55,101 nucleotides of DNA from Candidatus Scalindua sp. SCAELEC01 (GTDB lineage: Bacteria; Planctomycetota; Brocadiia; Brocadiales; Scalinduaceae). Where the stretch lies: positions 1-55,101 of the forward strand of contig SHMT01000033.1 in NCBI GenBank assembly GCA_004282745.1, in the 5' to 3' direction. The notes under the pieces were generated by a model. The model had not been told where the DNA came from. It did not search any database and saw only the letters and a list, made by a program, of their open reading frames with translations. The position numbers and the translations under genes are program-made. Each line of letters begins with the position of its first letter. Positions within the stretch are counted from its first letter, which is position 1. Positions 1-55,101 of this stretch are shown here, piece by piece.

Positions 1-204
1 TGCTAAAAAGCTATGCTTCTTGCTTTGGGGATATGTTAGACTTGAAAAGTTAGAAAATTAGAATTTCAAGCAGTAAACCGTGTTGCTCGACGTATTTTTA
101 CACACGGATTTAATCAACAAAATCATATATACCGTTTCATCTCCGGCAACGGGCTTGTCCAACAAACGGTTCAGAGTGTGATTCGTTCCTCACACAATAT
201 AACC

Positions 205-822
205 TTATCTGTTAGATTGTGCTAGCTCAGTCAATGCTTCCTTAATTACGCGAGCAGAAGAATTTAAAAGAAGTGTGGCCAATAGTGTTGCAATAATTAT
301 GTCTGGCATCCCTGAGTTAAATATCCAAACACCGATAGCCGCTAGAAAAACAGATAGATTTGAAGCAATGTCATTTCGTGAACATTCGAAAACAGAGCTC
401 ATGTTTATGTCTTCGTGACGATGTCGCCAAAGCAAAAATAGACACAAACCGTTTGCTACTAGACCAGCAAGACTAAAGATACTCATCACTTCGTATGTAG
501 GCAGTACTGGACTGAAAAGCCTATGGATTATTTGAGCAACCACAAAGCTAGCTGCTACGAAGATTAAGCCACCTTTAAACAGAGCAACCCGAGCCTTTGT
601 TGTCGTGCCCTTTGATACAGCAAACAAGCTCAAGGCATAAGTCAGTGCATCACCTAGGTTGTCTAAACTGTCGGAAAGTAAGGCAGTTGACTTGCCATAA
701 AACGCTGCTACAGCTATGGCAAGAAACATAACGGCATTGATCCATAGCACTTTGATAAGAGTACCACGTTGCCTCTCGTGTAGAGCTTCGACAGCGCAGT
801 TACTTTCACAACAAGATCCCAC
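205..822 (-). CDS. Cation diffusion facilitator (CDF) family transporter, short form
   Basis: Inner-membrane cation/proton antiporter of the CDF family, probably exporting a divalent metal. The roughly 205-residue product has a Cys-rich N-terminus (CCESNC), about six hydrophobic helices, and acidic residues where CDF proteins bind metal (LSDSLDNLGDAL in the second helix, ECSRNDIASN in the fifth). It lacks the C-terminal cytoplasmic domain of full-length CzcD/YiiP, as is usual for this short subgroup. An upstream TTG at 843 keeps the frame open, but AGGAG lies six bases before an in-frame GTG at 822, so I place the start there. The metal cannot be told from sequence. No operon partner is visible. 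Confidence 0.8.
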   Translation of the reverse strand: MGSCCESNCAVEALHERQRGTLIKVLWINAVMFLAIAVAAFYGKSTALLSDSLDNLGDALTYALSLFAVSKGTTTKARVALFKGGLIFVAASFVVAQIIHRLFSPVLPTYEVMSIFSLAGLVANGLCLFLLWRHRHEDINMSSVFECSRNDIASNLSVFLAAIGVWIFNSGMPDIIIATLLATLLLNSSARVIKEALTELAQSNR

Positions 823-921
823 ATATTTCTCCTGATAACACAAAACTCAGCGGCGCGCGTAAGCACACCCGGTGGACGTCAGTAAGGGGCTGAACGTACT
901 TAATTGTTTCTTAGAGTGGAC

Positions 922-1098
922 TTAGAACTCAGTGCAAAGCTCGATGCTTTCACCTGAAGTGCCATTAGCCACGTGGCGGAAAAGGGTGCCCTCCGATCCG
1001 GGACCAGAACCCTTTGTCCACCACTCCAAATCGCCATCAACGTAACGGGAGCCACTGCCGGAAACGGCGATCTGCATAACGCTCTCATGGTCCAATTT
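922..1098 (-). pseudogene. MliC-like (C-type lysozyme inhibitor) C-terminal fragment
   Basis: A short minus-strand frame ending at TAA 922-924 encodes a segment with SGSGSRYVDG, LEWWTKG and a Cys close to the end. This resembles the C-terminal half of the MliC/lysozyme-inhibitor fold. Only about 50-58 residues are open. A stop lies just upstream and no signal peptide or lipobox precedes it, whereas family members are about 100 residues with an export signal. I read it as a decayed fragment; family assignment is from motif memory. Confidence 0.45.
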
Positions 1099-1222
1099 CA
1101 ATTACTTTTTTCTCTTTCAGTTTTTTCGCCGCTGATCCAAAAATAGCTACTTTAAAAACGCCCTATTCGGTCACTAAAATATGATAATGTTCGTTTATGA
1201 AGCGTGTTATTTCAGTTTTATC

Positions 1223-1388
1223 CAGTAATGTCCGGTTAGGTTTTTGCGTAGGCGGTTTTTGTCATACCCGAACGCTTTTATCGGGTATCCAGATACTCGT
1301 TTCATCCTAGATTCCCGCTAAAAATATGCGGGAATGACTGCATTTGGGCAATAAGTTACTCACGTAAAAACCTAACCGGACGCTACTG
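1223..1388. repeat. Family D palindromic element, complete copy
   Basis: The 28-base ends are inverted repeats matching at 24 positions (left end begins CAGTAATGTCCGGTTAGG; right end read in reverse begins CAGTAGCGTCCGGTTAGG). The interior contains a second palindromic part with CGGGTAT and GCGGGAATGAC motifs, typical of dispersed intergenic repeats. No coding capacity. A partial second copy lies at about 3050-3104. Probably a MITE-like or REP-like element. Confidence 0.75.
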
Positions 1389-1457
1389 AGTTTTATCCGT
1401 TTTTATTGACCTTTTGATCAAATAGCACTTTCATGATTGTATGGCAAAAGTTTCCAG

Positions 1458-1498
1458 TATTTACTCAAAAATTTACTTCACAAAAATTTGAGTAAATA
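1458..1498. repeat. Inverted repeat (12-bp arms)
   Basis: TATTTACTCAAA at 1458-1469 is perfectly complementary to TTTGAGTAAATA at 1487-1498, forming a hairpin with a 17-base loop. It overlaps the end of the decayed endonuclease fragment. It could be a remnant of a terminator or of a small element; no U-run follows on either strand. Confidence 0.4.
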
Positions 1499-1700
1499 CC
1501 GTATTGAACCTATGGTCTTTGTTAAAATTTAATCCAGCTTTTTCCAAAGCATTTGAAAGATCCCCAGGAAATTTCTTCAATATTGTTTGATAACTAACCC
1601 TGCCAAACTGTTTTAAATCAGATTTTGAAACAGTATTTTTATTAAGCTGTTCGCAACTCGTTTTAGTTCTATAATAATTCCTTGTACAGATAATCTGAAA
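1473..1700 (-). pseudogene. Homing-endonuclease-associated repeat (HNH-type) fragment
   Basis: A minus-strand open segment of about 75 codons ends at TAA 1473-1475 and has no start codon. It contains FGRVSYQTILKKF followed by LSNALEKAGL, the pattern of the homing-endonuclease-associated repeat (canonical form FGSWNKALEAAGL) that precedes HNH nuclease domains in mobile endonucleases. No HNH motif is present. I interpret it as debris of a mobile or restriction-type endonuclease. Confidence 0.5.
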
Positions 1701-1917
1701 GTATGTCTAAAGATTTTTTCATTTTGTGTCTGACGTTTGAGTTAACCGGCCGTTTTATACAAAGAGGAGCGAAGTGGAACGGCGTATAAAACAGTCGGGT
1801 TGGAAGACTTAGGCAATGCCGCTATGTAAATTCTTTATAGTATTTCATAACGATTAGACTGTTAATATTTATTCATCCTTATGTTAGCTTCTTAGCCACT
1901 TCTATCGCATTGATATG

Positions 1918-2148
1918 TCATGTTTGTGTAATTAATCTCGAATGTGCAATCTCTTTGGCATCAGTGGGTCTGACTTGGTTGGCGAGTAATGTAACTACCG
2001 CTAACATTGAACCATCGGTTGCCGTAAATTCAACCTCATAACCAGCCCCTTTTTTATGAATCAACACAACAGTTCCGATATCTCCAGCTAATAAACCGTG
2101 TTCTGGAACATCGGTAGTAAGAATAACATCATCTAATTGTTTAATCAT
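1918..2148 (-). CDS. DUF4926 domain protein
   Basis: Small 76-residue protein matching the DUF4926 pattern: LDDVILTTDVPEHGLLAGDIGTVV, then a small beta-rich part with YEVEF. Members often sit beside DUF6883 proteins, as here: the upstream DUF6883 gene overlaps it by four bases (ATGA at 2145-2148), so the two are translationally coupled. The arrangement resembles a toxin-antitoxin or immunity pair, but I know of no proven activity for either family. Start and coupling are clear. Confidence 0.75.
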   Translation of the reverse strand: MIKQLDDVILTTDVPEHGLLAGDIGTVVLIHKKGAGYEVEFTATDGSMLAVVTLLANQVRPTDAKEIAHSRLITQT

Positions 2149-2492
2149 TTTTTCTCCTTTTTTAATGGATGAGCGGTAACGAATCTAGGAGAATCTCCAT
2201 CATCATCTATAAACCACACCGCGCGTACATTCAATAAAGAACCATCGGGAGATTTCATGAATCCGTCGATAATGTATTTAGTGCCAAATATTGTACGTTT
2301 AATACCAGAAAGCTCATTTTCTTCAGCGTGGTGAATCAATGATTTTACTACTTCCTCCCATTTTTCTCTAACAAATCCGAATGACAGAAAAAATTTGGCT
2401 TTTGCCTTTCCGGCTCTGCTCGAACTTGAGAGCAGATAGTCCGTAATCTTTTCACCCGGAATTTCAGCATTTTGAACATTTGGTAATTTCAT
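2145..2492 (-). CDS. DUF6883 domain protein
   Basis: About 115 residues, beginning MKLPNVQNAEIP. It carries the DUF6883 features: YLLSSSSRAGKAKAKFFLSFGF, a Trp-containing helix (KWEEVVKSL), FGTKYIIDG, and a C-terminal PRFVTAHPL strand. An in-frame upstream ATG at 2594 gives an extra 34 residues unlike the family, so I take the internal ATG at 2492. It is the first gene of a coupled pair with DUF4926. A role in a toxin-antitoxin-like module is guessed only from recurrent pairing. Confidence 0.75.
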   Translation of the reverse strand: MKLPNVQNAEIPGEKITDYLLSSSSRAGKAKAKFFLSFGFVREKWEEVVKSLIHHAEENELSGIKRTIFGTKYIIDGFMKSPDGSLLNVRAVWFIDDDGDSPRFVTAHPLKKEKK

Positions 2493-2725
2493 TAGATTCT
2501 CATAGTTCTTCCGATATGAAATTATAAGGATGTGAAAAGAGGAGTTGCAAGTTAAAAATGTGCTAAATAATTTTTTAGAGAAATAGGGACTCAAGACTAT
2601 AGGGTTTTTTCAGATTATATCATACTTTAATGCCTCTATTATCCCCACATCTTTTTTCACCACTAATCAAGGCGATCCAACAATTCGATCCAGATGCTGG
2701 TTAGGTGAACAGTCCAATTCTCAAT

Positions 2726-2926
2726 CTATTCCTTGTGCACTGTGATGCCGCAGTATTCGTTCTCGTATATTCCCTCGTGAAACCTTCCACGTAACCATCG
2801 TTCCGTTCCATCACGTGCGGTGTTGTATATGGCGCCGATACCATGTTCTACCACCATTAATGTGAATCGTTACTCTGCATCTCGTACACGTAAGCACAGC
2901 CATGTATCAGTTAGATGCGTTTCCAT
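2726..2926 (-). pseudogene. Decayed ORF of unknown family
   Basis: The gap 2595-3040 has no intact gene. On the minus strand one frame reads from ATG 2926 to TAG 2726 with a single internal TAA after 18 codons. The second part (HGIGAIYNTARDGTERWLRG, then NEYCGITVHKE) looks like real protein, but I cannot name the family. The rest of the gap shows nothing recognisable. Confidence 0.25.
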
Positions 2927-3049
2927 TACTCCGCCACCACCTGTGCGGTGACGTTGCAAGAGAGGCACGGAGCGGTGGCCTCAATAATATCAAATTGCTA
3001 GTGTATTGGTGGTCGATCATAATGCGCTTGTTCGGTGTTTTTATTTCTT

Positions 3050-3104
3050 AAAGCCTTCGGTATGACAAAAGCTACCACCGCAAAAACTTAACCGGACGTT
3101 ACTG
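3050..3104 (-). repeat. Family D partial copy (one end)
   Basis: Read on the minus strand this begins CAGTAACGTCCGGTTAAG and continues with TTTTTGCG and GCTTTTGTCATACCGAA, matching the left half of the copy at 1223-1388. The other end is missing. It supplies the C-terminal codons of the broken membrane-protein gene. Confidence 0.6.
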
Positions 3105-3446
3105 AAACCAATTAAAAGAACGAGCAGCAGAAAGAAAAACATTTCACCCGCACTTACTTGTTTTTTCTCACCCCGACATTCCCGATACGTATCACTGTAC
3201 TTTTCTTTTATACAAGACAGGCGATTACGACGAACATCAATAGATGATTTAAGTTGCCACAAAACATGAATCGCCAATCCGAACACTACGCTTGCGACAA
3301 TGCATAATAAAAACCTGCCAAACAATTCCAATCTTAGCTCTGGGAATTTTGACACGTCCACTATCGCAGCAAATGCCAAGATTGTGTAATTTGCCAAAGT
3401 CCATTGCTGGCTTTTAAATTGCGCTAAATCCTGTGCCGTGACTTGA

Positions 3447-3627
3447 TATACTCATCACGAATTGATTTTTTGAATTTCTGGGCAAGAGTTTGCCTGAAAT
3501 TCTGATTTTTCGATTGAACAAAACCAGAGCCTTGGTGCTATCAAGGCGAGGATATTTTGATTGAGAAAGATCTAAAGGTCTGGTGAAATCGGGATCTGAA
3601 AACCAAAACCAATTTGCGATGAGTATA
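3447..3627. mobile_element. Family B element (MITE-like), 181 bp including flanking TA
   Basis: Its ends are inverted: TATACTCATCACGAATTG at the left, and TATACTCATCGCAAATTG when the right end is read in reverse. The interior has no ORF. It closely matches 23739-23920 in the opposite orientation. Excision of the element leaving one TA restores the reading frame around it, which defines TA as the target duplication. Such a structure suits a non-autonomous element moved by an IS630/Tc1-mariner-type transposase; no transposase is in this window. Confidence 0.75.
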
Positions 3628-3715
3628 AAGAGCAGTCAGTTCTTGATGCTCGCGATCACTCAAAGTCGGTTCATCGGTTATTCCGTTCCCTAAATTATTT
3701 TGGTCTAACATTTAA

Positions 3716-3746
3716 ATCACCCGCCGACGAAGGAGGTCGGGTGAAT
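3716..3746. terminator. Hairpin, possible terminator
   Basis: TCACCCG and CGGGTGA flank a short GC-rich centre, with A-rich and T-rich flanks on both sides. It sits just upstream of the broken membrane-protein gene and could terminate transcription on either strand. The rest of the gap to 4061 has no other recognisable feature. Confidence 0.4.
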
Positions 3747-4061
3747 TTTATGGTTAGGTAAAATTTTCATGCACAGTCTTAAAACCATCATTTAGGTCTC
3801 GAAAAGGGCCTTTTAAGCTCGAATATGGTTCTCTTTTTAGGCTGTTCCTTGAATCTCAGTATGTTGTCGTGGTCCGACCCCCGCTGCGCAATTCTGCTCT
3901 TGTTGCTAATAAAACATTCGGTGATCCTTTCATGTTTGGTACCCTGTCAGTTCAGACAGATTTACGAACACCAGCCTCTTTTCTCTTGATTTTAATGATT
4001 ACCTGAGTGTTATGAGAAATGAATTGTAATATAAAATAGACGTATAATAAGGAGGCATTGA

Positions 4062-4262
4062 ATGCTTACGATACATAAGAAGGTTGTAAAAAATGTTAAT
4101 GGAAATCCTAAGGAAGTAATTATCCCGTGGGAGGAATATAAAAAAATTGAAGAATCATTGGGGCTCGATCTTTCTCAAGAAGTAATTGAAGATCTTAAAC
4201 AGGCAAAAATTGACAGAGATAATTCTGATAAAGATGCTTACGTTGATCTAGAGTCAATTTAA
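4062..4262 (+). CDS. Small antitoxin-like protein of a RelBE-type pair
   Basis: A 66-residue acidic protein (MLTIHKKVVKNVNGNPKEVIIPWEEYKKIEE... in outline) that reads as the antitoxin partner of the following RelE-like gene. The N-terminal strand with the PWEEYKKI helix resembles Phd/YefM-type antitoxins. AAGGAGG lies seven bases before the ATG. Its stop abuts the next start with no gap. Function is inferred from size, charge and neighbour. Confidence 0.6.
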   Translation: MLTIHKKVVKNVNGNPKEVIIPWEEYKKIEESLGLDLSQEVIEDLKQAKIDRDNSDKDAYVDLESI

Positions 4263-4466
4263 ATGTTTAAAATTATTGTCCACAAACGAGCTCTCAAATA
4301 CCTGAATAAACTCACTTCATTCAGAAAAGCCAAAATTAAGGATTTATTGACAGAACTTATCAATAATCCTATTCAGCGTGAAGATGTAAAACCGATGCTC
4401 GGAGAATGGAAAGGATATTGCAGAATCAGAATAGGAAATGTAAGATTGATATTCTGGGCACTATAA
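4263..4466 (+). CDS. RelE/ParE-family toxin, C-terminally truncated
   Basis: A 67-residue basic protein with the RelE-like outline: VHKRALKYLNKL, then a helix, then KPMLGEWKGYCRIRIGNVRLIFW. Family members normally run about 85-90 residues and finish with another strand after the RLIFW strand. This one stops there, and ABC-transporter debris begins at the same point. Loss of the last strand would remove part of the usual active-site region, so the toxin is probably inactive. The start follows the antitoxin stop directly. Confidence 0.65.
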   Translation: MFKIIVHKRALKYLNKLTSFRKAKIKDLLTELINNPIQREDVKPMLGEWKGYCRIRIGNVRLIFWAL

Positions 4467-4467
4467 T

Positions 4468-4662
4468 AATAAATTTGCCATATTCGATTTGTCTGCATGT
4501 TTTGAAAAAGATAGTTTCAATATTATTTTAGGTGAAAGCGGAAGTGGAAAGACTACTATTTAAAAACTCATTAGCTGTTTATTGATACCCTCAAAAGGTG
4601 ACATTACTATAGACGGTATTAGTATTGCTTCAATGAGTATCTCATCATTTGCAAACCTATAA
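4468..4662 (+). pseudogene. ABC transporter ATPase fragment
   Basis: One frame contains a Walker A motif, GESGSGKTT, followed two residues later by a stop, then the typical downstream text PSKGDITIDG. No signature motif or Walker B follows. It is a roughly 64-codon remnant of an ABC ATPase, joined to the broken RelE gene; the junction suggests a deletion or recombination. Confidence 0.65.
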
Positions 4663-4968
4663 ATTCAAAGCAAACCATATTGCCTTACTAAGCTGTTTGA
4701 GTTTGTCTTGAGTAAGTGTTGTTATTGCCGAGTCTATTTTGTTTTTTGAAACTGTTTGTATATGGTCACAGTTAATTGCACAATCTTTATGCATACCGTC
4801 TTTGTGAGTCAATAATACTTCACTCGGAATGTCTCTTATTGTTGAAGTTATTGGGGCAATTGTAACTTCTCCCAGATACTCTAATATCGAATCTCTAGTT
4901 AATATTACAACTGGGCGCCTCTTGTCAGGACTTTTGAATTTGTACCATCTAATTTCGCCTCTTTTCAT
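4657..4968 (-). CDS. MazF-family toxin (PemK-like endoribonuclease)
   Basis: A 103-residue protein with the MazF/PemK outline: MKRGEIRWYKFKSPDKRRPVVILTRD at the N-terminus, then IAPITST and the CDHIQTVSK segment. In the family this fold cleaves mRNA at short sequences. It starts immediately after the stop of the ribbon-helix-helix antitoxin gene (TGA then ATG), so the two form a coupled operon. It appears full length. The final codons overlap the end of the ABC fragment on the other strand. Confidence 0.8.
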   Translation of the reverse strand: MKRGEIRWYKFKSPDKRRPVVILTRDSILEYLGEVTIAPITSTIRDIPSEVLLTHKDGMHKDCAINCDHIQTVSKNKIDSAITTLTQDKLKQLSKAIWFALNL

Positions 4969-5199
4969 TCAATCAATCCATTCCTGCTCAGGTTCCCAGA
5001 TACTAAATTCTGATTTGCTGACAGGCTTTTTCTCATATCCCTTTTTATGTTTATTCTCCATTTGCTCAATATTTGCTTGAGTAAGAGCATTTCGTAAGGC
5101 TTGACGAGTAAATGCAGAACGGGACATTTTAAGTTTCTTTACTATTTTATCAACGGCATCAACCAAATCATCATCTAAAGTCATTTGTATAGTTCTCAT
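4969..5199 (-). CDS. Ribbon-helix-helix antitoxin of the MazF-like toxin
   Basis: About 76 residues. The N-terminal RTIQMTLDDDLVDAVDKIVKKLKMSRSAFTR stretch is a ribbon-helix-helix DNA-binding domain, and the acidic C-terminus ending EPEQEWID would bind the toxin. Two in-frame ATGs are available at 5205 and 5199. AGGAG is only two bases from the first but eight from the second, so 5199 is preferred. It likely represses its own promoter upstream. Confidence 0.75.
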   Translation of the reverse strand: MRTIQMTLDDDLVDAVDKIVKKLKMSRSAFTRQALRNALTQANIEQMENKHKKGYEKKPVSKSEFSIWEPEQEWID

Positions 5200-5285
5200 A
5201 AGCATATCTCCTGATTATGTGGATATTTGTAGCTATCATATCCCACATCATGCTTAATGTCAACGCCTTTATTGTTTTTGAGATA

Positions 5286-5367
5286 ACGGGGGTGTTGAGC
5301 AGCACTCAACACTCCCGATAAGCTGGTCAAGAGCGGAACTCGCGGTCAGCTTATCATTATTGATAAA
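5286..5367. repeat. Pair of adjacent inverted repeats
   Basis: GGGTGTTGAG pairs with CTCAACACTCC across a few bases, and immediately after it GATAAGCTG pairs with CAGCTTATC across about 20 bases. GTTGAGC and ACTCAAC fit the core-site consensus of integron attC sites, but in the wrong order, so I do not call attC. It lies upstream of an integron-integrase-like remnant. The rest of 5206-5458 shows nothing else. Confidence 0.4.
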
Positions 5368-5458
5368 TAGAAATATTTCCGTTTATTTTTATATTAACAC
5401 ATGAATATGGAATATTTTAAGTTGAATTTTCCACGTTTTCGTGGTAGTAGACAATATC

Positions 5459-5536
5459 ATGGAAATCAAGGCGAAATTTAGACCGGACTCCCGTTTGAAA
5501 CTTATGGAGTGCGGTGAAGTCATAGAACCTGTATGA
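5459..5536 (+). pseudogene. Integron-integrase N-terminal remnant
   Basis: A 25-codon frame reads MEIKAKFRPDSRLKLME and then stops. The text matches the start of tyrosine recombinases of the integron-integrase type, which commonly begin with FRPDPKLKLMDQVREVLR. Everything after about residue 20 is lost. Confidence 0.4.
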
Positions 5537-5694
5537 TGGGTCTGAACGTATGCATTCCCAAGTTCAAGCAGTATGCCATTTTACGACTTCTGGAAAAACG
5601 GCTGAATATTTTTGTACAGGGTGAGGAGTTTCTGTTTGGAGTGCTCGATACGATAGTTTCATCCAGTTCTTTTTCATACCACTACGAAACTTGA
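5536..5694 (+). CDS. Hypothetical 52-residue ORF
   Basis: Starts at an ATG overlapping the stop of the integrase remnant (TGATG) and encodes 52 residues with no family I recognise. No ribosome binding site is evident. It may be a chance ORF in decayed DNA; the gap to guaA holds no other candidate. Confidence 0.15.
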   Translation: MGLNVCIPKFKQYAILRLLEKRLNIFVQGEEFLFGVLDTIVSSSSFSYHYET

Positions 5695-5739
5695 AAAACA
5701 AGCTTGATTATTTTGGTGATATATAGTAAACGTTAGCAT

Positions 5740-7290
5740 ATGCAGAATGAAACACACGAAAACATAGTCGTCATCGATTTTGGTTCTCAGTATTCTCATC
5801 TCATTGCCAGGAGGATACGGGAGCACAACGTTTATAGCAAAATAGTACCCTATAAGACGAGTATCGAAGAAATTAAGCAACTGAATCCTAAAGGCATAAT
5901 CCTGAGTGGGGGGCCAGCCAGTGTCTCAATAACGGACGCCCCTCGATGTGATGAAAAAATTCTTTTCATGGATATTCCAATCCTGGGAATATGTTACGGA
6001 TTGCAATTGGGGAGTCAAATTTTAGGTGCGAGCGTAAGACCGTCAAAGAACAGGGAATACGGAAGAAGCGAGTGCAGGATCACAGACCACTCCCTTCTGC
6101 TTGGCTCATTAGACATCACCATAGATGTCTGGATGAGCCATGGAGACCAGGTGGCGGAACTGCCGGATGATTTTGAATCGCTCGCATATACGGAAAATTG
6201 CCCATTTGCCGCGGTAAAGCATAAGAAAAGAGACTTCTACGGTGTTCAATTTCATCCAGAGGTGACACACACACCATCCGGTAAACAGATACTTCACAAT
6301 TTTCTCTTTCAGATATGTCAGTGTACGGGTGACTGGAAGATGAGCTCGTATATCGATAGTAAGGTGAATGAGATCAGAGAGCAGGTCAAAGATGAAAGGG
6401 TCATCTGTGGTTTGTCGGGTGGTGTTGATTCAGCGGTTGCGGCTGCCCTCATCTACAAGGCAATAGGCCCGAATCTCTCTTGTGTTTTGGTTGATAATGG
6501 ACTGTTGAGATCAAACGAATCAGATGATGTTGTCAATGCCTTCAAAGAGAGCTTCAAAGCAGACCTGCTCCTTGTTGATGCTGGTGATAGATTCCTGAGT
6601 CGATTGTCTGGTGTTGTTGACCCTGAACAGAAGCGGAAAATTATTGGCCATGAGTTTATCGCTGTTTTTAAGGAGGAGTCCAGGAAATTGGCTGACATTA
6701 AATTCCTGGCACAGGGGACCCTTTATCCTGATATTATTGAAAGTGTGGCCGCGCATGGAGGACCCACTGCTACCATAAAAAGCCATCACAATGTTGGTGC
6801 ATTACCGGCAGAATTGGGATTTGAGTTAGTTGAACCGCTGAAAGAACTCTTTAAGGACGAGGTAAGGCATATCGGTTTAGAGCTTGGGTTACCTGAAGAG
6901 ATCATATGGAGACACCCCTTCCCGGGACCTGGTCTTGCCATAAGGATAATAGGTGAAATTACTGAAGAGCGAATAGCAATTCTCCGGAATGCCGATGACA
7001 TTATGATAAGCGAAATAAAGAGTGAGGGGCTCTATCGAGAGATTGCACAGGCATTTGCCGTGCTCTTACCTGTCAGCAGTGTCGGCGTTATGGGAGACCA
7101 GCGGACCTATGAAAATGTTATCGCGTTGAGGTCTGTAAACACCCACGACTATATGACAGCAGACTGGACAAGACTACCCCATGAATTGCTGGCCAGGATC
7201 TCCAACCGCATTATCAACGAAGTCAGAGGCATCAACCGCGTTGTCTACGACATCAGCTCAAAACCGCCGAGTACGATTGAATGGGAATAA
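5740..7290 (+). CDS. guaA: GMP synthase (glutamine-hydrolysing)
   Basis: Converts XMP, ATP and glutamine to GMP in the cytoplasm, the last step of guanine nucleotide synthesis. At 516 residues it is full length. The class I amidotransferase domain covers about 1-195, with catalytic Cys85 in GICYGLQ and His172/Glu174 in FHPEV. The ATP pyrophosphatase domain has the P-loop SGGVDS at 226-231. The C-terminal dimerisation domain ends with the canonical [13 protein letters not shown]. No clear Shine-Dalgarno precedes the ATG, but no alternative start fits. It stands alone, with accessory DNA upstream and a family A element downstream. Confidence 0.97.
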
Positions 7291-7298
7291 TCTATTTC

Positions 7299-7434
7299 GT
7301 GTTTGAACGAAAACTCCCAAGCTTGCATACACTTGGGAGGCAAGCCCTCTACTGCGTTGCGGTAACAATTCTATAAACCTCAAGTACATTGGTACGTTCC
7401 GGTTACGAAATTGTTACGCACCTTGTACCTGGGC
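7299..7434 (+). repeat. Family A element, right end missing
   Basis: Begins GTGTTTGAACGAAAACTCCC, has the central inverted region (TTCCGGTTACGAAATTGTTACG) and runs to CCTTGTACCTGGG. The usual right end (GTTTTCGTTCAGACACTA) is absent and is replaced by sequence starting CCCTAAGGAAGG, which resembles the tip of a family C element. The left part has an extra inverted insert, CCCAAGCTTGCATACACTTGGG. Confidence 0.65.
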
Positions 7435-7549
7435 CCTAAGGAAGGAGTTCAGGTACAACGGAAGGTATCGGGACGACAATAGCAGCTGTTTTTTTACTCT
7501 TTTTCCTCAAGCCTGCTACCTCAAACCCATATTCTTTGTCACTCCATAC

Positions 7550-8404
7550 TTATCTCTTTGTCAGCTCTCTGTAAGCGTTCATAAGAGCAGCGGTAATCTT
7601 TCCCGGTACACACTTTCCTATCTCATGCTCCTCAATCTTCGATATCGGCATAATTTCCATCAGAGAGTTTGTTATAAAGACCTCATCTGCACCTATTAAC
7701 GTTTCGACCCTGAAGCGCTCTTCTTTCGCAGGGAGATTCATATTTTGGCAGATACCGAGTACCGCTTTTCTCGTAATTCCCGGTAAAATATTTGTATCGA
7801 GGGGCGGTGTGATAACACGCTCCTCTTTTACCATAAAGAGGTTACTTACCGTACACTCTATGACATCGTTATCGGTGTTGAGCAGAAGTGCGTCATCTGC
7901 CGACCGACTTTTTATCTCCTCTTTTACCATTATGCTTGTTAAGAGATTGGTCGTTTTATGGCATGATATGGGACAGGAGGTACTTCTTTTTGTCTTTGAT
8001 ACAATGATAGACATGCCTTTTTCGTACAACTCTTTCGGGTAGGGAGTGAGCTCTTTCACTTCGACCAAAAGTGTCGGTTCCGAATGGTCGCACATTACCA
8101 GTCCTCTCCTGCCAGATCCCCTCGATAACGTAATCCTTATGTAGGCATCGGGAATGTTGTTTTTCTTCATTAATGTTTGAATAGTGTTTCGAAGAAAGTC
8201 ATCGGTAAAAATGAACGGGATCTTGAGCTTCTGAGCTGAGGAGCGGAGACGACTCAGGTGCTCGGTTAGTTTAAAAGGATTTCCACTGTATGATCGGAGT
8301 GTGTCAAAGATACCGTCACCATAGAGAAACCCTCTATCTTTCGAGGTGATATACCCCTCTTTTTCTGATATGATAGAACCGTTTAAGAATATATAGTCAT
8401 TCAT
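7550..8404 (-). CDS. PLP-dependent class IV aminotransferase (branched-chain / D-amino acid / PabC-like)
   Basis: Fold-type IV PLP enzyme, 284 residues, full length. Visible features are DRGFLYGDGIFDTLR at 23-37, the catalytic Lys150 in CHKTTNLL, Glu183 in IECTVSNLF, which binds the PLP pyridine nitrogen, and the phosphate-binding LPGITR. The family includes branched-chain aminotransferases, D-amino acid aminotransferases and aminodeoxychorismate lyase (PabC); I cannot separate these here. The short form and the IECTVSNLF text slightly favour IlvE-like or PabC-like activity. It converges on guaA and diverges from the nitroreductase gene. Confidence 0.85.
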   Translation of the reverse strand: MNDYIFLNGSIISEKEGYITSKDRGFLYGDGIFDTLRSYSGNPFKLTEHLSRLRSSAQKLKIPFIFTDDFLRNTIQTLMKKNNIPDAYIRITLSRGSGRRGLVMCDHSEPTLLVEVKELTPYPKELYEKGMSIIVSKTKRSTSCPISCHKTTNLLTSIMVKEEIKSRSADDALLLNTDNDVIECTVSNLFMVKEERVITPPLDTNILPGITRKAVLGICQNMNLPAKEERFRVETLIGADEVFITNSLMEIMPISKIEEHEIGKCVPGKITAALMNAYRELTKR

Positions 8405-8668
8405 TTTTCAAGAGTTGTTAGTAACCGAGTTCACATCTTTCACACAGGCTTTCCGTGGAAGCATACGATAGCAAAAAGTGCTGACCCTGTCGATAGAAAT
8501 GGTTGTAGCCATGACTATTCTCTTAATAAGATTTTTTTGACTATTTTTGGCAAAATATTCATTAATAGAGTTTTTCATGATGTCTGACCCGTCCGAATGG
8601 CTGATAGGCCGGGTGGATAAGCACCAAATAATAATTACAGTAAGCTGCTAAATGTGGGAGGATTTATT

Positions 8669-9235
8669 ATGTTTCTGTCTCTTATTCAGAAAAGGAGAAG
8701 TATCAGAAGGTATTTGGCGAAACCGGTTGAAGATGAGAAAATCGAAGTGCTCATTGAGGCGGCACTTCGTGCCCCATCATCGAGGGGCCTTAACCCTTGG
8801 GAGTTCATAGTGGTTACAGAACGCAGATTACTTGAAAAATTGTCACAGGCAAGGGTACACGGGGCTGAGTTTCTCAAAGATTCCCCACTGGGGATTGTTG
8901 TCTGTGCAGATCCGGAGAGATGTGATGTCTGGGTTGAGGACTGTTCGATTGCGTCTACTTTCATCCAACTGGCATCGGAATCGATGGGGCTTCGCAGTTG
9001 CTGGATACAGATCAGGGAGAGGCTTCATAATGAGACGGTAACGTCCGAAGCCTATGTTTCTGATCTCCTGGGTATGCCACCGGGTTTACGGGTGGAGTCA
9101 ATTGTCTCTGTAGGGTACCCGAATGAGACAAAACCACCGCATAAAAAAGAGGATCTTCGCTATGAAAAAGTGCATCATAATCAGTACGGTAGGTCCTATA
9201 CAACTGCCTTGAGGGCCAAGTACCCGAATTCATAG
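8669..9235 (+). CDS. Nitroreductase-family flavoprotein
   Basis: A 188-residue FMN-dependent oxidoreductase of the nitroreductase fold. The N-terminal IQKRRSIRRYLAKPVEDEKI and the following RAPSSRGLNPWEFIVV are the FMN phosphate-binding segments; GMPPGLRVESIVSVGYPNE is the typical C-terminal motif. An in-frame GTG at 8654 would add five residues, but GGGAGG overlaps it and is correctly spaced for the ATG at 8669. Substrate unknown. Upstream (8405-8668) a short stretch resembles sequence downstream of waaA (TGGCAAAATA...AAGCACCAAATAATAA). Confidence 0.85.
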   Translation: MFLSLIQKRRSIRRYLAKPVEDEKIEVLIEAALRAPSSRGLNPWEFIVVTERRLLEKLSQARVHGAEFLKDSPLGIVVCADPERCDVWVEDCSIASTFIQLASESMGLRSCWIQIRERLHNETVTSEAYVSDLLGMPPGLRVESIVSVGYPNETKPPHKKEDLRYEKVHHNQYGRSYTTALRAKYPNS

Positions 9236-9236
9236 T

Positions 9237-9386
9237 TAGTGTTTGAACGAAAACTACCCACCTACTACGTTGCTGCAACAATTTCGAAATCCTCAAGTAC
9301 AATTGTACGTTCCGGTTACGAAATTGTTACGCGCCTTGTACCTGGGCACTTTTCATTCAAACACAGGGTTTTCGTTCAGACACTAG
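9237..9386 (+). repeat. Family A element, full copy
   Basis: About 150 bp with ends TAGTGTTTGAACGAAAAC and, in reverse, TAGTGTCTGAACGAAAAC. It lies two bases after the nitroreductase stop. The centre is itself an inverted repeat (AATTTCGAAATCCTC and TTACGAAATTGTT) around GTACAATTGTAC. No coding capacity. The following 9387-9621 shows no gene. Confidence 0.85.
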
Positions 9387-9621
9387 TTACTGTGATGTAT
9401 TTAAAGCAGTTGATCTTCAGTTGGGATTCCATAACGAGTTTCTGGTCGCAGACCTGGTATTTCGTTCATTTCTCTATCCTTTACTTCCTACATTCATAAT
9501 TGCTATTTTGCTTGGTACCAATGCCTTTTGTTGTTTTTCTTAATGGTAATCAGCTTGCTTAAGCATACCAAACCATGTCTCAGGGGAGGAACCCAAACCA
9601 CTTATTTCTTTCATTCCGGAT

Positions 9622-12018
9622 TCAACTCTCCAGCATAGCGAGTACCGATCCTGGTTTGATTAACTGCTCCTCTTTGGTCTCCGCACGTTTGAGGTTAATC
9701 CAGCGGCTTACCATAAACCAGACGAGGGGGAATACTCCGCCAACAACAAAGACCAATACACCGAGGCTCCGGAACCAGGTAAACATCTGGAACGTTGAGG
9801 TTTCAAGGAAGGCCTGCGAACGTGCATATGCATATCCATCGGTCATGGCAACCACCAATTGATGGACTCCAACGGGAAACAGATCCATGGCAACCATGAG
9901 CATAAGGCCTATATTCATGGACCAGAATGAAGTGCGGAGGAGTTTCGCATTCCATCGGTCTGGTCCGATATTCCAGCGACCACAGAACAGCATGGCTGCA
10001 ATTGCCAAATTCCCATAGACACCGAATAGCGCAGCGTGTGCATGATTCACCGTTAAATAAGTTCCATGTTGGTAGTAGTTCACGATTGGCAGGTTAATTG
10101 CCAGGCCAAAGACGCCCGCACCAAAGAAATTCCAAAAGTTGACGCCGATCAGGAACAGAAAAGGGGTGGAGAGTCCGAACGTAGCGTGAGAACCCTCTTT
10201 TTTCTGCAACTGGTAGAAGGTGCTTTCGGGTATCTTTCGGAAACGCCAGGCAGAAACCGTTAATAGGATGAGAGGCGCAACCTGGAGGCTCGAAAGTACT
10301 CCTCCCAGGGCAATTGTCTCAATCGATTTAGCGTTCCAGTAGAAATTGTGAGCGATACCAACCAAACCTGAACCCAGAAAGAGGATGGATGCGAGGTAAA
10401 CCGTTTTTGCTGCCATCCGGTGAGAAATAAACCCCATGAGATACATAAAATAGGCAATGATAATCGTAGTGAGCACTTCGAAGAACGCCTCAACCCACAT
10501 GTGAATTGTGCACCACCGCCAAAAGTCAGCGATAACAAAGTTCGTATCCGGACGCGCAACGAACGATGCCGTAAACATAAAGATGATGCCGGCGATGGCA
10601 TAGACTAACCAGTTTGGGAGTGACCACGACTGCTTTAGCCGTAAGACTGGCCATAGACCACGCATGACAATAATAAGCCACACGACAAATGAGACGAAAA
10701 GGACGATGTGATAGAGTCTGCCGATGGTAAGAAATTCCCAACCTTGCAGACCGAACCATCGCCATCCTGCACCCTCACCAAGTATTCCCTTGATTCCCAG
10801 CGGGATTCCTATTGTTCCCCCTACTGCCACAAAGATAAGCATCCAAAAGAAGGTGTTTACGCAGGTAAGTTGGCCGGACGGTTCAGGTCGGCTGATCAGT
10901 GGTAAAACCCAGATCGTTGCTGCAAACCAACAGACGGCGATCCAGAGTACAGAGAGCTGAGAATGCCAGGCCCGCGTTATCGTTACCGGTAATAGATGGT
11001 TAATCTCGATTCCCATACTGGTAAAAATGCCCATAAAATCGATGATTGTTAACAGGCCGGCAAAAACCTGTATCATGAATAGGAGAGCGGCTACGGCGAA
11101 AAACTTGTAGGTCGCCAGCTGTGTCGATGTTGGTCGGTATTTATCGACTATGTCGGTTGTTGCCAAGGGAGGCAGTTTTCCCTTTTGCTGTTTAAACTCA
11201 GTATCCTGGTCATCCTTGCCATAATAATAGAACATGATGCCGACCGAAAGAACCACAGCAAGGACTCCAATAACGCTCCAGAGCACCAATCCACCGTGTG
11301 GCAGGTTGCCCGCCAGCGGATCGTATGGCCAGTTGTGCGTATAGCTGTATTGGTGGCCGGGTCTCTGCGCGCCGCAAATCCAACCACCCCAATAGAAGAA
11401 TGCCGTTAGCTGCCGAATCTTCTCTTTGTCAGTAATATAATTTGCTGGCTTGAATTGCTCAACACCGACCAATTCTCCACCCTCTTCAAACTTTTGAGTA
11501 TTATATTCCACGAATAGATGAAAGGCGCGCACTTGAGCGTCTGTGAGTGTAACGGCTCCGGCGCCATATTTACTCTCTTCCGTAATACCTCTGTTGGCAT
11601 AATAGTCGACATCGAATCGGTTATTTTTTATCTCTTTCTGGACAAGCGCCTGTACAACGGCTTTTCTTGTTTCATCATCGGGAGCTCTCTCCTTCCATCT
11701 CTTGTCATGAAATTCATTCATCCAACGTGCGGTAAGGTTAAGGGCCTCTCCCGTAAAATCAGGACCTCGTAGACCTCCGTCCCCCAAGAAACTGCCGTAA
11801 TCCATCAACCCGTAACGGAAGAAGACATCCTGACCTCCGATAATGTCTTCCGCTGAGAAGACAAGACGACTCTCCTCATCGACAAAATCACACATGGGTG
11901 GCGCATATTTGTAGGTTTTATATCCAATGTATCCCACTATGCTTACGCTTAGGGCTAAGATAATTATAAAGATCTTCCACCAGTGTTTCCGTTGATCCAT
12001 AAATCTCGATGCACTCAT
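9622..12018 (-). CDS. qNor-family protein with NO-dismutase-like active site
   Basis: Membrane protein of 798 residues built like quinol-type nitric oxide reductase: an N-terminal helix, a periplasmic domain to about 240, then about 13 helices of the heme-copper oxidase fold. Heme-ligand histidines appear conserved (His352 in WHSQL; His659 and His661 in NHAHA). At the non-heme iron site His506 and Glu510 (HMWVE) and His557 are present, but the next residue is Asn558 (GIAHNFYW) where qNor has His (GHHYYW). The helix that carries the quinol-binding His and Glu in qNor reads LLTIIDFMGIF, so both are missing. These changes match what is described for putative NO dismutases (2 NO to N2 + O2) of Methylomirabilis. 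A divergent NO reductase with another electron donor is the alternative. It has AAGGAGG upstream and no operon partner. Confidence 0.8.
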   Translation of the reverse strand: MSASRFMDQRKHWWKIFIIILALSVSIVGYIGYKTYKYAPPMCDFVDEESRLVFSAEDIIGGQDVFFRYGLMDYGSFLGDGGLRGPDFTGEALNLTARWMNEFHDKRWKERAPDDETRKAVVQALVQKEIKNNRFDVDYYANRGITEESKYGAGAVTLTDAQVRAFHLFVEYNTQKFEEGGELVGVEQFKPANYITDKEKIRQLTAFFYWGGWICGAQRPGHQYSYTHNWPYDPLAGNLPHGGLVLWSVIGVLAVVLSVGIMFYYYGKDDQDTEFKQQKGKLPPLATTDIVDKYRPTSTQLATYKFFAVAALLFMIQVFAGLLTIIDFMGIFTSMGIEINHLLPVTITRAWHSQLSVLWIAVCWFAATIWVLPLISRPEPSGQLTCVNTFFWMLIFVAVGGTIGIPLGIKGILGEGAGWRWFGLQGWEFLTIGRLYHIVLFVSFVVWLIIVMRGLWPVLRLKQSWSLPNWLVYAIAGIIFMFTASFVARPDTNFVIADFWRWCTIHMWVEAFFEVLTTIIIAYFMYLMGFISHRMAAKTVYLASILFLGSGLVGIAHNFYWNAKSIETIALGGVLSSLQVAPLILLTVSAWRFRKIPESTFYQLQKKEGSHATFGLSTPFLFLIGVNFWNFFGAGVFGLAINLPIVNYYQHGTYLTVNHAHAALFGVYGNLAIAAMLFCGRWNIGPDRWNAKLLRTSFWSMNIGLMLMVAMDLFPVGVHQLVVAMTDGYAYARSQAFLETSTFQMFTWFRSLGVLVFVVGGVFPLVWFMVSRWINLKRAETKEEQLIKPGSVLAMLES

Positions 12019-12062
12019 AATATTGTAAATCCTCCTTAGTTGTTAGTTTGTCCGGCTCAGCG

Positions 12063-12242
12063 TTAGGGCCCAGGAAAGAATAACTTATTGTTCTCTCATC
12101 TCATTTTCAGGCCACCGTAGGCCGCTCTTCACTCGCAGTATCCTCGCTGTAGCTCAGGCTACGCCTGTGGTCCTGCTCGACCAGATCTGACCTAAAACTG
12201 AGCGCGATATAAAACAACAAGTTATTCTTTCCTGGGCCCTAA
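12063..12242. repeat. Family C palindromic element, full copy
   Basis: 180 bp with long inverted ends: left TTAGGGCCCAGGAAAGAATA, continuing ACTTATTG; right end in reverse is the same with one mismatch. The interior has CTGTAGCTCAGGCTACGCC, itself palindromic, and AAAACTGAGCGC. It sits in the leader of the qNor-like gene and could influence its transcription. Related copies: 25115-25263, 26698-26940 and half of one near 33485-33538. Confidence 0.75.
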
Positions 12243-12288
12243 GGGCCAACAGACACGTAATAAAACGTGCAGGATCACCAATAGTGGT

Positions 12289-12498
12289 GTGATGATAAAA
12301 AGAGGAAAAGCGAAAGGCTCCTATCAAGCAGTGTTTACCAATTCCTTCAAATATCTCATCATCGCCCTCGATGTTATGCCAAATAATGAAGTGGACGGCA
12401 CTATTTCAACAGGCAATACTCTCAACGCTTATGTCAAAACGGGAAAGAATACAGGGTCTGTTCCAACAGTGTTTTCCGTTATCACTCATCGTAAATAG
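12289..12498 (+). CDS. Hypothetical ORF, possibly spurious
   Basis: 69 codons from GTG/ATG at 12289/12292 to a TAG that is the first three bases of a family A element. No family recognised, no clear ribosome binding site, and it is squeezed between repeats C and A. It may be the remnant of a longer gene cut by the insertion. Confidence 0.2.
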   Translation: MMIKRGKAKGSYQAVFTNSFKYLIIALDVMPNNEVDGTISTGNTLNAYVKTGKNTGSVPTVFSVITHRK

Positions 12499-12644
12499 TG
12501 TTTGAACGAAAACTACCCATCTACTGCGTTGCTGCAATAATTTCGTAATCCTCAAGTACAATTGTACGTTCCGGTTACGAAATTATTACGCGCCTTGTAC
12601 CTAGGCACTTTTCATTCAAACACAGGGTTTTCGTTCAGACACTA
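12496..12644 (+). repeat. Family A element, full 149-bp copy
   Basis: Canonical copy: TAGTGTTTGAACGAAAACTA at the left and GTTTTCGTTCAGACACTA at the right. Flanks AAA / AATAG leave TA as the possible target duplication. Confidence 0.9.
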
Positions 12645-12739
12645 AATAGATAAGTTATCGTACTCTCATCCACATTAAATAATAAATTAAAACTCATTGA
12701 TTTCAACTGTTTTTTCAAAAAGGGATAAATTTAGCAATA

Positions 12740-12796
12740 TATACTCATCTCATAATGTTTTTCGGATAAAATCCGAGTTAAAATTGAGCGAGTATA
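12740..12796. repeat. Family B, short internally deleted copy
   Basis: Begins TATACTCATCTCATAATG, contains TTCGGATAAAATCCGAG (a small hairpin) and ends GAGCGAGTATA. It is only 57 bp, and the ends are inverted over TATACTC. The rest of 12645-13213 is AT-rich, with no gene recognised; it presumably holds the promoter of the following operon. Confidence 0.65.
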
Positions 12797-13213
12797 AGTT
12801 CACACCACCTGATTTAGTGGGTCTACCGTGAAACGTAATATTTTGTAACATATTTAAAATGAGATTTTATGTTGCTGTTCTTTGTGCATGAGAGAAAAAA
12901 GCGAACGATAATTCATTGAGACTCATTTTGATAGAATCACAGCAAAAGAAATTAAATAATGTAAAATATTTCCTACAAATGAGTAAGGTGGAATTTGTTA
13001 CAAGAGAAAATGAGAAAATACAAAAATTTGGTTTTATGAATTGGCAAACATGAGGTCTGTTTTTCTGCCTAATCTAAACATATCTACCTGCCGATAAAGT
13101 ATGGATAGGCACACTCTATTTCGTACGAAGATATCATCGGATGGATTTCTATTGAGATAATTAAGATTATCAGATGAGCACATTTTATTTCACAAAATGT
13201 TTGGAGGATTGTA

Positions 13214-13528
13214 ATGGTTATAACCAATGTTGAAACTGTTCCTGGACAATCTATTATTGAACATTATGGCCTTGTTCAGGGGAGTACAATTCGAGCAAAG
13301 CATATGGGGAAAGATATTATGGCAAGTTTTAAAAATATTATTGGTGGAGAATTAAAAGGGTATACACAGCTTTTGATTGAGGCAAGAGAGGAAGCTGTAG
13401 ATCGGATGGAAAAACAGGCAGAAGAGTTGGGAGCAAATGCTGTTGTTAATGTGAGGATTTCAACCTCATCAGTTGCTCAAGGGGCAGCAGAAATTTTGGC
13501 GTATGGTACAGCAGTGAGGGTAGACTAG
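13214..13528 (+). CDS. YbjQ-family (UPF0145) protein
   Basis: A 104-residue cytoplasmic protein of the YbjQ/UPF0145 family, often called a heavy-metal-binding domain without firm proof. Family text is clear: TVPGQSIIEHYGLVQGST near the start, FKNIIGGELKGYTQLL in the middle, and ELGANAVVNVRISTSS then AYGTAVRV at the end. GGAGG precedes the ATG. It is the first gene of a three-gene operon with a membrane-anchored paralogue and an M48 peptidase. Confidence 0.85.
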   Translation: MVITNVETVPGQSIIEHYGLVQGSTIRAKHMGKDIMASFKNIIGGELKGYTQLLIEAREEAVDRMEKQAEELGANAVVNVRISTSSVAQGAAEILAYGTAVRVD

Positions 13529-13996
13529 ATGAATATGCAATCATTACTCAACCTGATGCATTTGTGTTTTCCCCTTATTTTGCTCATTTTAGGATGTGTT
13601 GTGGGGAAGATTACCGAGTGGAACCATTATAAGATGATTAAAAAGAGAGAAGAAGAGTGGCTTACCGTCCCTGCTTTGACGGCGAAAACCTATTCCGGGG
13701 AATTACCGGTGCAGAGATCTGAAATAGCAGTTGGGTCTGTAGTGGTTTCGGTTGATCACTTTAAGCGTCTGTTTATGAATATTCGTCGAATTTTTGGTGG
13801 GGAAGTCTGCTCCTATTCTCCCTTAATAGATCGGGGTCGTAGAGAAGCTCTGCTGCGAATGAAAGAGAGCTGCCCTGAAGCCAACATGTTTCTTAACTGT
13901 CGTTTACAAACCTCAACCATTTCAAATGGTAAGGGGAAATCAACCGGATGTGTTGAAGTTATCGCATATTCTACTGCACTCCATTTGAGAAAATGA
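13529..13996 (+). CDS. Membrane-anchored YbjQ-like protein
   Basis: 155 residues: an N-terminal hydrophobic helix at about 10-27 (LMHLCFPLILLILGCVVG) and a C-terminal domain of YbjQ type (FKRLFMNIRRIFGGEVCSYSPLIDRGRREALLRM, then VEVIAYSTALHL). It is thus a tethered relative of the preceding protein. The start follows the stop of the first gene directly, and the last four bases overlap the next gene. Function unknown; the order suggests the two YbjQ proteins act with the membrane peptidase. Confidence 0.7.
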   Translation: MNMQSLLNLMHLCFPLILLILGCVVGKITEWNHYKMIKKREEEWLTVPALTAKTYSGELPVQRSEIAVGSVVVSVDHFKRLFMNIRRIFGGEVCSYSPLIDRGRREALLRMKESCPEANMFLNCRLQTSTISNGKGKSTGCVEVIAYSTALHLRK

Positions 13997-14763
13997 AATT
14001 CGTTCCCAAATATTTAAAAGAGACGGAAGATATTTCAAGGGGTGATCAACGGTGGACTACTCTCCTTAAAAATGCTCTTTCAGTTGTTATCACAATAGGC
14101 ATTCTCTATTTACTGCTCGGGTGGATGGCAGATCTAACTGCATCCTTTTTACCCGACAGTTGGGAAGCCAAGGCATTTTCCTGGTATTTGATCGGAGAAA
14201 CAACTGAAAAGCAAGAGCCACAGAAGGTGAATGAAATTTTTGACAAACTCATTACTCATGCATCTCTTCGTAAGCTACCCTACACGGTTCAGATCATTCC
14301 GGGTGATAAGGCCAATGCATTTGCCTTTCCAGGAGGACGTGTTTTGATTACTCAAACTCTTTTAGATAGCGTGGAAAGTGATATTGGAATCGCTATGGTA
14401 TTGGGGCACGAATTGGGACATCATCAATATCGCCACTGTTTAAAACGTCTTGGAAGAGGGTTATTTTATTCATTTGTCTTAAGCGTAATGGGAAATATGG
14501 GGCAGAAGGAGATTTTACAGAAACCATTACAATTGGCTGAATTAAGGTATGGGAGAGACCAGGAAATCGAGGCGGATGAGTTTGGGTTAAGATTGGTATA
14601 TTCAGTCTATCAAGAGACCAGCGGAGCTACAGATTTTTTTGAATTTGTGGTAAGAGGAGAAGGAAAGGACCGTTCCCGGTGGCTCTCATTTTTGCGAACA
14701 CACCCTTATACACCTGACAGGATAGAAAGATTGAAGAAGCTTGTTTCAGAGATGGAGAAGTAA
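13993..14763 (+). CDS. M48-family membrane zinc metallopeptidase
   Basis: 256 residues, related to HtpX/Ste24-type and BepA-like peptidases. One transmembrane helix lies at about 30-52. The zinc site is HELGH with His139, Glu140 and His143; the third ligand is Glu191 in the RDQEIEAD motif. AFAFPGGRVLITQTLLD before the active site is typical of the family. These enzymes usually degrade or assemble envelope proteins. It overlaps the upstream gene by four bases (ATGA), so it is co-translated with the two YbjQ proteins. Confidence 0.88.
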   Translation: MKFVPKYLKETEDISRGDQRWTTLLKNALSVVITIGILYLLLGWMADLTASFLPDSWEAKAFSWYLIGETTEKQEPQKVNEIFDKLITHASLRKLPYTVQIIPGDKANAFAFPGGRVLITQTLLDSVESDIGIAMVLGHELGHHQYRHCLKRLGRGLFYSFVLSVMGNMGQKEILQKPLQLAELRYGRDQEIEADEFGLRLVYSVYQETSGATDFFEFVVRGEGKDRSRWLSFLRTHPYTPDRIERLKKLVSEMEK

Positions 14764-14877
14764 AATTTTTTCGGATTTTTCTGCATTCCGAAGAGGCATA
14801 AGAGTCAGTACACAGCTCCTTCATTGTTAAATTTGCAATAAAACTATTCAATATTCTGTATACTAAATTCCGAAATT

Positions 14878-15828
14878 CTACGGTGGTGGAGCACCAATAA
14901 ATTTCTCAGTCTCTCTCATTACCGTTTCCCGGTCAAAATCCCAAAATATATGGTGATTGGAGCGATTGACCCAGATCAGTGCTTTATCATGCGACCCGAC
15001 CGCTTGAAATGCTTTTTGAGTCGCTTTTGGCGATGCCGCCTCATCTTTGGAAGAGTGAAAAAAGAGAATAGGGGACTTAATTGACTTTAATACTTCATCG
15101 TTTTTCGCTTTATTCCCTATTTCAACAAGGGTTTTTACCCCTTTCAAAGGGATCCATTGATACGAAAGTATTTTCTCTTTTTCCTCCTTTTTGTTTACTT
15201 TTATATTACCGGCTCCTTTGTGTGTCCAACGGAGAATCGGATCGAGGAGGGTAATCCATGTTTCAACGGGTAAAATATAATATTTTTTATACGTAATCCC
15301 AAAGAATGGTGCACCAAACACAAGTTTATCTACCGAAATATCTCTTGACGCAACAACACTCAAGGCACAACCCATCGAATGTCCTACGATTACCACCTTT
15401 TGGTGATTCCTTTTCAATTGTATCAATTCGTTACGAACCGCCTGAATAAGTTCATCAGTACTTATCTTTTCAAAATCGAAAGGGCTGGTTCCATGACCGG
15501 GTAACCGCATGACCCGTACTCGCCACCCCAGTCTTGCTAATTGGTCGGGCAAGTCACTAAAATTGTTACTTCCCCCGGCAAATCCATGAACAAACAACAC
15601 CGCTCCCGTCGAATGACCGTTTCCCAGATCTCGAACTTCAGCACCAAGTAAAATTCCTGAAGTGGGATTGCGAGGTGCACGCAGGTCTGTTTGTCTTACG
15701 AGGTGATTGGTGATTGAGCAGGAGCCTATGAACAGAAAAGTCAAGAAAAGGGCCATATATATCGCTCCTCTTTTCAATCTTGAAACGTTAATACTTGGGA
15801 TCTCTTCTCCTAAGTTTTTTTCCGCCAT
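14878..15828 (-). CDS. Alpha/beta-hydrolase lipoprotein (lysophospholipase/carboxylesterase-like)
   Basis: 316 residues. An N-terminal membrane segment ends in FIGSC with Cys37, a likely lipobox, although about 20 charged residues precede the hydrophobic stretch. The hydrolase domain shows the oxyanion motif FVHGFAGG (79-86), nucleophile Ser151 in GHSMG, Asp262 in HSSKDEAAS and His292/293 near the end. The RLPGHGTSP loop is typical of monoglyceride-lipase and carboxylesterase relatives. Substrate unknown; expected to face the cell envelope. Starts at ATG 15828 with AAAGG upstream. A family A element lies 23 bases upstream of the start. Confidence 0.78.
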   Translation of the reverse strand: MAEKNLGEEIPSINVSRLKRGAIYMALFLTFLFIGSCSITNHLVRQTDLRAPRNPTSGILLGAEVRDLGNGHSTGAVLFVHGFAGGSNNFSDLPDQLARLGWRVRVMRLPGHGTSPFDFEKISTDELIQAVRNELIQLKRNHQKVVIVGHSMGCALSVVASRDISVDKLVFGAPFFGITYKKYYILPVETWITLLDPILRWTHKGAGNIKVNKKEEKEKILSYQWIPLKGVKTLVEIGNKAKNDEVLKSIKSPILFFHSSKDEAASPKATQKAFQAVGSHDKALIWVNRSNHHIFWDFDRETVMRETEKFIGAPPP

Positions 15829-15851
15829 GACCTTTTACCGGGGGTGGTACA

Positions 15852-16000
15852 TAGTGTCTGAACGAAAACCCTGTGTTTGAATGAAAAGTGCCCAGGTACA
15901 AGGCGCGTAACAATATCGTAACCGGAACGTACAATTGTACTTGAGGATTTCGAAATTGTTGCAGCAACGTAGTAGATGGGTAGTTTTCGTTCAAACACTA
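15852..16000 (-). repeat. Family A element, full 149-bp copy (inverted)
   Basis: Reads TAGTGTCTGAACGAAAACCC at the left and TTTTCGTTCAAACACTA at the right, the reverse of the canonical copy. Flanks ACA / CATA. It separates the hydrolase gene from 250 bases of empty DNA before the TPR gene. Confidence 0.9.
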
Positions 16001-16249
16001 CATAATATTTCCTTCTCCTTGCCTATTCACAGGGAAGAGGATTTTTGCGTACCCGTTTTCGTTTTACTTTACATCACTACCTAATTCTAAAAAACTCCTA
16101 TAAAAACGGGTGCAACCTTAAACGCATTTATAAAATGCACAGATTGGCCTGGAAAGGCTTTCGGACATAAAATAAGTAAGATAATGAAGTTGTTGTGTTG
16201 TCAGGTAGTATGATCAATGATCACCACTACGATGAGAAGCGATATCTTT

Positions 16250-16744
16250 TCACCAAAGCTTGATTTCTTCCCGAAGCGTTCTCAGATCTTCATCTTCAAG
16301 GGCTATTACCCGGAAGTTCATATCTAATGATAAGGCTCGCTTCAGATAGATCTTTGCCTTCTCAATATTTCCTAGCTGGCATTCGTAACATGCCAGGTTA
16401 TAGGGGATTATGGCCTCTTCACTAAAACGTTCAATTGCCTGAAGCAATATAGTGCGAGCGTTCGAGATTTTCTCATGTCTCCTTACCGCATATGCATAAG
16501 CCACCCAGCTGTCCACGATATCTGGTCTCTTTTCGCAGAGAGTGCGGGATATTGTCACCGCCATTTCCCAATCTTCAGTTTCAACAGATAGACGATTCAT
16601 CAACCAGAGGTATAAGTGGTGATTATGATATACATTGGGTACTTGCACAAGTTCTTTTCTTGCCTCAGCATACATATTTAGGTCCAAGTAACCGTCAGCG
16701 GCCATGAGCATTTTTTCAATTTTGATCGAATATTCTTCTATCAC
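16250..16744 (-). CDS. TPR-repeat protein
   Basis: About 164 residues, made of tetratricopeptide-like helix pairs: GYLDLNMYAEARKELVQV, then EDWEMAVTISRTLCEKRPD, ISNARTILLQAIERFSEE, and PYNLACYECQLGNIEKAKIYLKRAL. Such scaffolds bind other proteins. The frame is open to GTG 16765, but AAGGAGG lies six bases before an in-frame GTG at 16744, which I take as the start. No signal peptide. Partner unknown. Upstream, 16745-17175 is AT-rich with no gene. Confidence 0.75.
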   Translation of the reverse strand: MIEEYSIKIEKMLMAADGYLDLNMYAEARKELVQVPNVYHNHHLYLWLMNRLSVETEDWEMAVTISRTLCEKRPDIVDSWVAYAYAVRRHEKISNARTILLQAIERFSEEAIIPYNLACYECQLGNIEKAKIYLKRALSLDMNFRVIALEDEDLRTLREEIKLW

Positions 16745-17175
16745 CGTTAACCTCCTTCTGGACACGCATTAAGGCATAGTATGACAGTGTCAGAGTAAAA
16801 AATAAAATGAGACACATTTTCTCAATGAGAAAGAATAGCAAAAGGTGTAACTTTTGTAACTCTTTTTTCCGATTTATGTAATACCTGACCGTCAAGTCAT
16901 AAGTTCAATGTCCTAGAGAGATATTTTAAAAAATTTACTTTAAAGTGTTAGATTTATACTATACACTATCCCAATATACGATACGTCCCTAGGAATAGTC
17001 TTCTATGTATTAGTCTTCCATTATATTAGTTTATGCTTTTTTTTGTGTTAATCGAGAGAAAAAATGTCGAATGTTTCTGGTGTGGAATAGGTAAAGAAAA
17101 AAGCGGTATTGCATGCTGCCCGTAGGGGGAAAAGAACTTAATAAACATTATTAACGAGAAGGGAGTCAAAGGTCT

Positions 17176-17985
17176 ATGAAATCGAGAAATAGCATAGTTA
17201 ATTTTTTATTGGTAGTTGCGTTTTTAAGTATGATATTCCAGACAGGATGTTCTACCACTGGGCAAAAACCAACTCTTTCGCCAATTGCAGCGGAAATGGG
17301 TCGATCAGAAAGCACTGAAGCACACCGATTACCTGCTCATTCGTCAGTTAAACCGGGAACTGGTCTGTCAGAAATCTCCGATCCAAATCAATTGCCTGAT
17401 TTTCGTGATGAGTATGGCAAAATAATGCTGCTCTATGCGATAGACAACAGCAAATTATATTTTAATAAAGTTCAGTCCTATCCAAGCACCTTTCAGTCAA
17501 TGGGATTTACGCCAGCAAAACAGAAGGAGAGCTTAGAATTTTTTCGGGACGGATATCTTCAGTGTAAGAATTCTCAGGAGCTGAACGAATTTATAACCAA
17601 GAATTTCAGAATTTTTCAGGCGGTGAGTAAAGGGTCAAGCGGCGATGTTCACTTTGGCGGATACGGAACTCCCATGAATGATGCACGTGTCACAGAGACA
17701 TGGACATACGTATTATCCAACGGTTCATTTGGGGTGCCTCTCTCCAAAATGAGAAGCATTGCTACCGGTAGCGGACTCTTCCCTCCAGGAGGACTTGCTT
17801 TTGCTGTTTTAGAAAAAGGGAGTGGGCAGGGAAGAAAATCATTTTTTGTTCTGAATCAGGACACAAGGGGTACAATAAATTCAGCCGATAGGGCAGACAT
17901 ATTCTTTGGAGTAGGCGATGATGCTATAGAAAAAGCAGGCAGTATAAATACAAAGGGGAAGCTCTATTACCTTCTCAAGCGTTAA
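17176..17985 (+). CDS. MltA-like 3D-domain lipoprotein with reduced A domain
   Basis: 269-residue predicted lipoprotein (lipobox ending at Cys25, QTGC). The C-terminal half matches the barrel domain of lytic transglycosylase MltA: LPPGGLAF-like text at 197-202, then FVLNQDTRGTINSADRADIFFG with the conserved DRAD aspartate, ending KGKLYYLL. The A domain that normally wraps the glycan is short and retains only GGYGTP, where MltA has GYYEP. It may be a divergent peptidoglycan lytic enzyme or an inactive relative. This is relevant because anammox planctomycetes do have peptidoglycan. GGGAG precedes the ATG. Monocistronic; a palindrome follows. Confidence 0.72.
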   Translation: MKSRNSIVNFLLVVAFLSMIFQTGCSTTGQKPTLSPIAAEMGRSESTEAHRLPAHSSVKPGTGLSEISDPNQLPDFRDEYGKIMLLYAIDNSKLYFNKVQSYPSTFQSMGFTPAKQKESLEFFRDGYLQCKNSQELNEFITKNFRIFQAVSKGSSGDVHFGGYGTPMNDARVTETWTYVLSNGSFGVPLSKMRSIATGSGLFPPGGLAFAVLEKGSGQGRKSFFVLNQDTRGTINSADRADIFFGVGDDAIEKAGSINTKGKLYYLLKR

Positions 17986-18081
17986 CGAACGCTCCTAACG
18001 AGCCTTAGAAATGTGTAATAACCCGTCCCCGCCTGTTCCTGATTATGTGTATGGGGCGGTAAGTAATGTAATTGGTCTGGG

Positions 18082-18115
18082 CAAACACCTGTGGGCTATA
18101 GCCCACAGGTGTTTG
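18082..18115. terminator. Perfect 34-base palindrome, likely bidirectional terminator
   Basis: CAAACACCTGTGGGCTA followed at once by its exact reverse complement. It lies between the convergent MltA-like and nucleotide-sugar dehydrogenase genes, about 100 and 130 bases from their stops. A bidirectional terminator is the simplest reading; no strong U-run is present, so cruciform or protein binding is also possible. Confidence 0.55.
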
Positions 18116-18244
18116 TTAAATGTACAAGCCCTATTTTTTATCCATAGCACCGGACGTTTAGTGTTAGCTTCATAGTATCGCATTCAATCGTAGGAAAAGT
18201 CAGGTTCTCCTAACGTGCAAAATGAAAGGATTTGTGCGGTCTCC

Positions 18245-19489
18245 TTACGCTTTAAATGATTCCTTAACATCATAGAAAATTCCATTTTCTCCTGTGAAGG
18301 AGATCATTTTTTTTACGCCCATCCGAACAAATTCACGATGTTTCACCGCCAGTACCACTGCTTGATAACCGCCGATTTCAGGCTTTTCAACCAAATCAAT
18401 TCCGTACTCTTCCTGTACTTCAGTTGGATAAGCTTGTGGATCGTATACATCGATTTGAGCGCCGAAATCTTCTAGTTCCTCGATTATGTCAATGACTCGC
18501 GAATTTCGAATATCAGGAACATTCTCCTTGAAGGTTATACCTAAAATCAGCACTTTGGAATCTTTAATTCCCAGCTTATTATTTATCATCTTCTTGATTA
18601 GTTCCCGCGCAAAATATCTGCCCATCGCATCATTGATTCTTCTTCCTGACATGATAATTTGGGGATGGTGACCGAGCTCCTCTGCTTTATAGGCAAGGTA
18701 GTATGGATCGACCCCGATACAATGACCACCAACCAGCCCTGGTGAGAAAGGGAGAAAATTCCATTTCGTACCCGCCGCCTTGAGAACATCATGAGTAGAA
18801 ATTTTCATTTTATCAAATATTATCTTAAGCTCATTCATAAAAGCGATGTTAATATCACGCTGGGTGTTTTCAATAACCTTTGCTGCTTCAGCAACCTTAA
18901 TCGAAGCTGCTTGATGAATACCTGCCTCAACTGCTGCACCATAGACTTCAGCAACAATCTTTAAAGTCTCCTCTGTATCACCGGAAACAACCTTCGTAAT
19001 TTTTGAAAAAGTGTTGACTTTGTCCCCGGGGTTAATCCGCTCAGGTGAATAACCAACAAAGAAATCTTTTTTCCATTTGAGTCCCGATGTTTTCTCTAAT
19101 TCGGGAATACAAATATCCTCGGTTACTCCTGGGTAAACGGTAGATTCATAAACAATTGTTGTACCGGATTTTATATTTTCTCCAATTGTTCGGGATGCAT
19201 CAATGAGGGGTCTTAGATCCGGATTTTTGTGTGAATCGATTGGGGTTGGAACGGTGACGATCACAAAGTCAGATTCTGAAATAATATCTGGATTGGTGTG
19301 GAAAGACATTGTAGATGCTTGGAGTATTGAGGCGTCTACTTCACCATTTGGATCATTACCACCCTTTAATGTTTTGACGCGTTTTTCACAGATATCAAAT
19401 CCAAAGACTTTAAAATAATTGGACAACTCTACCGCCAGAGGCAATCCAACGTACCCTAACCCAATGACAGTTATTGCGCTTATAGCCAT
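18245..19489 (-). CDS. UDP-sugar 6-dehydrogenase (WbpO/TviB type)
   Basis: NAD-dependent oxidation of a UDP-HexNAc to its uronate, for surface polysaccharide. 414 residues, full length. The Rossmann motif is GLGYVGLP at 10-17; the middle domain has KVIENTQRDINIAFMNE; catalytic Cys257 lies in GGHCIGVDPYYL; ILGITFKENVPDIRNS marks the C-terminal domain. The sequence resembles UDP-GalNAc/GlcNAc dehydrogenases (TviB, WbpO) more than UDP-glucose dehydrogenase, but the substrate is inferred. AAAGGAC precedes the ATG. No polysaccharide operon surrounds it. Confidence 0.88.
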   Translation of the reverse strand: MAISAITVIGLGYVGLPLAVELSNYFKVFGFDICEKRVKTLKGGNDPNGEVDASILQASTMSFHTNPDIISESDFVIVTVPTPIDSHKNPDLRPLIDASRTIGENIKSGTTIVYESTVYPGVTEDICIPELEKTSGLKWKKDFFVGYSPERINPGDKVNTFSKITKVVSGDTEETLKIVAEVYGAAVEAGIHQAASIKVAEAAKVIENTQRDINIAFMNELKIIFDKMKISTHDVLKAAGTKWNFLPFSPGLVGGHCIGVDPYYLAYKAEELGHHPQIIMSGRRINDAMGRYFARELIKKMINNKLGIKDSKVLILGITFKENVPDIRNSRVIDIIEELEDFGAQIDVYDPQAYPTEVQEEYGIDLVEKPEIGGYQAVVLAVKHREFVRMGVKKMISFTGENGIFYDVKESFKA

Positions 19490-19510
19490 TTCTTAGTCCT
19501 TTATCATTAA

Positions 19511-19645
19511 TGAGCGACTGCACAGAAATTACCCAATTCCTGCGTTTCGGTAATAATGTCGCAATCCTCAAATACTTGCGTACTTATTGCTGTTCCCATT
19601 ACGGGAGTATTGCGTGCATGAGATCTGTGCCGTTTTCGTGCAACT
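19511..19645. repeat. Degenerate family A relative
   Basis: This gap carries a worn version of the family A interior: TGCGTTTCGGTAATAATGTCGC, AATCCTCAAATACTTGCGTA, and a TTACGGGAGTATTGCG-like second arm, but with ends GCGACTGCACAGAAATTACC and CCGTTTTCGTGC. It may be an older subfamily. Confidence 0.5.
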
Positions 19646-19780
19646 ACAGGTTTATCGGTTCATTTTAGTGGATTCTTTAATTGGTGATGATTGCCCTGTT
19701 CTTCAAAGCGTGAAGAATAGAGTAATCATCGTCACAATTCAAGATGTATTTAAGGAGCGAAAACGTGGAAGAGTAGTACC

Positions 19781-21067
19781 CTAAATAGCTGTTCCATCGG
19801 GGATTACGGCACCTTTTTCGATAACAACGACGCCGTCCCTAATCCAGTATCCATTGCCTATCAGGTTGTCTACACTCTTCTGGTTGATAATATGTACATT
19901 ATTTCCAATACATGCATTCTTATCTATAATTGCTCGTTCAATGATACAGTTTTTTCCTATCCCCATTGGTATCCGTTCCCTTTTTTCCGTCGCTCTTTTT
20001 TCATAAAAATCGGCACCCATGATAATAGATTTATTGATGGTGCTGCCTTCATTAATGATACTCCGAACTCCGATTACAGAACCATTAATAGTGACGTTGT
20101 GTGCAATGCACCCTTCAGAAATTAATGAATTGTTGATATTACATTGCTCTAGTCGAGATGGAGGCAGAAAAAGCGGTTGGGCATATATGGGCTGTTCGAT
20201 GTCAAAAAGAGAGAAGTGTGGTGATGTAGATGTAAGATCGAGATTTGCTTCATAGAATGCCCGGATCGTTCCAATATCTTCCCAGTAGGCATTGTGAAAA
20301 AATCCCGTTAACTTCTTTTTTCCAAGAAGGCTTGGGATAATGTGTTTTCCAAAGTCATGCTCATCTGTGTTTTCCATAAGCGAACAGAGGTATGCTTTCG
20401 AAAAAACATAGATACCCATGTTTGCGAGGACGTAATCTTTATTTGCATCCAACCCTTCAGACTCTTTCACAGATGGGGGGATGTAATATGTTTCAATAAG
20501 GGAAGGGTCTTTTGGTTTTTCGATAAAGGCTTGTATGTCTCCCGTATCATCGACTCTGGCAAGTCCAAATTCAGGAGCTTTCTCCTTGTCCACAACAGTG
20601 AGTGCTATTGTAACATCTGCCTGGCTTTCCTGATGTCTGATAATAATCTGATCATAATCCATTCTGTAGAGTTGATCACCGGAAAGGATGAGGAAATATT
20701 CAACGTTCATATCTGCAGCAACGTGTTTAATGTTTTTTCTGATTGCATCCGCCGTTCCCTGTAACCACTCCTTACTTTCCATGCTCTGCTCAGCGGCAAG
20801 TATGCGGATATATCCATGAGAGAAGTGGTCGAATTTGTAGGTCTCGTAAACGCTTCGATTGAGAGATTCAGAATTAAACTGAGTGATAACAAAGATCTTT
20901 TTTATTCCGGAATTAATACAATTGCTTACGGGAATATCGACCAGACGATATTTTCCTCCAAGTGGGACTGCAGGTTTTGATCTAGTTTTAGTTAAAGGAA
21001 AGAGACGTGTTCCTTGTCCACCACCCAGAATAATTGCAGCAACATGGTTCATATTAAGTTTGTTCAT
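19781..21067 (-). CDS. glgC: Glucose-1-phosphate adenylyltransferase
   Basis: Makes ADP-glucose for glycogen. 428 residues. The nucleotidyl-transferase domain starts with IILGGGQGTRLFPLT and contains KPAVPLGGKYRLVDIPVSN, SGDQLYRMDY, and FIEKP; the C-terminal left-handed beta-helix has hexapeptide repeats. The frame is open to 21109, but the first 14 codons would lie in a family A element. AGGAG sits seven bases before ATG 21067, which is the start. No other glg genes are nearby. Glycogen synthesis fits storage known in anammox bacteria. Confidence 0.93.
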   Translation of the reverse strand: MNKLNMNHVAAIILGGGQGTRLFPLTKTRSKPAVPLGGKYRLVDIPVSNCINSGIKKIFVITQFNSESLNRSVYETYKFDHFSHGYIRILAAEQSMESKEWLQGTADAIRKNIKHVAADMNVEYFLILSGDQLYRMDYDQIIIRHQESQADVTIALTVVDKEKAPEFGLARVDDTGDIQAFIEKPKDPSLIETYYIPPSVKESEGLDANKDYVLANMGIYVFSKAYLCSLMENTDEHDFGKHIIPSLLGKKKLTGFFHNAYWEDIGTIRAFYEANLDLTSTSPHFSLFDIEQPIYAQPLFLPPSRLEQCNINNSLISEGCIAHNVTINGSVIGVRSIINEGSTINKSIIMGADFYEKRATEKRERIPMGIGKNCIIERAIIDKNACIGNNVHIINQKSVDNLIGNGYWIRDGVVVIEKGAVIPDGTAI

Positions 21068-21084
21068 AGTTGATCTCCTGTATT

Positions 21085-21233
21085 TAGTGTTTGAACGAAA
21101 ACTACCCATCTCCAGCGTTGCTGCAATAATTTCGCAATCCTCAAGTACAATTGTACGTTCCGGTTACGAAATTATTACGCGCCTTGTACCTAGGCACTTT
21201 TCATTCAAACACAGGGTTTTCGTTCAGACACTA
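21085..21233 (+). repeat. Family A element, full 149-bp copy
   Basis: Canonical ends TAGTGTTTGAACGAAAACTA and GTTTTCGTTCAGACACTA. It lies 18 bases upstream of glgC, inside its leader, so the glgC promoter must be within or beyond it. Confidence 0.9.
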
Positions 21234-21308
21234 TTTAGTTGTTAAACGGAAACTCCCATTACCTATGATACGCACCTTGTATCGGGTAGTTTTGGTTTAA
21301 CCGCTATT
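21234..21308. repeat. Mini family A-like element
   Basis: About 75 bp directly next to the full copy: TAGTTGTTAAACGGAAACTC at the left, GGTAGTTTTGGTTTAACCGC at the right, with ACGCACCTTGTAT inside. Looks like a shortened cousin with diverged ends. Confidence 0.45.
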
Positions 21309-21314
21309 TAAGAA

Positions 21315-23450
21315 TTATACTAGCACAAAATCAACCTCTCTTTTTAGCAAGTCTATCTTGGTGATTTTGACGGTTACGGTATCTCCAAAGCGAAAGGTCC
21401 TTCCACTTCTCGTTCCTATCAAGGAAACCCTTTTCTTATCAAGTTGGTAAAAATCATCGGTGAGTGTCCTGATATGGATGAGTCCATCTAATAAGAATTC
21501 ATCGAGTTGTACAAAGAGACCGTATTCCTGAATACCCGTTATCACACCCTGCATTACTCTGTCCATCTGATCTTCAAGGTATCTGAGTAGTTTCAGTTTT
21601 ATTATCTCACGTTCCGCATCCTCTGCCCTCTTTTCAGTGAATGAGCAGTGATCTGCCCAGCCTGAAATTATTTCACGCCACTGGGCTTTTACTTTGTTTG
21701 ATTTTAGTTGTCCTGAAAGAAACAGGTCCAAGAGTCGGTGTACGACCAGGTCAGGGTAACGGCGAATTGGTGAGGTAAAGTGTGTATAGTCTTCTACCGC
21801 TAGTGCATAATGGGGAGCCCGCGCAGCAGAGTATATGGCCTTTTGTAATGACTTCAGCATCATCATGTTTATTACGTAACTTTCAGGATGGTTTTCGATT
21901 TCTTTCAGAAATGTTTGTAATTCGAAATTATTATAAGGGTTTATCCTCTTACCCATAGAGAGAAAGATAAATTCTGCAAAGTCGTCCATCCTATCTTCAT
22001 CCGGTTCTGGGTGGATTCGGTATAGTGAGGGGAGGTTCTTTGTGTGCATAAATTTCGCTACGATTTGGTTTGCAGCAATCATAAACTCTTCAATGATGAT
22101 GTGTGAGATATCTCTCGTTACCTTTTCAATAGAATCAATAGTACCTGATGTACCAATTTTGATAGATATTTCGGGCAGGTTGAGTTCAAGCGCACCGTTC
22201 ATTAGACGTTTTTTGTAGAGGACCTTCGCAAACATACACATGATTGAGAGTGTATGTGCTAAAGAATCGGATTCTACCTGGTCTGGATTCCCACCATTAT
22301 TTTCCAGTATTATCTTTGTTGCATTATCATACGTGAGTCTTTTTTTTACATTTATGATTGAATGCATTATCTTAAAGCCGAGGAGAAGTCCATTGGGTGA
22401 ATAGGTAAACAAAACACTCTTGGTCAATCTATCTTCTCCCTCTTTAAGGCTGCAAATACCGTTGGATAATGTTTCAGGAAGCATGGGTATAACGGTGCCG
22501 GGTAAATAGACGCTGGTACCACGTTTTCGTGCCTCTCTATCGAGTGCGGAGTTGTATTGGATATAGTAAGAAACATCCGTTATGTGAACGCCAAGTAACC
22601 AGTTTTCGTTGTTATCTCTCTTAAGTGAGATCGCATCATCAAAATCTTTTGCGTCATCCGGATCAATGGTTATGATGAATTCACTGCGAAGGTCAAGGCG
22701 GTTGTCATCTTTATCTTGTTCTATCAAGAGAGGAAGGAATTCTATTTCAGCAAGAACCTCTTTGCTAAAGGTAAACGGAATCTGAAACTGATGAATGATA
22801 GAGTGGGTATCGATGGCCGGATCGTCACTCTTTCCAAGTACTTCGATAATGGACCCTTCCGCATTGAGATGTCTATTTGGCCATTGGTTGATCTTAACAA
22901 CAACTTTGTCATCGTGCTCAATCTCTTTTGAGTCTTCATGAGGGACGTAAACGTCTCTACAGATTGATTGGTTGTCGGGTGCGACATAACTCAGATGTTT
23001 ACCTCTCTTAAAAGTTCCCACGACAGTTTCATTTGCACGATATAAGATGTTAACGATTTTCCCTGAATCTCTGTTTCTCTTTTTTCTCCCACTCTTTGCG
23101 GGAGAAGGCAATCTTACGACGACAACGTCTCCATGCATGGCGTTACTCATATCTGCTTCATTTATATAGATATCAGAAGATGTTCCTTCCTGTACAGGAA
23201 CAACAAATCCAAAACCTTTTCGGTTGCATTCAAGTTTTCCCACCATTAGGTTGACTCTTTTTGGATTTGCGTACTGCCTATTCTTAACCTTAACGACAAC
23301 GCCTTTTAATTCAAGATCTTGCAATTGAGTACAAAAATGCTGATATTCCGAATCTTCTATGTTGCACTGTTCGGCTAGTTCGGATGCATTCATCGGTTTG
23401 TATTTTCTACTGTTCAGGAGATTTCTTATTTTCTTTTCAACATCGATCAT
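21315..23450 (-). CDS. rnr: Ribonuclease R (RNB-family 3'-5' exoribonuclease)
   Basis: Processive 3'-5' degradation of structured RNA. 711 residues from ATG 23450 (AAGGA 11 bases upstream); the frame is open 99 codons further, but that extension looks non-coding. Order: a winged-helix start, cold-shock domains (KGFGFVVPVQEG at about 75), the RNB domain with the acidic site IDPDDAKDFDDAISL, the HYALAVEDYTHFTSPIRRYPDL motif, and a C-terminal S1 domain (GVITGIQEYGLFVQLDEF). It lacks the Lys-rich tail of E. coli RNase R. Next upstream is an HD-type exoribonuclease on the same strand, but 580 bases of repeats separate them. Confidence 0.93.
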   Translation of the reverse strand: MIDVEKKIRNLLNSRKYKPMNASELAEQCNIEDSEYQHFCTQLQDLELKGVVVKVKNRQYANPKRVNLMVGKLECNRKGFGFVVPVQEGTSSDIYINEADMSNAMHGDVVVVRLPSPAKSGRKKRNRDSGKIVNILYRANETVVGTFKRGKHLSYVAPDNQSICRDVYVPHEDSKEIEHDDKVVVKINQWPNRHLNAEGSIIEVLGKSDDPAIDTHSIIHQFQIPFTFSKEVLAEIEFLPLLIEQDKDDNRLDLRSEFIITIDPDDAKDFDDAISLKRDNNENWLLGVHITDVSYYIQYNSALDREARKRGTSVYLPGTVIPMLPETLSNGICSLKEGEDRLTKSVLFTYSPNGLLLGFKIMHSIINVKKRLTYDNATKIILENNGGNPDQVESDSLAHTLSIMCMFAKVLYKKRLMNGALELNLPEISIKIGTSGTIDSIEKVTRDISHIIIEEFMIAANQIVAKFMHTKNLPSLYRIHPEPDEDRMDDFAEFIFLSMGKRINPYNNFELQTFLKEIENHPESYVINMMMLKSLQKAIYSAARAPHYALAVEDYTHFTSPIRRYPDLVVHRLLDLFLSGQLKSNKVKAQWREIISGWADHCSFTEKRAEDAEREIIKLKLLRYLEDQMDRVMQGVITGIQEYGLFVQLDEFLLDGLIHIRTLTDDFYQLDKKRVSLIGTRSGRTFRFGDTVTVKITKIDLLKREVDFVLV

Positions 23451-24034
23451 TCTTGAATCAGTCCTTACTTTACAGTGAATGAAATTAGTATGTTCGAATA
23501 AGGGAAGAGAAGTCTTTTTCGTTAAATAAAAAATAACTGACCAGAAATTGCAGAAATTGGCCAGATACCATACATACGACGGACCATCCTTAATATACCA
23601 AATATGAATCAAATAATCACACAAATAACAGGGCTCAATATTGTTATGGAATGAGAGGAGGAAGTGGTAGCACAATTGCGTTTTGTAAGGAACAAGTGTA
23701 CAGCAACTTGGTTTTAGTATATGTGGTAAACTATGAGTTATACTCATCGCAAATTGGTTTTCGGTTTTCAGAACCCGATTTCACCAGACCTTTAGATCTT
23801 TCTCAATCACAATATCCTCGCCTTGATAGCACCAAGGCTCTGGTTTTGTTCAATCGAAAAATCAAAATTTCAGGCAAACTCTTGCCCAGAAATTCCAAAA
23901 ATCAATTCGCGATGAGTATACGAGGAAAGGAAGTCTGGAGATGGTGTGTCTGTCCGGATCACAAGTCATTCGGGCAGGCCCTTCCAGCCATACCGTTCTG
24001 TAAGTGGTAATACCAAGTTTTTTTTTCTCTTCCC
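23451..24034. other. Gene-free gap with one family B element
   Basis: Apart from the element at 23739-23920 this stretch has no convincing gene. GGTTTTAGTATA just before it resembles the other end type of family B. A plus-strand frame through it at 23651-24010 is made largely of repeat sequence. Confidence 0.5.
23739..23920. mobile_element. Family B element, full copy
   Basis: 182 bp from TATACTCATCGCAAATTG to the reverse of TATACTCATCGCGAATTG. It is the inverse-oriented near-identical copy of 3447-3627, sharing the interior TTTAGATCTTTCTCAATC and TTGTTCAATCGAAAAATC. No ORF. Confidence 0.8.
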
Positions 24035-24997
24035 TTAATCAACGTAATCACTACTCTTTTTAAATAGCTTTCTTTCAAACATCTTATTAAAGCCCGTCCA
24101 ATTATCTTTCGTGTCTTTATCATTGGCGATGGCCTTATTAAAAGCGTGTATCTTCGCATCAAGGTTGTCAAGGTAGTGAAGGGTAAGGGCCTCTACCGTC
24201 ATAGGAAGTTTTGGTGAACCCCATTCATATTCTCCATGGTGACTCAGGATCATGTGTTTCAAAAGGTCTAACAACGTTTTAGGAAATCCCTCTATCAGTT
24301 TTGCCTTTTCATCAACGATCTGTATTCCTGATATTAGATGTCCCACGAGTTGACCTTCATCTGAATAGTGGAGATTTCTATCGTAACAGAGTTCGGTTAC
24401 TTTACCGATGTCGTGGAACAGTATCCCACAGATCAGTAAATCCCTGTTTAGGTTTGGGTAGAGAGGTGCAATCTTTACCCCCAATTGTGCGACAGACAGT
24501 GTGTGTTCTAATAATCCACCCAAAAAGGCATGATGGTACTGGACAGCAGCGGGGGCTGTGCAAAATTTCTTGCACAACTCTTTGTCTTCAAAAAAGATAG
24601 TCACAAATTTTTTCAAGTGCGGTTGTTTAATGGTATTAACAATGGTTTTGAGTTCAGCAAACATATCGTTCACATTTCTTTTCGTGCTGGGGAGGTAATC
24701 GGCAAGCTTTATCTCAGACTGGTCTATCTTTGCAAGGCTTATAATTATTAATTGCATTCGGTTTTGATAAATCTCAGTTTTTCCCTTAACCCTCAAAAAG
24801 GATTCATCTGCTAAAGATTCAAAGAAATGAGAACTTGCATCCCACATCCTTGCATCAATTACGCCCGTACGGTCGGCTAGTTGTGTTTGGATATATAATG
24901 ATCCGTTCTTGGTAGTTCTCAGCTCTTTCCTTTGTACCAAAAAGATACTATCAATTACGTCACCGCTACCAAATTGAGAGATGTATTTTCTTATCAT
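24035..24997 (-). CDS. HD-domain 3'-5' exoribonuclease, YhaM/CBF1 type
   Basis: 320 residues: an N-terminal OB-fold nucleic-acid-binding domain (about 10-95) and a C-terminal HD domain with HHAFLGGLLEHTLSV, ILFHDIGKV and MILSHHGEYEWGSP. YhaM relatives degrade RNA and DNA from the 3' end. The open frame extends to a GTG at 25009, but that GTG belongs to a family A half-end (TAGTGTTTGAAC in reverse), so ATG 24997 is taken. No good ribosome binding site precedes either. Sits upstream of rnr, same strand. Confidence 0.85.
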   Translation of the reverse strand: MIRKYISQFGSGDVIDSIFLVQRKELRTTKNGSLYIQTQLADRTGVIDARMWDASSHFFESLADESFLRVKGKTEIYQNRMQLIIISLAKIDQSEIKLADYLPSTKRNVNDMFAELKTIVNTIKQPHLKKFVTIFFEDKELCKKFCTAPAAVQYHHAFLGGLLEHTLSVAQLGVKIAPLYPNLNRDLLICGILFHDIGKVTELCYDRNLHYSDEGQLVGHLISGIQIVDEKAKLIEGFPKTLLDLLKHMILSHHGEYEWGSPKLPMTVEALTLHYLDNLDAKIHAFNKAIANDKDTKDNWTGFNKMFERKLFKKSSDYVD

Positions 24998-25114
24998 TGG
25001 TTCAAACACTAACTACAGGATTTTGGAAGTCTATTCTCATCAGCGTGGATTTTACGTGCTTGGTTTCTTAAAGTCAAGTGAATCTAAAAGCAGAGTCAAA
25101 CCCAACCTGGTAGA

Positions 25115-25263
25115 CCAGGCGCAGTATCCTCGCTGTAGCTCAGGCTACGCCTGCGGTCCTGCTCGATCAGATAGACCAAATCTGACCTAAAACTGAGCGC
25201 CCGCCCGGCCCATGCCGTTCGGACGGGCGATAAAATAACAAGTTATTCTTTCCTGAGCCCTTA
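25115..25263. repeat. Family C element, partial copy
   Basis: Shares with 12063-12242 the interior CGCAGTATCCTCGCTGTAGC, GCGGTCCTGCTCGA, TCTGACCTAAAACTGAGCGC, and the right end AACAAGTTATTCTTTCCTGA. It carries an extra hairpin, CGCCCGCCCGGC...GGACGGGCG. The left end is missing or too worn to see. Confidence 0.65.
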
Positions 25264-25270
25264 GTAATGC

Positions 25271-25349
25271 TAAGTCGAGTATTTTGTGATTGAGAAAGAT
25301 CTAAAGTTCTGGTGAAATATGGTTCTGAAAACCAAATCGGTTTAGTATA
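25271..25349. repeat. Family B partial copy
   Basis: Contains GATTGAGAAAGATCTAAAG, GTTCTGAAAACCAAATCGG and TTTAGTATA, matching the right half of the copy at 3447-3627 and then the GGTTTTAGTATA end type. The left half is missing. Confidence 0.6.
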
Positions 25350-25398
25350 TAATGCGCAAGCGGAAAAAGGAAGTCAGCCCAGGGGCGTAAGTAATTTC

Positions 25399-25830
25399 AT
25401 GAAAAACGGCATTTATCATCTCATTATAAGATTTCCGAAGAAAAAAATGATTCAAGTGGGTCGGCTAGGAGCATTTCTCTTTCCGAAAGGGTTTTATGTC
25501 TACACGGGAAGTGCTCAGACGAATCTTGGGAAGAGAATTTCGAGACATCTTTCGAAGGAGAAGAAACTACACTGGCACATAGACTATTTATTACAATTTG
25601 GAGAAATCGTGAGTGTCTTAACCATTGACGGAGTGAAAAACAGGGAGTGTGTCTGTAGTGATAAGATAGCGCTAACTTTAGGTGGAAGAGCGGTTGTAGA
25701 GAAATTTGGTTCGTCAGACTGTAGATGTAAGACCCACCTCTATTTCTTTGAACATACACCAAAAATAGATAGTATGCTGCAGGGATTCCCCAAATATAAA
25801 GTAGTAAAAAAAGGGAATTTTACGGGATAA
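25399..25830 (+). CDS. GIY-YIG nuclease-family protein (DUF123)
   Basis: 143 residues of the DUF123 branch of the GIY-YIG fold: GIYHLIIRFPK near the start in place of GIY, FPKGFYVYTGSA as the second core strand, RISRHLSKEKKLHWHIDYLL, and the cysteine-containing SSDCRCKTHLYFF end. The open frame begins at 25312 inside a family B fragment, so ATG 25399 is chosen. Related proteins are found alone or fused to endonuclease III; biochemical role uncertain. Confidence 0.78.
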   Translation: MKNGIYHLIIRFPKKKMIQVGRLGAFLFPKGFYVYTGSAQTNLGKRISRHLSKEKKLHWHIDYLLQFGEIVSVLTIDGVKNRECVCSDKIALTLGGRAVVEKFGSSDCRCKTHLYFFEHTPKIDSMLQGFPKYKVVKKGNFTG

Positions 25831-25847
25831 GAGGAGTGTTTTTATAG

Positions 25848-25892
25848 GCAACAGGCTATCTTAGAATGTTAGTTCCTGAGACAGCCTGTTGC
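25848..25892. terminator. Hairpin between convergent genes
   Basis: GCAACAGGCT pairs with AGCCTGTTGC across a 25-base loop, placed between the convergent GIY-YIG and FKBP genes. Likely a shared transcription terminator. Confidence 0.5.
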
Positions 25893-25928
25893 TTTATACA
25901 TTACCTTAAGACAGATATGATTATTATC

Positions 25929-26669
25929 CTATTCGGATACGTCTGTTGCTTTGGCTGATTTCTCCATCTCCTTGATTCCAACTACGGTAACATCGAAATA
26001 GAGAGTTTGTCCTGCTAAACGATGGTTGAAATTGAGGATAACCGTATCTTCCTTAATTTCTGCTACCCAGGCCTGTACAACTTTCCCACTGGCATTTTGA
26101 CCTTGGAGAGGTGTTCCAACTTTTAAGGCATCCGGTGGTACTTTATCTTTACTGATCTCTCGATACTTTTCTGGATCAATCGATCCATATCCATGGTCAG
26201 ACGTAACAACAACGTGTTTGCTCTCCCCAACCTTCATGCCGGCCAAAGCTGTTTCTAGTCCCGGAATAATGTCATTGGATCCATAGACGAAGTTTAGGGG
26301 GTCTTTCCCTACGTTGGAATCCTGTACTGATTTGTCCTCCAGCATGAGAGTATATTCAATGGAAATTATTTTGTCAGATGATACCGTTAATTCATTATCG
26401 CCAGGCGTTTCTAACTTTGTGGTCTCATCATTTTTTTTATGAGATTCAGATTCTGTCGCGGCAATCGCTTTCCCTATCTCCGTCTCCATGGTGGTGGCCG
26501 CTTCTTTATGGGCATCGGCTGCCGGTTGAGCGGCCTCTTCTAAATGAGCTTTTGCTGCATTGGTAGCCTCATGTTCATGGTGAGACTCTGCATAAACGAC
26601 CGTCGTACCCAAAAGGGCACAAAATATTGAACCTGTAGCTATCCACTTCTTCACAGCACATAATTTCAT
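25929..26669 (-). CDS. Exported SlyD-like FKBP peptidyl-prolyl isomerase
   Basis: 246 residues. Signal peptide to about VVYA|ESHH, then an Ala/Glu/His-rich linker of about 70 residues, then a SlyD-type FKBP domain: IEYTLMLEDKSVQDSN, PLNFVYGSNDIIPGLETALAGMKVGE, the inserted-flap region around SDHGYGSIDPEKY, and ILNFNHRLAGQTLYFDVTVVGI. SlyD proteins combine prolyl isomerase and chaperone activity; a periplasmic or paryphoplasmic form with a His-rich linker could also bind metal. AAGGAAAATTTG before ATG 26669 decides the start over the upstream TTG. Confidence 0.85.
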   Translation of the reverse strand: MKLCAVKKWIATGSIFCALLGTTVVYAESHHEHEATNAAKAHLEEAAQPAADAHKEAATTMETEIGKAIAATESESHKKNDETTKLETPGDNELTVSSDKIISIEYTLMLEDKSVQDSNVGKDPLNFVYGSNDIIPGLETALAGMKVGESKHVVVTSDHGYGSIDPEKYREISKDKVPPDALKVGTPLQGQNASGKVVQAWVAEIKEDTVILNFNHRLAGQTLYFDVTVVGIKEMEKSAKATDVSE

Positions 26670-26697
26670 CAAATTTTCCTTCCTTAAAATAGTAGTT

Positions 26698-26940
26698 ATT
26701 AGGGTCCGAGAAAAAATAACTTTTCAGTTTATCGCACGTCCGAACGGCACTCGCCGAGTGGGGCGCCCAGGTTTGGGCTCAATTTAGTCGATCTGATCAG
26801 GCTGAAACGCAAGCGTAACCTAAGCTATACTGAGGGTTTAGCACGTGAAGATCGGATAAAAATAGCCTGAATAGTGAGGTGGCCGAACGGTACATTCGGG
26901 CAGACGAGAAGATAAAATTATTTTTTCTCGAACCCTTAAA
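26698..26940. repeat. Family C related element with long inverted ends
   Basis: Ends TTAGGGTCCGAGAAAAAATA and, in reverse, TTAAGGGTTCGAGAAAAAAT. The interior differs from the 12-kb copy but has the same plan, with CGTCCGAACGGC and GCCGAACGGTAC segments. No gene; the remainder of 26670-27179 shows nothing else. Confidence 0.6.
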
Positions 26941-27179
26941 TTGGCAGGAAAAGATCAATGAGCGGTGTCGTCCAACCCATATATACATTTCCAGCGACTA
27001 ATTCTACATCCTATTACCTTGATATGCTATCTCTCTTTATGATAAATTGCAAGAAAAAAGTAAGATATGCATTGTAAGAGGAGGACCCCAAGGAGTAATT
27101 TTTTGTATTTTTTCTTGATCTCGATACTATTTTTGTATAATGACCCTGTCTGCCCTACATGTCGTTCAGGCGGGCCATT

Positions 27180-27248
27180 ATCCCCGGACAAAAGGCGCCG
27201 AGGACTTTACTCGCTCAATTGATCTCTGATTTTATCCAAAAACCATAA
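27180..27248 (-). repeat. Family B partial copy upstream of waaA
   Basis: Read in reverse it gives ATTATGGTTTTTGGATAAAA, then GAGCGAGTAAAGTCCTCGG and GCCTTTTGTCCGGGGATA, matching about 50472-50542. It runs up to the waaA start codon, so it forms the immediate leader of that gene. Confidence 0.6.
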
Positions 27249-28543
27249 TGGGGTTATTATTAGATAGTATATACATAGGATTATCCTTGCTTATATCGCC
27301 ATGGATAGCATACCTGGTTATTTTCAAAAAGAAATTTCGGCAGGGAATTTGGGACCGCCTGGGATTTTGTTCCCTTACAGAGTCACAACAAGAGACGATA
27401 TGGATCCACGGGTCTTCGGTAGGCGAGATCATGCTGCTCAAACCCTTAATAAGTCATCTGGAGAGAGAATTACCCGGTATACCGTTCGTCATCACCGCTT
27501 TTACCTCAACGGGAAAACTCGCTGCTCAGAAGTCTTTTCCCAAGCACAAGGTGTTCTCTTTTCCACTTGATCTATCGTTTATTGTAAACAGGTACTTCAG
27601 ACGGTTAAAACCGAGACTGCTCATTATCTTTGAATCGGAATTTTGGCCTAATTTTATCTGTTCTGCCCATGCAAAGAAGATCCCTGTTGTTCTCCTGAAT
27701 GGGAAAATGTCCGAGAAATCTCTCTCCCTGTATAGAAAAACACTCTTTTTTAGGAGAGTACTGACTAAGATATCCGTTTTGGCGGTGCAGAACGAAGAAT
27801 ACGAAAGGCGTTTCCGTTTACTTGGAATTCCTGAATCCAAAATAGTAACTACGGGTAATATGAAATACGACTTGGTATTTGATCACCATAATGAGACGAA
27901 GGCTTTCTTGAGAAAGAAATTTGGTTATCCTCATAAAAAGCTCATACTGATTGGAGGCAGCACTCACTCTGGTGAGGATGAAGCACTTATGTACGCCTTC
28001 AGTAGATTAAGAGAAGAGGACTGTAATTTGGAATTAATCATAGTGCCCCGTTACCCAGAAAATGTTACCGATATTGAAAAGGTTGTTAAGGGTTTTCAAT
28101 ATGTACCGCTGAGAAAGACTTTTCTTGATAAACAGGAGATCAAGAGTATGGATGATTTTTTAAACAGCGTACTCATAGTAGACACCATAGGAGAATTAAA
28201 TTCGATGTATCGTATTGCAGATATAGCCTATGTCGGAGGAAGTCTGTTTTACCGGGGAAGTAATAAGGGAGGTCACAATATGGTGGAACCGGCAATTCTC
28301 GGTGTGGCCATACTGTTTGGACCTTATAATTCAGCATTTCGGGATACGGTCAATGACCTGATGAAGGCAGAAGCGGCCATAATGGTACGCGATAGGGAAG
28401 AGTTGTATAGCGAATTAAAGGAGTTATTACGCAACCCTGAAAGAGTATCACGTTTAGGGGAATCTGCTCGTGCTGTTATTGAAAACAACCAAGGTGCAAC
28501 CAAGCGTAATCTTGAGCTGTTACGCCCCTACTTGGATCCTTAA
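27248..28543 (+). CDS. waaA: 3-deoxy-D-manno-octulosonic acid (Kdo) transferase
   Basis: Adds Kdo to lipid A precursor at the inner membrane. 431 residues, full length, GT30 family. N-terminal membrane helix, then IWIHGSSVGEI (catalytic Glu of GEI/E segment), FVITAFTSTGK, FESEFWPNFI, LLNGKMSEKS, and in the second domain IVPRYPE, DTIGELNSMYRIADIAYVGGSL and GGHNMVEPA. The start is right after a family B fragment with no Shine-Dalgarno. It converges with kdsA, giving a small Kdo cluster and showing the organism makes Kdo-type lipid A. Confidence 0.94.
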   Translation: MGLLLDSIYIGLSLLISPWIAYLVIFKKKFRQGIWDRLGFCSLTESQQETIWIHGSSVGEIMLLKPLISHLERELPGIPFVITAFTSTGKLAAQKSFPKHKVFSFPLDLSFIVNRYFRRLKPRLLIIFESEFWPNFICSAHAKKIPVVLLNGKMSEKSLSLYRKTLFFRRVLTKISVLAVQNEEYERRFRLLGIPESKIVTTGNMKYDLVFDHHNETKAFLRKKFGYPHKKLILIGGSTHSGEDEALMYAFSRLREEDCNLELIIVPRYPENVTDIEKVVKGFQYVPLRKTFLDKQEIKSMDDFLNSVLIVDTIGELNSMYRIADIAYVGGSLFYRGSNKGGHNMVEPAILGVAILFGPYNSAFRDTVNDLMKAEAAIMVRDREELYSELKELLRNPERVSRLGESARAVIENNQGATKRNLELLRPYLDP

Positions 28544-28791
28544 TGAAAATTTTTTGACCATTTCTGGCAAAATACTTTTTGACAGTTTTTCAGGTCGTCA
28601 ATTAAGCACCAAATAATAAATTCCAAATAACAAATAAATCCCAATGCAAAAAACTCAATTTTCAAAAACTGATTCTGGTAATTCGTACATTGTTATACTG
28701 ATATTTATTTGAAATTTGAGGTTTGAGTTTTGTGATTTATTAACTCCTGTTCGGTTCTGGCTAGTCCGGGTTAGGGGAATAACAGATTTGT
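28544..28791. other. Gap with AT-rich dispersed repeat
   Basis: AAGCACCAAATAATAAATTC, then CAAATAACAAATAAATCCC, is a common type of AT-rich dispersed repeat, partly shared with 8520-8640. No gene. Confidence 0.4.
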
Positions 28792-29619
28792 TTACAGGTT
28801 CTTCACCACGGAGTGAATTTCCATGAGAGGCCGTACAAATCCCTCTAACTCTTCAATTTGTATTTGACTTGCAGCATCACACCTGGCATTTGGTGGATCA
28901 GGATGGGTCTCAATAAACAGTCCATCTATACCCGCTGCCACACCAGATCGGGCGATAACGGGTAAAAATTCTCTGGTACCGCCTTGAGGGTCTGCACTCG
29001 GTATACCATACCGCCTGATACAATGGGTAATATCGAAGATAACGGGATATCCAATCCTGTTTAAATGGTAGAAACTCCTGGGGTCTACAACAAGATCATT
29101 ATATCCAAAGGTGTAACCACGTTCAGTCAATAGGATGTTAGTTGAACCTGCTTCTTCAACCTTTTGTACGGGTTTGATCATATTTTCCGGCGCGAGAAAT
29201 TGGCCATGCTTTATGTTGATGGGTTTGTTTGTCTTTGCCGCGAGAATAATGAGCTCCGTCTGCATGCACAAATATGCAGGAATTTGAATAATATCAAGGA
29301 CTTCACTTGCCTCATCAATCTGCTGGGGATAGTGTACGTCTGAAATAACGGGTATTCTAAATTCCCGTTTAATCTTCTCTAAGATACGCAATCCCTTTTC
29401 AATACCCGGACCGACATAATGGCTGAGAGAGCTTCGATTATCTTTTTGAAAAGAGGACTTGAAGATGAGGGGGATACGTAATTTATTGGTTATGGTCTTC
29501 AGAATCTCAGCGGTCTTTAACATGAGAGATTCTTCCTCGATGACACATGGTCCTGAAATAAGAAATAGTTCATCTGAACCACATTCTATATTTCCAACCT
29601 TGACAATTCTTTGTGACAT
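28792..29619 (-). CDS. kdsA: Kdo-8-phosphate synthase
   Basis: Condenses PEP with D-arabinose 5-phosphate to Kdo-8-P. 275 residues, full length. Family text: FLISGPCVIEEE, FKSSFQKDNRSSLSHYVGPGIEKGL, VISDVHYP, DIIQIPAYLCMQTELI, NIKHGQFLAPENM, FDITHCIRRYG... and GLFIETHPDPPNARCDAASQ. It lies 45 bases downstream of the transaldolase-CBS gene on the same strand and probably shares its transcript, which ties that gene to Kdo supply. Confidence 0.95.
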   Translation of the reverse strand: MSQRIVKVGNIECGSDELFLISGPCVIEEESLMLKTAEILKTITNKLRIPLIFKSSFQKDNRSSLSHYVGPGIEKGLRILEKIKREFRIPVISDVHYPQQIDEASEVLDIIQIPAYLCMQTELIILAAKTNKPINIKHGQFLAPENMIKPVQKVEEAGSTNILLTERGYTFGYNDLVVDPRSFYHLNRIGYPVIFDITHCIRRYGIPSADPQGGTREFLPVIARSGVAAGIDGLFIETHPDPPNARCDAASQIQIEELEGFVRPLMEIHSVVKNL

Positions 29620-29664
29620 ATAGTAACACCTGATAAGACAGTGATGTAAGGCTCTCGTGAACCC

Positions 29665-30687
29665 TTATCCGATAAGGCCCATTTTTACAAAATCCTGAAT
29701 ATCCAACATTCCCAAAGGTTGTTCATTTTCAACGACAATTATATTGTCAATCTGGTTCTCTTTAAAAATCTTTACGGCTTCATAAAGGAGTGCGTCTATA
29801 TTGATCAGCACACTTTTCTTGTACTCGAAATCTGACATCCTCTTACTGGTAATACTTTTACCTTCTACCCTTAAATGCCTGCGAAGGTCACCATCAGTAA
29901 AAATTCCGAGAAGGTGGTTGTTGTCATCAACCACAGATACTGCGCCAAGTTTTGATTCTGTCATTTTCACTATTGCATCCATGATGGAATCAGACGATTT
30001 GCAGACAGGGTTTTCTGCTCTTATGACGTCGCTTACTTTCAAGGTCATGAGCTTGGTATGCTCATAAAACTGTTCAATACCAAGAGTGGTCAGTGTGTTT
30101 TCCGTCAGTCTTTTGAAGACGCTCCAGGGGATGGTACATGCATGCGCACCCAATAGGATAGCCTGCCTTACGTGCTCAGGGTGACGAACGGAAGATACCA
30201 TGACTTTCGTAGGATAGTTGTAGCGTTCAACCATATTGATGGACTGTTCGATAAGGGCCATAGCATCATGTCCCTGATCGTGCAATCGACCTACCAGTGG
30301 GCAAATATAAGTAGCACCTGCATTTGCTGCCATATATGCTTGGTTGAGCGTGTAAATGAGATGGAGGTTGACCTGATGGCCTGCATTAACAAGAGACCGG
30401 CAGGCCTTGATGCCCTGATCGAAGACGGGGATCTTAAATACCGGTCTGTTTTTTAGCGGGAGTGTAAGGATCCTGTTTGCCTCGGCAATGGTCTCTTCAT
30501 AGCTCTCACCCAAGGCTTCTACATGCAGCATGGGAACCATACCCGATAGTTTTACTATTGCCCCATCAACGTCAGCTATGCCATGCCTGTGCATAAAGGT
30601 TGGCGTTGTTGTTAATCCCGCAAAAACTCCTATACCAAATGCTTCTTCTATCTCAGAAAAATCAACAGAATCCAAAAATAGTTCCAT
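29665..30687 (-). CDS. Transaldolase-family domain fused to a KdsD-type CBS pair
   Basis: 340 residues. Residues 1-215 are a short transaldolase/fructose-6-phosphate aldolase (TalC/FSA-like) barrel: MELFLDSVDFSEIEEAFG, GLTTTPTFM, and the Schiff-base Lys85 in FKIPVF. Residues about 216-340 are two CBS domains carrying LGIFTDGDLRRHL and ending PLGMLDIQDFVKMGLIG, the pattern of the C-terminal half of arabinose-5-phosphate isomerase (KdsD/KpsF), where a SIS domain normally precedes it. It stands directly upstream of kdsA. I infer a role in making or channelling a Kdo precursor, possibly D-arabinose 5-phosphate by an aldol reaction. AAGAGGATAC precedes ATG 30687. Confidence 0.85.
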   Translation of the reverse strand: MELFLDSVDFSEIEEAFGIGVFAGLTTTPTFMHRHGIADVDGAIVKLSGMVPMLHVEALGESYEETIAEANRILTLPLKNRPVFKIPVFDQGIKACRSLVNAGHQVNLHLIYTLNQAYMAANAGATYICPLVGRLHDQGHDAMALIEQSINMVERYNYPTKVMVSSVRHPEHVRQAILLGAHACTIPWSVFKRLTENTLTTLGIEQFYEHTKLMTLKVSDVIRAENPVCKSSDSIMDAIVKMTESKLGAVSVVDDNNHLLGIFTDGDLRRHLRVEGKSITSKRMSDFEYKKSVLINIDALLYEAVKIFKENQIDNIIVVENEQPLGMLDIQDFVKMGLIG

Positions 30688-30900
30688 GTATCCTCTTATC
30701 CTTTATTACCGTCAAACGAGTATGACTGAAAATTATATTGTATTAATACGTTTGAAAAAGTTGCATCACAATCCGCCTATTCAGTATGAGTGGAAGTGGT
30801 GATAATATTAAAGTCTTCCATCTGATTTGGCAAGATATTTCTCAAATATATATTGTTGTAATTAAGATTACCAACTATATAATAATTACCCATTGATGAA

Positions 30901-31055
30901 CAGTGTTTGAACGAAAACTCCCCATCTACTGCGTTGAGGTAATAATTTCGTAATCCTCAAGTACTTGAGTCCCCGTACGTTCCGGTTACGAAATCATTAC
31001 GAGCCTTGTATCTGGGAACTTTTGGTTCAACCACTGGGTTTCCGTTCAAACACTA
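30901..31055 (+). repeat. Family A element, 155-bp variant
   Basis: CAGTGTTTGAACGAAAACTC at the left, TTTCCGTTCAAACACTA at the right. It carries a six-base longer centre (GTACTTGAGTCCCCGTACG) and CAACCACTGGG in the right arm. It lies just before the orphan gene at 31076. Confidence 0.85.
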
Positions 31056-31075
31056 ATTAAAGGGTAGAGACAGGT

Positions 31076-31984
31076 ATGACTGACAGCAACACAGAAGAGA
31101 GTATGAAAGCTTCTATTATTAAGGAGTTTATCGAAAGGATAACAAGAGGTAAACAAGAACACACGTACCGTTTTTTTGAACTATTTTCAGCACGAGGATT
31201 CCAATTGGATTATGATGCTGTTTCCGGGAAGGTACGGCTGAGTAACGATTCTCACATTGAGGATGGTGATTTTCTCAAGATACTGCAAAATATAAATTAC
31301 AAAAAGCTCTGTACAAAATCTCATGAAGATTCGATTGATAAGGATATCGGAAAGCCGAGCAGAGAGGGGAGCCGCCATACTCTCTTTGATACGATTGACA
31401 CCCAACAATTTGATATTGATAATAAAGAATATGTGTCGGAACTCTTTATGAATCAAATTCCCGTTGACCAATTTCGTTTGAATTGGGAACGGGACTGGTT
31501 TGGCAAGTTTGAACAATTTAAAAAAGTGGAGCATCTGCCCAAAGTTCGTGTATATGATCTAGAGCCATTCATCGCACGTTTAGTGAAAGCAGTTTCTGCT
31601 ATAGGTATATCCTCGTGGTCCTCGTGCGAAGGCCATTGGGGTGAACCGGCATTTATCAATTTTGATAGAAAATATCACCGTATTTGGTTTCAGACACTAC
31701 TGAATCAATTTATTAGTAAGAAACTTCACTTGGTATGCAAATGGGATTGGTGGGAAAATCGTTGCACAATCAGTAGTCCGAGTAAGGACCTTTTAGAATT
31801 ATACTTAGAAATCCAGGAAGTAGCCCGGCTTATTTATAAGTCTAGGGACTTTTTAAGAAACATAAAAAAAGAGTGTTGTGCTCTTATGACAGACAAACAG
31901 AAGAGTATGAATAAGAAAGATCTGCTTTGTACATTTGAGGGTCTATTTGAAAATTGCAGAACCCTCCTTAACACAAATATTTAG
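31076..31984 (+). CDS. Orphan hypothetical protein
   Basis: 302 residues, no family recognised. Soluble, no signal peptide. The best-defined segment is in the middle: an Asp/Glu-rich helix, then SAIGISSWSSCEGHWGEP followed by INFDRKYHRIWF, in which the Cys, Glu, His and Trp residues could form a binding or catalytic site; and CKWDWWENRCTISSP after it. The C-terminus is helical and basic. It is flanked by two family A copies, and the second supplies its TAG stop. A GACAGG-like ribosome site precedes ATG 31076. Confidence 0.6.
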   Translation: MTDSNTEESMKASIIKEFIERITRGKQEHTYRFFELFSARGFQLDYDAVSGKVRLSNDSHIEDGDFLKILQNINYKKLCTKSHEDSIDKDIGKPSREGSRHTLFDTIDTQQFDIDNKEYVSELFMNQIPVDQFRLNWERDWFGKFEQFKKVEHLPKVRVYDLEPFIARLVKAVSAIGISSWSSCEGHWGEPAFINFDRKYHRIWFQTLLNQFISKKLHLVCKWDWWENRCTISSPSKDLLELYLEIQEVARLIYKSRDFLRNIKKECCALMTDKQKSMNKKDLLCTFEGLFENCRTLLNTNI

Positions 31985-32130
31985 TGTTTGAACGAAAACT
32001 ACCCATCTACGGCGTTGCCGTAATAATTCCGTAATCCTCACGTACTTGAGTACGCTCCGGTTACGTAATTATTTCGCGCCTTGTACCTGGGCAGTTTTGG
32101 TTCAAACACTGGGTTTTCGTTCACTCACTA
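31982..32130 (+). repeat. Family A element, full 149-bp copy
   Basis: TAGTGTTTGAACGAAAACTA at the left, GTTTTCGTTCACTCACTA at the right. Its first three bases are the stop codon of the orphan gene. If the copy and one TA are removed, the frame would run four codons further to TAA. Confidence 0.88.
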
Positions 32131-32226
32131 TTTAAAGAAATAACCAATGTTATCCGCGCTTTATAATAGCCTCATGAGAAACAGCATGGAAGCCATACAT
32201 TTTTAAAACTTCATTTTAAATACACC

Positions 32227-32898
32227 ATGATGAAATATGGATTTATAACCCTGGGAGTTCTTTTCTGTCTGCATTCATTCACACAATCGATCTATGGTAA
32301 GGTAACGTATAAAAATTTTCGTGAGTATTCTGAATTTAACGAAGTTGTCAATCCAAAAAACTTTAAGCCGGAGATTCTAAATGCAGCCATTTTTTTTGCT
32401 ACTAACGAAATTCGGTCTAAAAAGAGATTGTCCATATTAGACTACCACCCCTTACTTGAAGCTGCCGCAACGCTTCATTCAGAAGAAATGGTCAACAAGA
32501 ATTTCTTCGGTCACACGAATAAAAAAAATAAACGCTTAGAAGAACCGGAAGATCGCGCTAAAGTTGCCGGAATTGTAAATGCCAGCATTGCCGAAAATGT
32601 AATGGAAGGGTTTATTATTAATTACAAATCTGGAGATAAAGTGGTAGCCCAGGGCCCCGGCGAATTTTCAAAACAAAATTCAAACCAGCTGTTACCGGCT
32701 CACACCTATTTAACACTAGCTGATCAATTACTTGCAAATTGGATGAATTCTAAAGGTCATCGAGCCAACATACTGTCAAACAAAGCAGTTCAGCTTGGTT
32801 GTGGTACCGCTTTCTACAAAATGCAAAATTTTAATGATATGCCGGCAGTCAAAGCAACTCAAAACTTCCAATGGTTCCATAAGGTAAAGTCCAGGTAA
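32227..32898 (+). CDS. Exported CAP/SCP-domain protein
   Basis: 223 residues with an N-terminal signal peptide (cleavage near IYG). The CAP fold is seen in FFATNEIRSKKRLSILDYHPLLEAAATLHSEEM, FFGHTN, ASIAENV (His/Glu of the CAP cavity), LADQLLANWMNSKGHRANILSNKAVQLGCGTAF. Bacterial CAP proteins are secreted, and their roles are poorly known. It is bracketed by family A copies on both sides, so it is probably transcribed alone. Confidence 0.82.
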   Translation: MMKYGFITLGVLFCLHSFTQSIYGKVTYKNFREYSEFNEVVNPKNFKPEILNAAIFFATNEIRSKKRLSILDYHPLLEAAATLHSEEMVNKNFFGHTNKKNKRLEEPEDRAKVAGIVNASIAENVMEGFIINYKSGDKVVAQGPGEFSKQNSNQLLPAHTYLTLADQLLANWMNSKGHRANILSNKAVQLGCGTAFYKMQNFNDMPAVKATQNFQWFHKVKSR

Positions 32899-32987
32899 TG
32901 CTCTTCCAACGGCAATGAGAATATTCAGAGACCATGCCGATGCATTTAGCACTGGTTCTTAGTGTTTCCCCTGCCTTAAACGGTAGT

Positions 32988-33136
32988 TAGTGTTTGAACG
33001 AAAACTACCCATCTACTGCGTTGCTGCAATAATTTCGCAATCCTCAAGTACAATGGTACGTTCCGGTTACGAAATTATTACGCGCCTTGTACCTAAGCAC
33101 TTTTCATTCAAACACAGGGTTTTCGTTCAGACACTA
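32988..33136 (+). repeat. Family A element, full 149-bp copy
   Basis: Canonical ends TAGTGTTTGAACGAAAACTA and GTTTTCGTTCAGACACTA. The adjacent TATACTCATCTCATAATGG at 33138 begins a tiny family B copy that ends TTTTAGTAT at about 33166. Confidence 0.9.
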
Positions 33137-33227
33137 GTTATACTCATCTCATAATGGTTTTAGTATGCATAGTGTTATTTTCCCTGAATTCATTTTGGTG
33201 CAACCCGGACTAAATCTTTGCCTATAG

Positions 33228-33506
33228 TCAGAAACTTTTGATCATGCACAAGGTTTTAGAGCTTCCTAACATTCTCCGCTTATGTATACCCATCAAAAAA
33301 AACAACTGAAAAGAACGATTCAGGGCAGAAAGACACTTGAATTTTGTTAGCAATTTTACTACTATCACAAAATCTCTATAAAGTAATTTCCTAACATCAT
33401 CTCTTGGCATCCAATGGATAAGATCAATCAGAAGGATTAATCTGTTTATTTTTATGAGATAGTAACCAGAACGTAAATGAGCGTAAATGTGCGTTCGGGC
33501 AGGCAA
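33228..33506 (-). CDS. Hypothetical ORF, probably a gene remnant
   Basis: 92 codons, of which the last 60 (IHWMPRDDVRKLLYRDFVIV, then LLTKFKCLSALNRSFQ, ending HKRRMLGS...) look like genuine protein while the first 25 come from a family C-like repeat. Family not recognised. Likely the C-terminal remnant of a larger gene. Confidence 0.3.
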   Translation of the reverse strand: MPARTHIYAHLRSGYYLIKINRLILLIDLIHWMPRDDVRKLLYRDFVIVVKLLTKFKCLSALNRSFQLFFLMGIHKRRMLGSSKTLCMIKSF

Positions 33507-33538
33507 GAAGTAGAGTTATTATTTCTCGACCCTTTAAT
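33485..33538. repeat. Family C half element
   Basis: GCGTTCGGGCAGGCAAGAAG, then TTATTATTTCTCGACCCTTTAA, matches the right end of the 26698-26940 copy. No left end seen. Confidence 0.5.
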
Positions 33539-33544
33539 TAAGTT

Positions 33545-33657
33545 TATACTCATTTCATAATGGTTTTCGGATAAAATCCGAGAAAAAACGGAGCGAGTAT
33601 AACTGCAACCAAGATTTGGTTTTCAGTAAAGCCGAAAACCAAATCGGTTTTAGTATA
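33545..33657. repeat. Family B, 113-bp variant
   Basis: Begins TATACTCATTTCATAATGG, contains TTCGGATAAAATCCGAG and GGAGCGAGTATAACTGCAAC, and ends CCAAATCGGTTTTAGTATA. Same variant type as 52354-52501. It lies directly upstream of the next gene. Confidence 0.75.
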
Positions 33658-33682
33658 CAATTACAATTTGACAAATGAGACC

Positions 33683-34210
33683 ATGAGTAATACTGTTCAC
33701 GCAAAAGAGATCTTTACAAGGTTTAAGAATGAAGACTTTTATTTGATTGATGAGACAATTGGGCTATTCGATGTTACCGTAGCGATGAAGGCAATGTTCA
33801 AGAGTTCCTGGTTTACGACTGATCAAATGAATGTGTTTGTAATTATGGGGATGTCAGACAGGGTGTCCAAGGAGACCATTTCCTCTTTTTCAAAGACCGC
33901 ACTGGATTACGTAAAAAGAAATAAAAAAAAGCTCCCAAAAACCATGAAAAGCGTTCTATTCTGCTTTTCCCTCCTGATCTCACCGGTTATTGAGGATGAA
34001 GCACGACAATGGGTTATGCAAAAACCTCCCAACCATTTCAGACTGTTTGAGATGCCCCTCTTATTGGATTCACATAATAACACCTTGTTCTCTTATCGGA
34101 AAACTGTCGGGAGGCAGTCGAGTCATTACCGGTTTTTGCAGGAGTTGGTTCAAAAGTATTTTGTTGGTGAGTTGTCATGTGGAATTGAACGGCTTTTTAC
34201 GACGGATTGA
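33683..34210 (+). CDS. Hypothetical protein
   Basis: About 175 residues from ATG 33683 (a TTG at 33668 is also in frame). No recognised family. Mixed alpha/beta text, with a central hydrophobic stretch (SVLFCFSLLISPVI) that could be a buried strand-helix or a membrane helix. The 3' end overlaps the convergent yaiI-like gene by 36 bases. No partner; upstream is a family B element. Confidence 0.5.
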   Translation: MSNTVHAKEIFTRFKNEDFYLIDETIGLFDVTVAMKAMFKSSWFTTDQMNVFVIMGMSDRVSKETISSFSKTALDYVKRNKKKLPKTMKSVLFCFSLLISPVIEDEARQWVMQKPPNHFRLFEMPLLLDSHNNTLFSYRKTVGRQSSHYRFLQELVQKYFVGELSCGIERLFTTD

Positions 34211-34642
34211 TTGAATCACCTCGTCGAGTTGGTGAAGGAAACGTGATCGGTCACTCTTCTTTAGCGGCGGAGGCCCTCCCGTAATCTCTCCTGCGCCACG
34301 AAGTTCTTCCAATAGATCTCGAATCGCGACGACCTGACCGATATTGTCATCCGTGAACGGTTTTCCCGATGGACCGATCACCTGTGCGCCTTCCTTCAGG
34401 CAGCGGCTCGCAAGCGGAATATCGGCAGTGACTACTATGTCGTGCGGTTGCACGTGCCCGACAATCCAATCATCGGCCGCATCGAATCCATCCTTGACAA
34501 CTTCTAGTGTAATCCTCTGTTCATCAGGGGTTCGCATCCAGGAGTTTGCCACTAATGTAACTTCAAGACGGTATCGATTTGCGACACGGTACACCTCCTG
34601 TTTGACCGGACACGCATCAGCATCGACAAAAATTTGTAACAG
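34175..34642 (-). CDS. YaiI/YqxD-family (UPF0178) protein
   Basis: About 155 residues with the UPF0178 pattern: FVDADACPVKQEVYRVANRY at the start, VGHVQPHDIVVTADIPLASRCLKEGAQVIGPSGKPFTDDNI in the middle, and GPPPLKKSDRSRFLHQLD. A PIN-like nuclease fold is expected. There is no ATG at the expected place; the frame is open into a family A element at 34702. AGGA precedes a CTG at 34642, taken tentatively as start. Local GC is visibly higher than in its neighbours, suggesting recent acquisition. Confidence 0.8.
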   Translation of the reverse strand: MLQIFVDADACPVKQEVYRVANRYRLEVTLVANSWMRTPDEQRITLEVVKDGFDAADDWIVGHVQPHDIVVTADIPLASRCLKEGAQVIGPSGKPFTDDNIGQVVAIRDLLEELRGAGEITGGPPPLKKSDRSRFLHQLDEVIQSIRRKKPFNST

Positions 34643-34669
34643 AGAAATATCCTCACAATTATCAATAAA

Positions 34670-34818
34670 TAGTGATTGAATGGAAATCCTGTGGTTGTAC
34701 AAAAACTGCTCAGGTACAAGGCGCGTAATAATTTCGTGACCGGAACGTACTAAGGTACTTGAGGATTACGGAATTATTACGGCAACGCAGTAGGTGGGTA
34801 GTTATCGTTCAACCACTA
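34670..34818 (-). repeat. Family A element, full 149-bp copy (inverted)
   Basis: Left end TAGTGATTGAATGGAAATCC, right end TAGTTATCGTTCAACCACTA; interior matches the reverse of the family consensus. Its last three bases give the TAG stop of the ABC-F gene. Without the element that frame would stay open. Confidence 0.85.
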
Positions 34819-36441
34819 AATAATAATATTCTCATGCATCTCCTCACGCAGCCTTTTGACATCAGGGTTTTCCAGATATTCATCAAAGCTCATCTTTTTA
34901 TCAATAACACCATAAGGCGTTATCTCAATTATCCTATTTGCTACTGTCTGCATAAACTGATGGTCGTGAGAGACAAACAGAACAACACCCTGAAATTTGA
35001 TCAACCCGTTGTTTAACGCAGTGATTGCTTCAAGGTCCAGATGATTTGTGGGTTCGTCCAAAAGCAGCACATTGGCTCCACTTAGCATCATCTTTGCCTG
35101 CATACAGCGCACTTTTTCACCACCGGATAGTACATTAGCCTTTTTTAATCCCTCTTCGCCACTGAAGAGCATTCTTCCCAAAAAACCTCTTATAAAATTG
35201 TCGTCCTTCTCTTTGGAGTATTGGCGAAGCCAGTCAATTAAATTAACATCTTCATTGAAGTATGCTGAATTATCTTTTGGCAGGTATGACCGAATTACTG
35301 TTGGACCCCAGGTGAAATCACCACTATCCGCGTTAATCTCATCCATTAAAATTTCAAAGAGAGCGGTCTTTGCTAAATCATGTGTTCCAACCAAAGCTAC
35401 TTTGTCATCATTGTGAATGGTTAATGTTATATCACTCAGGGCCTCTTCTCCATTCACTATTTTTGAAATGTTTTTTATTGAGAGCACATTGTTTCCGATC
35501 TCTTTTTCGGGTACAAAACGGATAAAAGGCAATTTTCTTGATGAAGGCCTGATCTCCTCAATGACCATCTTTTCAAGAATCTTCTTTCGTGATGTTGCCT
35601 GTTTTGCTTTTGAAGCGTTTGCACCGAACCGGGCGACAAATGTCTCAAGCTCTTTTCGTTTGGCTGAGATCTTTTTGTTCGAGTCTTTTGTCTGCTGTAA
35701 AGCCAGCTGGCTAGACTGAAGCCAGAAATCGTAGTTACCGGTGAAGATGGCGACTTTCCCGTAATCGATATCCGCTATGTGAGTACATACATTATTAAGA
35801 AAATGTCTGTCATGTGAAACAACAATTACGGTATTTTTAAAGTTGATCAGAAACTCTTCAAGCCAGTTAATGGATTGAATATCCAGATGGTTTGTCGGTT
35901 CATCAAGTAATAAAATATCAGGATTGCCGAAAAGTGCCTGAGCCAAAAGGACTTTTACCTTTTCATTGCCTGAAAGTTCAATCATCTTTTTTTCATGGAG
36001 TTCGTCTGCCAGACCGAGCCCGCTTAAAAGGGTAGAGGCCTCGCTTTCAGCCTCCCATCCATTCAGTTCTGCAAACTCATCCTCAAGGTCGGAAACCTTC
36101 ATCCCATCTTCATTGCTAAAATCACTCTTTGCGTAAATGGCATCCTTCTCAACCATGATATTAAAAAGCCTTTTATGTCCCCTTAACACCGTTTCTCGTA
36201 CTTCAAATTCATCAAACTCGAACTGGTTCTGACTTAAGACCGCAATTCTTTTACCCGGCAATATACTTATGGTCCCCGAAGAGGGCTCAATTTCTCCTGA
36301 CATAATTTTAAGGAGCGTCGATTTTCCTGCACCATTGGCCCCGATAATGCCATAGCAGTTACCCGGACTGAACTTTGCGTTTACCTCTTCAAAAAGTATC
36401 CTTTTCCCGTATCGTAAACTTATATCGTTTGTCTGTAGCAT
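34816..36441 (-). CDS. ABC-F family ATPase, YbiT-like
   Basis: 541 residues with two ABC domains and no membrane part; ABC-F proteins act on ribosomes. Domain 1: Walker A GANGAGKST at about 34-42, signature LSGNE, Walker B ILLLDEPTNHLD. Linker with the charged helix around 245-300. Domain 2: Walker A is degenerate (GTHDLAKTA at 352-360, lacking the usual Gly before Lys), signature LSGGEK and Walker B VLLLDEPTNHLD are intact. Overall text is closest to the YbiT subgroup. The stop is contributed by a family A element. Confidence 0.88.
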   Translation of the reverse strand: MLQTNDISLRYGKRILFEEVNAKFSPGNCYGIIGANGAGKSTLLKIMSGEIEPSSGTISILPGKRIAVLSQNQFEFDEFEVRETVLRGHKRLFNIMVEKDAIYAKSDFSNEDGMKVSDLEDEFAELNGWEAESEASTLLSGLGLADELHEKKMIELSGNEKVKVLLAQALFGNPDILLLDEPTNHLDIQSINWLEEFLINFKNTVIVVSHDRHFLNNVCTHIADIDYGKVAIFTGNYDFWLQSSQLALQQTKDSNKKISAKRKELETFVARFGANASKAKQATSRKKILEKMVIEEIRPSSRKLPFIRFVPEKEIGNNVLSIKNISKIVNGEEALSDITLTIHNDDKVALVGTHDLAKTALFEILMDEINADSGDFTWGPTVIRSYLPKDNSAYFNEDVNLIDWLRQYSKEKDDNFIRGFLGRMLFSGEEGLKKANVLSGGEKVRCMQAKMMLSGANVLLLDEPTNHLDLEAITALNNGLIKFQGVVLFVSHDHQFMQTVANRIIEITPYGVIDKKMSFDEYLENPDVKRLREEMHENIII

Positions 36442-37221
36442 AACATTCTCTTTTCATTAAATAAGTAATCTGTTTAAAATTTTATAGCTATATTTATTGG
36501 TAACAGAAGTTTTAGTATAGTGTGGATTGCTGAGTACAATGGGTACCGTTGAAAACAAGAGAGAGAAAAGAGTTTACCGTTTTTAGGGTTGTTAATAAGA
36601 GGATGATAACGTTACTTTACCTCCTGTTTTTTTTCTGACTTGTTCTTTCTCTTTAAAGAGCAGATAATATGTCTCTACACATAAACAGTCCGTATATATT
36701 TTTTCATTCAATTGAGAGATACTCTAACGCCCAGCATGTACGTGAACTCGGAGGGTGTAAGTCTCTTGTTGCAGAATCGCTAAACGTAATATGATACAAT
36801 AGTCGCGAGCCAAAGGCAAGGGAGAAGTTTAGAAGCGGTGTCTGAAGGAAGACTGATGTGCAAACCTGCTAGCCTACCTCTCTCTACCACTGCGAACAAT
36901 GTCCACAATTTCTTGTGTCGTAATTTTCACTTTAATTGATGGTACATCTAAAGGGGAAGATACAACCTTTTCAGGAGTTAAAGCGAAAGTATGCCGTTAC
37001 TCATAGTTGTTCTGCTTCGAATATGCCACACAAGTCTTACACAACGCAAGCTCTTTTATCGATTCTGTATAGTAACGAATTTTATTGTATCCTTGAAATG
37101 TTTCAAGTATTTTCTTAGTAGCTGTTTAACTTTTATGTGATGTTATCCTGATCTGTGAAACAATGATCTTGTATCGTATACAATTCCCCCAGCAATGAAC
37201 GATGATAAGGAAAATGGTATT
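36442..37221. other. Gene-free gap with a possible group II intron 5' remnant
   Basis: No convincing gene in 780 bases. From about 36725 to 36880 the plus strand has CGCCCAGCATGTACGTGAAC, CGGAGGGTGTAAGTCTC, GAGCCAAAGGCAAGGGAGAA and GGTGTCTGAAGGAAG, in the order I associate with the 5' RNA domain of bacterial group II introns. No reverse transcriptase ORF follows. A 60-codon frame at 36936 has no recognisable product. Confidence 0.4.
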
Positions 37222-37371
37222 TAGCGCTTGAACGGAAACCCAATGGTTGAACGAAAACTGCCCAGATACAAGGCGCGTAATAATTTGGTAACCGGAACGT
37301 ACTTAAGGTACGTGAGGATTACGAAATTATTACAGCAACGCCGTAGGTGGGTAGTTTTCGTTCAACCACTA
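37222..37371 (-). repeat. Family A element, full copy (inverted)
   Basis: Left end TAGCGCTTGAACGGAAACCC, right end AGTTTTCGTTCAACCACTA. Its terminal CTA is the TAG stop of the AAA/DUF4143 gene. Removal with one TA would give TAA there. Confidence 0.85.
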
Positions 37372-38520
37372 TTTGAATTCGTTTCTGTATAACCTATTAA
37401 TAAACTCTTGGTAAGGTAAAATAAGAATCCCATTTTTCATTTTTCTGGCAACAGGCTCTAAACAGACGATGATCCTGCTTTTAACTTCAGGATACTCCTT
37501 TTTAAATTCGATAAGACCTTTTAGATCATTACTCGTTATCTTTTCTTTCCCTTTCACCTCAATAGCAGTATTTCCATCATGAATAATAAAATCAACCTCA
37601 ACTCCGGTGGTCAATCGCCAGTGAGTGATATCGTAAAATTGCTCACTGTACCGGCTATGAATTGAAAGTTCATGAAATAACCAGTTTTTAAAAGCCTTAC
37701 CAAATCCAGGTGTGCCAGGCTCGATATCTCTCCTACGCACAAGGTGATTTACTACTCCGACATCTCTAAAATAAAATTTCGGAGCTTGAATAGTTCGTCT
37801 TTTTGGTTTTTTGGTAAATGAAGGGACAAATGCTCCAAGAAGTGTGTCGGTAAGAATACTGTAGTGATCTCGAACCGTTGCGGCAGAAACACCACATTCT
37901 CTGGCGATATTGGTTAAGTTTATAACTTCGGTATCCCCTATTGCACTTACCCTCAGAAAATCCGAAAATACTGGTAGGTTACGCACAATGCCTTCATCCA
38001 ATATTTCTTCCTTAAGATAATCGTCAACGTAGCTGCGCAGAGCCAAGTAAGGATTATTGTGTAAATAATGACTTGGTAGAGGGCCAGTGTTGATTATGCG
38101 TATTAAATCAAATTCATCTGCAATTTCATTTATGGATAATCCCAAAAGTTCATACTTAAGAGCACGACCACCAAGAAGATTGGCATGACCTCTTTTAACT
38201 TTACGTGCACTTGAGCCACAGAGTACAAATGTCATGTTTTCTTCTTCAATTAGATAATGAACTTCATCTAATAATGCGGGAACCTTCTGTATTTCATCTA
38301 TTATGACCAATTGCTTTTTTGATTTAGCAAGTAACTCTTCTCTCAAAAGCCAAGGTTTTTGAGAATATCTCAGTAAAAGGTCTCTTTTTAAAAGGTTAAT
38401 TTTGTGTGCTTTAGGATAAATTTTGTTTAGCAGGGTTGTTTTACCTGTTTGCCTGGGGCCCCATAAAAAAAAGCTTGTAGTTGGTTTTAGCGGAAGCTTG
38501 AGGGTTCTTGTGAATATCAT
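37369..38520 (-). CDS. AAA-family ATPase with DUF4143 domain
   Basis: 383 residues. N-terminal ATPase: Walker A GPRQTGKTT at 21-29, Walker B LVIIDEIQ at about 71-78, and sensor FVLCGSSARK. The C-terminal DUF4143 part has a winged-helix stretch (NLTNIARECGVSAATVRDHYSIL) and a PD-(D/E)XK-like core (EVDFIIHDGNTAIEVKGKEKI), so a nuclease-like C-terminus is possible. The family is common in accessory DNA, with no settled role. The gene appears full length and stands alone. Confidence 0.85.
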   Translation of the reverse strand: MIFTRTLKLPLKPTTSFFLWGPRQTGKTTLLNKIYPKAHKINLLKRDLLLRYSQKPWLLREELLAKSKKQLVIIDEIQKVPALLDEVHYLIEEENMTFVLCGSSARKVKRGHANLLGGRALKYELLGLSINEIADEFDLIRIINTGPLPSHYLHNNPYLALRSYVDDYLKEEILDEGIVRNLPVFSDFLRVSAIGDTEVINLTNIARECGVSAATVRDHYSILTDTLLGAFVPSFTKKPKRRTIQAPKFYFRDVGVVNHLVRRRDIEPGTPGFGKAFKNWLFHELSIHSRYSEQFYDITHWRLTTGVEVDFIIHDGNTAIEVKGKEKITSNDLKGLIEFKKEYPEVKSRIIVCLEPVARKMKNGILILPYQEFINRLYRNEFK

Positions 38521-39125
38521 TGTTATAGAATTGTATATTCATGAATTTAGAAATAATTATATGCGATTGTCACAATTGAAGAGGTTTTTGTCAAGCCTAT
38601 AATGAGAATAATCCTGCATTTTCTCCGAAATATGTATATCATCATGTATGAATACGAGATATCAGAGAAGATAATTGGTAGTTCAATGGAAGTTTAATAA
38701 TCAATTTTCCTGTTGAAGCATTATGCGATGGAATTGTCCGAGCAGTCAACAAATTAACGTAAGTTTACTCTCAAGAGCGGTTTGGCACAAACTTCGCTCG
38801 ACATAATCTCTGCGACCTCTGCGTTAAGAGGAGTTTTTAATAAATTTACAGGTGTGGCGTTCACAGAACCTCTTGGCTGAAAAAATTTCGCTGTTCATTT
38901 GTTCTTAGAGTAAATTTTTCGGGACAGAAAAATTTTGATTTGTGAGGAAAATTTCCTCATTTGTCATTGTGAACATAAGTGCCTAACAATAGGGTTCTTA
39001 TGCTTTGAGGGAATGGTTTTGCCTTGGTGTTTACTATTTCAGGCATGCATTTCGCGAGTGATTATAAAATAATAGTTCATCGTATTGTCTATTACTGAAA
39101 ACGAAACACTACAACGTAAAAAATT
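38521..39125. other. Gene-free gap
   Basis: 605 bases with no ORF or repeat that I recognise. The only local structure is a short palindrome, GAGGAAAATTTCCTC, at 38944-38958. It presumably carries the carbonic anhydrase promoter. Confidence 0.5.
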
Positions 39126-39953
39126 ATGAAAAGATTAATCGGTTTTATATTTTTAATACTATTATTTCCCGTTGCTTGTACTCAGGAAACGAGAACGAGC
39201 AATACTATAGTGGCAGGGCAAACAGACAACGAAGTTCATGATGTCACACATAGTTCCCATAATTCCCATATTGTACCCTCTCGTAAAGAACTTGGTGCTA
39301 TATTGCCAGGGCTAAAACATGGTCTGATTCAGTCTCCCATAAATATTCTGACAAAAAATGTGGACCATGTAGGAAGCCGTGCTATAAATGTTAACTTCAA
39401 AGATGAGGTTGAGTCTGTCGAAAACCTGGGGAATACTATACAGCTTAATTTTGCGGAAGGCAGTACAATTACGGCCCATGGAAAGATTTTTCATTTCAAA
39501 CAGATGCACTTTCATACTCCATCGGAACATGTACTGGATGGAATGAGATTTCCTATGGAGTTGCATATTGTGAACAGTGCTGTAGATGAAGAGAGTGGAG
39601 AAATCGAGTTTCTGGTTGTCAGTATTCTCTTTAAGATGGGTGATGAAAACAAGTTTATCAGCGAATTTTACGACCTCATCCCGAAAGAAGCGAACAAAAT
39701 CCATAAAATCGAGCCAGGCCTTGTAAGACTGAGTGATCTGTTATTGGTTACCAGGAAAAATGAATCTGAAGAAGGTCTCTATTTTTATAAAGGCTCACTT
39801 ACCACACCACCGTATACTGAAAGCGTAAACTGGTATATAGATAAACATATTTATGAGGCATCCCAAGAACAGATCAACAATATCAATGACCTTCAGGGGT
39901 ATAATGCGCGAGAAGTACAGGACATATACGGGAGGGTTATCGAGGGAAGCTGA
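39126..39953 (+). CDS. Alpha-carbonic anhydrase, predicted lipoprotein
   Basis: Interconverts CO2 and bicarbonate outside the cytoplasm. 275 residues; lipobox PVAC with Cys18, then a His/Ser-rich linker. The catalytic domain has QSPINI, zinc ligands His128, His130 (MHFHTPSEH) and His147 (MELHIVN), and GSLTTPPYTESVNWYI. The usual N-terminal WGY...GPxxW segment is missing: the domain begins at LKHGLIQSPINI, so part of the active-site rim is absent. Useful for carbon supply in an autotroph. No Shine-Dalgarno is obvious. Confidence 0.88.
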   Translation: MKRLIGFIFLILLFPVACTQETRTSNTIVAGQTDNEVHDVTHSSHNSHIVPSRKELGAILPGLKHGLIQSPINILTKNVDHVGSRAINVNFKDEVESVENLGNTIQLNFAEGSTITAHGKIFHFKQMHFHTPSEHVLDGMRFPMELHIVNSAVDEESGEIEFLVVSILFKMGDENKFISEFYDLIPKEANKIHKIEPGLVRLSDLLLVTRKNESEEGLYFYKGSLTTPPYTESVNWYIDKHIYEASQEQINNINDLQGYNAREVQDIYGRVIEGS

Positions 39954-40011
39954 TCAGGTTTCCCGCTCGAACGTATCAGTTTTACTTTTTGCTAAATGGA
40001 TAGGTAGATGA

Positions 40012-40048
40012 ATAACGCGTACACCAATTTGCGAGCTGTACGCGTTAT
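40012..40048. terminator. Bidirectional hairpin terminator
   Basis: ATAACGCGTACA and TGTACGCGTTAT form a perfect 12-bp stem with a 13-base loop between the convergent carbonic anhydrase and cytochrome genes. Confidence 0.6.
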
Positions 40049-40055
40049 CACAAAT

Positions 40056-40601
40056 TTATTCAGCCTCAACCTGCTTCATCCATCGTGGCCATTCCAGGCG
40101 GGATTTTACATGGCAGGCAAAGCACGCATTTCTCAACATTGAATCAAAACTATTATAGGTAGCTATGATATTCTTTTTTTCGGAGGTTTCAGCTACTTTC
40201 CTGGATGCATCAATTACGAGTTGCAGATACTTTTGAAACTCCTCTTTCATTGCTTCCACTGCCGCAGCATCATTCGGATCATTACCTGCATTGACGAACC
40301 ACTCGCCAACCTTTCCCTTCTCAGGAAAGAACATCTGCATGCCAACCTCACTGGCACCGATTATCTCGTGGGACTCCTTGATGACCGCAGTAAAATCACC
40401 GATCATTATTGCGTCAAGCATTTTAGCAGTATGTGAACTGATAATGCGCATCAGGCCCTGGGTTGGTGTCGATCTACTGGTAAGGTAAGTTTCTTTATCT
40501 TTACCGTAGGCTTGGTTGCATTTCCAACCAGAGGAGATAACTGCCGACGTAACAATAAGGATACAAAATATTGCTAGACATGATTTCCTGATTTTACCCA
40601 T
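40056..40601 (-). CDS. Exported cytochrome c'-like monoheme protein
   Basis: 181 residues with a signal peptide (to about AYG). One heme site, CFACH at 160-164, near the C-terminus. The rest is helical (HTAKMLDAIMIGDFTAVIKESHEI, then EEFQKYLQLVIDASRKVAE), the plan of four-helix cytochromes c'. Such proteins often bind NO or carry electrons. It resembles small cytochromes of anammox bacteria. AAGGAG precedes the ATG. Monocistronic, convergent with the carbonic anhydrase gene. Confidence 0.82.
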   Translation of the reverse strand: MGKIRKSCLAIFCILIVTSAVISSGWKCNQAYGKDKETYLTSRSTPTQGLMRIISSHTAKMLDAIMIGDFTAVIKESHEIIGASEVGMQMFFPEKGKVGEWFVNAGNDPNDAAAVEAMKEEFQKYLQLVIDASRKVAETSEKKNIIATYNSFDSMLRNACFACHVKSRLEWPRWMKQVEAE

Positions 40602-40681
40602 GTAAACTTCTCCTTTCAGAAAGCTTTCTAATTAAATCATGAACAGTTGGTATCAAACATCATCTATTCACAAATGCGTTC

Positions 40682-40710
40682 TATACTAAAACCAATTTGT
40701 GATGGGTATA
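40682..40710. repeat. Family B, minimal 29-bp copy
   Basis: TATACTAAAACCAATTTGTG followed by ATGGGTATA: the two element ends joined with no interior. It lies between trpD and the cytochrome gene. Confidence 0.55.
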
Positions 40711-40784
40711 CATTTAACCGTTCTCGGGTTTACCGTATCGGATCGGAATATTGTACATTGAATTAAAATAAACTTTTGCTAGCA

Positions 40785-41798
40785 TTAGCTTTCCTGTGAG
40801 ATCTTAACTAATCGATCTAATGACACTTTTGCTCTACCAGAATCTACTGACTCTGCCGCGAGTCGTATGCCATGCCTTAAGTCGGGTGCACCTCCTCCTG
40901 CCACGATAGCGGCAGAGGCATTAAGGAGAACGATATCTCGCATTGGACCTTTTGTACCGCTTAATATTTTATTTATTGCGGTAGCACTCTCTTCCGGAGA
41001 TTGTACCACAAAATCTTTTATTTCGGCTTTTTCTATGCCAAAACTTTCATGGGTAATAAAATAACTCTTAATCTTACCGTTTTTTAACTCACAAACCTTT
41101 GTCTTGTCAGTAGTCGTAATTTCATCAAGGCCATCATAACCATAGACGACAAAAGCATGTTCGGTACCTAAGTTTTTGAGGACCTTTGCTACCGTATCTG
41201 TCAGTTTCGCTTCATAGACACCGATTACCTGCCTCTTAGTCCTTGCAGGATTTGTTAATGGACCAAGGATATTAAAGATAGTCTTTATCCCGATTTCACG
41301 TCTCGGCAACACTGCATATTTCATAGAGCCGTGTAATAGGGGAGCCAAGAGGAACCCGATGTTTACTTCACGAATACATCGTTCTACGATTTCTGGAGCA
41401 GCCTTTACATTAACACCGAGGAGTTTGAGTACATCGGCACTGCCACAGTGGCTGGAAGAGGCCGTACTGCCATGTTTTGCTACTTTCAGCCCAGCGCCTG
41501 CCACAACAAATGCTGCCGCAGTGGATATGTTGAATGTGCATTTTGAATCACCCCCGGTTCCGCAGGTATCTACAACGATATCGTTGCCGGTATCGATGCG
41601 CGTGGCCTTTTCTCTCATAACCATTGCGCATCCCGTAATCTCGTCAACTGTTTCGCCCTTCATGCGTAACGCCGTTATGAATGCACCAATCTGCACCCCT
41701 GTTACTTTACCATCCATGATCTCACTGATAATGGCTTTGCTTTCGTCAATCGAAAGGTCTCTCCCCTCAACTACTTTTCCAATGATCTCTTTTATCAG
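40785..41798 (-). CDS. trpD: Anthranilate phosphoribosyltransferase
   Basis: Second step of tryptophan synthesis, joining anthranilate to PRPP. The family text is complete: IKEIIGKVVEGRDLS at the start, DTCGTGGDSKCTFNISTAAAFVVAGAG, KHGSTASSSHCGSADVLKLLG, LGPLTNPA, VYGYDGLDEIT and NASAAIVAGG. No ATG stands at the homologous start; the frame is open to ATG 41975, adding 59 unlike residues. AAGGAG lies eight bases before CTG 41798 and five before ATT 41801, so a non-ATG start is likely. No other trp genes are adjacent. Confidence 0.9.
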   Translation of the reverse strand: MIKEIIGKVVEGRDLSIDESKAIISEIMDGKVTGVQIGAFITALRMKGETVDEITGCAMVMREKATRIDTGNDIVVDTCGTGGDSKCTFNISTAAAFVVAGAGLKVAKHGSTASSSHCGSADVLKLLGVNVKAAPEIVERCIREVNIGFLLAPLLHGSMKYAVLPRREIGIKTIFNILGPLTNPARTKRQVIGVYEAKLTDTVAKVLKNLGTEHAFVVYGYDGLDEITTTDKTKVCELKNGKIKSYFITHESFGIEKAEIKDFVVQSPEESATAINKILSGTKGPMRDIVLLNASAAIVAGGGAPDLRHGIRLAAESVDSGRAKVSLDRLVKISQES

Positions 41799-42134
41799 AA
41801 TTGTGCTCCTTCCTGCCCCGTCACCACCTGCCTGCCAGAAAGTTCGTTTGGTTGGAATGGTTTTCACCTGGTAATAACCGGTACAAATGGTGGCTGAACT
41901 ATTTAAAAATTCAATCAATTTTTTCGTGGTAAATTCAACCGCTTCTGTTATGAATAGAAGGAATGGAATATACAATAGAGCTGGTAATGTTTCAAGTAAT
42001 TTTTAACAGCGGTTTCCCTAAACTCTTAAGCTTCATTTTCTGTACAATCCTTTACTCTTAAATCAGAAATTGCTACAATTACAGGAAATACCAATTCAAA
42101 AAAATAGACCAAAATTGCAGGTGGAGTAGCACAA

Positions 42135-44570
42135 TTGAGAGAGAAACATGCCTGTTGTATGCATTGCGGCACAACTATTTTTGATTCAGATAGGGAAAAA
42201 ACTGTTTATCATGATAATGGCGATATGTTTTGTTGTTGGGGGTGTGAAACGGTATATGCGATTCTCAGAAGAGAGAAATTTCCCTTAATAAACTCACCTC
42301 ATACCAATCCTGCTGAGTTTGAATTTTTAGACAGTGAATCTTTTTGTAAAGAATACCTTGTTTCTGTTGATGGGAGAGAGGGCATGCGTTTCTTTGTAGA
42401 AGGTGTCCAGTGTACGGCCTGCCTTTGGATAATTGAGCAGATTCCTCATTGGATTCCTCAGGTTGAGAGCGTTCATATTAACATGAGCCAGAAAACCCTG
42501 TTTGTTTCTCTGGAAAAGCCGGGTTATTTCGGAAGGGTGGCATCCACACTATCTGCCTTGGGCTATCGAGTCATTCCCATTAAAAGCCTTGATGAGGCGA
42601 GGCATTTCCAGAAGAGAGAGATCCATCAACAGTTAAGGAGACTTGGCATTGCGGCAGCTTGTGCCGGAAATATTATGCTATTTTCTCTCTCCCTCTATTC
42701 GGGACTAAAGGGACAATTGGCTACCGTGTTTGAATACCTCAATCTTGCTTTTTTTATCCCCATACTTCTCTACTGTGCACAACCTTTTTATCTTAGTCTA
42801 TGGCGATCATTAAAGGCCCGGCGCCCAAGTATTGATCTTCCCGTTGTGGTTGCCATTATTATTGGTTTTGTCTTGAGTCTCTATAACCTCATTTCCGGAA
42901 TCGATGATTACTATTTTGATTCCCTGTCACTGCTCATAGTCTTACTCCTGGCGAGTCGGTATTTATTGAGTAAGACTCAACAGACCTTTATCAGCAGTTC
43001 ATATTTGCAATCATTTATCGAATCACAAGTTTGCAAACGCTGGAATAGTGAAAACCGTATGTATGAAAAAATTCCTGCAAGACTGTTAGCAGTCGGAGAT
43101 AAAATCCTTATACATGAAAGGGCGCGTATTCCCGCAGATGGCGTGGTCGTCAACGAGTTCGTAAATATAAATCCTGCTATTCTCACAGGAGAAAGCACCC
43201 CGCAAAAACTCTTTCAAGGTTCGGAGATCTATGCAGGAACTGAGGTTGTCTCTAACGTAGCGGAAGTCTTGGTAAAACGTACGCCGAGTGACAGCAGAAT
43301 TGGCCAAATCCTCAAAAAGGTTGAAGAGCAGATTGGTAATAAGACGCCCTTGATTTCATTAACGGACAAAGCGTCCCAGTACTTTAGTGTCTTTATTATT
43401 CTTGTGGGAACTCTCTTCTTCCTGTTTTACTTCAGGATTGATTCTGATGAAGCGGTGAAACGTTCACTCGCCTTGATAATCTTGGCCTGTCCGTGTGCCT
43501 TGGCCTTTGCGACACCGTTAACACAAAGTTTGTCGCTGAGAAAGGCGTCAAAAAAAGGTTATTTGATCAAGAATGCCGAATCCTTTGAAAAATTAAGCGG
43601 TGTTAAAAATGCCTTTTTTGATAAGACCGGAACTCTTACTCAAGGAAAATTTGAGTTTTTACGGTGGAGATCCCCCCGTTTAGAAGATGAAAATAATTTT
43701 TCACCTGATCAGGAGACACGAAATGCCATATACTCTATCGAACTAAATTCTCCTCATCCAATTGCACGAACGCTCGTGCGGCATCTTGAAAATAGCACGG
43801 TAAAAAGAGTACCGGTTGTCTCCCTGAAAGAGATACCCGGTTCCGGAATCTCGGGAGTTGTCGATAAGAGAGCGTATACCATTAAGGCCGCTGCGGCCGA
43901 TGAATATGTGAGTGATGATTCGGACATCATATCCAGTGTGACGGCTATCTATAGAGACGACGATATCGTGGCATACGCATGCTTTGGAGACAAGCTACAG
44001 AGTGATGCAGTGCGTACGGTTGCTCGTTTGCAAGAGATGGGGATAAAGTCATATATTTTGTCTGGAGATGGGGAAAGTCCCGTTTCTCGCGTTGCAAAGA
44101 GACTTAACCTGGAGAATGAACAGATAAAGGCTGGTCTATTTCCGGAGGAGAAGAATGAAATTATTCAAAAATTTCCTCACTCGGTTATGGTGGGAGATGG
44201 CGCAAACGATTCGCTTGCCATGTCTTCTGATGCCATTAGCATAGCCGTTCAAGGAAGCGCCGAGGCAAGCTTGGTTGCCTCTGATATATACGTAACAAAG
44301 GGAGGTCTCTTTCCCGTGATGGACCTGATCCTCTTAAGCAGGAACACCTTTACCGTTATTAAGAGAAATCTCGTTTTTTCCTTTACTTATAATTTTGCGG
44401 GTGGTTTGGCTGCTCTACTGGGCTACATTTCACCGCTAACGGCGGCGATTTTAATGCCCATAAGCTCATTGACAGTCCTTCTCTCCTCTACTATAGGAAC
44501 GAAATTCTTGAGGAGTTTTGTGAACCCTTCTCCACAACCTGACCAAGTCAGAACCAAAAAAAGGGTATAA
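42135..44570 (+). CDS. ccoI: Copper-transporting P1B-type ATPase of cbb3 assembly
   Basis: Copper export ATPase (CcoI/FixI/CopA2 type) for supplying cbb3 oxidase. 811 residues. A Cys-rich N-terminus (CCMHCG and CCWGCE), an HMA domain with CTAC at 93-96, eight predicted helices, the CPC metal motif at 452-454, phosphorylated Asp496 in DKTGT, and GDGANDS. Starts at TTG 42135, eight bases after GGTGGAG; no ATG is available nearby. It leads the cco locus, followed by ccoS. Confidence 0.9.
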   Translation: MREKHACCMHCGTTIFDSDREKTVYHDNGDMFCCWGCETVYAILRREKFPLINSPHTNPAEFEFLDSESFCKEYLVSVDGREGMRFFVEGVQCTACLWIIEQIPHWIPQVESVHINMSQKTLFVSLEKPGYFGRVASTLSALGYRVIPIKSLDEARHFQKREIHQQLRRLGIAAACAGNIMLFSLSLYSGLKGQLATVFEYLNLAFFIPILLYCAQPFYLSLWRSLKARRPSIDLPVVVAIIIGFVLSLYNLISGIDDYYFDSLSLLIVLLLASRYLLSKTQQTFISSSYLQSFIESQVCKRWNSENRMYEKIPARLLAVGDKILIHERARIPADGVVVNEFVNINPAILTGESTPQKLFQGSEIYAGTEVVSNVAEVLVKRTPSDSRIGQILKKVEEQIGNKTPLISLTDKASQYFSVFIILVGTLFFLFYFRIDSDEAVKRSLALIILACPCALAFATPLTQSLSLRKASKKGYLIKNAESFEKLSGVKNAFFDKTGTLTQGKFEFLRWRSPRLEDENNFSPDQETRNAIYSIELNSPHPIARTLVRHLENSTVKRVPVVSLKEIPGSGISGVVDKRAYTIKAAAADEYVSDDSDIISSVTAIYRDDDIVAYACFGDKLQSDAVRTVARLQEMGIKSYILSGDGESPVSRVAKRLNLENEQIKAGLFPEEKNEIIQKFPHSVMVGDGANDSLAMSSDAISIAVQGSAEASLVASDIYVTKGGLFPVMDLILLSRNTFTVIKRNLVFSFTYNFAGGLAALLGYISPLTAAILMPISSLTVLLSSTIGTKFLRSFVNPSPQPDQVRTKKRV

Positions 44571-44864
44571 ATGAAAACCTAATCGATCTGGATACGAAGT
44601 TATTATGAAGGTGGCGAAAAATTTACGCGAATTATTAGCATGTTTTTGATTTGTTATTGCCCTCTTGTTCTATTTCTTGTTAGTATAAAAGAGCTAAGTT
44701 TTTGTTATGCTACACTATCGGGGACAAAAGTGTTTTAAAGAGCCTTGGTAACACCTTTGAGGCATGTGTTTTGCTCCAGGAAAAAAGTTAATTTTCCGTA
44801 TCGGGTTTAGACCTGTTGATAAAAAAGTGCTACGGTATATTCATAAAAAATATAAGGTTACGTT
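44571..44864. other. Gap between ccoI and ccoS
   Basis: About 294 bases with no ORF or repeat; may carry a separate promoter for ccoS and the oxidase genes. I see no clear FNR-type box. Confidence 0.4.
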
Positions 44865-45014
44865 ATGACAATTCTTTATGTTATTGTTCCAATTGCCATT
44901 CTTTTGGTACTGTTTTTTGTAACGCTCTTTTTGTGGGCGGTTAAGCGAGAGCAGTTTGACGATCTTGAAACCCCGGCCCACAGGATATTGTTAGACGACT
45001 GGAATAAGATATAG
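44865..45014 (+). CDS. ccoS: cbb3 oxidase maturation protein CcoS
   Basis: A 49-residue single-helix protein: MTILYVIVPIAILLVLFFVT, then LFLWAVKREQFDDLETPAHRILLDD. The pattern of one N-terminal helix followed by a WAVKxxQFDDLxxPAxRIL-like tail is diagnostic of CcoS, needed for heme and copper insertion into CcoN. Too short for many gene callers. Placed between ccoI and ccoNO. Confidence 0.9.
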   Translation: MTILYVIVPIAILLVLFFVTLFLWAVKREQFDDLETPAHRILLDDWNKI

Positions 45015-45253
45015 TTCTTTGAGTTTTAGATCAGTAGCAATGACGATACGTCCCAGTGTTGCAGGATAATGGGTAGGTATTTCTGGTTTTTTTTTAATCA
45101 AACAACTTTACAATTTAGCTATTCTTTTTGTAGTAATAAGGGAAAGTTCATTTAACAACCTGACCGTGCAAGAACAGAGATGAAATGTATTCCTTTTTTT
45201 GTTCTGGTTTGGTCAGGCTGGTGACATACAATTGAAAAATTAAGGAGATAAGA

Positions 45254-47401
45254 ATGGGGGAGGGACAGGGAATAGACTCTTCGGATGTTCGGAGTTCAGG
45301 GTACATTCAGATAACATACGATGATACGATAGTCAGGTATTTCGTTTTGGCGACACTATTCTGGGCGACGATTGCTTTTTTGGTCGGTTTGTTCGTAGCG
45401 CTGCAGATGTCCGTATGGCAACTGAACTTCAACATAAGCTGGTTAACTTTTGGACGTTTAAGACCTCTACATACAAATGCCGCGCTCTTAGCATTTGCCG
45501 GAAATGCGATTTTTGCGGGGATCTATCACTCAACGCAGAGGCTATTGAAGACAAGACTTTTTTCCGACGATCTGAGCAGACTGCATTTTTGGGGATGGCA
45601 ATTTGTTATTGTTTTGGCATTCATTACCTTGCCTCTGGGGTTTTCTCAAGGGAAAGAGTACGCGGAACTAGAATGGCCAATTGACATTGGGATTGTTTCT
45701 CTTTGGATTGTCTTTGCCATCAATTTCTTTGGTACCTTAGCGATTCGTAATGAAAAGCATATGTATGTTGCTATTTGGTTTTACATAGCGACTATTGTCA
45801 CGGTTGCTGTCTTATACGTCGTTAATGCCATTAGTATACCCATCAGTCTGTTTAAGAGTTACACGATCTATGCCGGTATTCAAGATGCTCTCATTCAGTG
45901 GTGGTATGGGCACAATGCGGTTGCATTTTTCCTGACTACACCGTTCCTGGGTTTGATGTATTATTATCTGCCCAAGGCTGTCAATAGACCGATATATAGC
46001 TATCGTTTATCAGTTGTCCATTTCTGGTCTCTCGTTTTTCTCTATATCTGGGCAGGGCCTCACCACCTCTTAAATACGGCGCTACCTGAATGGCTTCAAA
46101 TGTTGGCCGTAATCTTCAGTATAATGTTGTGGGCACCGAGTTGGGGGGGGATGGTTAATGGACTCTTGACCCTGCGTGGTGCATGGCATCTATTACGGAG
46201 TGATCCGATCGTCAAATTCCTGGCTGCAGCGATAATTTTTTATGGTATGGTGACTTTTGAGGGTCCACTCTTGTCAGTAAAGTCGGTAAATTCTCTCGGT
46301 CACTTTACCGACTGGATTGTGGGACATGTCCATTTGGGAACACTAGGGTGGAATGGGTTTTTGACTTTTGGCATAGTCTATTATATCGTTCCGAAGTTAT
46401 GGAAGACGGAATTATTCAGTATAAAAATGGCGAATATCCATTTTTGGCTCGGAATCCTGGGCATACTCTTCTACTACGTTTCTATGTTGACGGCTGGGCT
46501 TACTCAGGGGCTTATGTGGCGGGCTTTAGATACAAACGGTCGACTGGTCTACCCCGAATTTGTTGAGACCGTAATCCGTATCATTCCGCTCTACTATTTT
46601 CGTGCGTTTGGAGGTGGATTATTTATTTCTGGCTATGCTCTCTTACTCTATAACGTTTATAAGACGATACGATTCTCTCCTGGAGTTTCAGATGAGACAG
46701 TGCAAGTAAAAGAGGCATCCTTTGCCATTAAACCTACAGAACGGGGGCATAGAAGACTTGAGGGGATGGTCTTTGCATTTACTATTTTGGCCTTCGTTGC
46801 TATTGCGGTAGGTTCAGTTATTGAAATCGTTCCGAGTCTCTCAGTAAATAAATATGTACAGATGGAGAAGGGAGTTGATCCTTTTTCGCCTTTGGAAATT
46901 GCAGGAAGAGACATATACATAAGAGAGGGTTGTTACGCGTGTCACTCACAAATGATTCGCCAAGGGCAGACGGAAACTCTCCGATATGGAGCGGTGTCGA
47001 CAATTGAAGAATCTCTGTATGACCGCCCTTTTCAGTGGGGGTCTAAGCGTACGGGACCTGATATAGCGAGGTTGGGAACGAAATATCCCGATCTCTGGCA
47101 CTACATGCACATGGAAGATCCCAGATCTGTTGTAACCGGATCAATTATGCCTGCATACCCCTGGTTAATCTCATCAAAAACTGATTTCACCCGTCTGAAG
47201 GAGAAGATATCGCTTTTTCATAAACAGGGGGTTCCTTATACTGAGAAAGAGTTAGAGGAGTCGAATACGGTAGCAAAAGAGCAGGCCCAGGAGATTGCAG
47301 AAAGACTCAAGGCGCAAGGGGTACATGAAGACGTCGCAGATAAGGAAATAACCGCTTTGATAGCATACCTGCAGGCACTTGGACAGAAGGGGGGGCAGTA
47401 A
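45254..47401 (+). CDS. ccoNO: cbb3 cytochrome c oxidase, fused CcoN-CcoO subunit
   Basis: 715 residues joining catalytic CcoN and the monoheme CcoO in one chain. CcoN, about 1-475: His73 (heme), His220 in WWYGHN with HH 270-271 (CuB), the tyrosines YSY near 248-250, and His358/His360 in GHVHLG (hemes). CcoO, about 500-715: a membrane anchor then heme motif CYACH at 560-564 with the typical SQMIRQG and WGSKRTGPDIAR. Terminal O2 reductase with high affinity. AAGGAG stands before the ATG; first gene of ccoNO-Q-P-G. Confidence 0.95.
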   Translation: MGEGQGIDSSDVRSSGYIQITYDDTIVRYFVLATLFWATIAFLVGLFVALQMSVWQLNFNISWLTFGRLRPLHTNAALLAFAGNAIFAGIYHSTQRLLKTRLFSDDLSRLHFWGWQFVIVLAFITLPLGFSQGKEYAELEWPIDIGIVSLWIVFAINFFGTLAIRNEKHMYVAIWFYIATIVTVAVLYVVNAISIPISLFKSYTIYAGIQDALIQWWYGHNAVAFFLTTPFLGLMYYYLPKAVNRPIYSYRLSVVHFWSLVFLYIWAGPHHLLNTALPEWLQMLAVIFSIMLWAPSWGGMVNGLLTLRGAWHLLRSDPIVKFLAAAIIFYGMVTFEGPLLSVKSVNSLGHFTDWIVGHVHLGTLGWNGFLTFGIVYYIVPKLWKTELFSIKMANIHFWLGILGILFYYVSMLTAGLTQGLMWRALDTNGRLVYPEFVETVIRIIPLYYFRAFGGGLFISGYALLLYNVYKTIRFSPGVSDETVQVKEASFAIKPTERGHRRLEGMVFAFTILAFVAIAVGSVIEIVPSLSVNKYVQMEKGVDPFSPLEIAGRDIYIREGCYACHSQMIRQGQTETLRYGAVSTIEESLYDRPFQWGSKRTGPDIARLGTKYPDLWHYMHMEDPRSVVTGSIMPAYPWLISSKTDFTRLKEKISLFHKQGVPYTEKELEESNTVAKEQAQEIAERLKAQGVHEDVADKEITALIAYLQALGQKGGQ

Positions 47402-47403
47402 GC

Positions 47404-47574
47404 ATGAAACAGCAAGCACTTGCTCATTTTACCGATAGCTATTTAATTGTTATTGCATTCTTTCTCTTTTTTTCGGTCTTCCTCGGTTATATCGTGTGGG
47501 TGGGCAGAAAAGGTTCGAAAAAGCATTATGACTACTTATCTCAACTTCCATTTCATGAGGAGGATCCCACATGA
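47404..47574 (+). CDS. ccoQ: CcoQ-like small subunit
   Basis: 56 residues between ccoNO and ccoP: one membrane helix (YLIVIAFFLFFSVFLGYIVWVG) followed by a polar tail. Size, position and topology match CcoQ/FixQ, which stabilises the oxidase complex. The stop overlaps the ccoP start by four bases (ATGA). Confidence 0.8.
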   Translation: MKQQALAHFTDSYLIVIAFFLFFSVFLGYIVWVGRKGSKKHYDYLSQLPFHEEDPT

Positions 47575-48152
47575 GCCAACCAGAGACATCTGATCTTCAA
47601 GACCGCGTGATAGAGGGTTATGAATATGATGGAATTACCGAATTTGATAATCCTTGCCCTAAGTGGTTGATGTATATTTTCTATTTTACTCTCTTATTGG
47701 CTATCTTTTATCTGGGACACCATTTTGGACGCATGAGTTCCGAAGTGAAAAGGATCTCTGTCTCTGTGAAGGAGGAAGAGCAGGATCGAGCGCAGGATCT
47801 AGAAGAGGTACCGGTGATTGAAGAAGCCGCCCTTGTCACGCTCTTGCAAGATCCGGAAACTTTGGCAGCGGGGAAAGAGATCTATGATGATAAATGTGAT
47901 TTGTGCCACGGAGACGCGGCGGAAGGCCTCATTGGACCTAATCTGATAGACGACTGGTGGCTGCACGGAAAAGGGACAATCAGTGATATCGCACACACCA
48001 TCAGGTACGGTGTCGCAGAAAAGGGTATGGCTTCGTGGGAGGGGAGAATTCCAGAAGAGTGTATTTTTCAAGTAGCCGCGTACATTAAATCCTTAAAAGG
48101 GACATCATCAGATAATCCAAAAGAGCCTGAGGGTGAATTGGTAGAAGAGTAA
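47571..48152 (+). CDS. ccoP: CcoP-like subunit with a single heme
   Basis: 193 residues. An N-terminal GYEYDGITEFDNPCPKWLMY segment, exactly as in CcoP, and a membrane helix. It has only one heme motif, CDLCH at 109-113, followed by AAEGLIGPNLIDDWW, typical of the second CcoP heme domain. Usual CcoP has two heme domains, so this is a reduced form. Accepts electrons for CcoN. Confidence 0.88.
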   Translation: MSQPETSDLQDRVIEGYEYDGITEFDNPCPKWLMYIFYFTLLLAIFYLGHHFGRMSSEVKRISVSVKEEEQDRAQDLEEVPVIEEAALVTLLQDPETLAAGKEIYDDKCDLCHGDAAEGLIGPNLIDDWWLHGKGTISDIAHTIRYGVAEKGMASWEGRIPEECIFQVAAYIKSLKGTSSDNPKEPEGELVEE

Positions 48153-48155
48153 AAA

Positions 48156-49568
48156 ATGGAGAATAATATGTATAAACTGTCGAAAGATGGTGTTCGCTTA
48201 GCTCGGCATCCAATGGCAGTGCACGGATTTTTCAGTAGGTATAGAACCCTAACTCGCTGGATCCTGATCTCTCTCTTCTTTCTGCTACCCTGGATAAAAG
48301 TAAACGGTCTTCCCTCCATCCTCATCAATATACCGGATCGAAGATTTACATTTTTCTGGATGAGTTTCTGGGGGCATGACGCACCGCTCTTTTTTTTTGT
48401 TTTGGCGAGTTTTACCCTGGGACTTCTCTTTGTTACATCAGCCTGGGGGAGAGTCTGGTGCGGTTGGGCTTGTCCACAGACGATAGGTATCGACGGTATT
48501 TTCCGACAGATAGAAGTACTCGTAGAAGGCAATCATACCGCGAGACTGAAGCTTGATAGGGTGCCTTTTGACAGAGAAAAAATAGTAAAAAGATCCACAA
48601 AATGGTTCCTCTTTATCTTAATGAGCTGGCTTGTTTCCCTCACCTTTTTGTCCTATTTTATCAGATCTGAGGATTTGATAACCATGGTGGTCTCTCCTCC
48701 TCATGAAAATTGGATACCGTTTTTGATTACAACCGTAATTACGCTTGTTGTCGCTTTTAATTATTGTTGGTACCGAGAACAGTTTTGTACTGACGTATGC
48801 CCTTATGGAAGACTCCAATCGGTGCTGATGGATGAAGATTCCATTACGGTAGTGTATGATGAGAAAAGAGGTGAGCCGAGAAAGGGGAGGTTGCCTGAGA
48901 AGGGGAAAACAGGAGATTGCATCGATTGCTTTAAGTGTGTGGTTGTTTGTCCTACCGGAATTGATATTCGCCGGGGAATCCAGATGGAGTGCATTGCTTG
49001 TACTTCATGTATCGATGCGTGTAACGAAGTAATGCAAAAGGTAAAAAAACCGAAAGGCCTTATTCGTTACGATTCAGAGAATGGGTTAAAGGGGCAAAAG
49101 AGTCTCTTTTGGAGGATGAGGACGTGTGTTTATTTGGGATTATGCTTCTCCGCATTCATCGGTCTGTTTTTGTATGTTTACGGCCGATCGGATTTGGACG
49201 TCACCGTTTTAAGAGCGCATGAGAGACCTTATCAGGTGCTACATACATCACAAGAAATGACGCTCATTACAAACCATTTTAGGGTAAACCTGAAAAATCA
49301 AAGCTATGAGGAACTTGAAGTTGATTTACAACAAACTGAAGAGATGAAAGCGTCTGGAATAGACATTGTTGCATCAAAATTTCCTGAAACAGTTCAATTT
49401 GGAGAGACGATAGAAGACCATATTTTCATTAAATTCCCCCAATCGGTTCTGGATAAAAAGGGACAAATGACTTTTCAACTGCACATTGTGGCAAAATCAA
49501 AAAAGGGAAGAGAAACATTGAGAAAGGACATTCACCTTGTTGGACCTAGCAAACCAGTTATTGAATAG
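48156..49568 (+). CDS. ccoG: cbb3 assembly ferredoxin-like protein CcoG
   Basis: 470-residue membrane iron-sulfur protein (RdxA/FixG), proposed to reduce copper for oxidase assembly. Visible: WGRVWCGWACPQTIGIDGIF, FCTDVCPYGRLQ, and two 4Fe-4S clusters in CIDCFKCVVVCP and CIACTSCIDACN; C-terminal Ig-like domain after about 360. ATG 48156 or 48168 are both possible; GGAG fits the second. Four bases after ccoP. Confidence 0.9.
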   Translation: MENNMYKLSKDGVRLARHPMAVHGFFSRYRTLTRWILISLFFLLPWIKVNGLPSILINIPDRRFTFFWMSFWGHDAPLFFFVLASFTLGLLFVTSAWGRVWCGWACPQTIGIDGIFRQIEVLVEGNHTARLKLDRVPFDREKIVKRSTKWFLFILMSWLVSLTFLSYFIRSEDLITMVVSPPHENWIPFLITTVITLVVAFNYCWYREQFCTDVCPYGRLQSVLMDEDSITVVYDEKRGEPRKGRLPEKGKTGDCIDCFKCVVVCPTGIDIRRGIQMECIACTSCIDACNEVMQKVKKPKGLIRYDSENGLKGQKSLFWRMRTCVYLGLCFSAFIGLFLYVYGRSDLDVTVLRAHERPYQVLHTSQEMTLITNHFRVNLKNQSYEELEVDLQQTEEMKASGIDIVASKFPETVQFGETIEDHIFIKFPQSVLDKKGQMTFQLHIVAKSKKGRETLRKDIHLVGPSKPVIE

Positions 49569-50244
49569 GGTCGGTGAGGTTTTTCCAGCCCTTGTACCTG
49601 TGGTGGTTATTGTTGCAAGCATCATCGGCAGCATCCATTGTGTTGGGATGTGTGGCCCCTTGGCCCTCACCGCAAGCACTCAGGGCAAAGGTGGTATTGT
49701 CTACTACCATCTTGGGCGGTTTCTCGGTTATTTTTGTGTTGGAGCATTGGCGGGATTCTTAGGGGCTGAATTTGTCCAATCTGAGATGAAGTATCTCTCG
49801 CTTATATCAAGCATTCTCATTGGCATTATCTGTTTGATTGCAGGATATCGCATTATCAAAAACGGACAATTGGCTCTGAAACAGCCTTCTTTCCTGAGGC
49901 AATTTTACCAAAAGAGAGTTGGTAGATTATTGGGAGTGAAAACATCCCGTATTGTTCCGAGTTTATTGATAGGCCTACTCAGCCCTTTGCTGCCGTGTGG
50001 TTGGTTATACGGATTTATCTTGATGGCAGTTGCAACAAATAGTGCTCTATGGGGAGGAGTGTTGCTCGCATCTTTTTGGTTGGGCACGCTCCCTGCACTC
50101 TCGGGGATTGCACTCTTAGCAAAAAGACCGATAACATACTTTCACGGTAAAGCGCCACTCTTTTTTGGTGTTGTCCTTATGTTTATGGGTTTTATATCAC
50201 TCGTTGTAAAGTTGAAAAATCTTACAACGGGGGCTTGTCATTGA
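49537..50244 (+). CDS. COG2836-type membrane protein (SafE/CcoH-locus)
   Basis: 235 residues with about six helices and the motif SIHCVGMCGP near the start and LLPCGWLYGF in the middle, the hallmark of the COG2836 sulfite-exporter-like family. Such genes commonly close cco operons and are thought to help copper handling or oxidase assembly. It overlaps ccoG by 32 bases; the start is a TTG eight bases after AAAGGA. No ccoH is recognised in the locus, so this may serve a similar role. Confidence 0.78.
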   Translation: MLDLANQLLNRVGEVFPALVPVVVIVASIIGSIHCVGMCGPLALTASTQGKGGIVYYHLGRFLGYFCVGALAGFLGAEFVQSEMKYLSLISSILIGIICLIAGYRIIKNGQLALKQPSFLRQFYQKRVGRLLGVKTSRIVPSLLIGLLSPLLPCGWLYGFILMAVATNSALWGGVLLASFWLGTLPALSGIALLAKRPITYFHGKAPLFFGVVLMFMGFISLVVKLKNLTTGACH

Positions 50245-50844
50245 CAATTTATGTGTCTTCCTATGATATGTACTTGCCCGCAATCTTTTCGAATGTAACG
50301 ATTGCACCGATGCGGGGAAAACCTCATAGAAGGACAACTCCTAAGAGTACCCTACAAACCGCCATAACTTTCGCTCCTTACCACTTTACCTACATTCAGG
50401 AACTCTATTTTTAACAGAATCCATCTTTTCAGAAGGTGATTATGGATAGAGAGTAGGTGTATACTCATCTCATAATGATTTTCGGATAAAATCCGAGTAA
50501 AAACGGAGCGAGTAAAGTCCTCGGTGCCTTTTGTCCGGGGATACCTTCACCATGAGTTGGTTTTCAGAAAAATTTACAACCAAATCGGTTTTAGTATATA
50601 CCAATTCCCTGACCTGCGGATAGTAATTGACCACGCTCACAAATAGGAGAGATTAGAAAAAAAACTGACTTTACAGAACATACTCTTTGCGTACAAAGGA
50701 TACAGAAAATTGACATACGGTAATAATTATAGTTTAATAGGAGTTGTTTTGTTACGGAGCTGCTGTTTTCCCCTCATTGTTAAATAGCCGTAAGTAATTC
50801 GGTGATTTTATAAATGCAATTTTTTTATTGAAAGGTGTTATTCC
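50245..50844. other. Gap with one family B element
   Basis: Besides the element at 50460-50598 I see a weak hairpin near 50278-50317 (CCCGCA...TGCGGG), possibly the cco operon terminator, and otherwise AT-rich sequence that likely holds the promoter of the pentaheme cytochrome gene. Confidence 0.45.
50460..50598. repeat. Family B, 139-bp variant
   Basis: Starts TATACTCATCTCATAATGA, includes TTCGGATAAAATCCGAG and GGAGCGAGTAAAGTCCTCGG, and ends CCAAATCGGTTTTAGTATA. Its middle part is also found inverted upstream of waaA at 27180-27248. Confidence 0.75.
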
Positions 50845-52275
50845 ATGAATTTTAGCGTCAGAATTATATCATGCTTGGCTTTTTACCTGTTTTTTGTTTC
50901 GTTGCCAATTTCCAGGGCAAGCGATCCCAACGAGTGGTCGCCCACATGGAAATTACCTCCGGATATGAGACCTGAAAATATTGTGGATGAGGAGGTTACG
51001 GTACCCGGTGACATTAAGAAAACCCAATTCTTTAGCCCGAATACCTGTGGAGCATGCCATCCTGAAATTTTTAAGATGTGGAGTGGCTCTACCCATGCCA
51101 ATGCATGGAAAAATCCACTGTTTCAAGCTGTGTACAATCTGGGGAAAAACACTGCTAAAGGAGAATCACAAAAACGGAATATAGAATCTTGCGTCCGCTG
51201 TCATCATCCTATCGGTCATAGTGCCGGAGAAAAAGAACTTCCCTTAGATGATGAAAAGGGAGGGGTTATTTGTGACTTTTGCCATTCTGTTCGGGCAACG
51301 GCTGGTGTCGGGAATGCACCTTATATCTTAGACCCTGGTAATGCTGCAGCTATGGAGGGTGGCACAAAATATGGACCTTTTGCAGATTCTCCTGAAACAA
51401 TACATAAGAATCAATTTTCTGAGTTGCACACCCGCTCTGAGTTTTGCGGAGGTTGTCATGATGTTTCACATGCAGGAAATGATCTACCCATTGAGCAAAC
51501 CTATACCGAATGGCGTCAGGGTCCGTATAATACTGGAGATCCGGAGACATCCGTACACTGTCAAGACTGCCACATGAGACAACGTCCCGGTTTTCCCTGT
51601 ACGGGGAGTACCGAACGGCCGGACAATCCCGGTTTTGCAACTCCTAAAATAATGGGAGGGGTAGAGAGACCGCATATATGGACCCATTATTTCGTTGGGG
51701 GGAGTACTATTCCCCTCTCGCTTCCTCCCAATTCAGAAGTACAACCACAGATGGCGGTTGAGAGGTTGAAGAATGCGGCAACTCTTTCCATAGAAGGAGA
51801 TCCAAATGTGAAAGAAGGCGGTCTTTTTCAGTTCAAGGTAAGCATAAAGAATACGGGTGCAGGCCATTATCTACCGACAGGTCTTACCGAATTGCGGCAA
51901 ATGTGGTTAGACGTTTCCGTTACCGATTCTGCAGGGAAGACATTATTTCAGCGGGGACAGGTCAATGAAGCGGGAGCAATTGATCCTCAGGCAGTGGTAT
52001 ACCATACGGTATTTGGTAATGAAAAGGGAGAAGAGACCTTACATGTCTGGGAGGCAACCCACATCATTTCAGATAATCGTGTTCCCCCAAAAGGGCAAAA
52101 GGAAGAACGGTTTTCCCTTCTCATTCCGAGTAATATTGAGACACCGATCAAGATTAAGGCAGTATTAAATTATCGAAGTGCTCCACAGTATTTGGTGGAT
52201 CTGCTTTTGAAAGAAGAAGCGATAAAAATTCCCATAATCAATATGGCGGAACTGGTAGAAGAGGTAGGTCTATGA
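50845..52275 (+). CDS. Exported pentaheme c-type cytochrome (cytochrome c554-like)
   Basis: 476 residues with a signal peptide (cleavage near SRA|SDP). Five heme motifs: CGACH 68-72, CVRCH 116-120, CDFCH 143-147, CGGCH 201-205 and CQDCH 239-243. The motif order, with HANAWKNPLFQAV between the first and second, fits the cytochrome c554 family. After about 300 comes a beta-rich domain (VSIKNTGAGHYLPTGLTELRQMWLDVSV) without hemes. Probably electron transfer in the anammoxosome or periplasm; partner unknown. AAAGG precedes the ATG. Confidence 0.85.
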   Translation: MNFSVRIISCLAFYLFFVSLPISRASDPNEWSPTWKLPPDMRPENIVDEEVTVPGDIKKTQFFSPNTCGACHPEIFKMWSGSTHANAWKNPLFQAVYNLGKNTAKGESQKRNIESCVRCHHPIGHSAGEKELPLDDEKGGVICDFCHSVRATAGVGNAPYILDPGNAAAMEGGTKYGPFADSPETIHKNQFSELHTRSEFCGGCHDVSHAGNDLPIEQTYTEWRQGPYNTGDPETSVHCQDCHMRQRPGFPCTGSTERPDNPGFATPKIMGGVERPHIWTHYFVGGSTIPLSLPPNSEVQPQMAVERLKNAATLSIEGDPNVKEGGLFQFKVSIKNTGAGHYLPTGLTELRQMWLDVSVTDSAGKTLFQRGQVNEAGAIDPQAVVYHTVFGNEKGEETLHVWEATHIISDNRVPPKGQKEERFSLLIPSNIETPIKIKAVLNYRSAPQYLVDLLLKEEAIKIPIINMAELVEEVGL

Positions 52276-52353
52276 TAAGAAGAACAATCTGAGCTAGCTT
52301 TATTGGTATTTAATGTGTGCTTTTTCATGAGGTATTCTTTGATGAAATAAAGA

Positions 52354-52501
52354 TATACTCATTTCATAATGGTTTTCGGATAAAATCCGAGAAAAAACGG
52401 AGCGAGTATGACTGCAACTAAGATTTGGTTTTCAGTCCGCCCGGGCGACGCTCTTTCTGGCGGGGACGGGCAAAACCGAAAACCAAATCGGTTTTAGTAT
52501 A
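52354..52501. repeat. Family B, 148-bp variant
   Basis: Same plan as 33545-33657, with an extra GC-rich hairpin inside (CCGCCCGGGCGAC...GGCGGGGACGGGC). Ends TATACTCATTTCATAATGG and CCAAATCGGTTTTAGTATA. It lies 14 bases before the VanZ-like gene. Confidence 0.75.
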
Positions 52502-52515
52502 AAAGTGGCAATTTT

Positions 52516-53718
52516 ATGAAAAAAAGAGAGTCTCTGTTTGGGTACGCCCTTCTTGCATATTTCTTATTTGTTGTGTGCCTTATTACGTTGCTTCCCTTTC
52601 GGTTTCACTGGCCAGTGAAGGTTGATGTCTTGCTTCAGGCGAAGTGGTTAGACGTTGTTTTGAATATTATTCTTTTCTTACCACTTGGCTTTCTGTTTCG
52701 ATTGACCCAGCAGACGGTGATCGGAAAGGGGAGAGTTCGGGTGTTAATTTACGGACTTCTCGCTAGTCTGTTCATTGAAAGTGTGCAGGTATTTCAAATT
52801 GAGCGTACTCCCAGTCTCTCTGACGTGATGGCTAACGGTCTCGGTGCTTGGGTGGGTGCGCTCCTGTTTGATCGAGTAAAAAATCGGCTCAATAAGCAGA
52901 TGGTAGGGACTCTTGCCTTGGAATTACCATTAATGGGTCTCTTTTATCTCTTGGGTCCTATGCTATGGATAAACGGACTTGCAACCGGGAAACAAACTTC
53001 TCATCTATTTTTGGCACCCATTATTGGGCTATTTGGAGCGTGTATCCTTGCTTCAGTGTGGACTTATGCATTCAAATCAGATAGTGCAATTTCCGCTAAT
53101 AAATTGGCCATCATAACGGGGTTCTGGTTTCTGGGTGCATCGTTACCCGGAATTATCAAAAAACCTTTACTTCTTTTTTCAAGTGGGATTGCTCTTGCCC
53201 TTTTTGTGCGAATACTGGTCTTTATCCTACAGAGAACCGTTCGTAAAGAGCGTAGATTTGAAATCGCAACACTCAAGCAGATTTGGCCGATATATGCCAC
53301 GTATTTATGCCTCCTGGCATCTTGGCCTTGGAGATGGCCGGATCGTCTTTGGGAGGGAGGCCTTGGATTCGTTGATGTACATAGCACCGTTATTCTCATA
53401 TTACGTGTGGTGGAGTACGTATTGGCATTTACTTTTCTCGGATATATCGTAGCAGAGGGGCGTGGAAGAAAGGAAGAGACATTTCGTATTACAATGATGT
53501 GGGTGTTGTCTGCCTGTTTTGCAAGCGGTTGTCTCCTTGAATTTGTTCGAGGATTTCATCCGAAGCACACGGCCAGTCTTGCCCAGTTGATGATTTCCAT
53601 TGGAGTCGGTATGTATGGCGCGTTACTGTATCGACTACAACTGAATGCTGTCCGGCGATTAATTAAGCGAGAAAAATCATATGTCAAAGGTAATAAAGAT
53701 ACTTTTGTGTTCAGATGA
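52516..53718 (+). CDS. VanZ-like membrane protein
   Basis: 400 residues. The N-terminal quarter is VanZ-like: TLLPFRFHW, LDVVLNIILFLPLGFLFRL, IESVQVFQIERTPSLSDVMANGLGAWVGALL. The remainder has about eight more helices and a second, weaker VanZ-like half (VLAFTFLGYIVAEGRG..., FVRGFHPKHTASLAQLMISIGVGMYGALL), so it may be an internal duplication. VanZ gives low-level teicoplanin resistance in enterococci; most relatives have unknown roles. The 3' end overlaps the next gene by 38 bases. Confidence 0.75.
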   Translation: MKKRESLFGYALLAYFLFVVCLITLLPFRFHWPVKVDVLLQAKWLDVVLNIILFLPLGFLFRLTQQTVIGKGRVRVLIYGLLASLFIESVQVFQIERTPSLSDVMANGLGAWVGALLFDRVKNRLNKQMVGTLALELPLMGLFYLLGPMLWINGLATGKQTSHLFLAPIIGLFGACILASVWTYAFKSDSAISANKLAIITGFWFLGASLPGIIKKPLLLFSSGIALALFVRILVFILQRTVRKERRFEIATLKQIWPIYATYLCLLASWPWRWPDRLWEGGLGFVDVHSTVILILRVVEYVLAFTFLGYIVAEGRGRKEETFRITMMWVLSACFASGCLLEFVRGFHPKHTASLAQLMISIGVGMYGALLYRLQLNAVRRLIKREKSYVKGNKDTFVFR

Positions 53719-54673
53719 CGACGGGCTTATGCTCAAGACGATAGAGGATGTCCTTTCGGGTATGGGTATTGAAGAAAAGGTAGTTCTTGTTTGTGATACT
53801 GATACTGATACCATTGCAAAGGAGATCGTTGATGCCGATATCGTATATCCTGACAAGGCCATTATAACGGGGGAGATGATTCGGAGTGCAAAGAGTGTAA
53901 AGCTTTTTCAGTATGGAACCGGTTACGACACGATTGATATTGAAGCTGCAAAAGAGAGGAGAATACCCGTATGCAATATGCCGGGTGTTACGGCACAGTC
54001 TGTTGCTGAGCATGCACTATATTTCGTATTAGCATTGGCGAAGAATGATAGAGACTACGGAGTTGAAATGAGGGAAGATTGTTGGAACAGGGGTGTCACT
54101 TGTGAACTTGCTGGTAAGACTCTCGGCTTACTAGGGTTTGGTAATATTGGCAAGATAATGGCGAGGATGGCTCATGGATTGGGAATGAACGTTATCGCAT
54201 ATCGGAGAGAAAAGGGGAAGGGAAATGAGGGTCTTGACTCTGTAGAGATTGTAGATCTAGATTCCTTATTGGTTAGATCTGATATTATTTCCCTTCATCT
54301 TCCCTTAGTAAAACAGGGCAGTTGTAAGACGATGGGGCTTATTGGAAAAAGAGAAATAGAACAGTTCGGGGAAGGAGGGCTTGGGTGGGTCATAAATACC
54401 TCAAGGGGGCCATTAATCAATGAGGGAGACTTGATAGATGCGCTCAAAAACAAGGTGATTAGGAAAGCGGCTTTGGATGTCTTTGAAGCGGAACCTCTTT
54501 CACACAATAGCGAACTGAGAAAGCTGCCAAATGTGATACTTACCCCCCATATCGCTGGTGATACGAAAGAGGCCTTGATCAGGAGATATACCCTAATTGC
54601 AGACAATACCATTAAGGTTTTGCATGATGAAAAACCACAATTCATTATTAAGGAGTTGAAGTCTCTGTTTTGA
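53681..54673 (+). CDS. D-2-hydroxyacid dehydrogenase (SerA/phosphoglycerate dehydrogenase-like)
   Basis: 330 residues of the NAD-dependent D-isomer 2-hydroxyacid dehydrogenase family: LGFGNIGKIMARMAHGLGMNV (NAD fold at 150-170), catalytic Arg242 in NTSRGPLINE, Glu269 or Glu271 in DVFEAEP, and His290 in LTPHIAG. No C-terminal ACT domain, so it is shorter than full SerA. Substrate open: 3-phosphoglycerate, D-lactate or glyoxylate relatives all fit. It overlaps the VanZ-like gene, so the two are probably co-translated. Confidence 0.85.
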   Translation: MSKVIKILLCSDDDGLMLKTIEDVLSGMGIEEKVVLVCDTDTDTIAKEIVDADIVYPDKAIITGEMIRSAKSVKLFQYGTGYDTIDIEAAKERRIPVCNMPGVTAQSVAEHALYFVLALAKNDRDYGVEMREDCWNRGVTCELAGKTLGLLGFGNIGKIMARMAHGLGMNVIAYRREKGKGNEGLDSVEIVDLDSLLVRSDIISLHLPLVKQGSCKTMGLIGKREIEQFGEGGLGWVINTSRGPLINEGDLIDALKNKVIRKAALDVFEAEPLSHNSELRKLPNVILTPHIAGDTKEALIRRYTLIADNTIKVLHDEKPQFIIKELKSLF

Positions 54674-54760
54674 GTGTACCCTCTTTTATAATGGAAAAGC
54701 TGATGTTCGTTTTATCCCTGTCTCAGCTAGGTTGGTTTCTATCAAATTGTCAAGTTTCTG

Positions 54761-54788
54761 TTGACATATGCGAAAATAAATATATAAT
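54761..54788 (+). promoter_or_regulatory. Near-consensus sigma-70 promoter
   Basis: TTGACA at 54761-54766 and TATAAT at 54783-54788, separated by 16 bases, both perfect hexamers. It points at the hydrazine dehydrogenase gene, giving a leader of about 130 bases. The rest of 54674-54922 shows no gene. Confidence 0.6.
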
Positions 54789-54922
54789 TTCACTAATTTT
54801 GTTTGTAGATATTTTCGTAACTTCTGCGAAAGGGGGTGTTTGTTACAAAGAGGTTAAGGTTTTTCACTGTAACTTGTAATGCGTAGGTATTATTTAATGG
54901 AAAGGAGAAGGTAAAGAGTATT

Positions 54923-55101
54923 ATGATAAAAAAAAGTATCTGTTTATTCGTTGCATGTCTAGCACTCGTATTAACGTTCTGTGTTAGCACACATTTTTCA
55001 ACCAAAGACGCACAGGCGGTTGAAATCATCACGCACTGGGTGCCACACGAAGTGTATGGTATGCCAGGCGACCCTGATAACTCAGGTAAAGTGTTCTTTT
55101 C
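54923..55101 (+). CDS. Hydrazine dehydrogenase-like octaheme protein, N-terminal fragment
   Basis: Cut by the window end after 59 full codons. Signal peptide (SICLFVACLALVLTF...) with cleavage at AQA, then VEIITHWVPHEVYGMPGDPD and NSGKVFF. This mature start is the one I recall for anammox hydrazine dehydrogenase (HDH/HZO, e.g. Kuenenia kustc0694), an HAO-like octaheme enzyme oxidising hydrazine to N2 in the anammoxosome. No heme motif lies within the visible part, so another HAO paralogue cannot be excluded. AAAGGAG lies upstream of the ATG. Confidence 0.75.
   Translation, partial: MIKKSICLFVACLALVLTFCVSTHFSTKDAQAVEIITHWVPHEVYGMPGDPDNSGKVFF

Follow-up and report, generated by a model that had tools for sequence, protein, structure and literature searches.

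An Asn-type qNOR homologue in an anammox Scalindua genome is very probably a member of the putative NO dismutase family

The window analysed here, a stretch of 55,101 nucleotides, is a contig (C72) of a 4.59-Mb Candidatus Scalindua genome which also encodes hydrazine synthase alpha, in keeping with an earlier note that had called the genome anammox-type from the window sequence alone. An open frame with an ATG start and exact boundaries (9622-12018, minus strand) encodes a protein of 798 aa, in which Pfam recognised a COX1 core (9.1e-43) and a NorB_cytochrome_c-like domain (5e-38). Its best solved relative was the qNOR of Geobacillus (3ayf, 1.3e-133), and the frame and qNOR-type identity proposed earlier are thus confirmed. 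Site names were taken from PMC10256718 and PMC13087809 and transferred by alignment, with Gs and Ax denoting Geobacillus and Alcaligenes xylosoxidans numbering; the single residues below were placed in this way.

9622..12018, minus strand: gene of the 798-aa Asn-type qNOR homologue, very probably of the NO dismutase (NOD) family (frame, Pfam, structure match, trees)
11323..11886, minus strand: periplasmic cytochrome c-like domain without heme c, residues 45-232 (Pfam PF22085)
9754..11112, minus strand: heme-copper-oxidase core (COX1), residues 303-755 (Pfam)
11041..11043, minus strand: Ile326, replacing the quinol-binding His (Gs His328 / Ax His305)
11029..11031, minus strand: Gly330, replacing the quinol-site Glu (Gs Glu332 / Ax Glu309)
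10963..10965, minus strand: His352, heme b ligand, kept
10501..10503, minus strand: His506, FeB ligand, kept
10489..10491, minus strand: Glu510, kept (Gs Glu512 / Ax Glu490)
10348..10350, minus strand: His557, FeB ligand, kept
10345..10347, minus strand: Asn558, replacing the third FeB His (Gs His560)
10282..10284, minus strand: Gln579, replacing the proton-relay Glu (Gs Glu581 / Ax Glu559)
10042..10044, minus strand: His659, heme b3 ligand, kept
10036..10038, minus strand: His661, heme b ligand, kept
9757..9759, minus strand: Val754, replacing the quinol-binding Asp (Gs Asp746 / Ax Asp724)

In cNOR (NorBC), heme c is carried by a separate subunit and NorB is about 450 aa long, whereas the window protein is a fused chain in which no CXXCH motif was found, with no NorC neighbour, and is thus not a cNOR. 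Its AlphaFold2 model (mean pLDDT 84.4, pTM 0.87) superposed on 3ayf over 734 residues (Z 42.2, rmsd 2.3 Å), so the qNOR fold is kept; at Z of about 40 it is common to the canonical qNORs of Geobacillus (3ayf), Alcaligenes xylosoxidans (8bgw) and Neisseria (8zgp). Over residues 551-610, Asn558 included, pLDDT was about 59-72 in ten-residue blocks, and metal geometry is therefore not fixed by the model.

With canonical qNOR the window protein shares the heme ligands, two FeB His, Glu512, Glu516, the NO-path Arg and the Ca-site Glu, but differs in His560→Asn, Glu581→Gln, the loss of His328, Glu332 and Asp746, His90→Asp and the change of the Ca-ligand Tyr93 to Leu. His506, Glu510, His557 and Asn558 all align as the earlier note had stated; the change of the proton-relay Glu (Geobacillus Glu581) to Gln579 is a second one that it did not contain. 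Glu514 (Gs Glu516 / Ax Glu494) of the proton path is also kept. The altered positions were compared between an Asn group of 59 proteins (17 query-type, 35 related and seven with the published NOD signature) and 23 canonical qNOR controls from Planctomycetota, Flavobacteriaceae and others. The third FeB position was Asn in 59/59 of the former and His in 23/23 of the latter, the Gln579 position was Gln in all 58 Asn-group rows with a letter there versus Glu in 23/23 qNORs, and His90→Asp was seen in 59/59 Asn-group proteins. Fixation of Asn in one group and His in the other, together with purifying selection on the gene (pN 0.10 versus pS 0.78 against its 82% orthologue), argues for more than chance. 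The nearest named relative is Candidatus Scalindua RBC_AMX3 (82%). Judging by the aligned ligands and the model, the protein is expected to carry heme b and heme b3 together with a non-heme metal coordinated by two His, one Asn and a neighbouring Glu.

The loss of canonical residues might also indicate a decayed, functionless qNOR, but the frame is intact, all heme ligands are kept, the same substitutions recur in 59/59 relatives and two lineages have been retained in Scalinduaceae; the selection signal in practice refutes decay, to which we assign a negligible probability.

The helix LLTIIDFMGIF, which had been named as the quinol-ligand helix, agreed with the alignment, and the position of Gs Phe336 is Ser334. 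The earlier claim that no quinol-site residues are present was correct for the His, Glu and Asp, which are lost, and did not extend to Arg750 (Ax Arg720) and Trp748 (Ax Trp718), which are retained. In the qNOR of Persephonella, mutating the matching quinol-site His and Asp abolished activity (PMC13087809).

The hallmarks of NOD according to Ettwig et al. 2012 are one FeB His→Asn, one catalytic Glu→Gln and a lost quinol site; a change to Gln of a catalytic Glu near the centre is listed for putative NOD (PMC3413370), and the published substitutions comprise His328→Thr, Glu332→Arg and His560→Asn (PMC10286720). Retention of Glu510 (Gs Glu512) was considered as a strike against NOD and rejected, because 7/7 NOD-signature proteins keep Glu there and carry the Glu→Gln change at Glu581; for the same reason the hallmark Glu is probably Glu581. 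With this assignment, the aligned window protein is a match to all three published sequence hallmarks. The quinol-site quartet His328/Glu332/Phe336/Asp746 reads Ile326/Gly330/Ser334/Val754, and the fold is of the qNOR type, its cytochrome c-like domain carrying no heme c (Pfam, motif search and model versus 3ayf). The putative NODs of Methylomirabilis, strain HdN1 and others (PMC3413370, PMC10286720, PMC13386854), as well as Asn-type relatives from Bacteroidota such as Cecembia, resemble the window protein in having a qNOR fold without heme c and in falling in one clade, and the same NOD systems share the FeB His→Asn, the catalytic Glu→Gln and the lost quinol site. Differences were also evident: compared with NOD-signature proteins taken from whole genomes, the window protein shows 43-45% identity and lacks their three-residue deletion at the quinol helix. 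It has Ile at the His328 position, where they have Thr, Met or Ala, and Val at the Asp746 position, where they have Gly; its metal motif ends in HNFYWNAK, theirs in HNFYWIAK.

A scan of bacterial genomes with the window protein yielded 80 loci, with HNFYW in every copy covering the metal site and Glu512 kept. NOD-signature proteins or close variants occurred in five further genomes of a 141-genome phylum sample and at two of the 80 loci; none reached the cut-off in the Pseudomonadota and Flavobacteriaceae samples. In both maximum-likelihood trees, in which NOD rows were picked by the published Thr328/Arg332/Asn560 signature and include no named Methylomirabilis sequence, the Asn proteins formed one clade (support 100, and 100/100 with trait columns removed) with His-type qNORs outside. 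The window protein falls outside the NOD-signature cluster (Methylomirabilis/aquifer-type), on its own branch of 17 rows, mainly Planctomycetota plus Verrucomicrobiota (support 100). NOD-signature proteins were sister to the other Asn types in the first tree (96) and nested among them with weak support in the second, and a single clade of the other Asn types excluding the NOD-signature cluster was not rejected (p-AU 0.41). In the tree comparison suggested by the earlier note, the protein thus joins the NOD-signature proteins in the Asn/Gln clade and does not fall among quinol-oxidising qNORs, the placement that the note had named as refuting its reading; the NOD-candidate reading stands at family level, where hallmarks and clade placement agree.

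Membership of the window protein in the putative NOD family is thus very probable in our judgement. Asn-type proteins of Bacteroidota and Cecembia have already been counted as NOD (PMC13386854), and two Cecembia loci (L058 and L060) group with the Asn-type proteins here. The window protein is accordingly a further member of a family already named NOD in print and is not unique: the earlier impression of a find unusual in itself did not survive the recovery of dozens of relatives, the family being common in Bacteroidota and Planctomycetota.

Two relatives' loci carry tandem Asn-type genes of different branches, one NOD-signature-like and one of another type (L033 5570-9563; L071 7929-12936). 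The phage records searched held no relatives, plasmid matches were at most about 35% identical, and viral copies were limited to one fragmentary IMG/VR gene. The latter (L136 5968-7578, on the 231-kb contig IMGVR_UViG_3300035492_000331) is NOD-signature-like; its N-terminus is missing, as is the entire catalytic middle corresponding to query residues 439-610. The gene may have decayed, the assembly may be faulty, or the architecture may be new.

Among 62 Brocadiales genomes, the Asn-type gene was found in 11/17 Scalinduaceae versus 0/45 others, and canonical qNOR in none. The window gene is the only qNOR-type gene of its genome, and the term paralogue, used earlier in the sense of a copy beside a normal qNOR, does not apply. 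The window's branch occurs in two genomes of its genus (L102 and the window), while nine genomes of the neighbouring genus g158 carry a His328-keeping Asn branch instead (L103-L111), so that the two Scalinduaceae genera hold different Asn-type branches. A tree holding all Scalinduaceae copies together was rejected (p-AU 0.0001), leaving two separate lineages, for which two separate acquisitions are the simplest reading. A qNOR-type protein of the anammox genome of Candidatus Scalindua profunda, scal02135, was compared by annotation only and is annotated as a normal 'quinol-oxidising qNor' (PMC3655542). In the part of the literature covered, anammox bacteria were nowhere reported to carry NOD, although an earlier mention for Scalindua may exist.

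With respect to a source of NO, no match to cytochrome cd1 nirS was obtained in the window's genome, and a NirK-like protein scores below the NCBI cut-off. In this genome, a family 1 encapsulin shell gene with a long N-terminal extension lies directly 5' of a NirK-like copper protein that scores below the NCBI cut-off (L167, G000:C28:24467-25348 and upstream), a pair that could possibly form a compartment-linked NO source.

Heme-copper proteins of the genome comprise the window protein, a cbb3 oxidase at 45254-47401 of the window and a weak ccoN-like protein. The functional link suggested earlier to this oxidase, 33 kb away, lost ground: a genome of the same genus (G233) has the gene and no cbb3 match, and cbb3 was not enriched in Scalinduaceae carrying the Asn-type gene (8/11 versus 3/6 non-carriers). 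As a separate observation, the oxidase has ccoN and ccoO fused in one frame (COX1 plus FixO), with a P-type ATPase upstream (42135-44570) and, after it, a ccoP-like gene (47571-48152) and ccoG (48156-49568); Scalinduaceae, along with some further Brocadiales, have frames of about 714-727 aa that match the same family. The weak ccoN/COX1 similarity is that of a 577-aa membrane protein with a C-terminal hybrid-cluster-associated domain (L157, G000:C22:42041-42508), matched by similar-sized frames in other Brocadiales. The window-protein model shares its fold with cbb3 oxidases (Z 28.4), and this, with the altered canonical catalytic parts, would be compatible with an O2 reductase, or a slow-turnover NO/O2 sink or sensor, rather than mainly an NO enzyme. 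Such a role appears improbable, though: NO reductases account for all of the protein's closest relatives in both sequence and structure, and some family members lie near NO-response genes.

The window gene stands alone among a nitroreductase, YbjQ proteins, an M48 protease and a lipoprotein hydrolase, the nitroreductase and hydrolase being common to the window and another locus (L002). No regulator or donor gene was seen among its neighbours, no conserved partner or donor gene near the Scalindua copies, and promoter and terminator scans gave signals near noise level. In 21/74 relatives' loci, two of them in the window's branch, a Rrf2-type regulator carrying a three-Cys motif was found ≤600 bp upstream, whereas no Rrf2 gene adjoins the two Scalindua copies of the window's type; the regulator scores under the NCBI NsrR cut-off and may be NsrR, which has been reported beside nod genes (PMC13386854). 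RIC-type genes, recognised by sequence, were present in 13 relatives' loci. Just downstream of the Asn-type gene, two planctomycete relatives have a short frame resembling 4Fe-4S ferredoxins (L004 11113-11559, L012 10372-10737), a possible electron donor.

These observations bear on the reaction catalysed. The window protein could be a detoxifying NO reductase (2 NO + 2 e- + 2 H+ → N2O + H2O) using another donor, or quinol at the outer Trp748 site, with Asn and Gln serving a changed affinity or rate. The electron-input half is intact (heme b with both its ligands, His352 and His661, plus Arg750 and Trp748), as would be expected if electrons still came in, the proton path retains Glu510 and Glu514, and the Rrf2- and RIC-type neighbours of some relatives fit plain NO detoxification, as does NsrR beside nod genes. 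A published field survey arguing that NOD-like genes follow N2O and are found together with N2O reductase (PMC5723336) was likewise counted against dismutation, and an O2-making enzyme would be odd in an O2-sensitive anaerobe. Against NO reduction stand the Glu581→Gln change and the missing quinol Glu and Asp, all of them clade-wide, the lack of a conserved adjacent donor gene and the absence of an adjacent Rrf2 gene in both Scalindua loci of the window's type. On balance NO reduction is a serious candidate, held at somewhat less than even odds.

Dismutation, 2 NO → N2 + O2, needs no outside electrons or protons. As the inner quinol site and one of three catalytic proton-relay Glu are lost, the window protein may have less need of either, which would fit this reaction. 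Further points in its favour are the single clade with NOD-signature proteins, where Asn558 and Gln579 are universal and from which the 23 canonical qNORs differ at both positions, the lack of an added donor domain or conserved partner gene, and the kept fold, purifying selection and presence in two separate Scalinduaceae lineages. No NOD-family member has been purified so far (PMC13386854). We slightly favour dismutation over NO reduction, and put the probability that 2 NO → N2 + O2 is the net reaction of the window protein at roughly 45%. It would act as a single-subunit membrane enzyme, with a pair of NO molecules binding at heme b3 and the metal and reacting largely without electrons from quinol. 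Since NO is an intermediate of anammox, the enzyme could serve as a relief valve for it, any O2 formed being removed by oxidases or flavodiiron proteins. The fuller proposition, that an anammox bacterium makes O2 in an anoxic cell by dismutating its own metabolic intermediate through an independently acquired NOD branch, is less likely than not.

Anammox bacteria run on NO and are inhibited by O2, and the formation of O2 from NO by NOD-family proteins has been in question since 2012. Highly enriched planktonic cultures of Scalindua can be obtained (PMC13253579), and with the Asn-type gene in 11/17 Scalinduaceae lacking a canonical qNOR, the NOD reaction would be testable with 15NO in enriched Scalindua. 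Furthermore, a 'qNor' label in an anammox genome, as in S. profunda, need not imply that N2O is produced.
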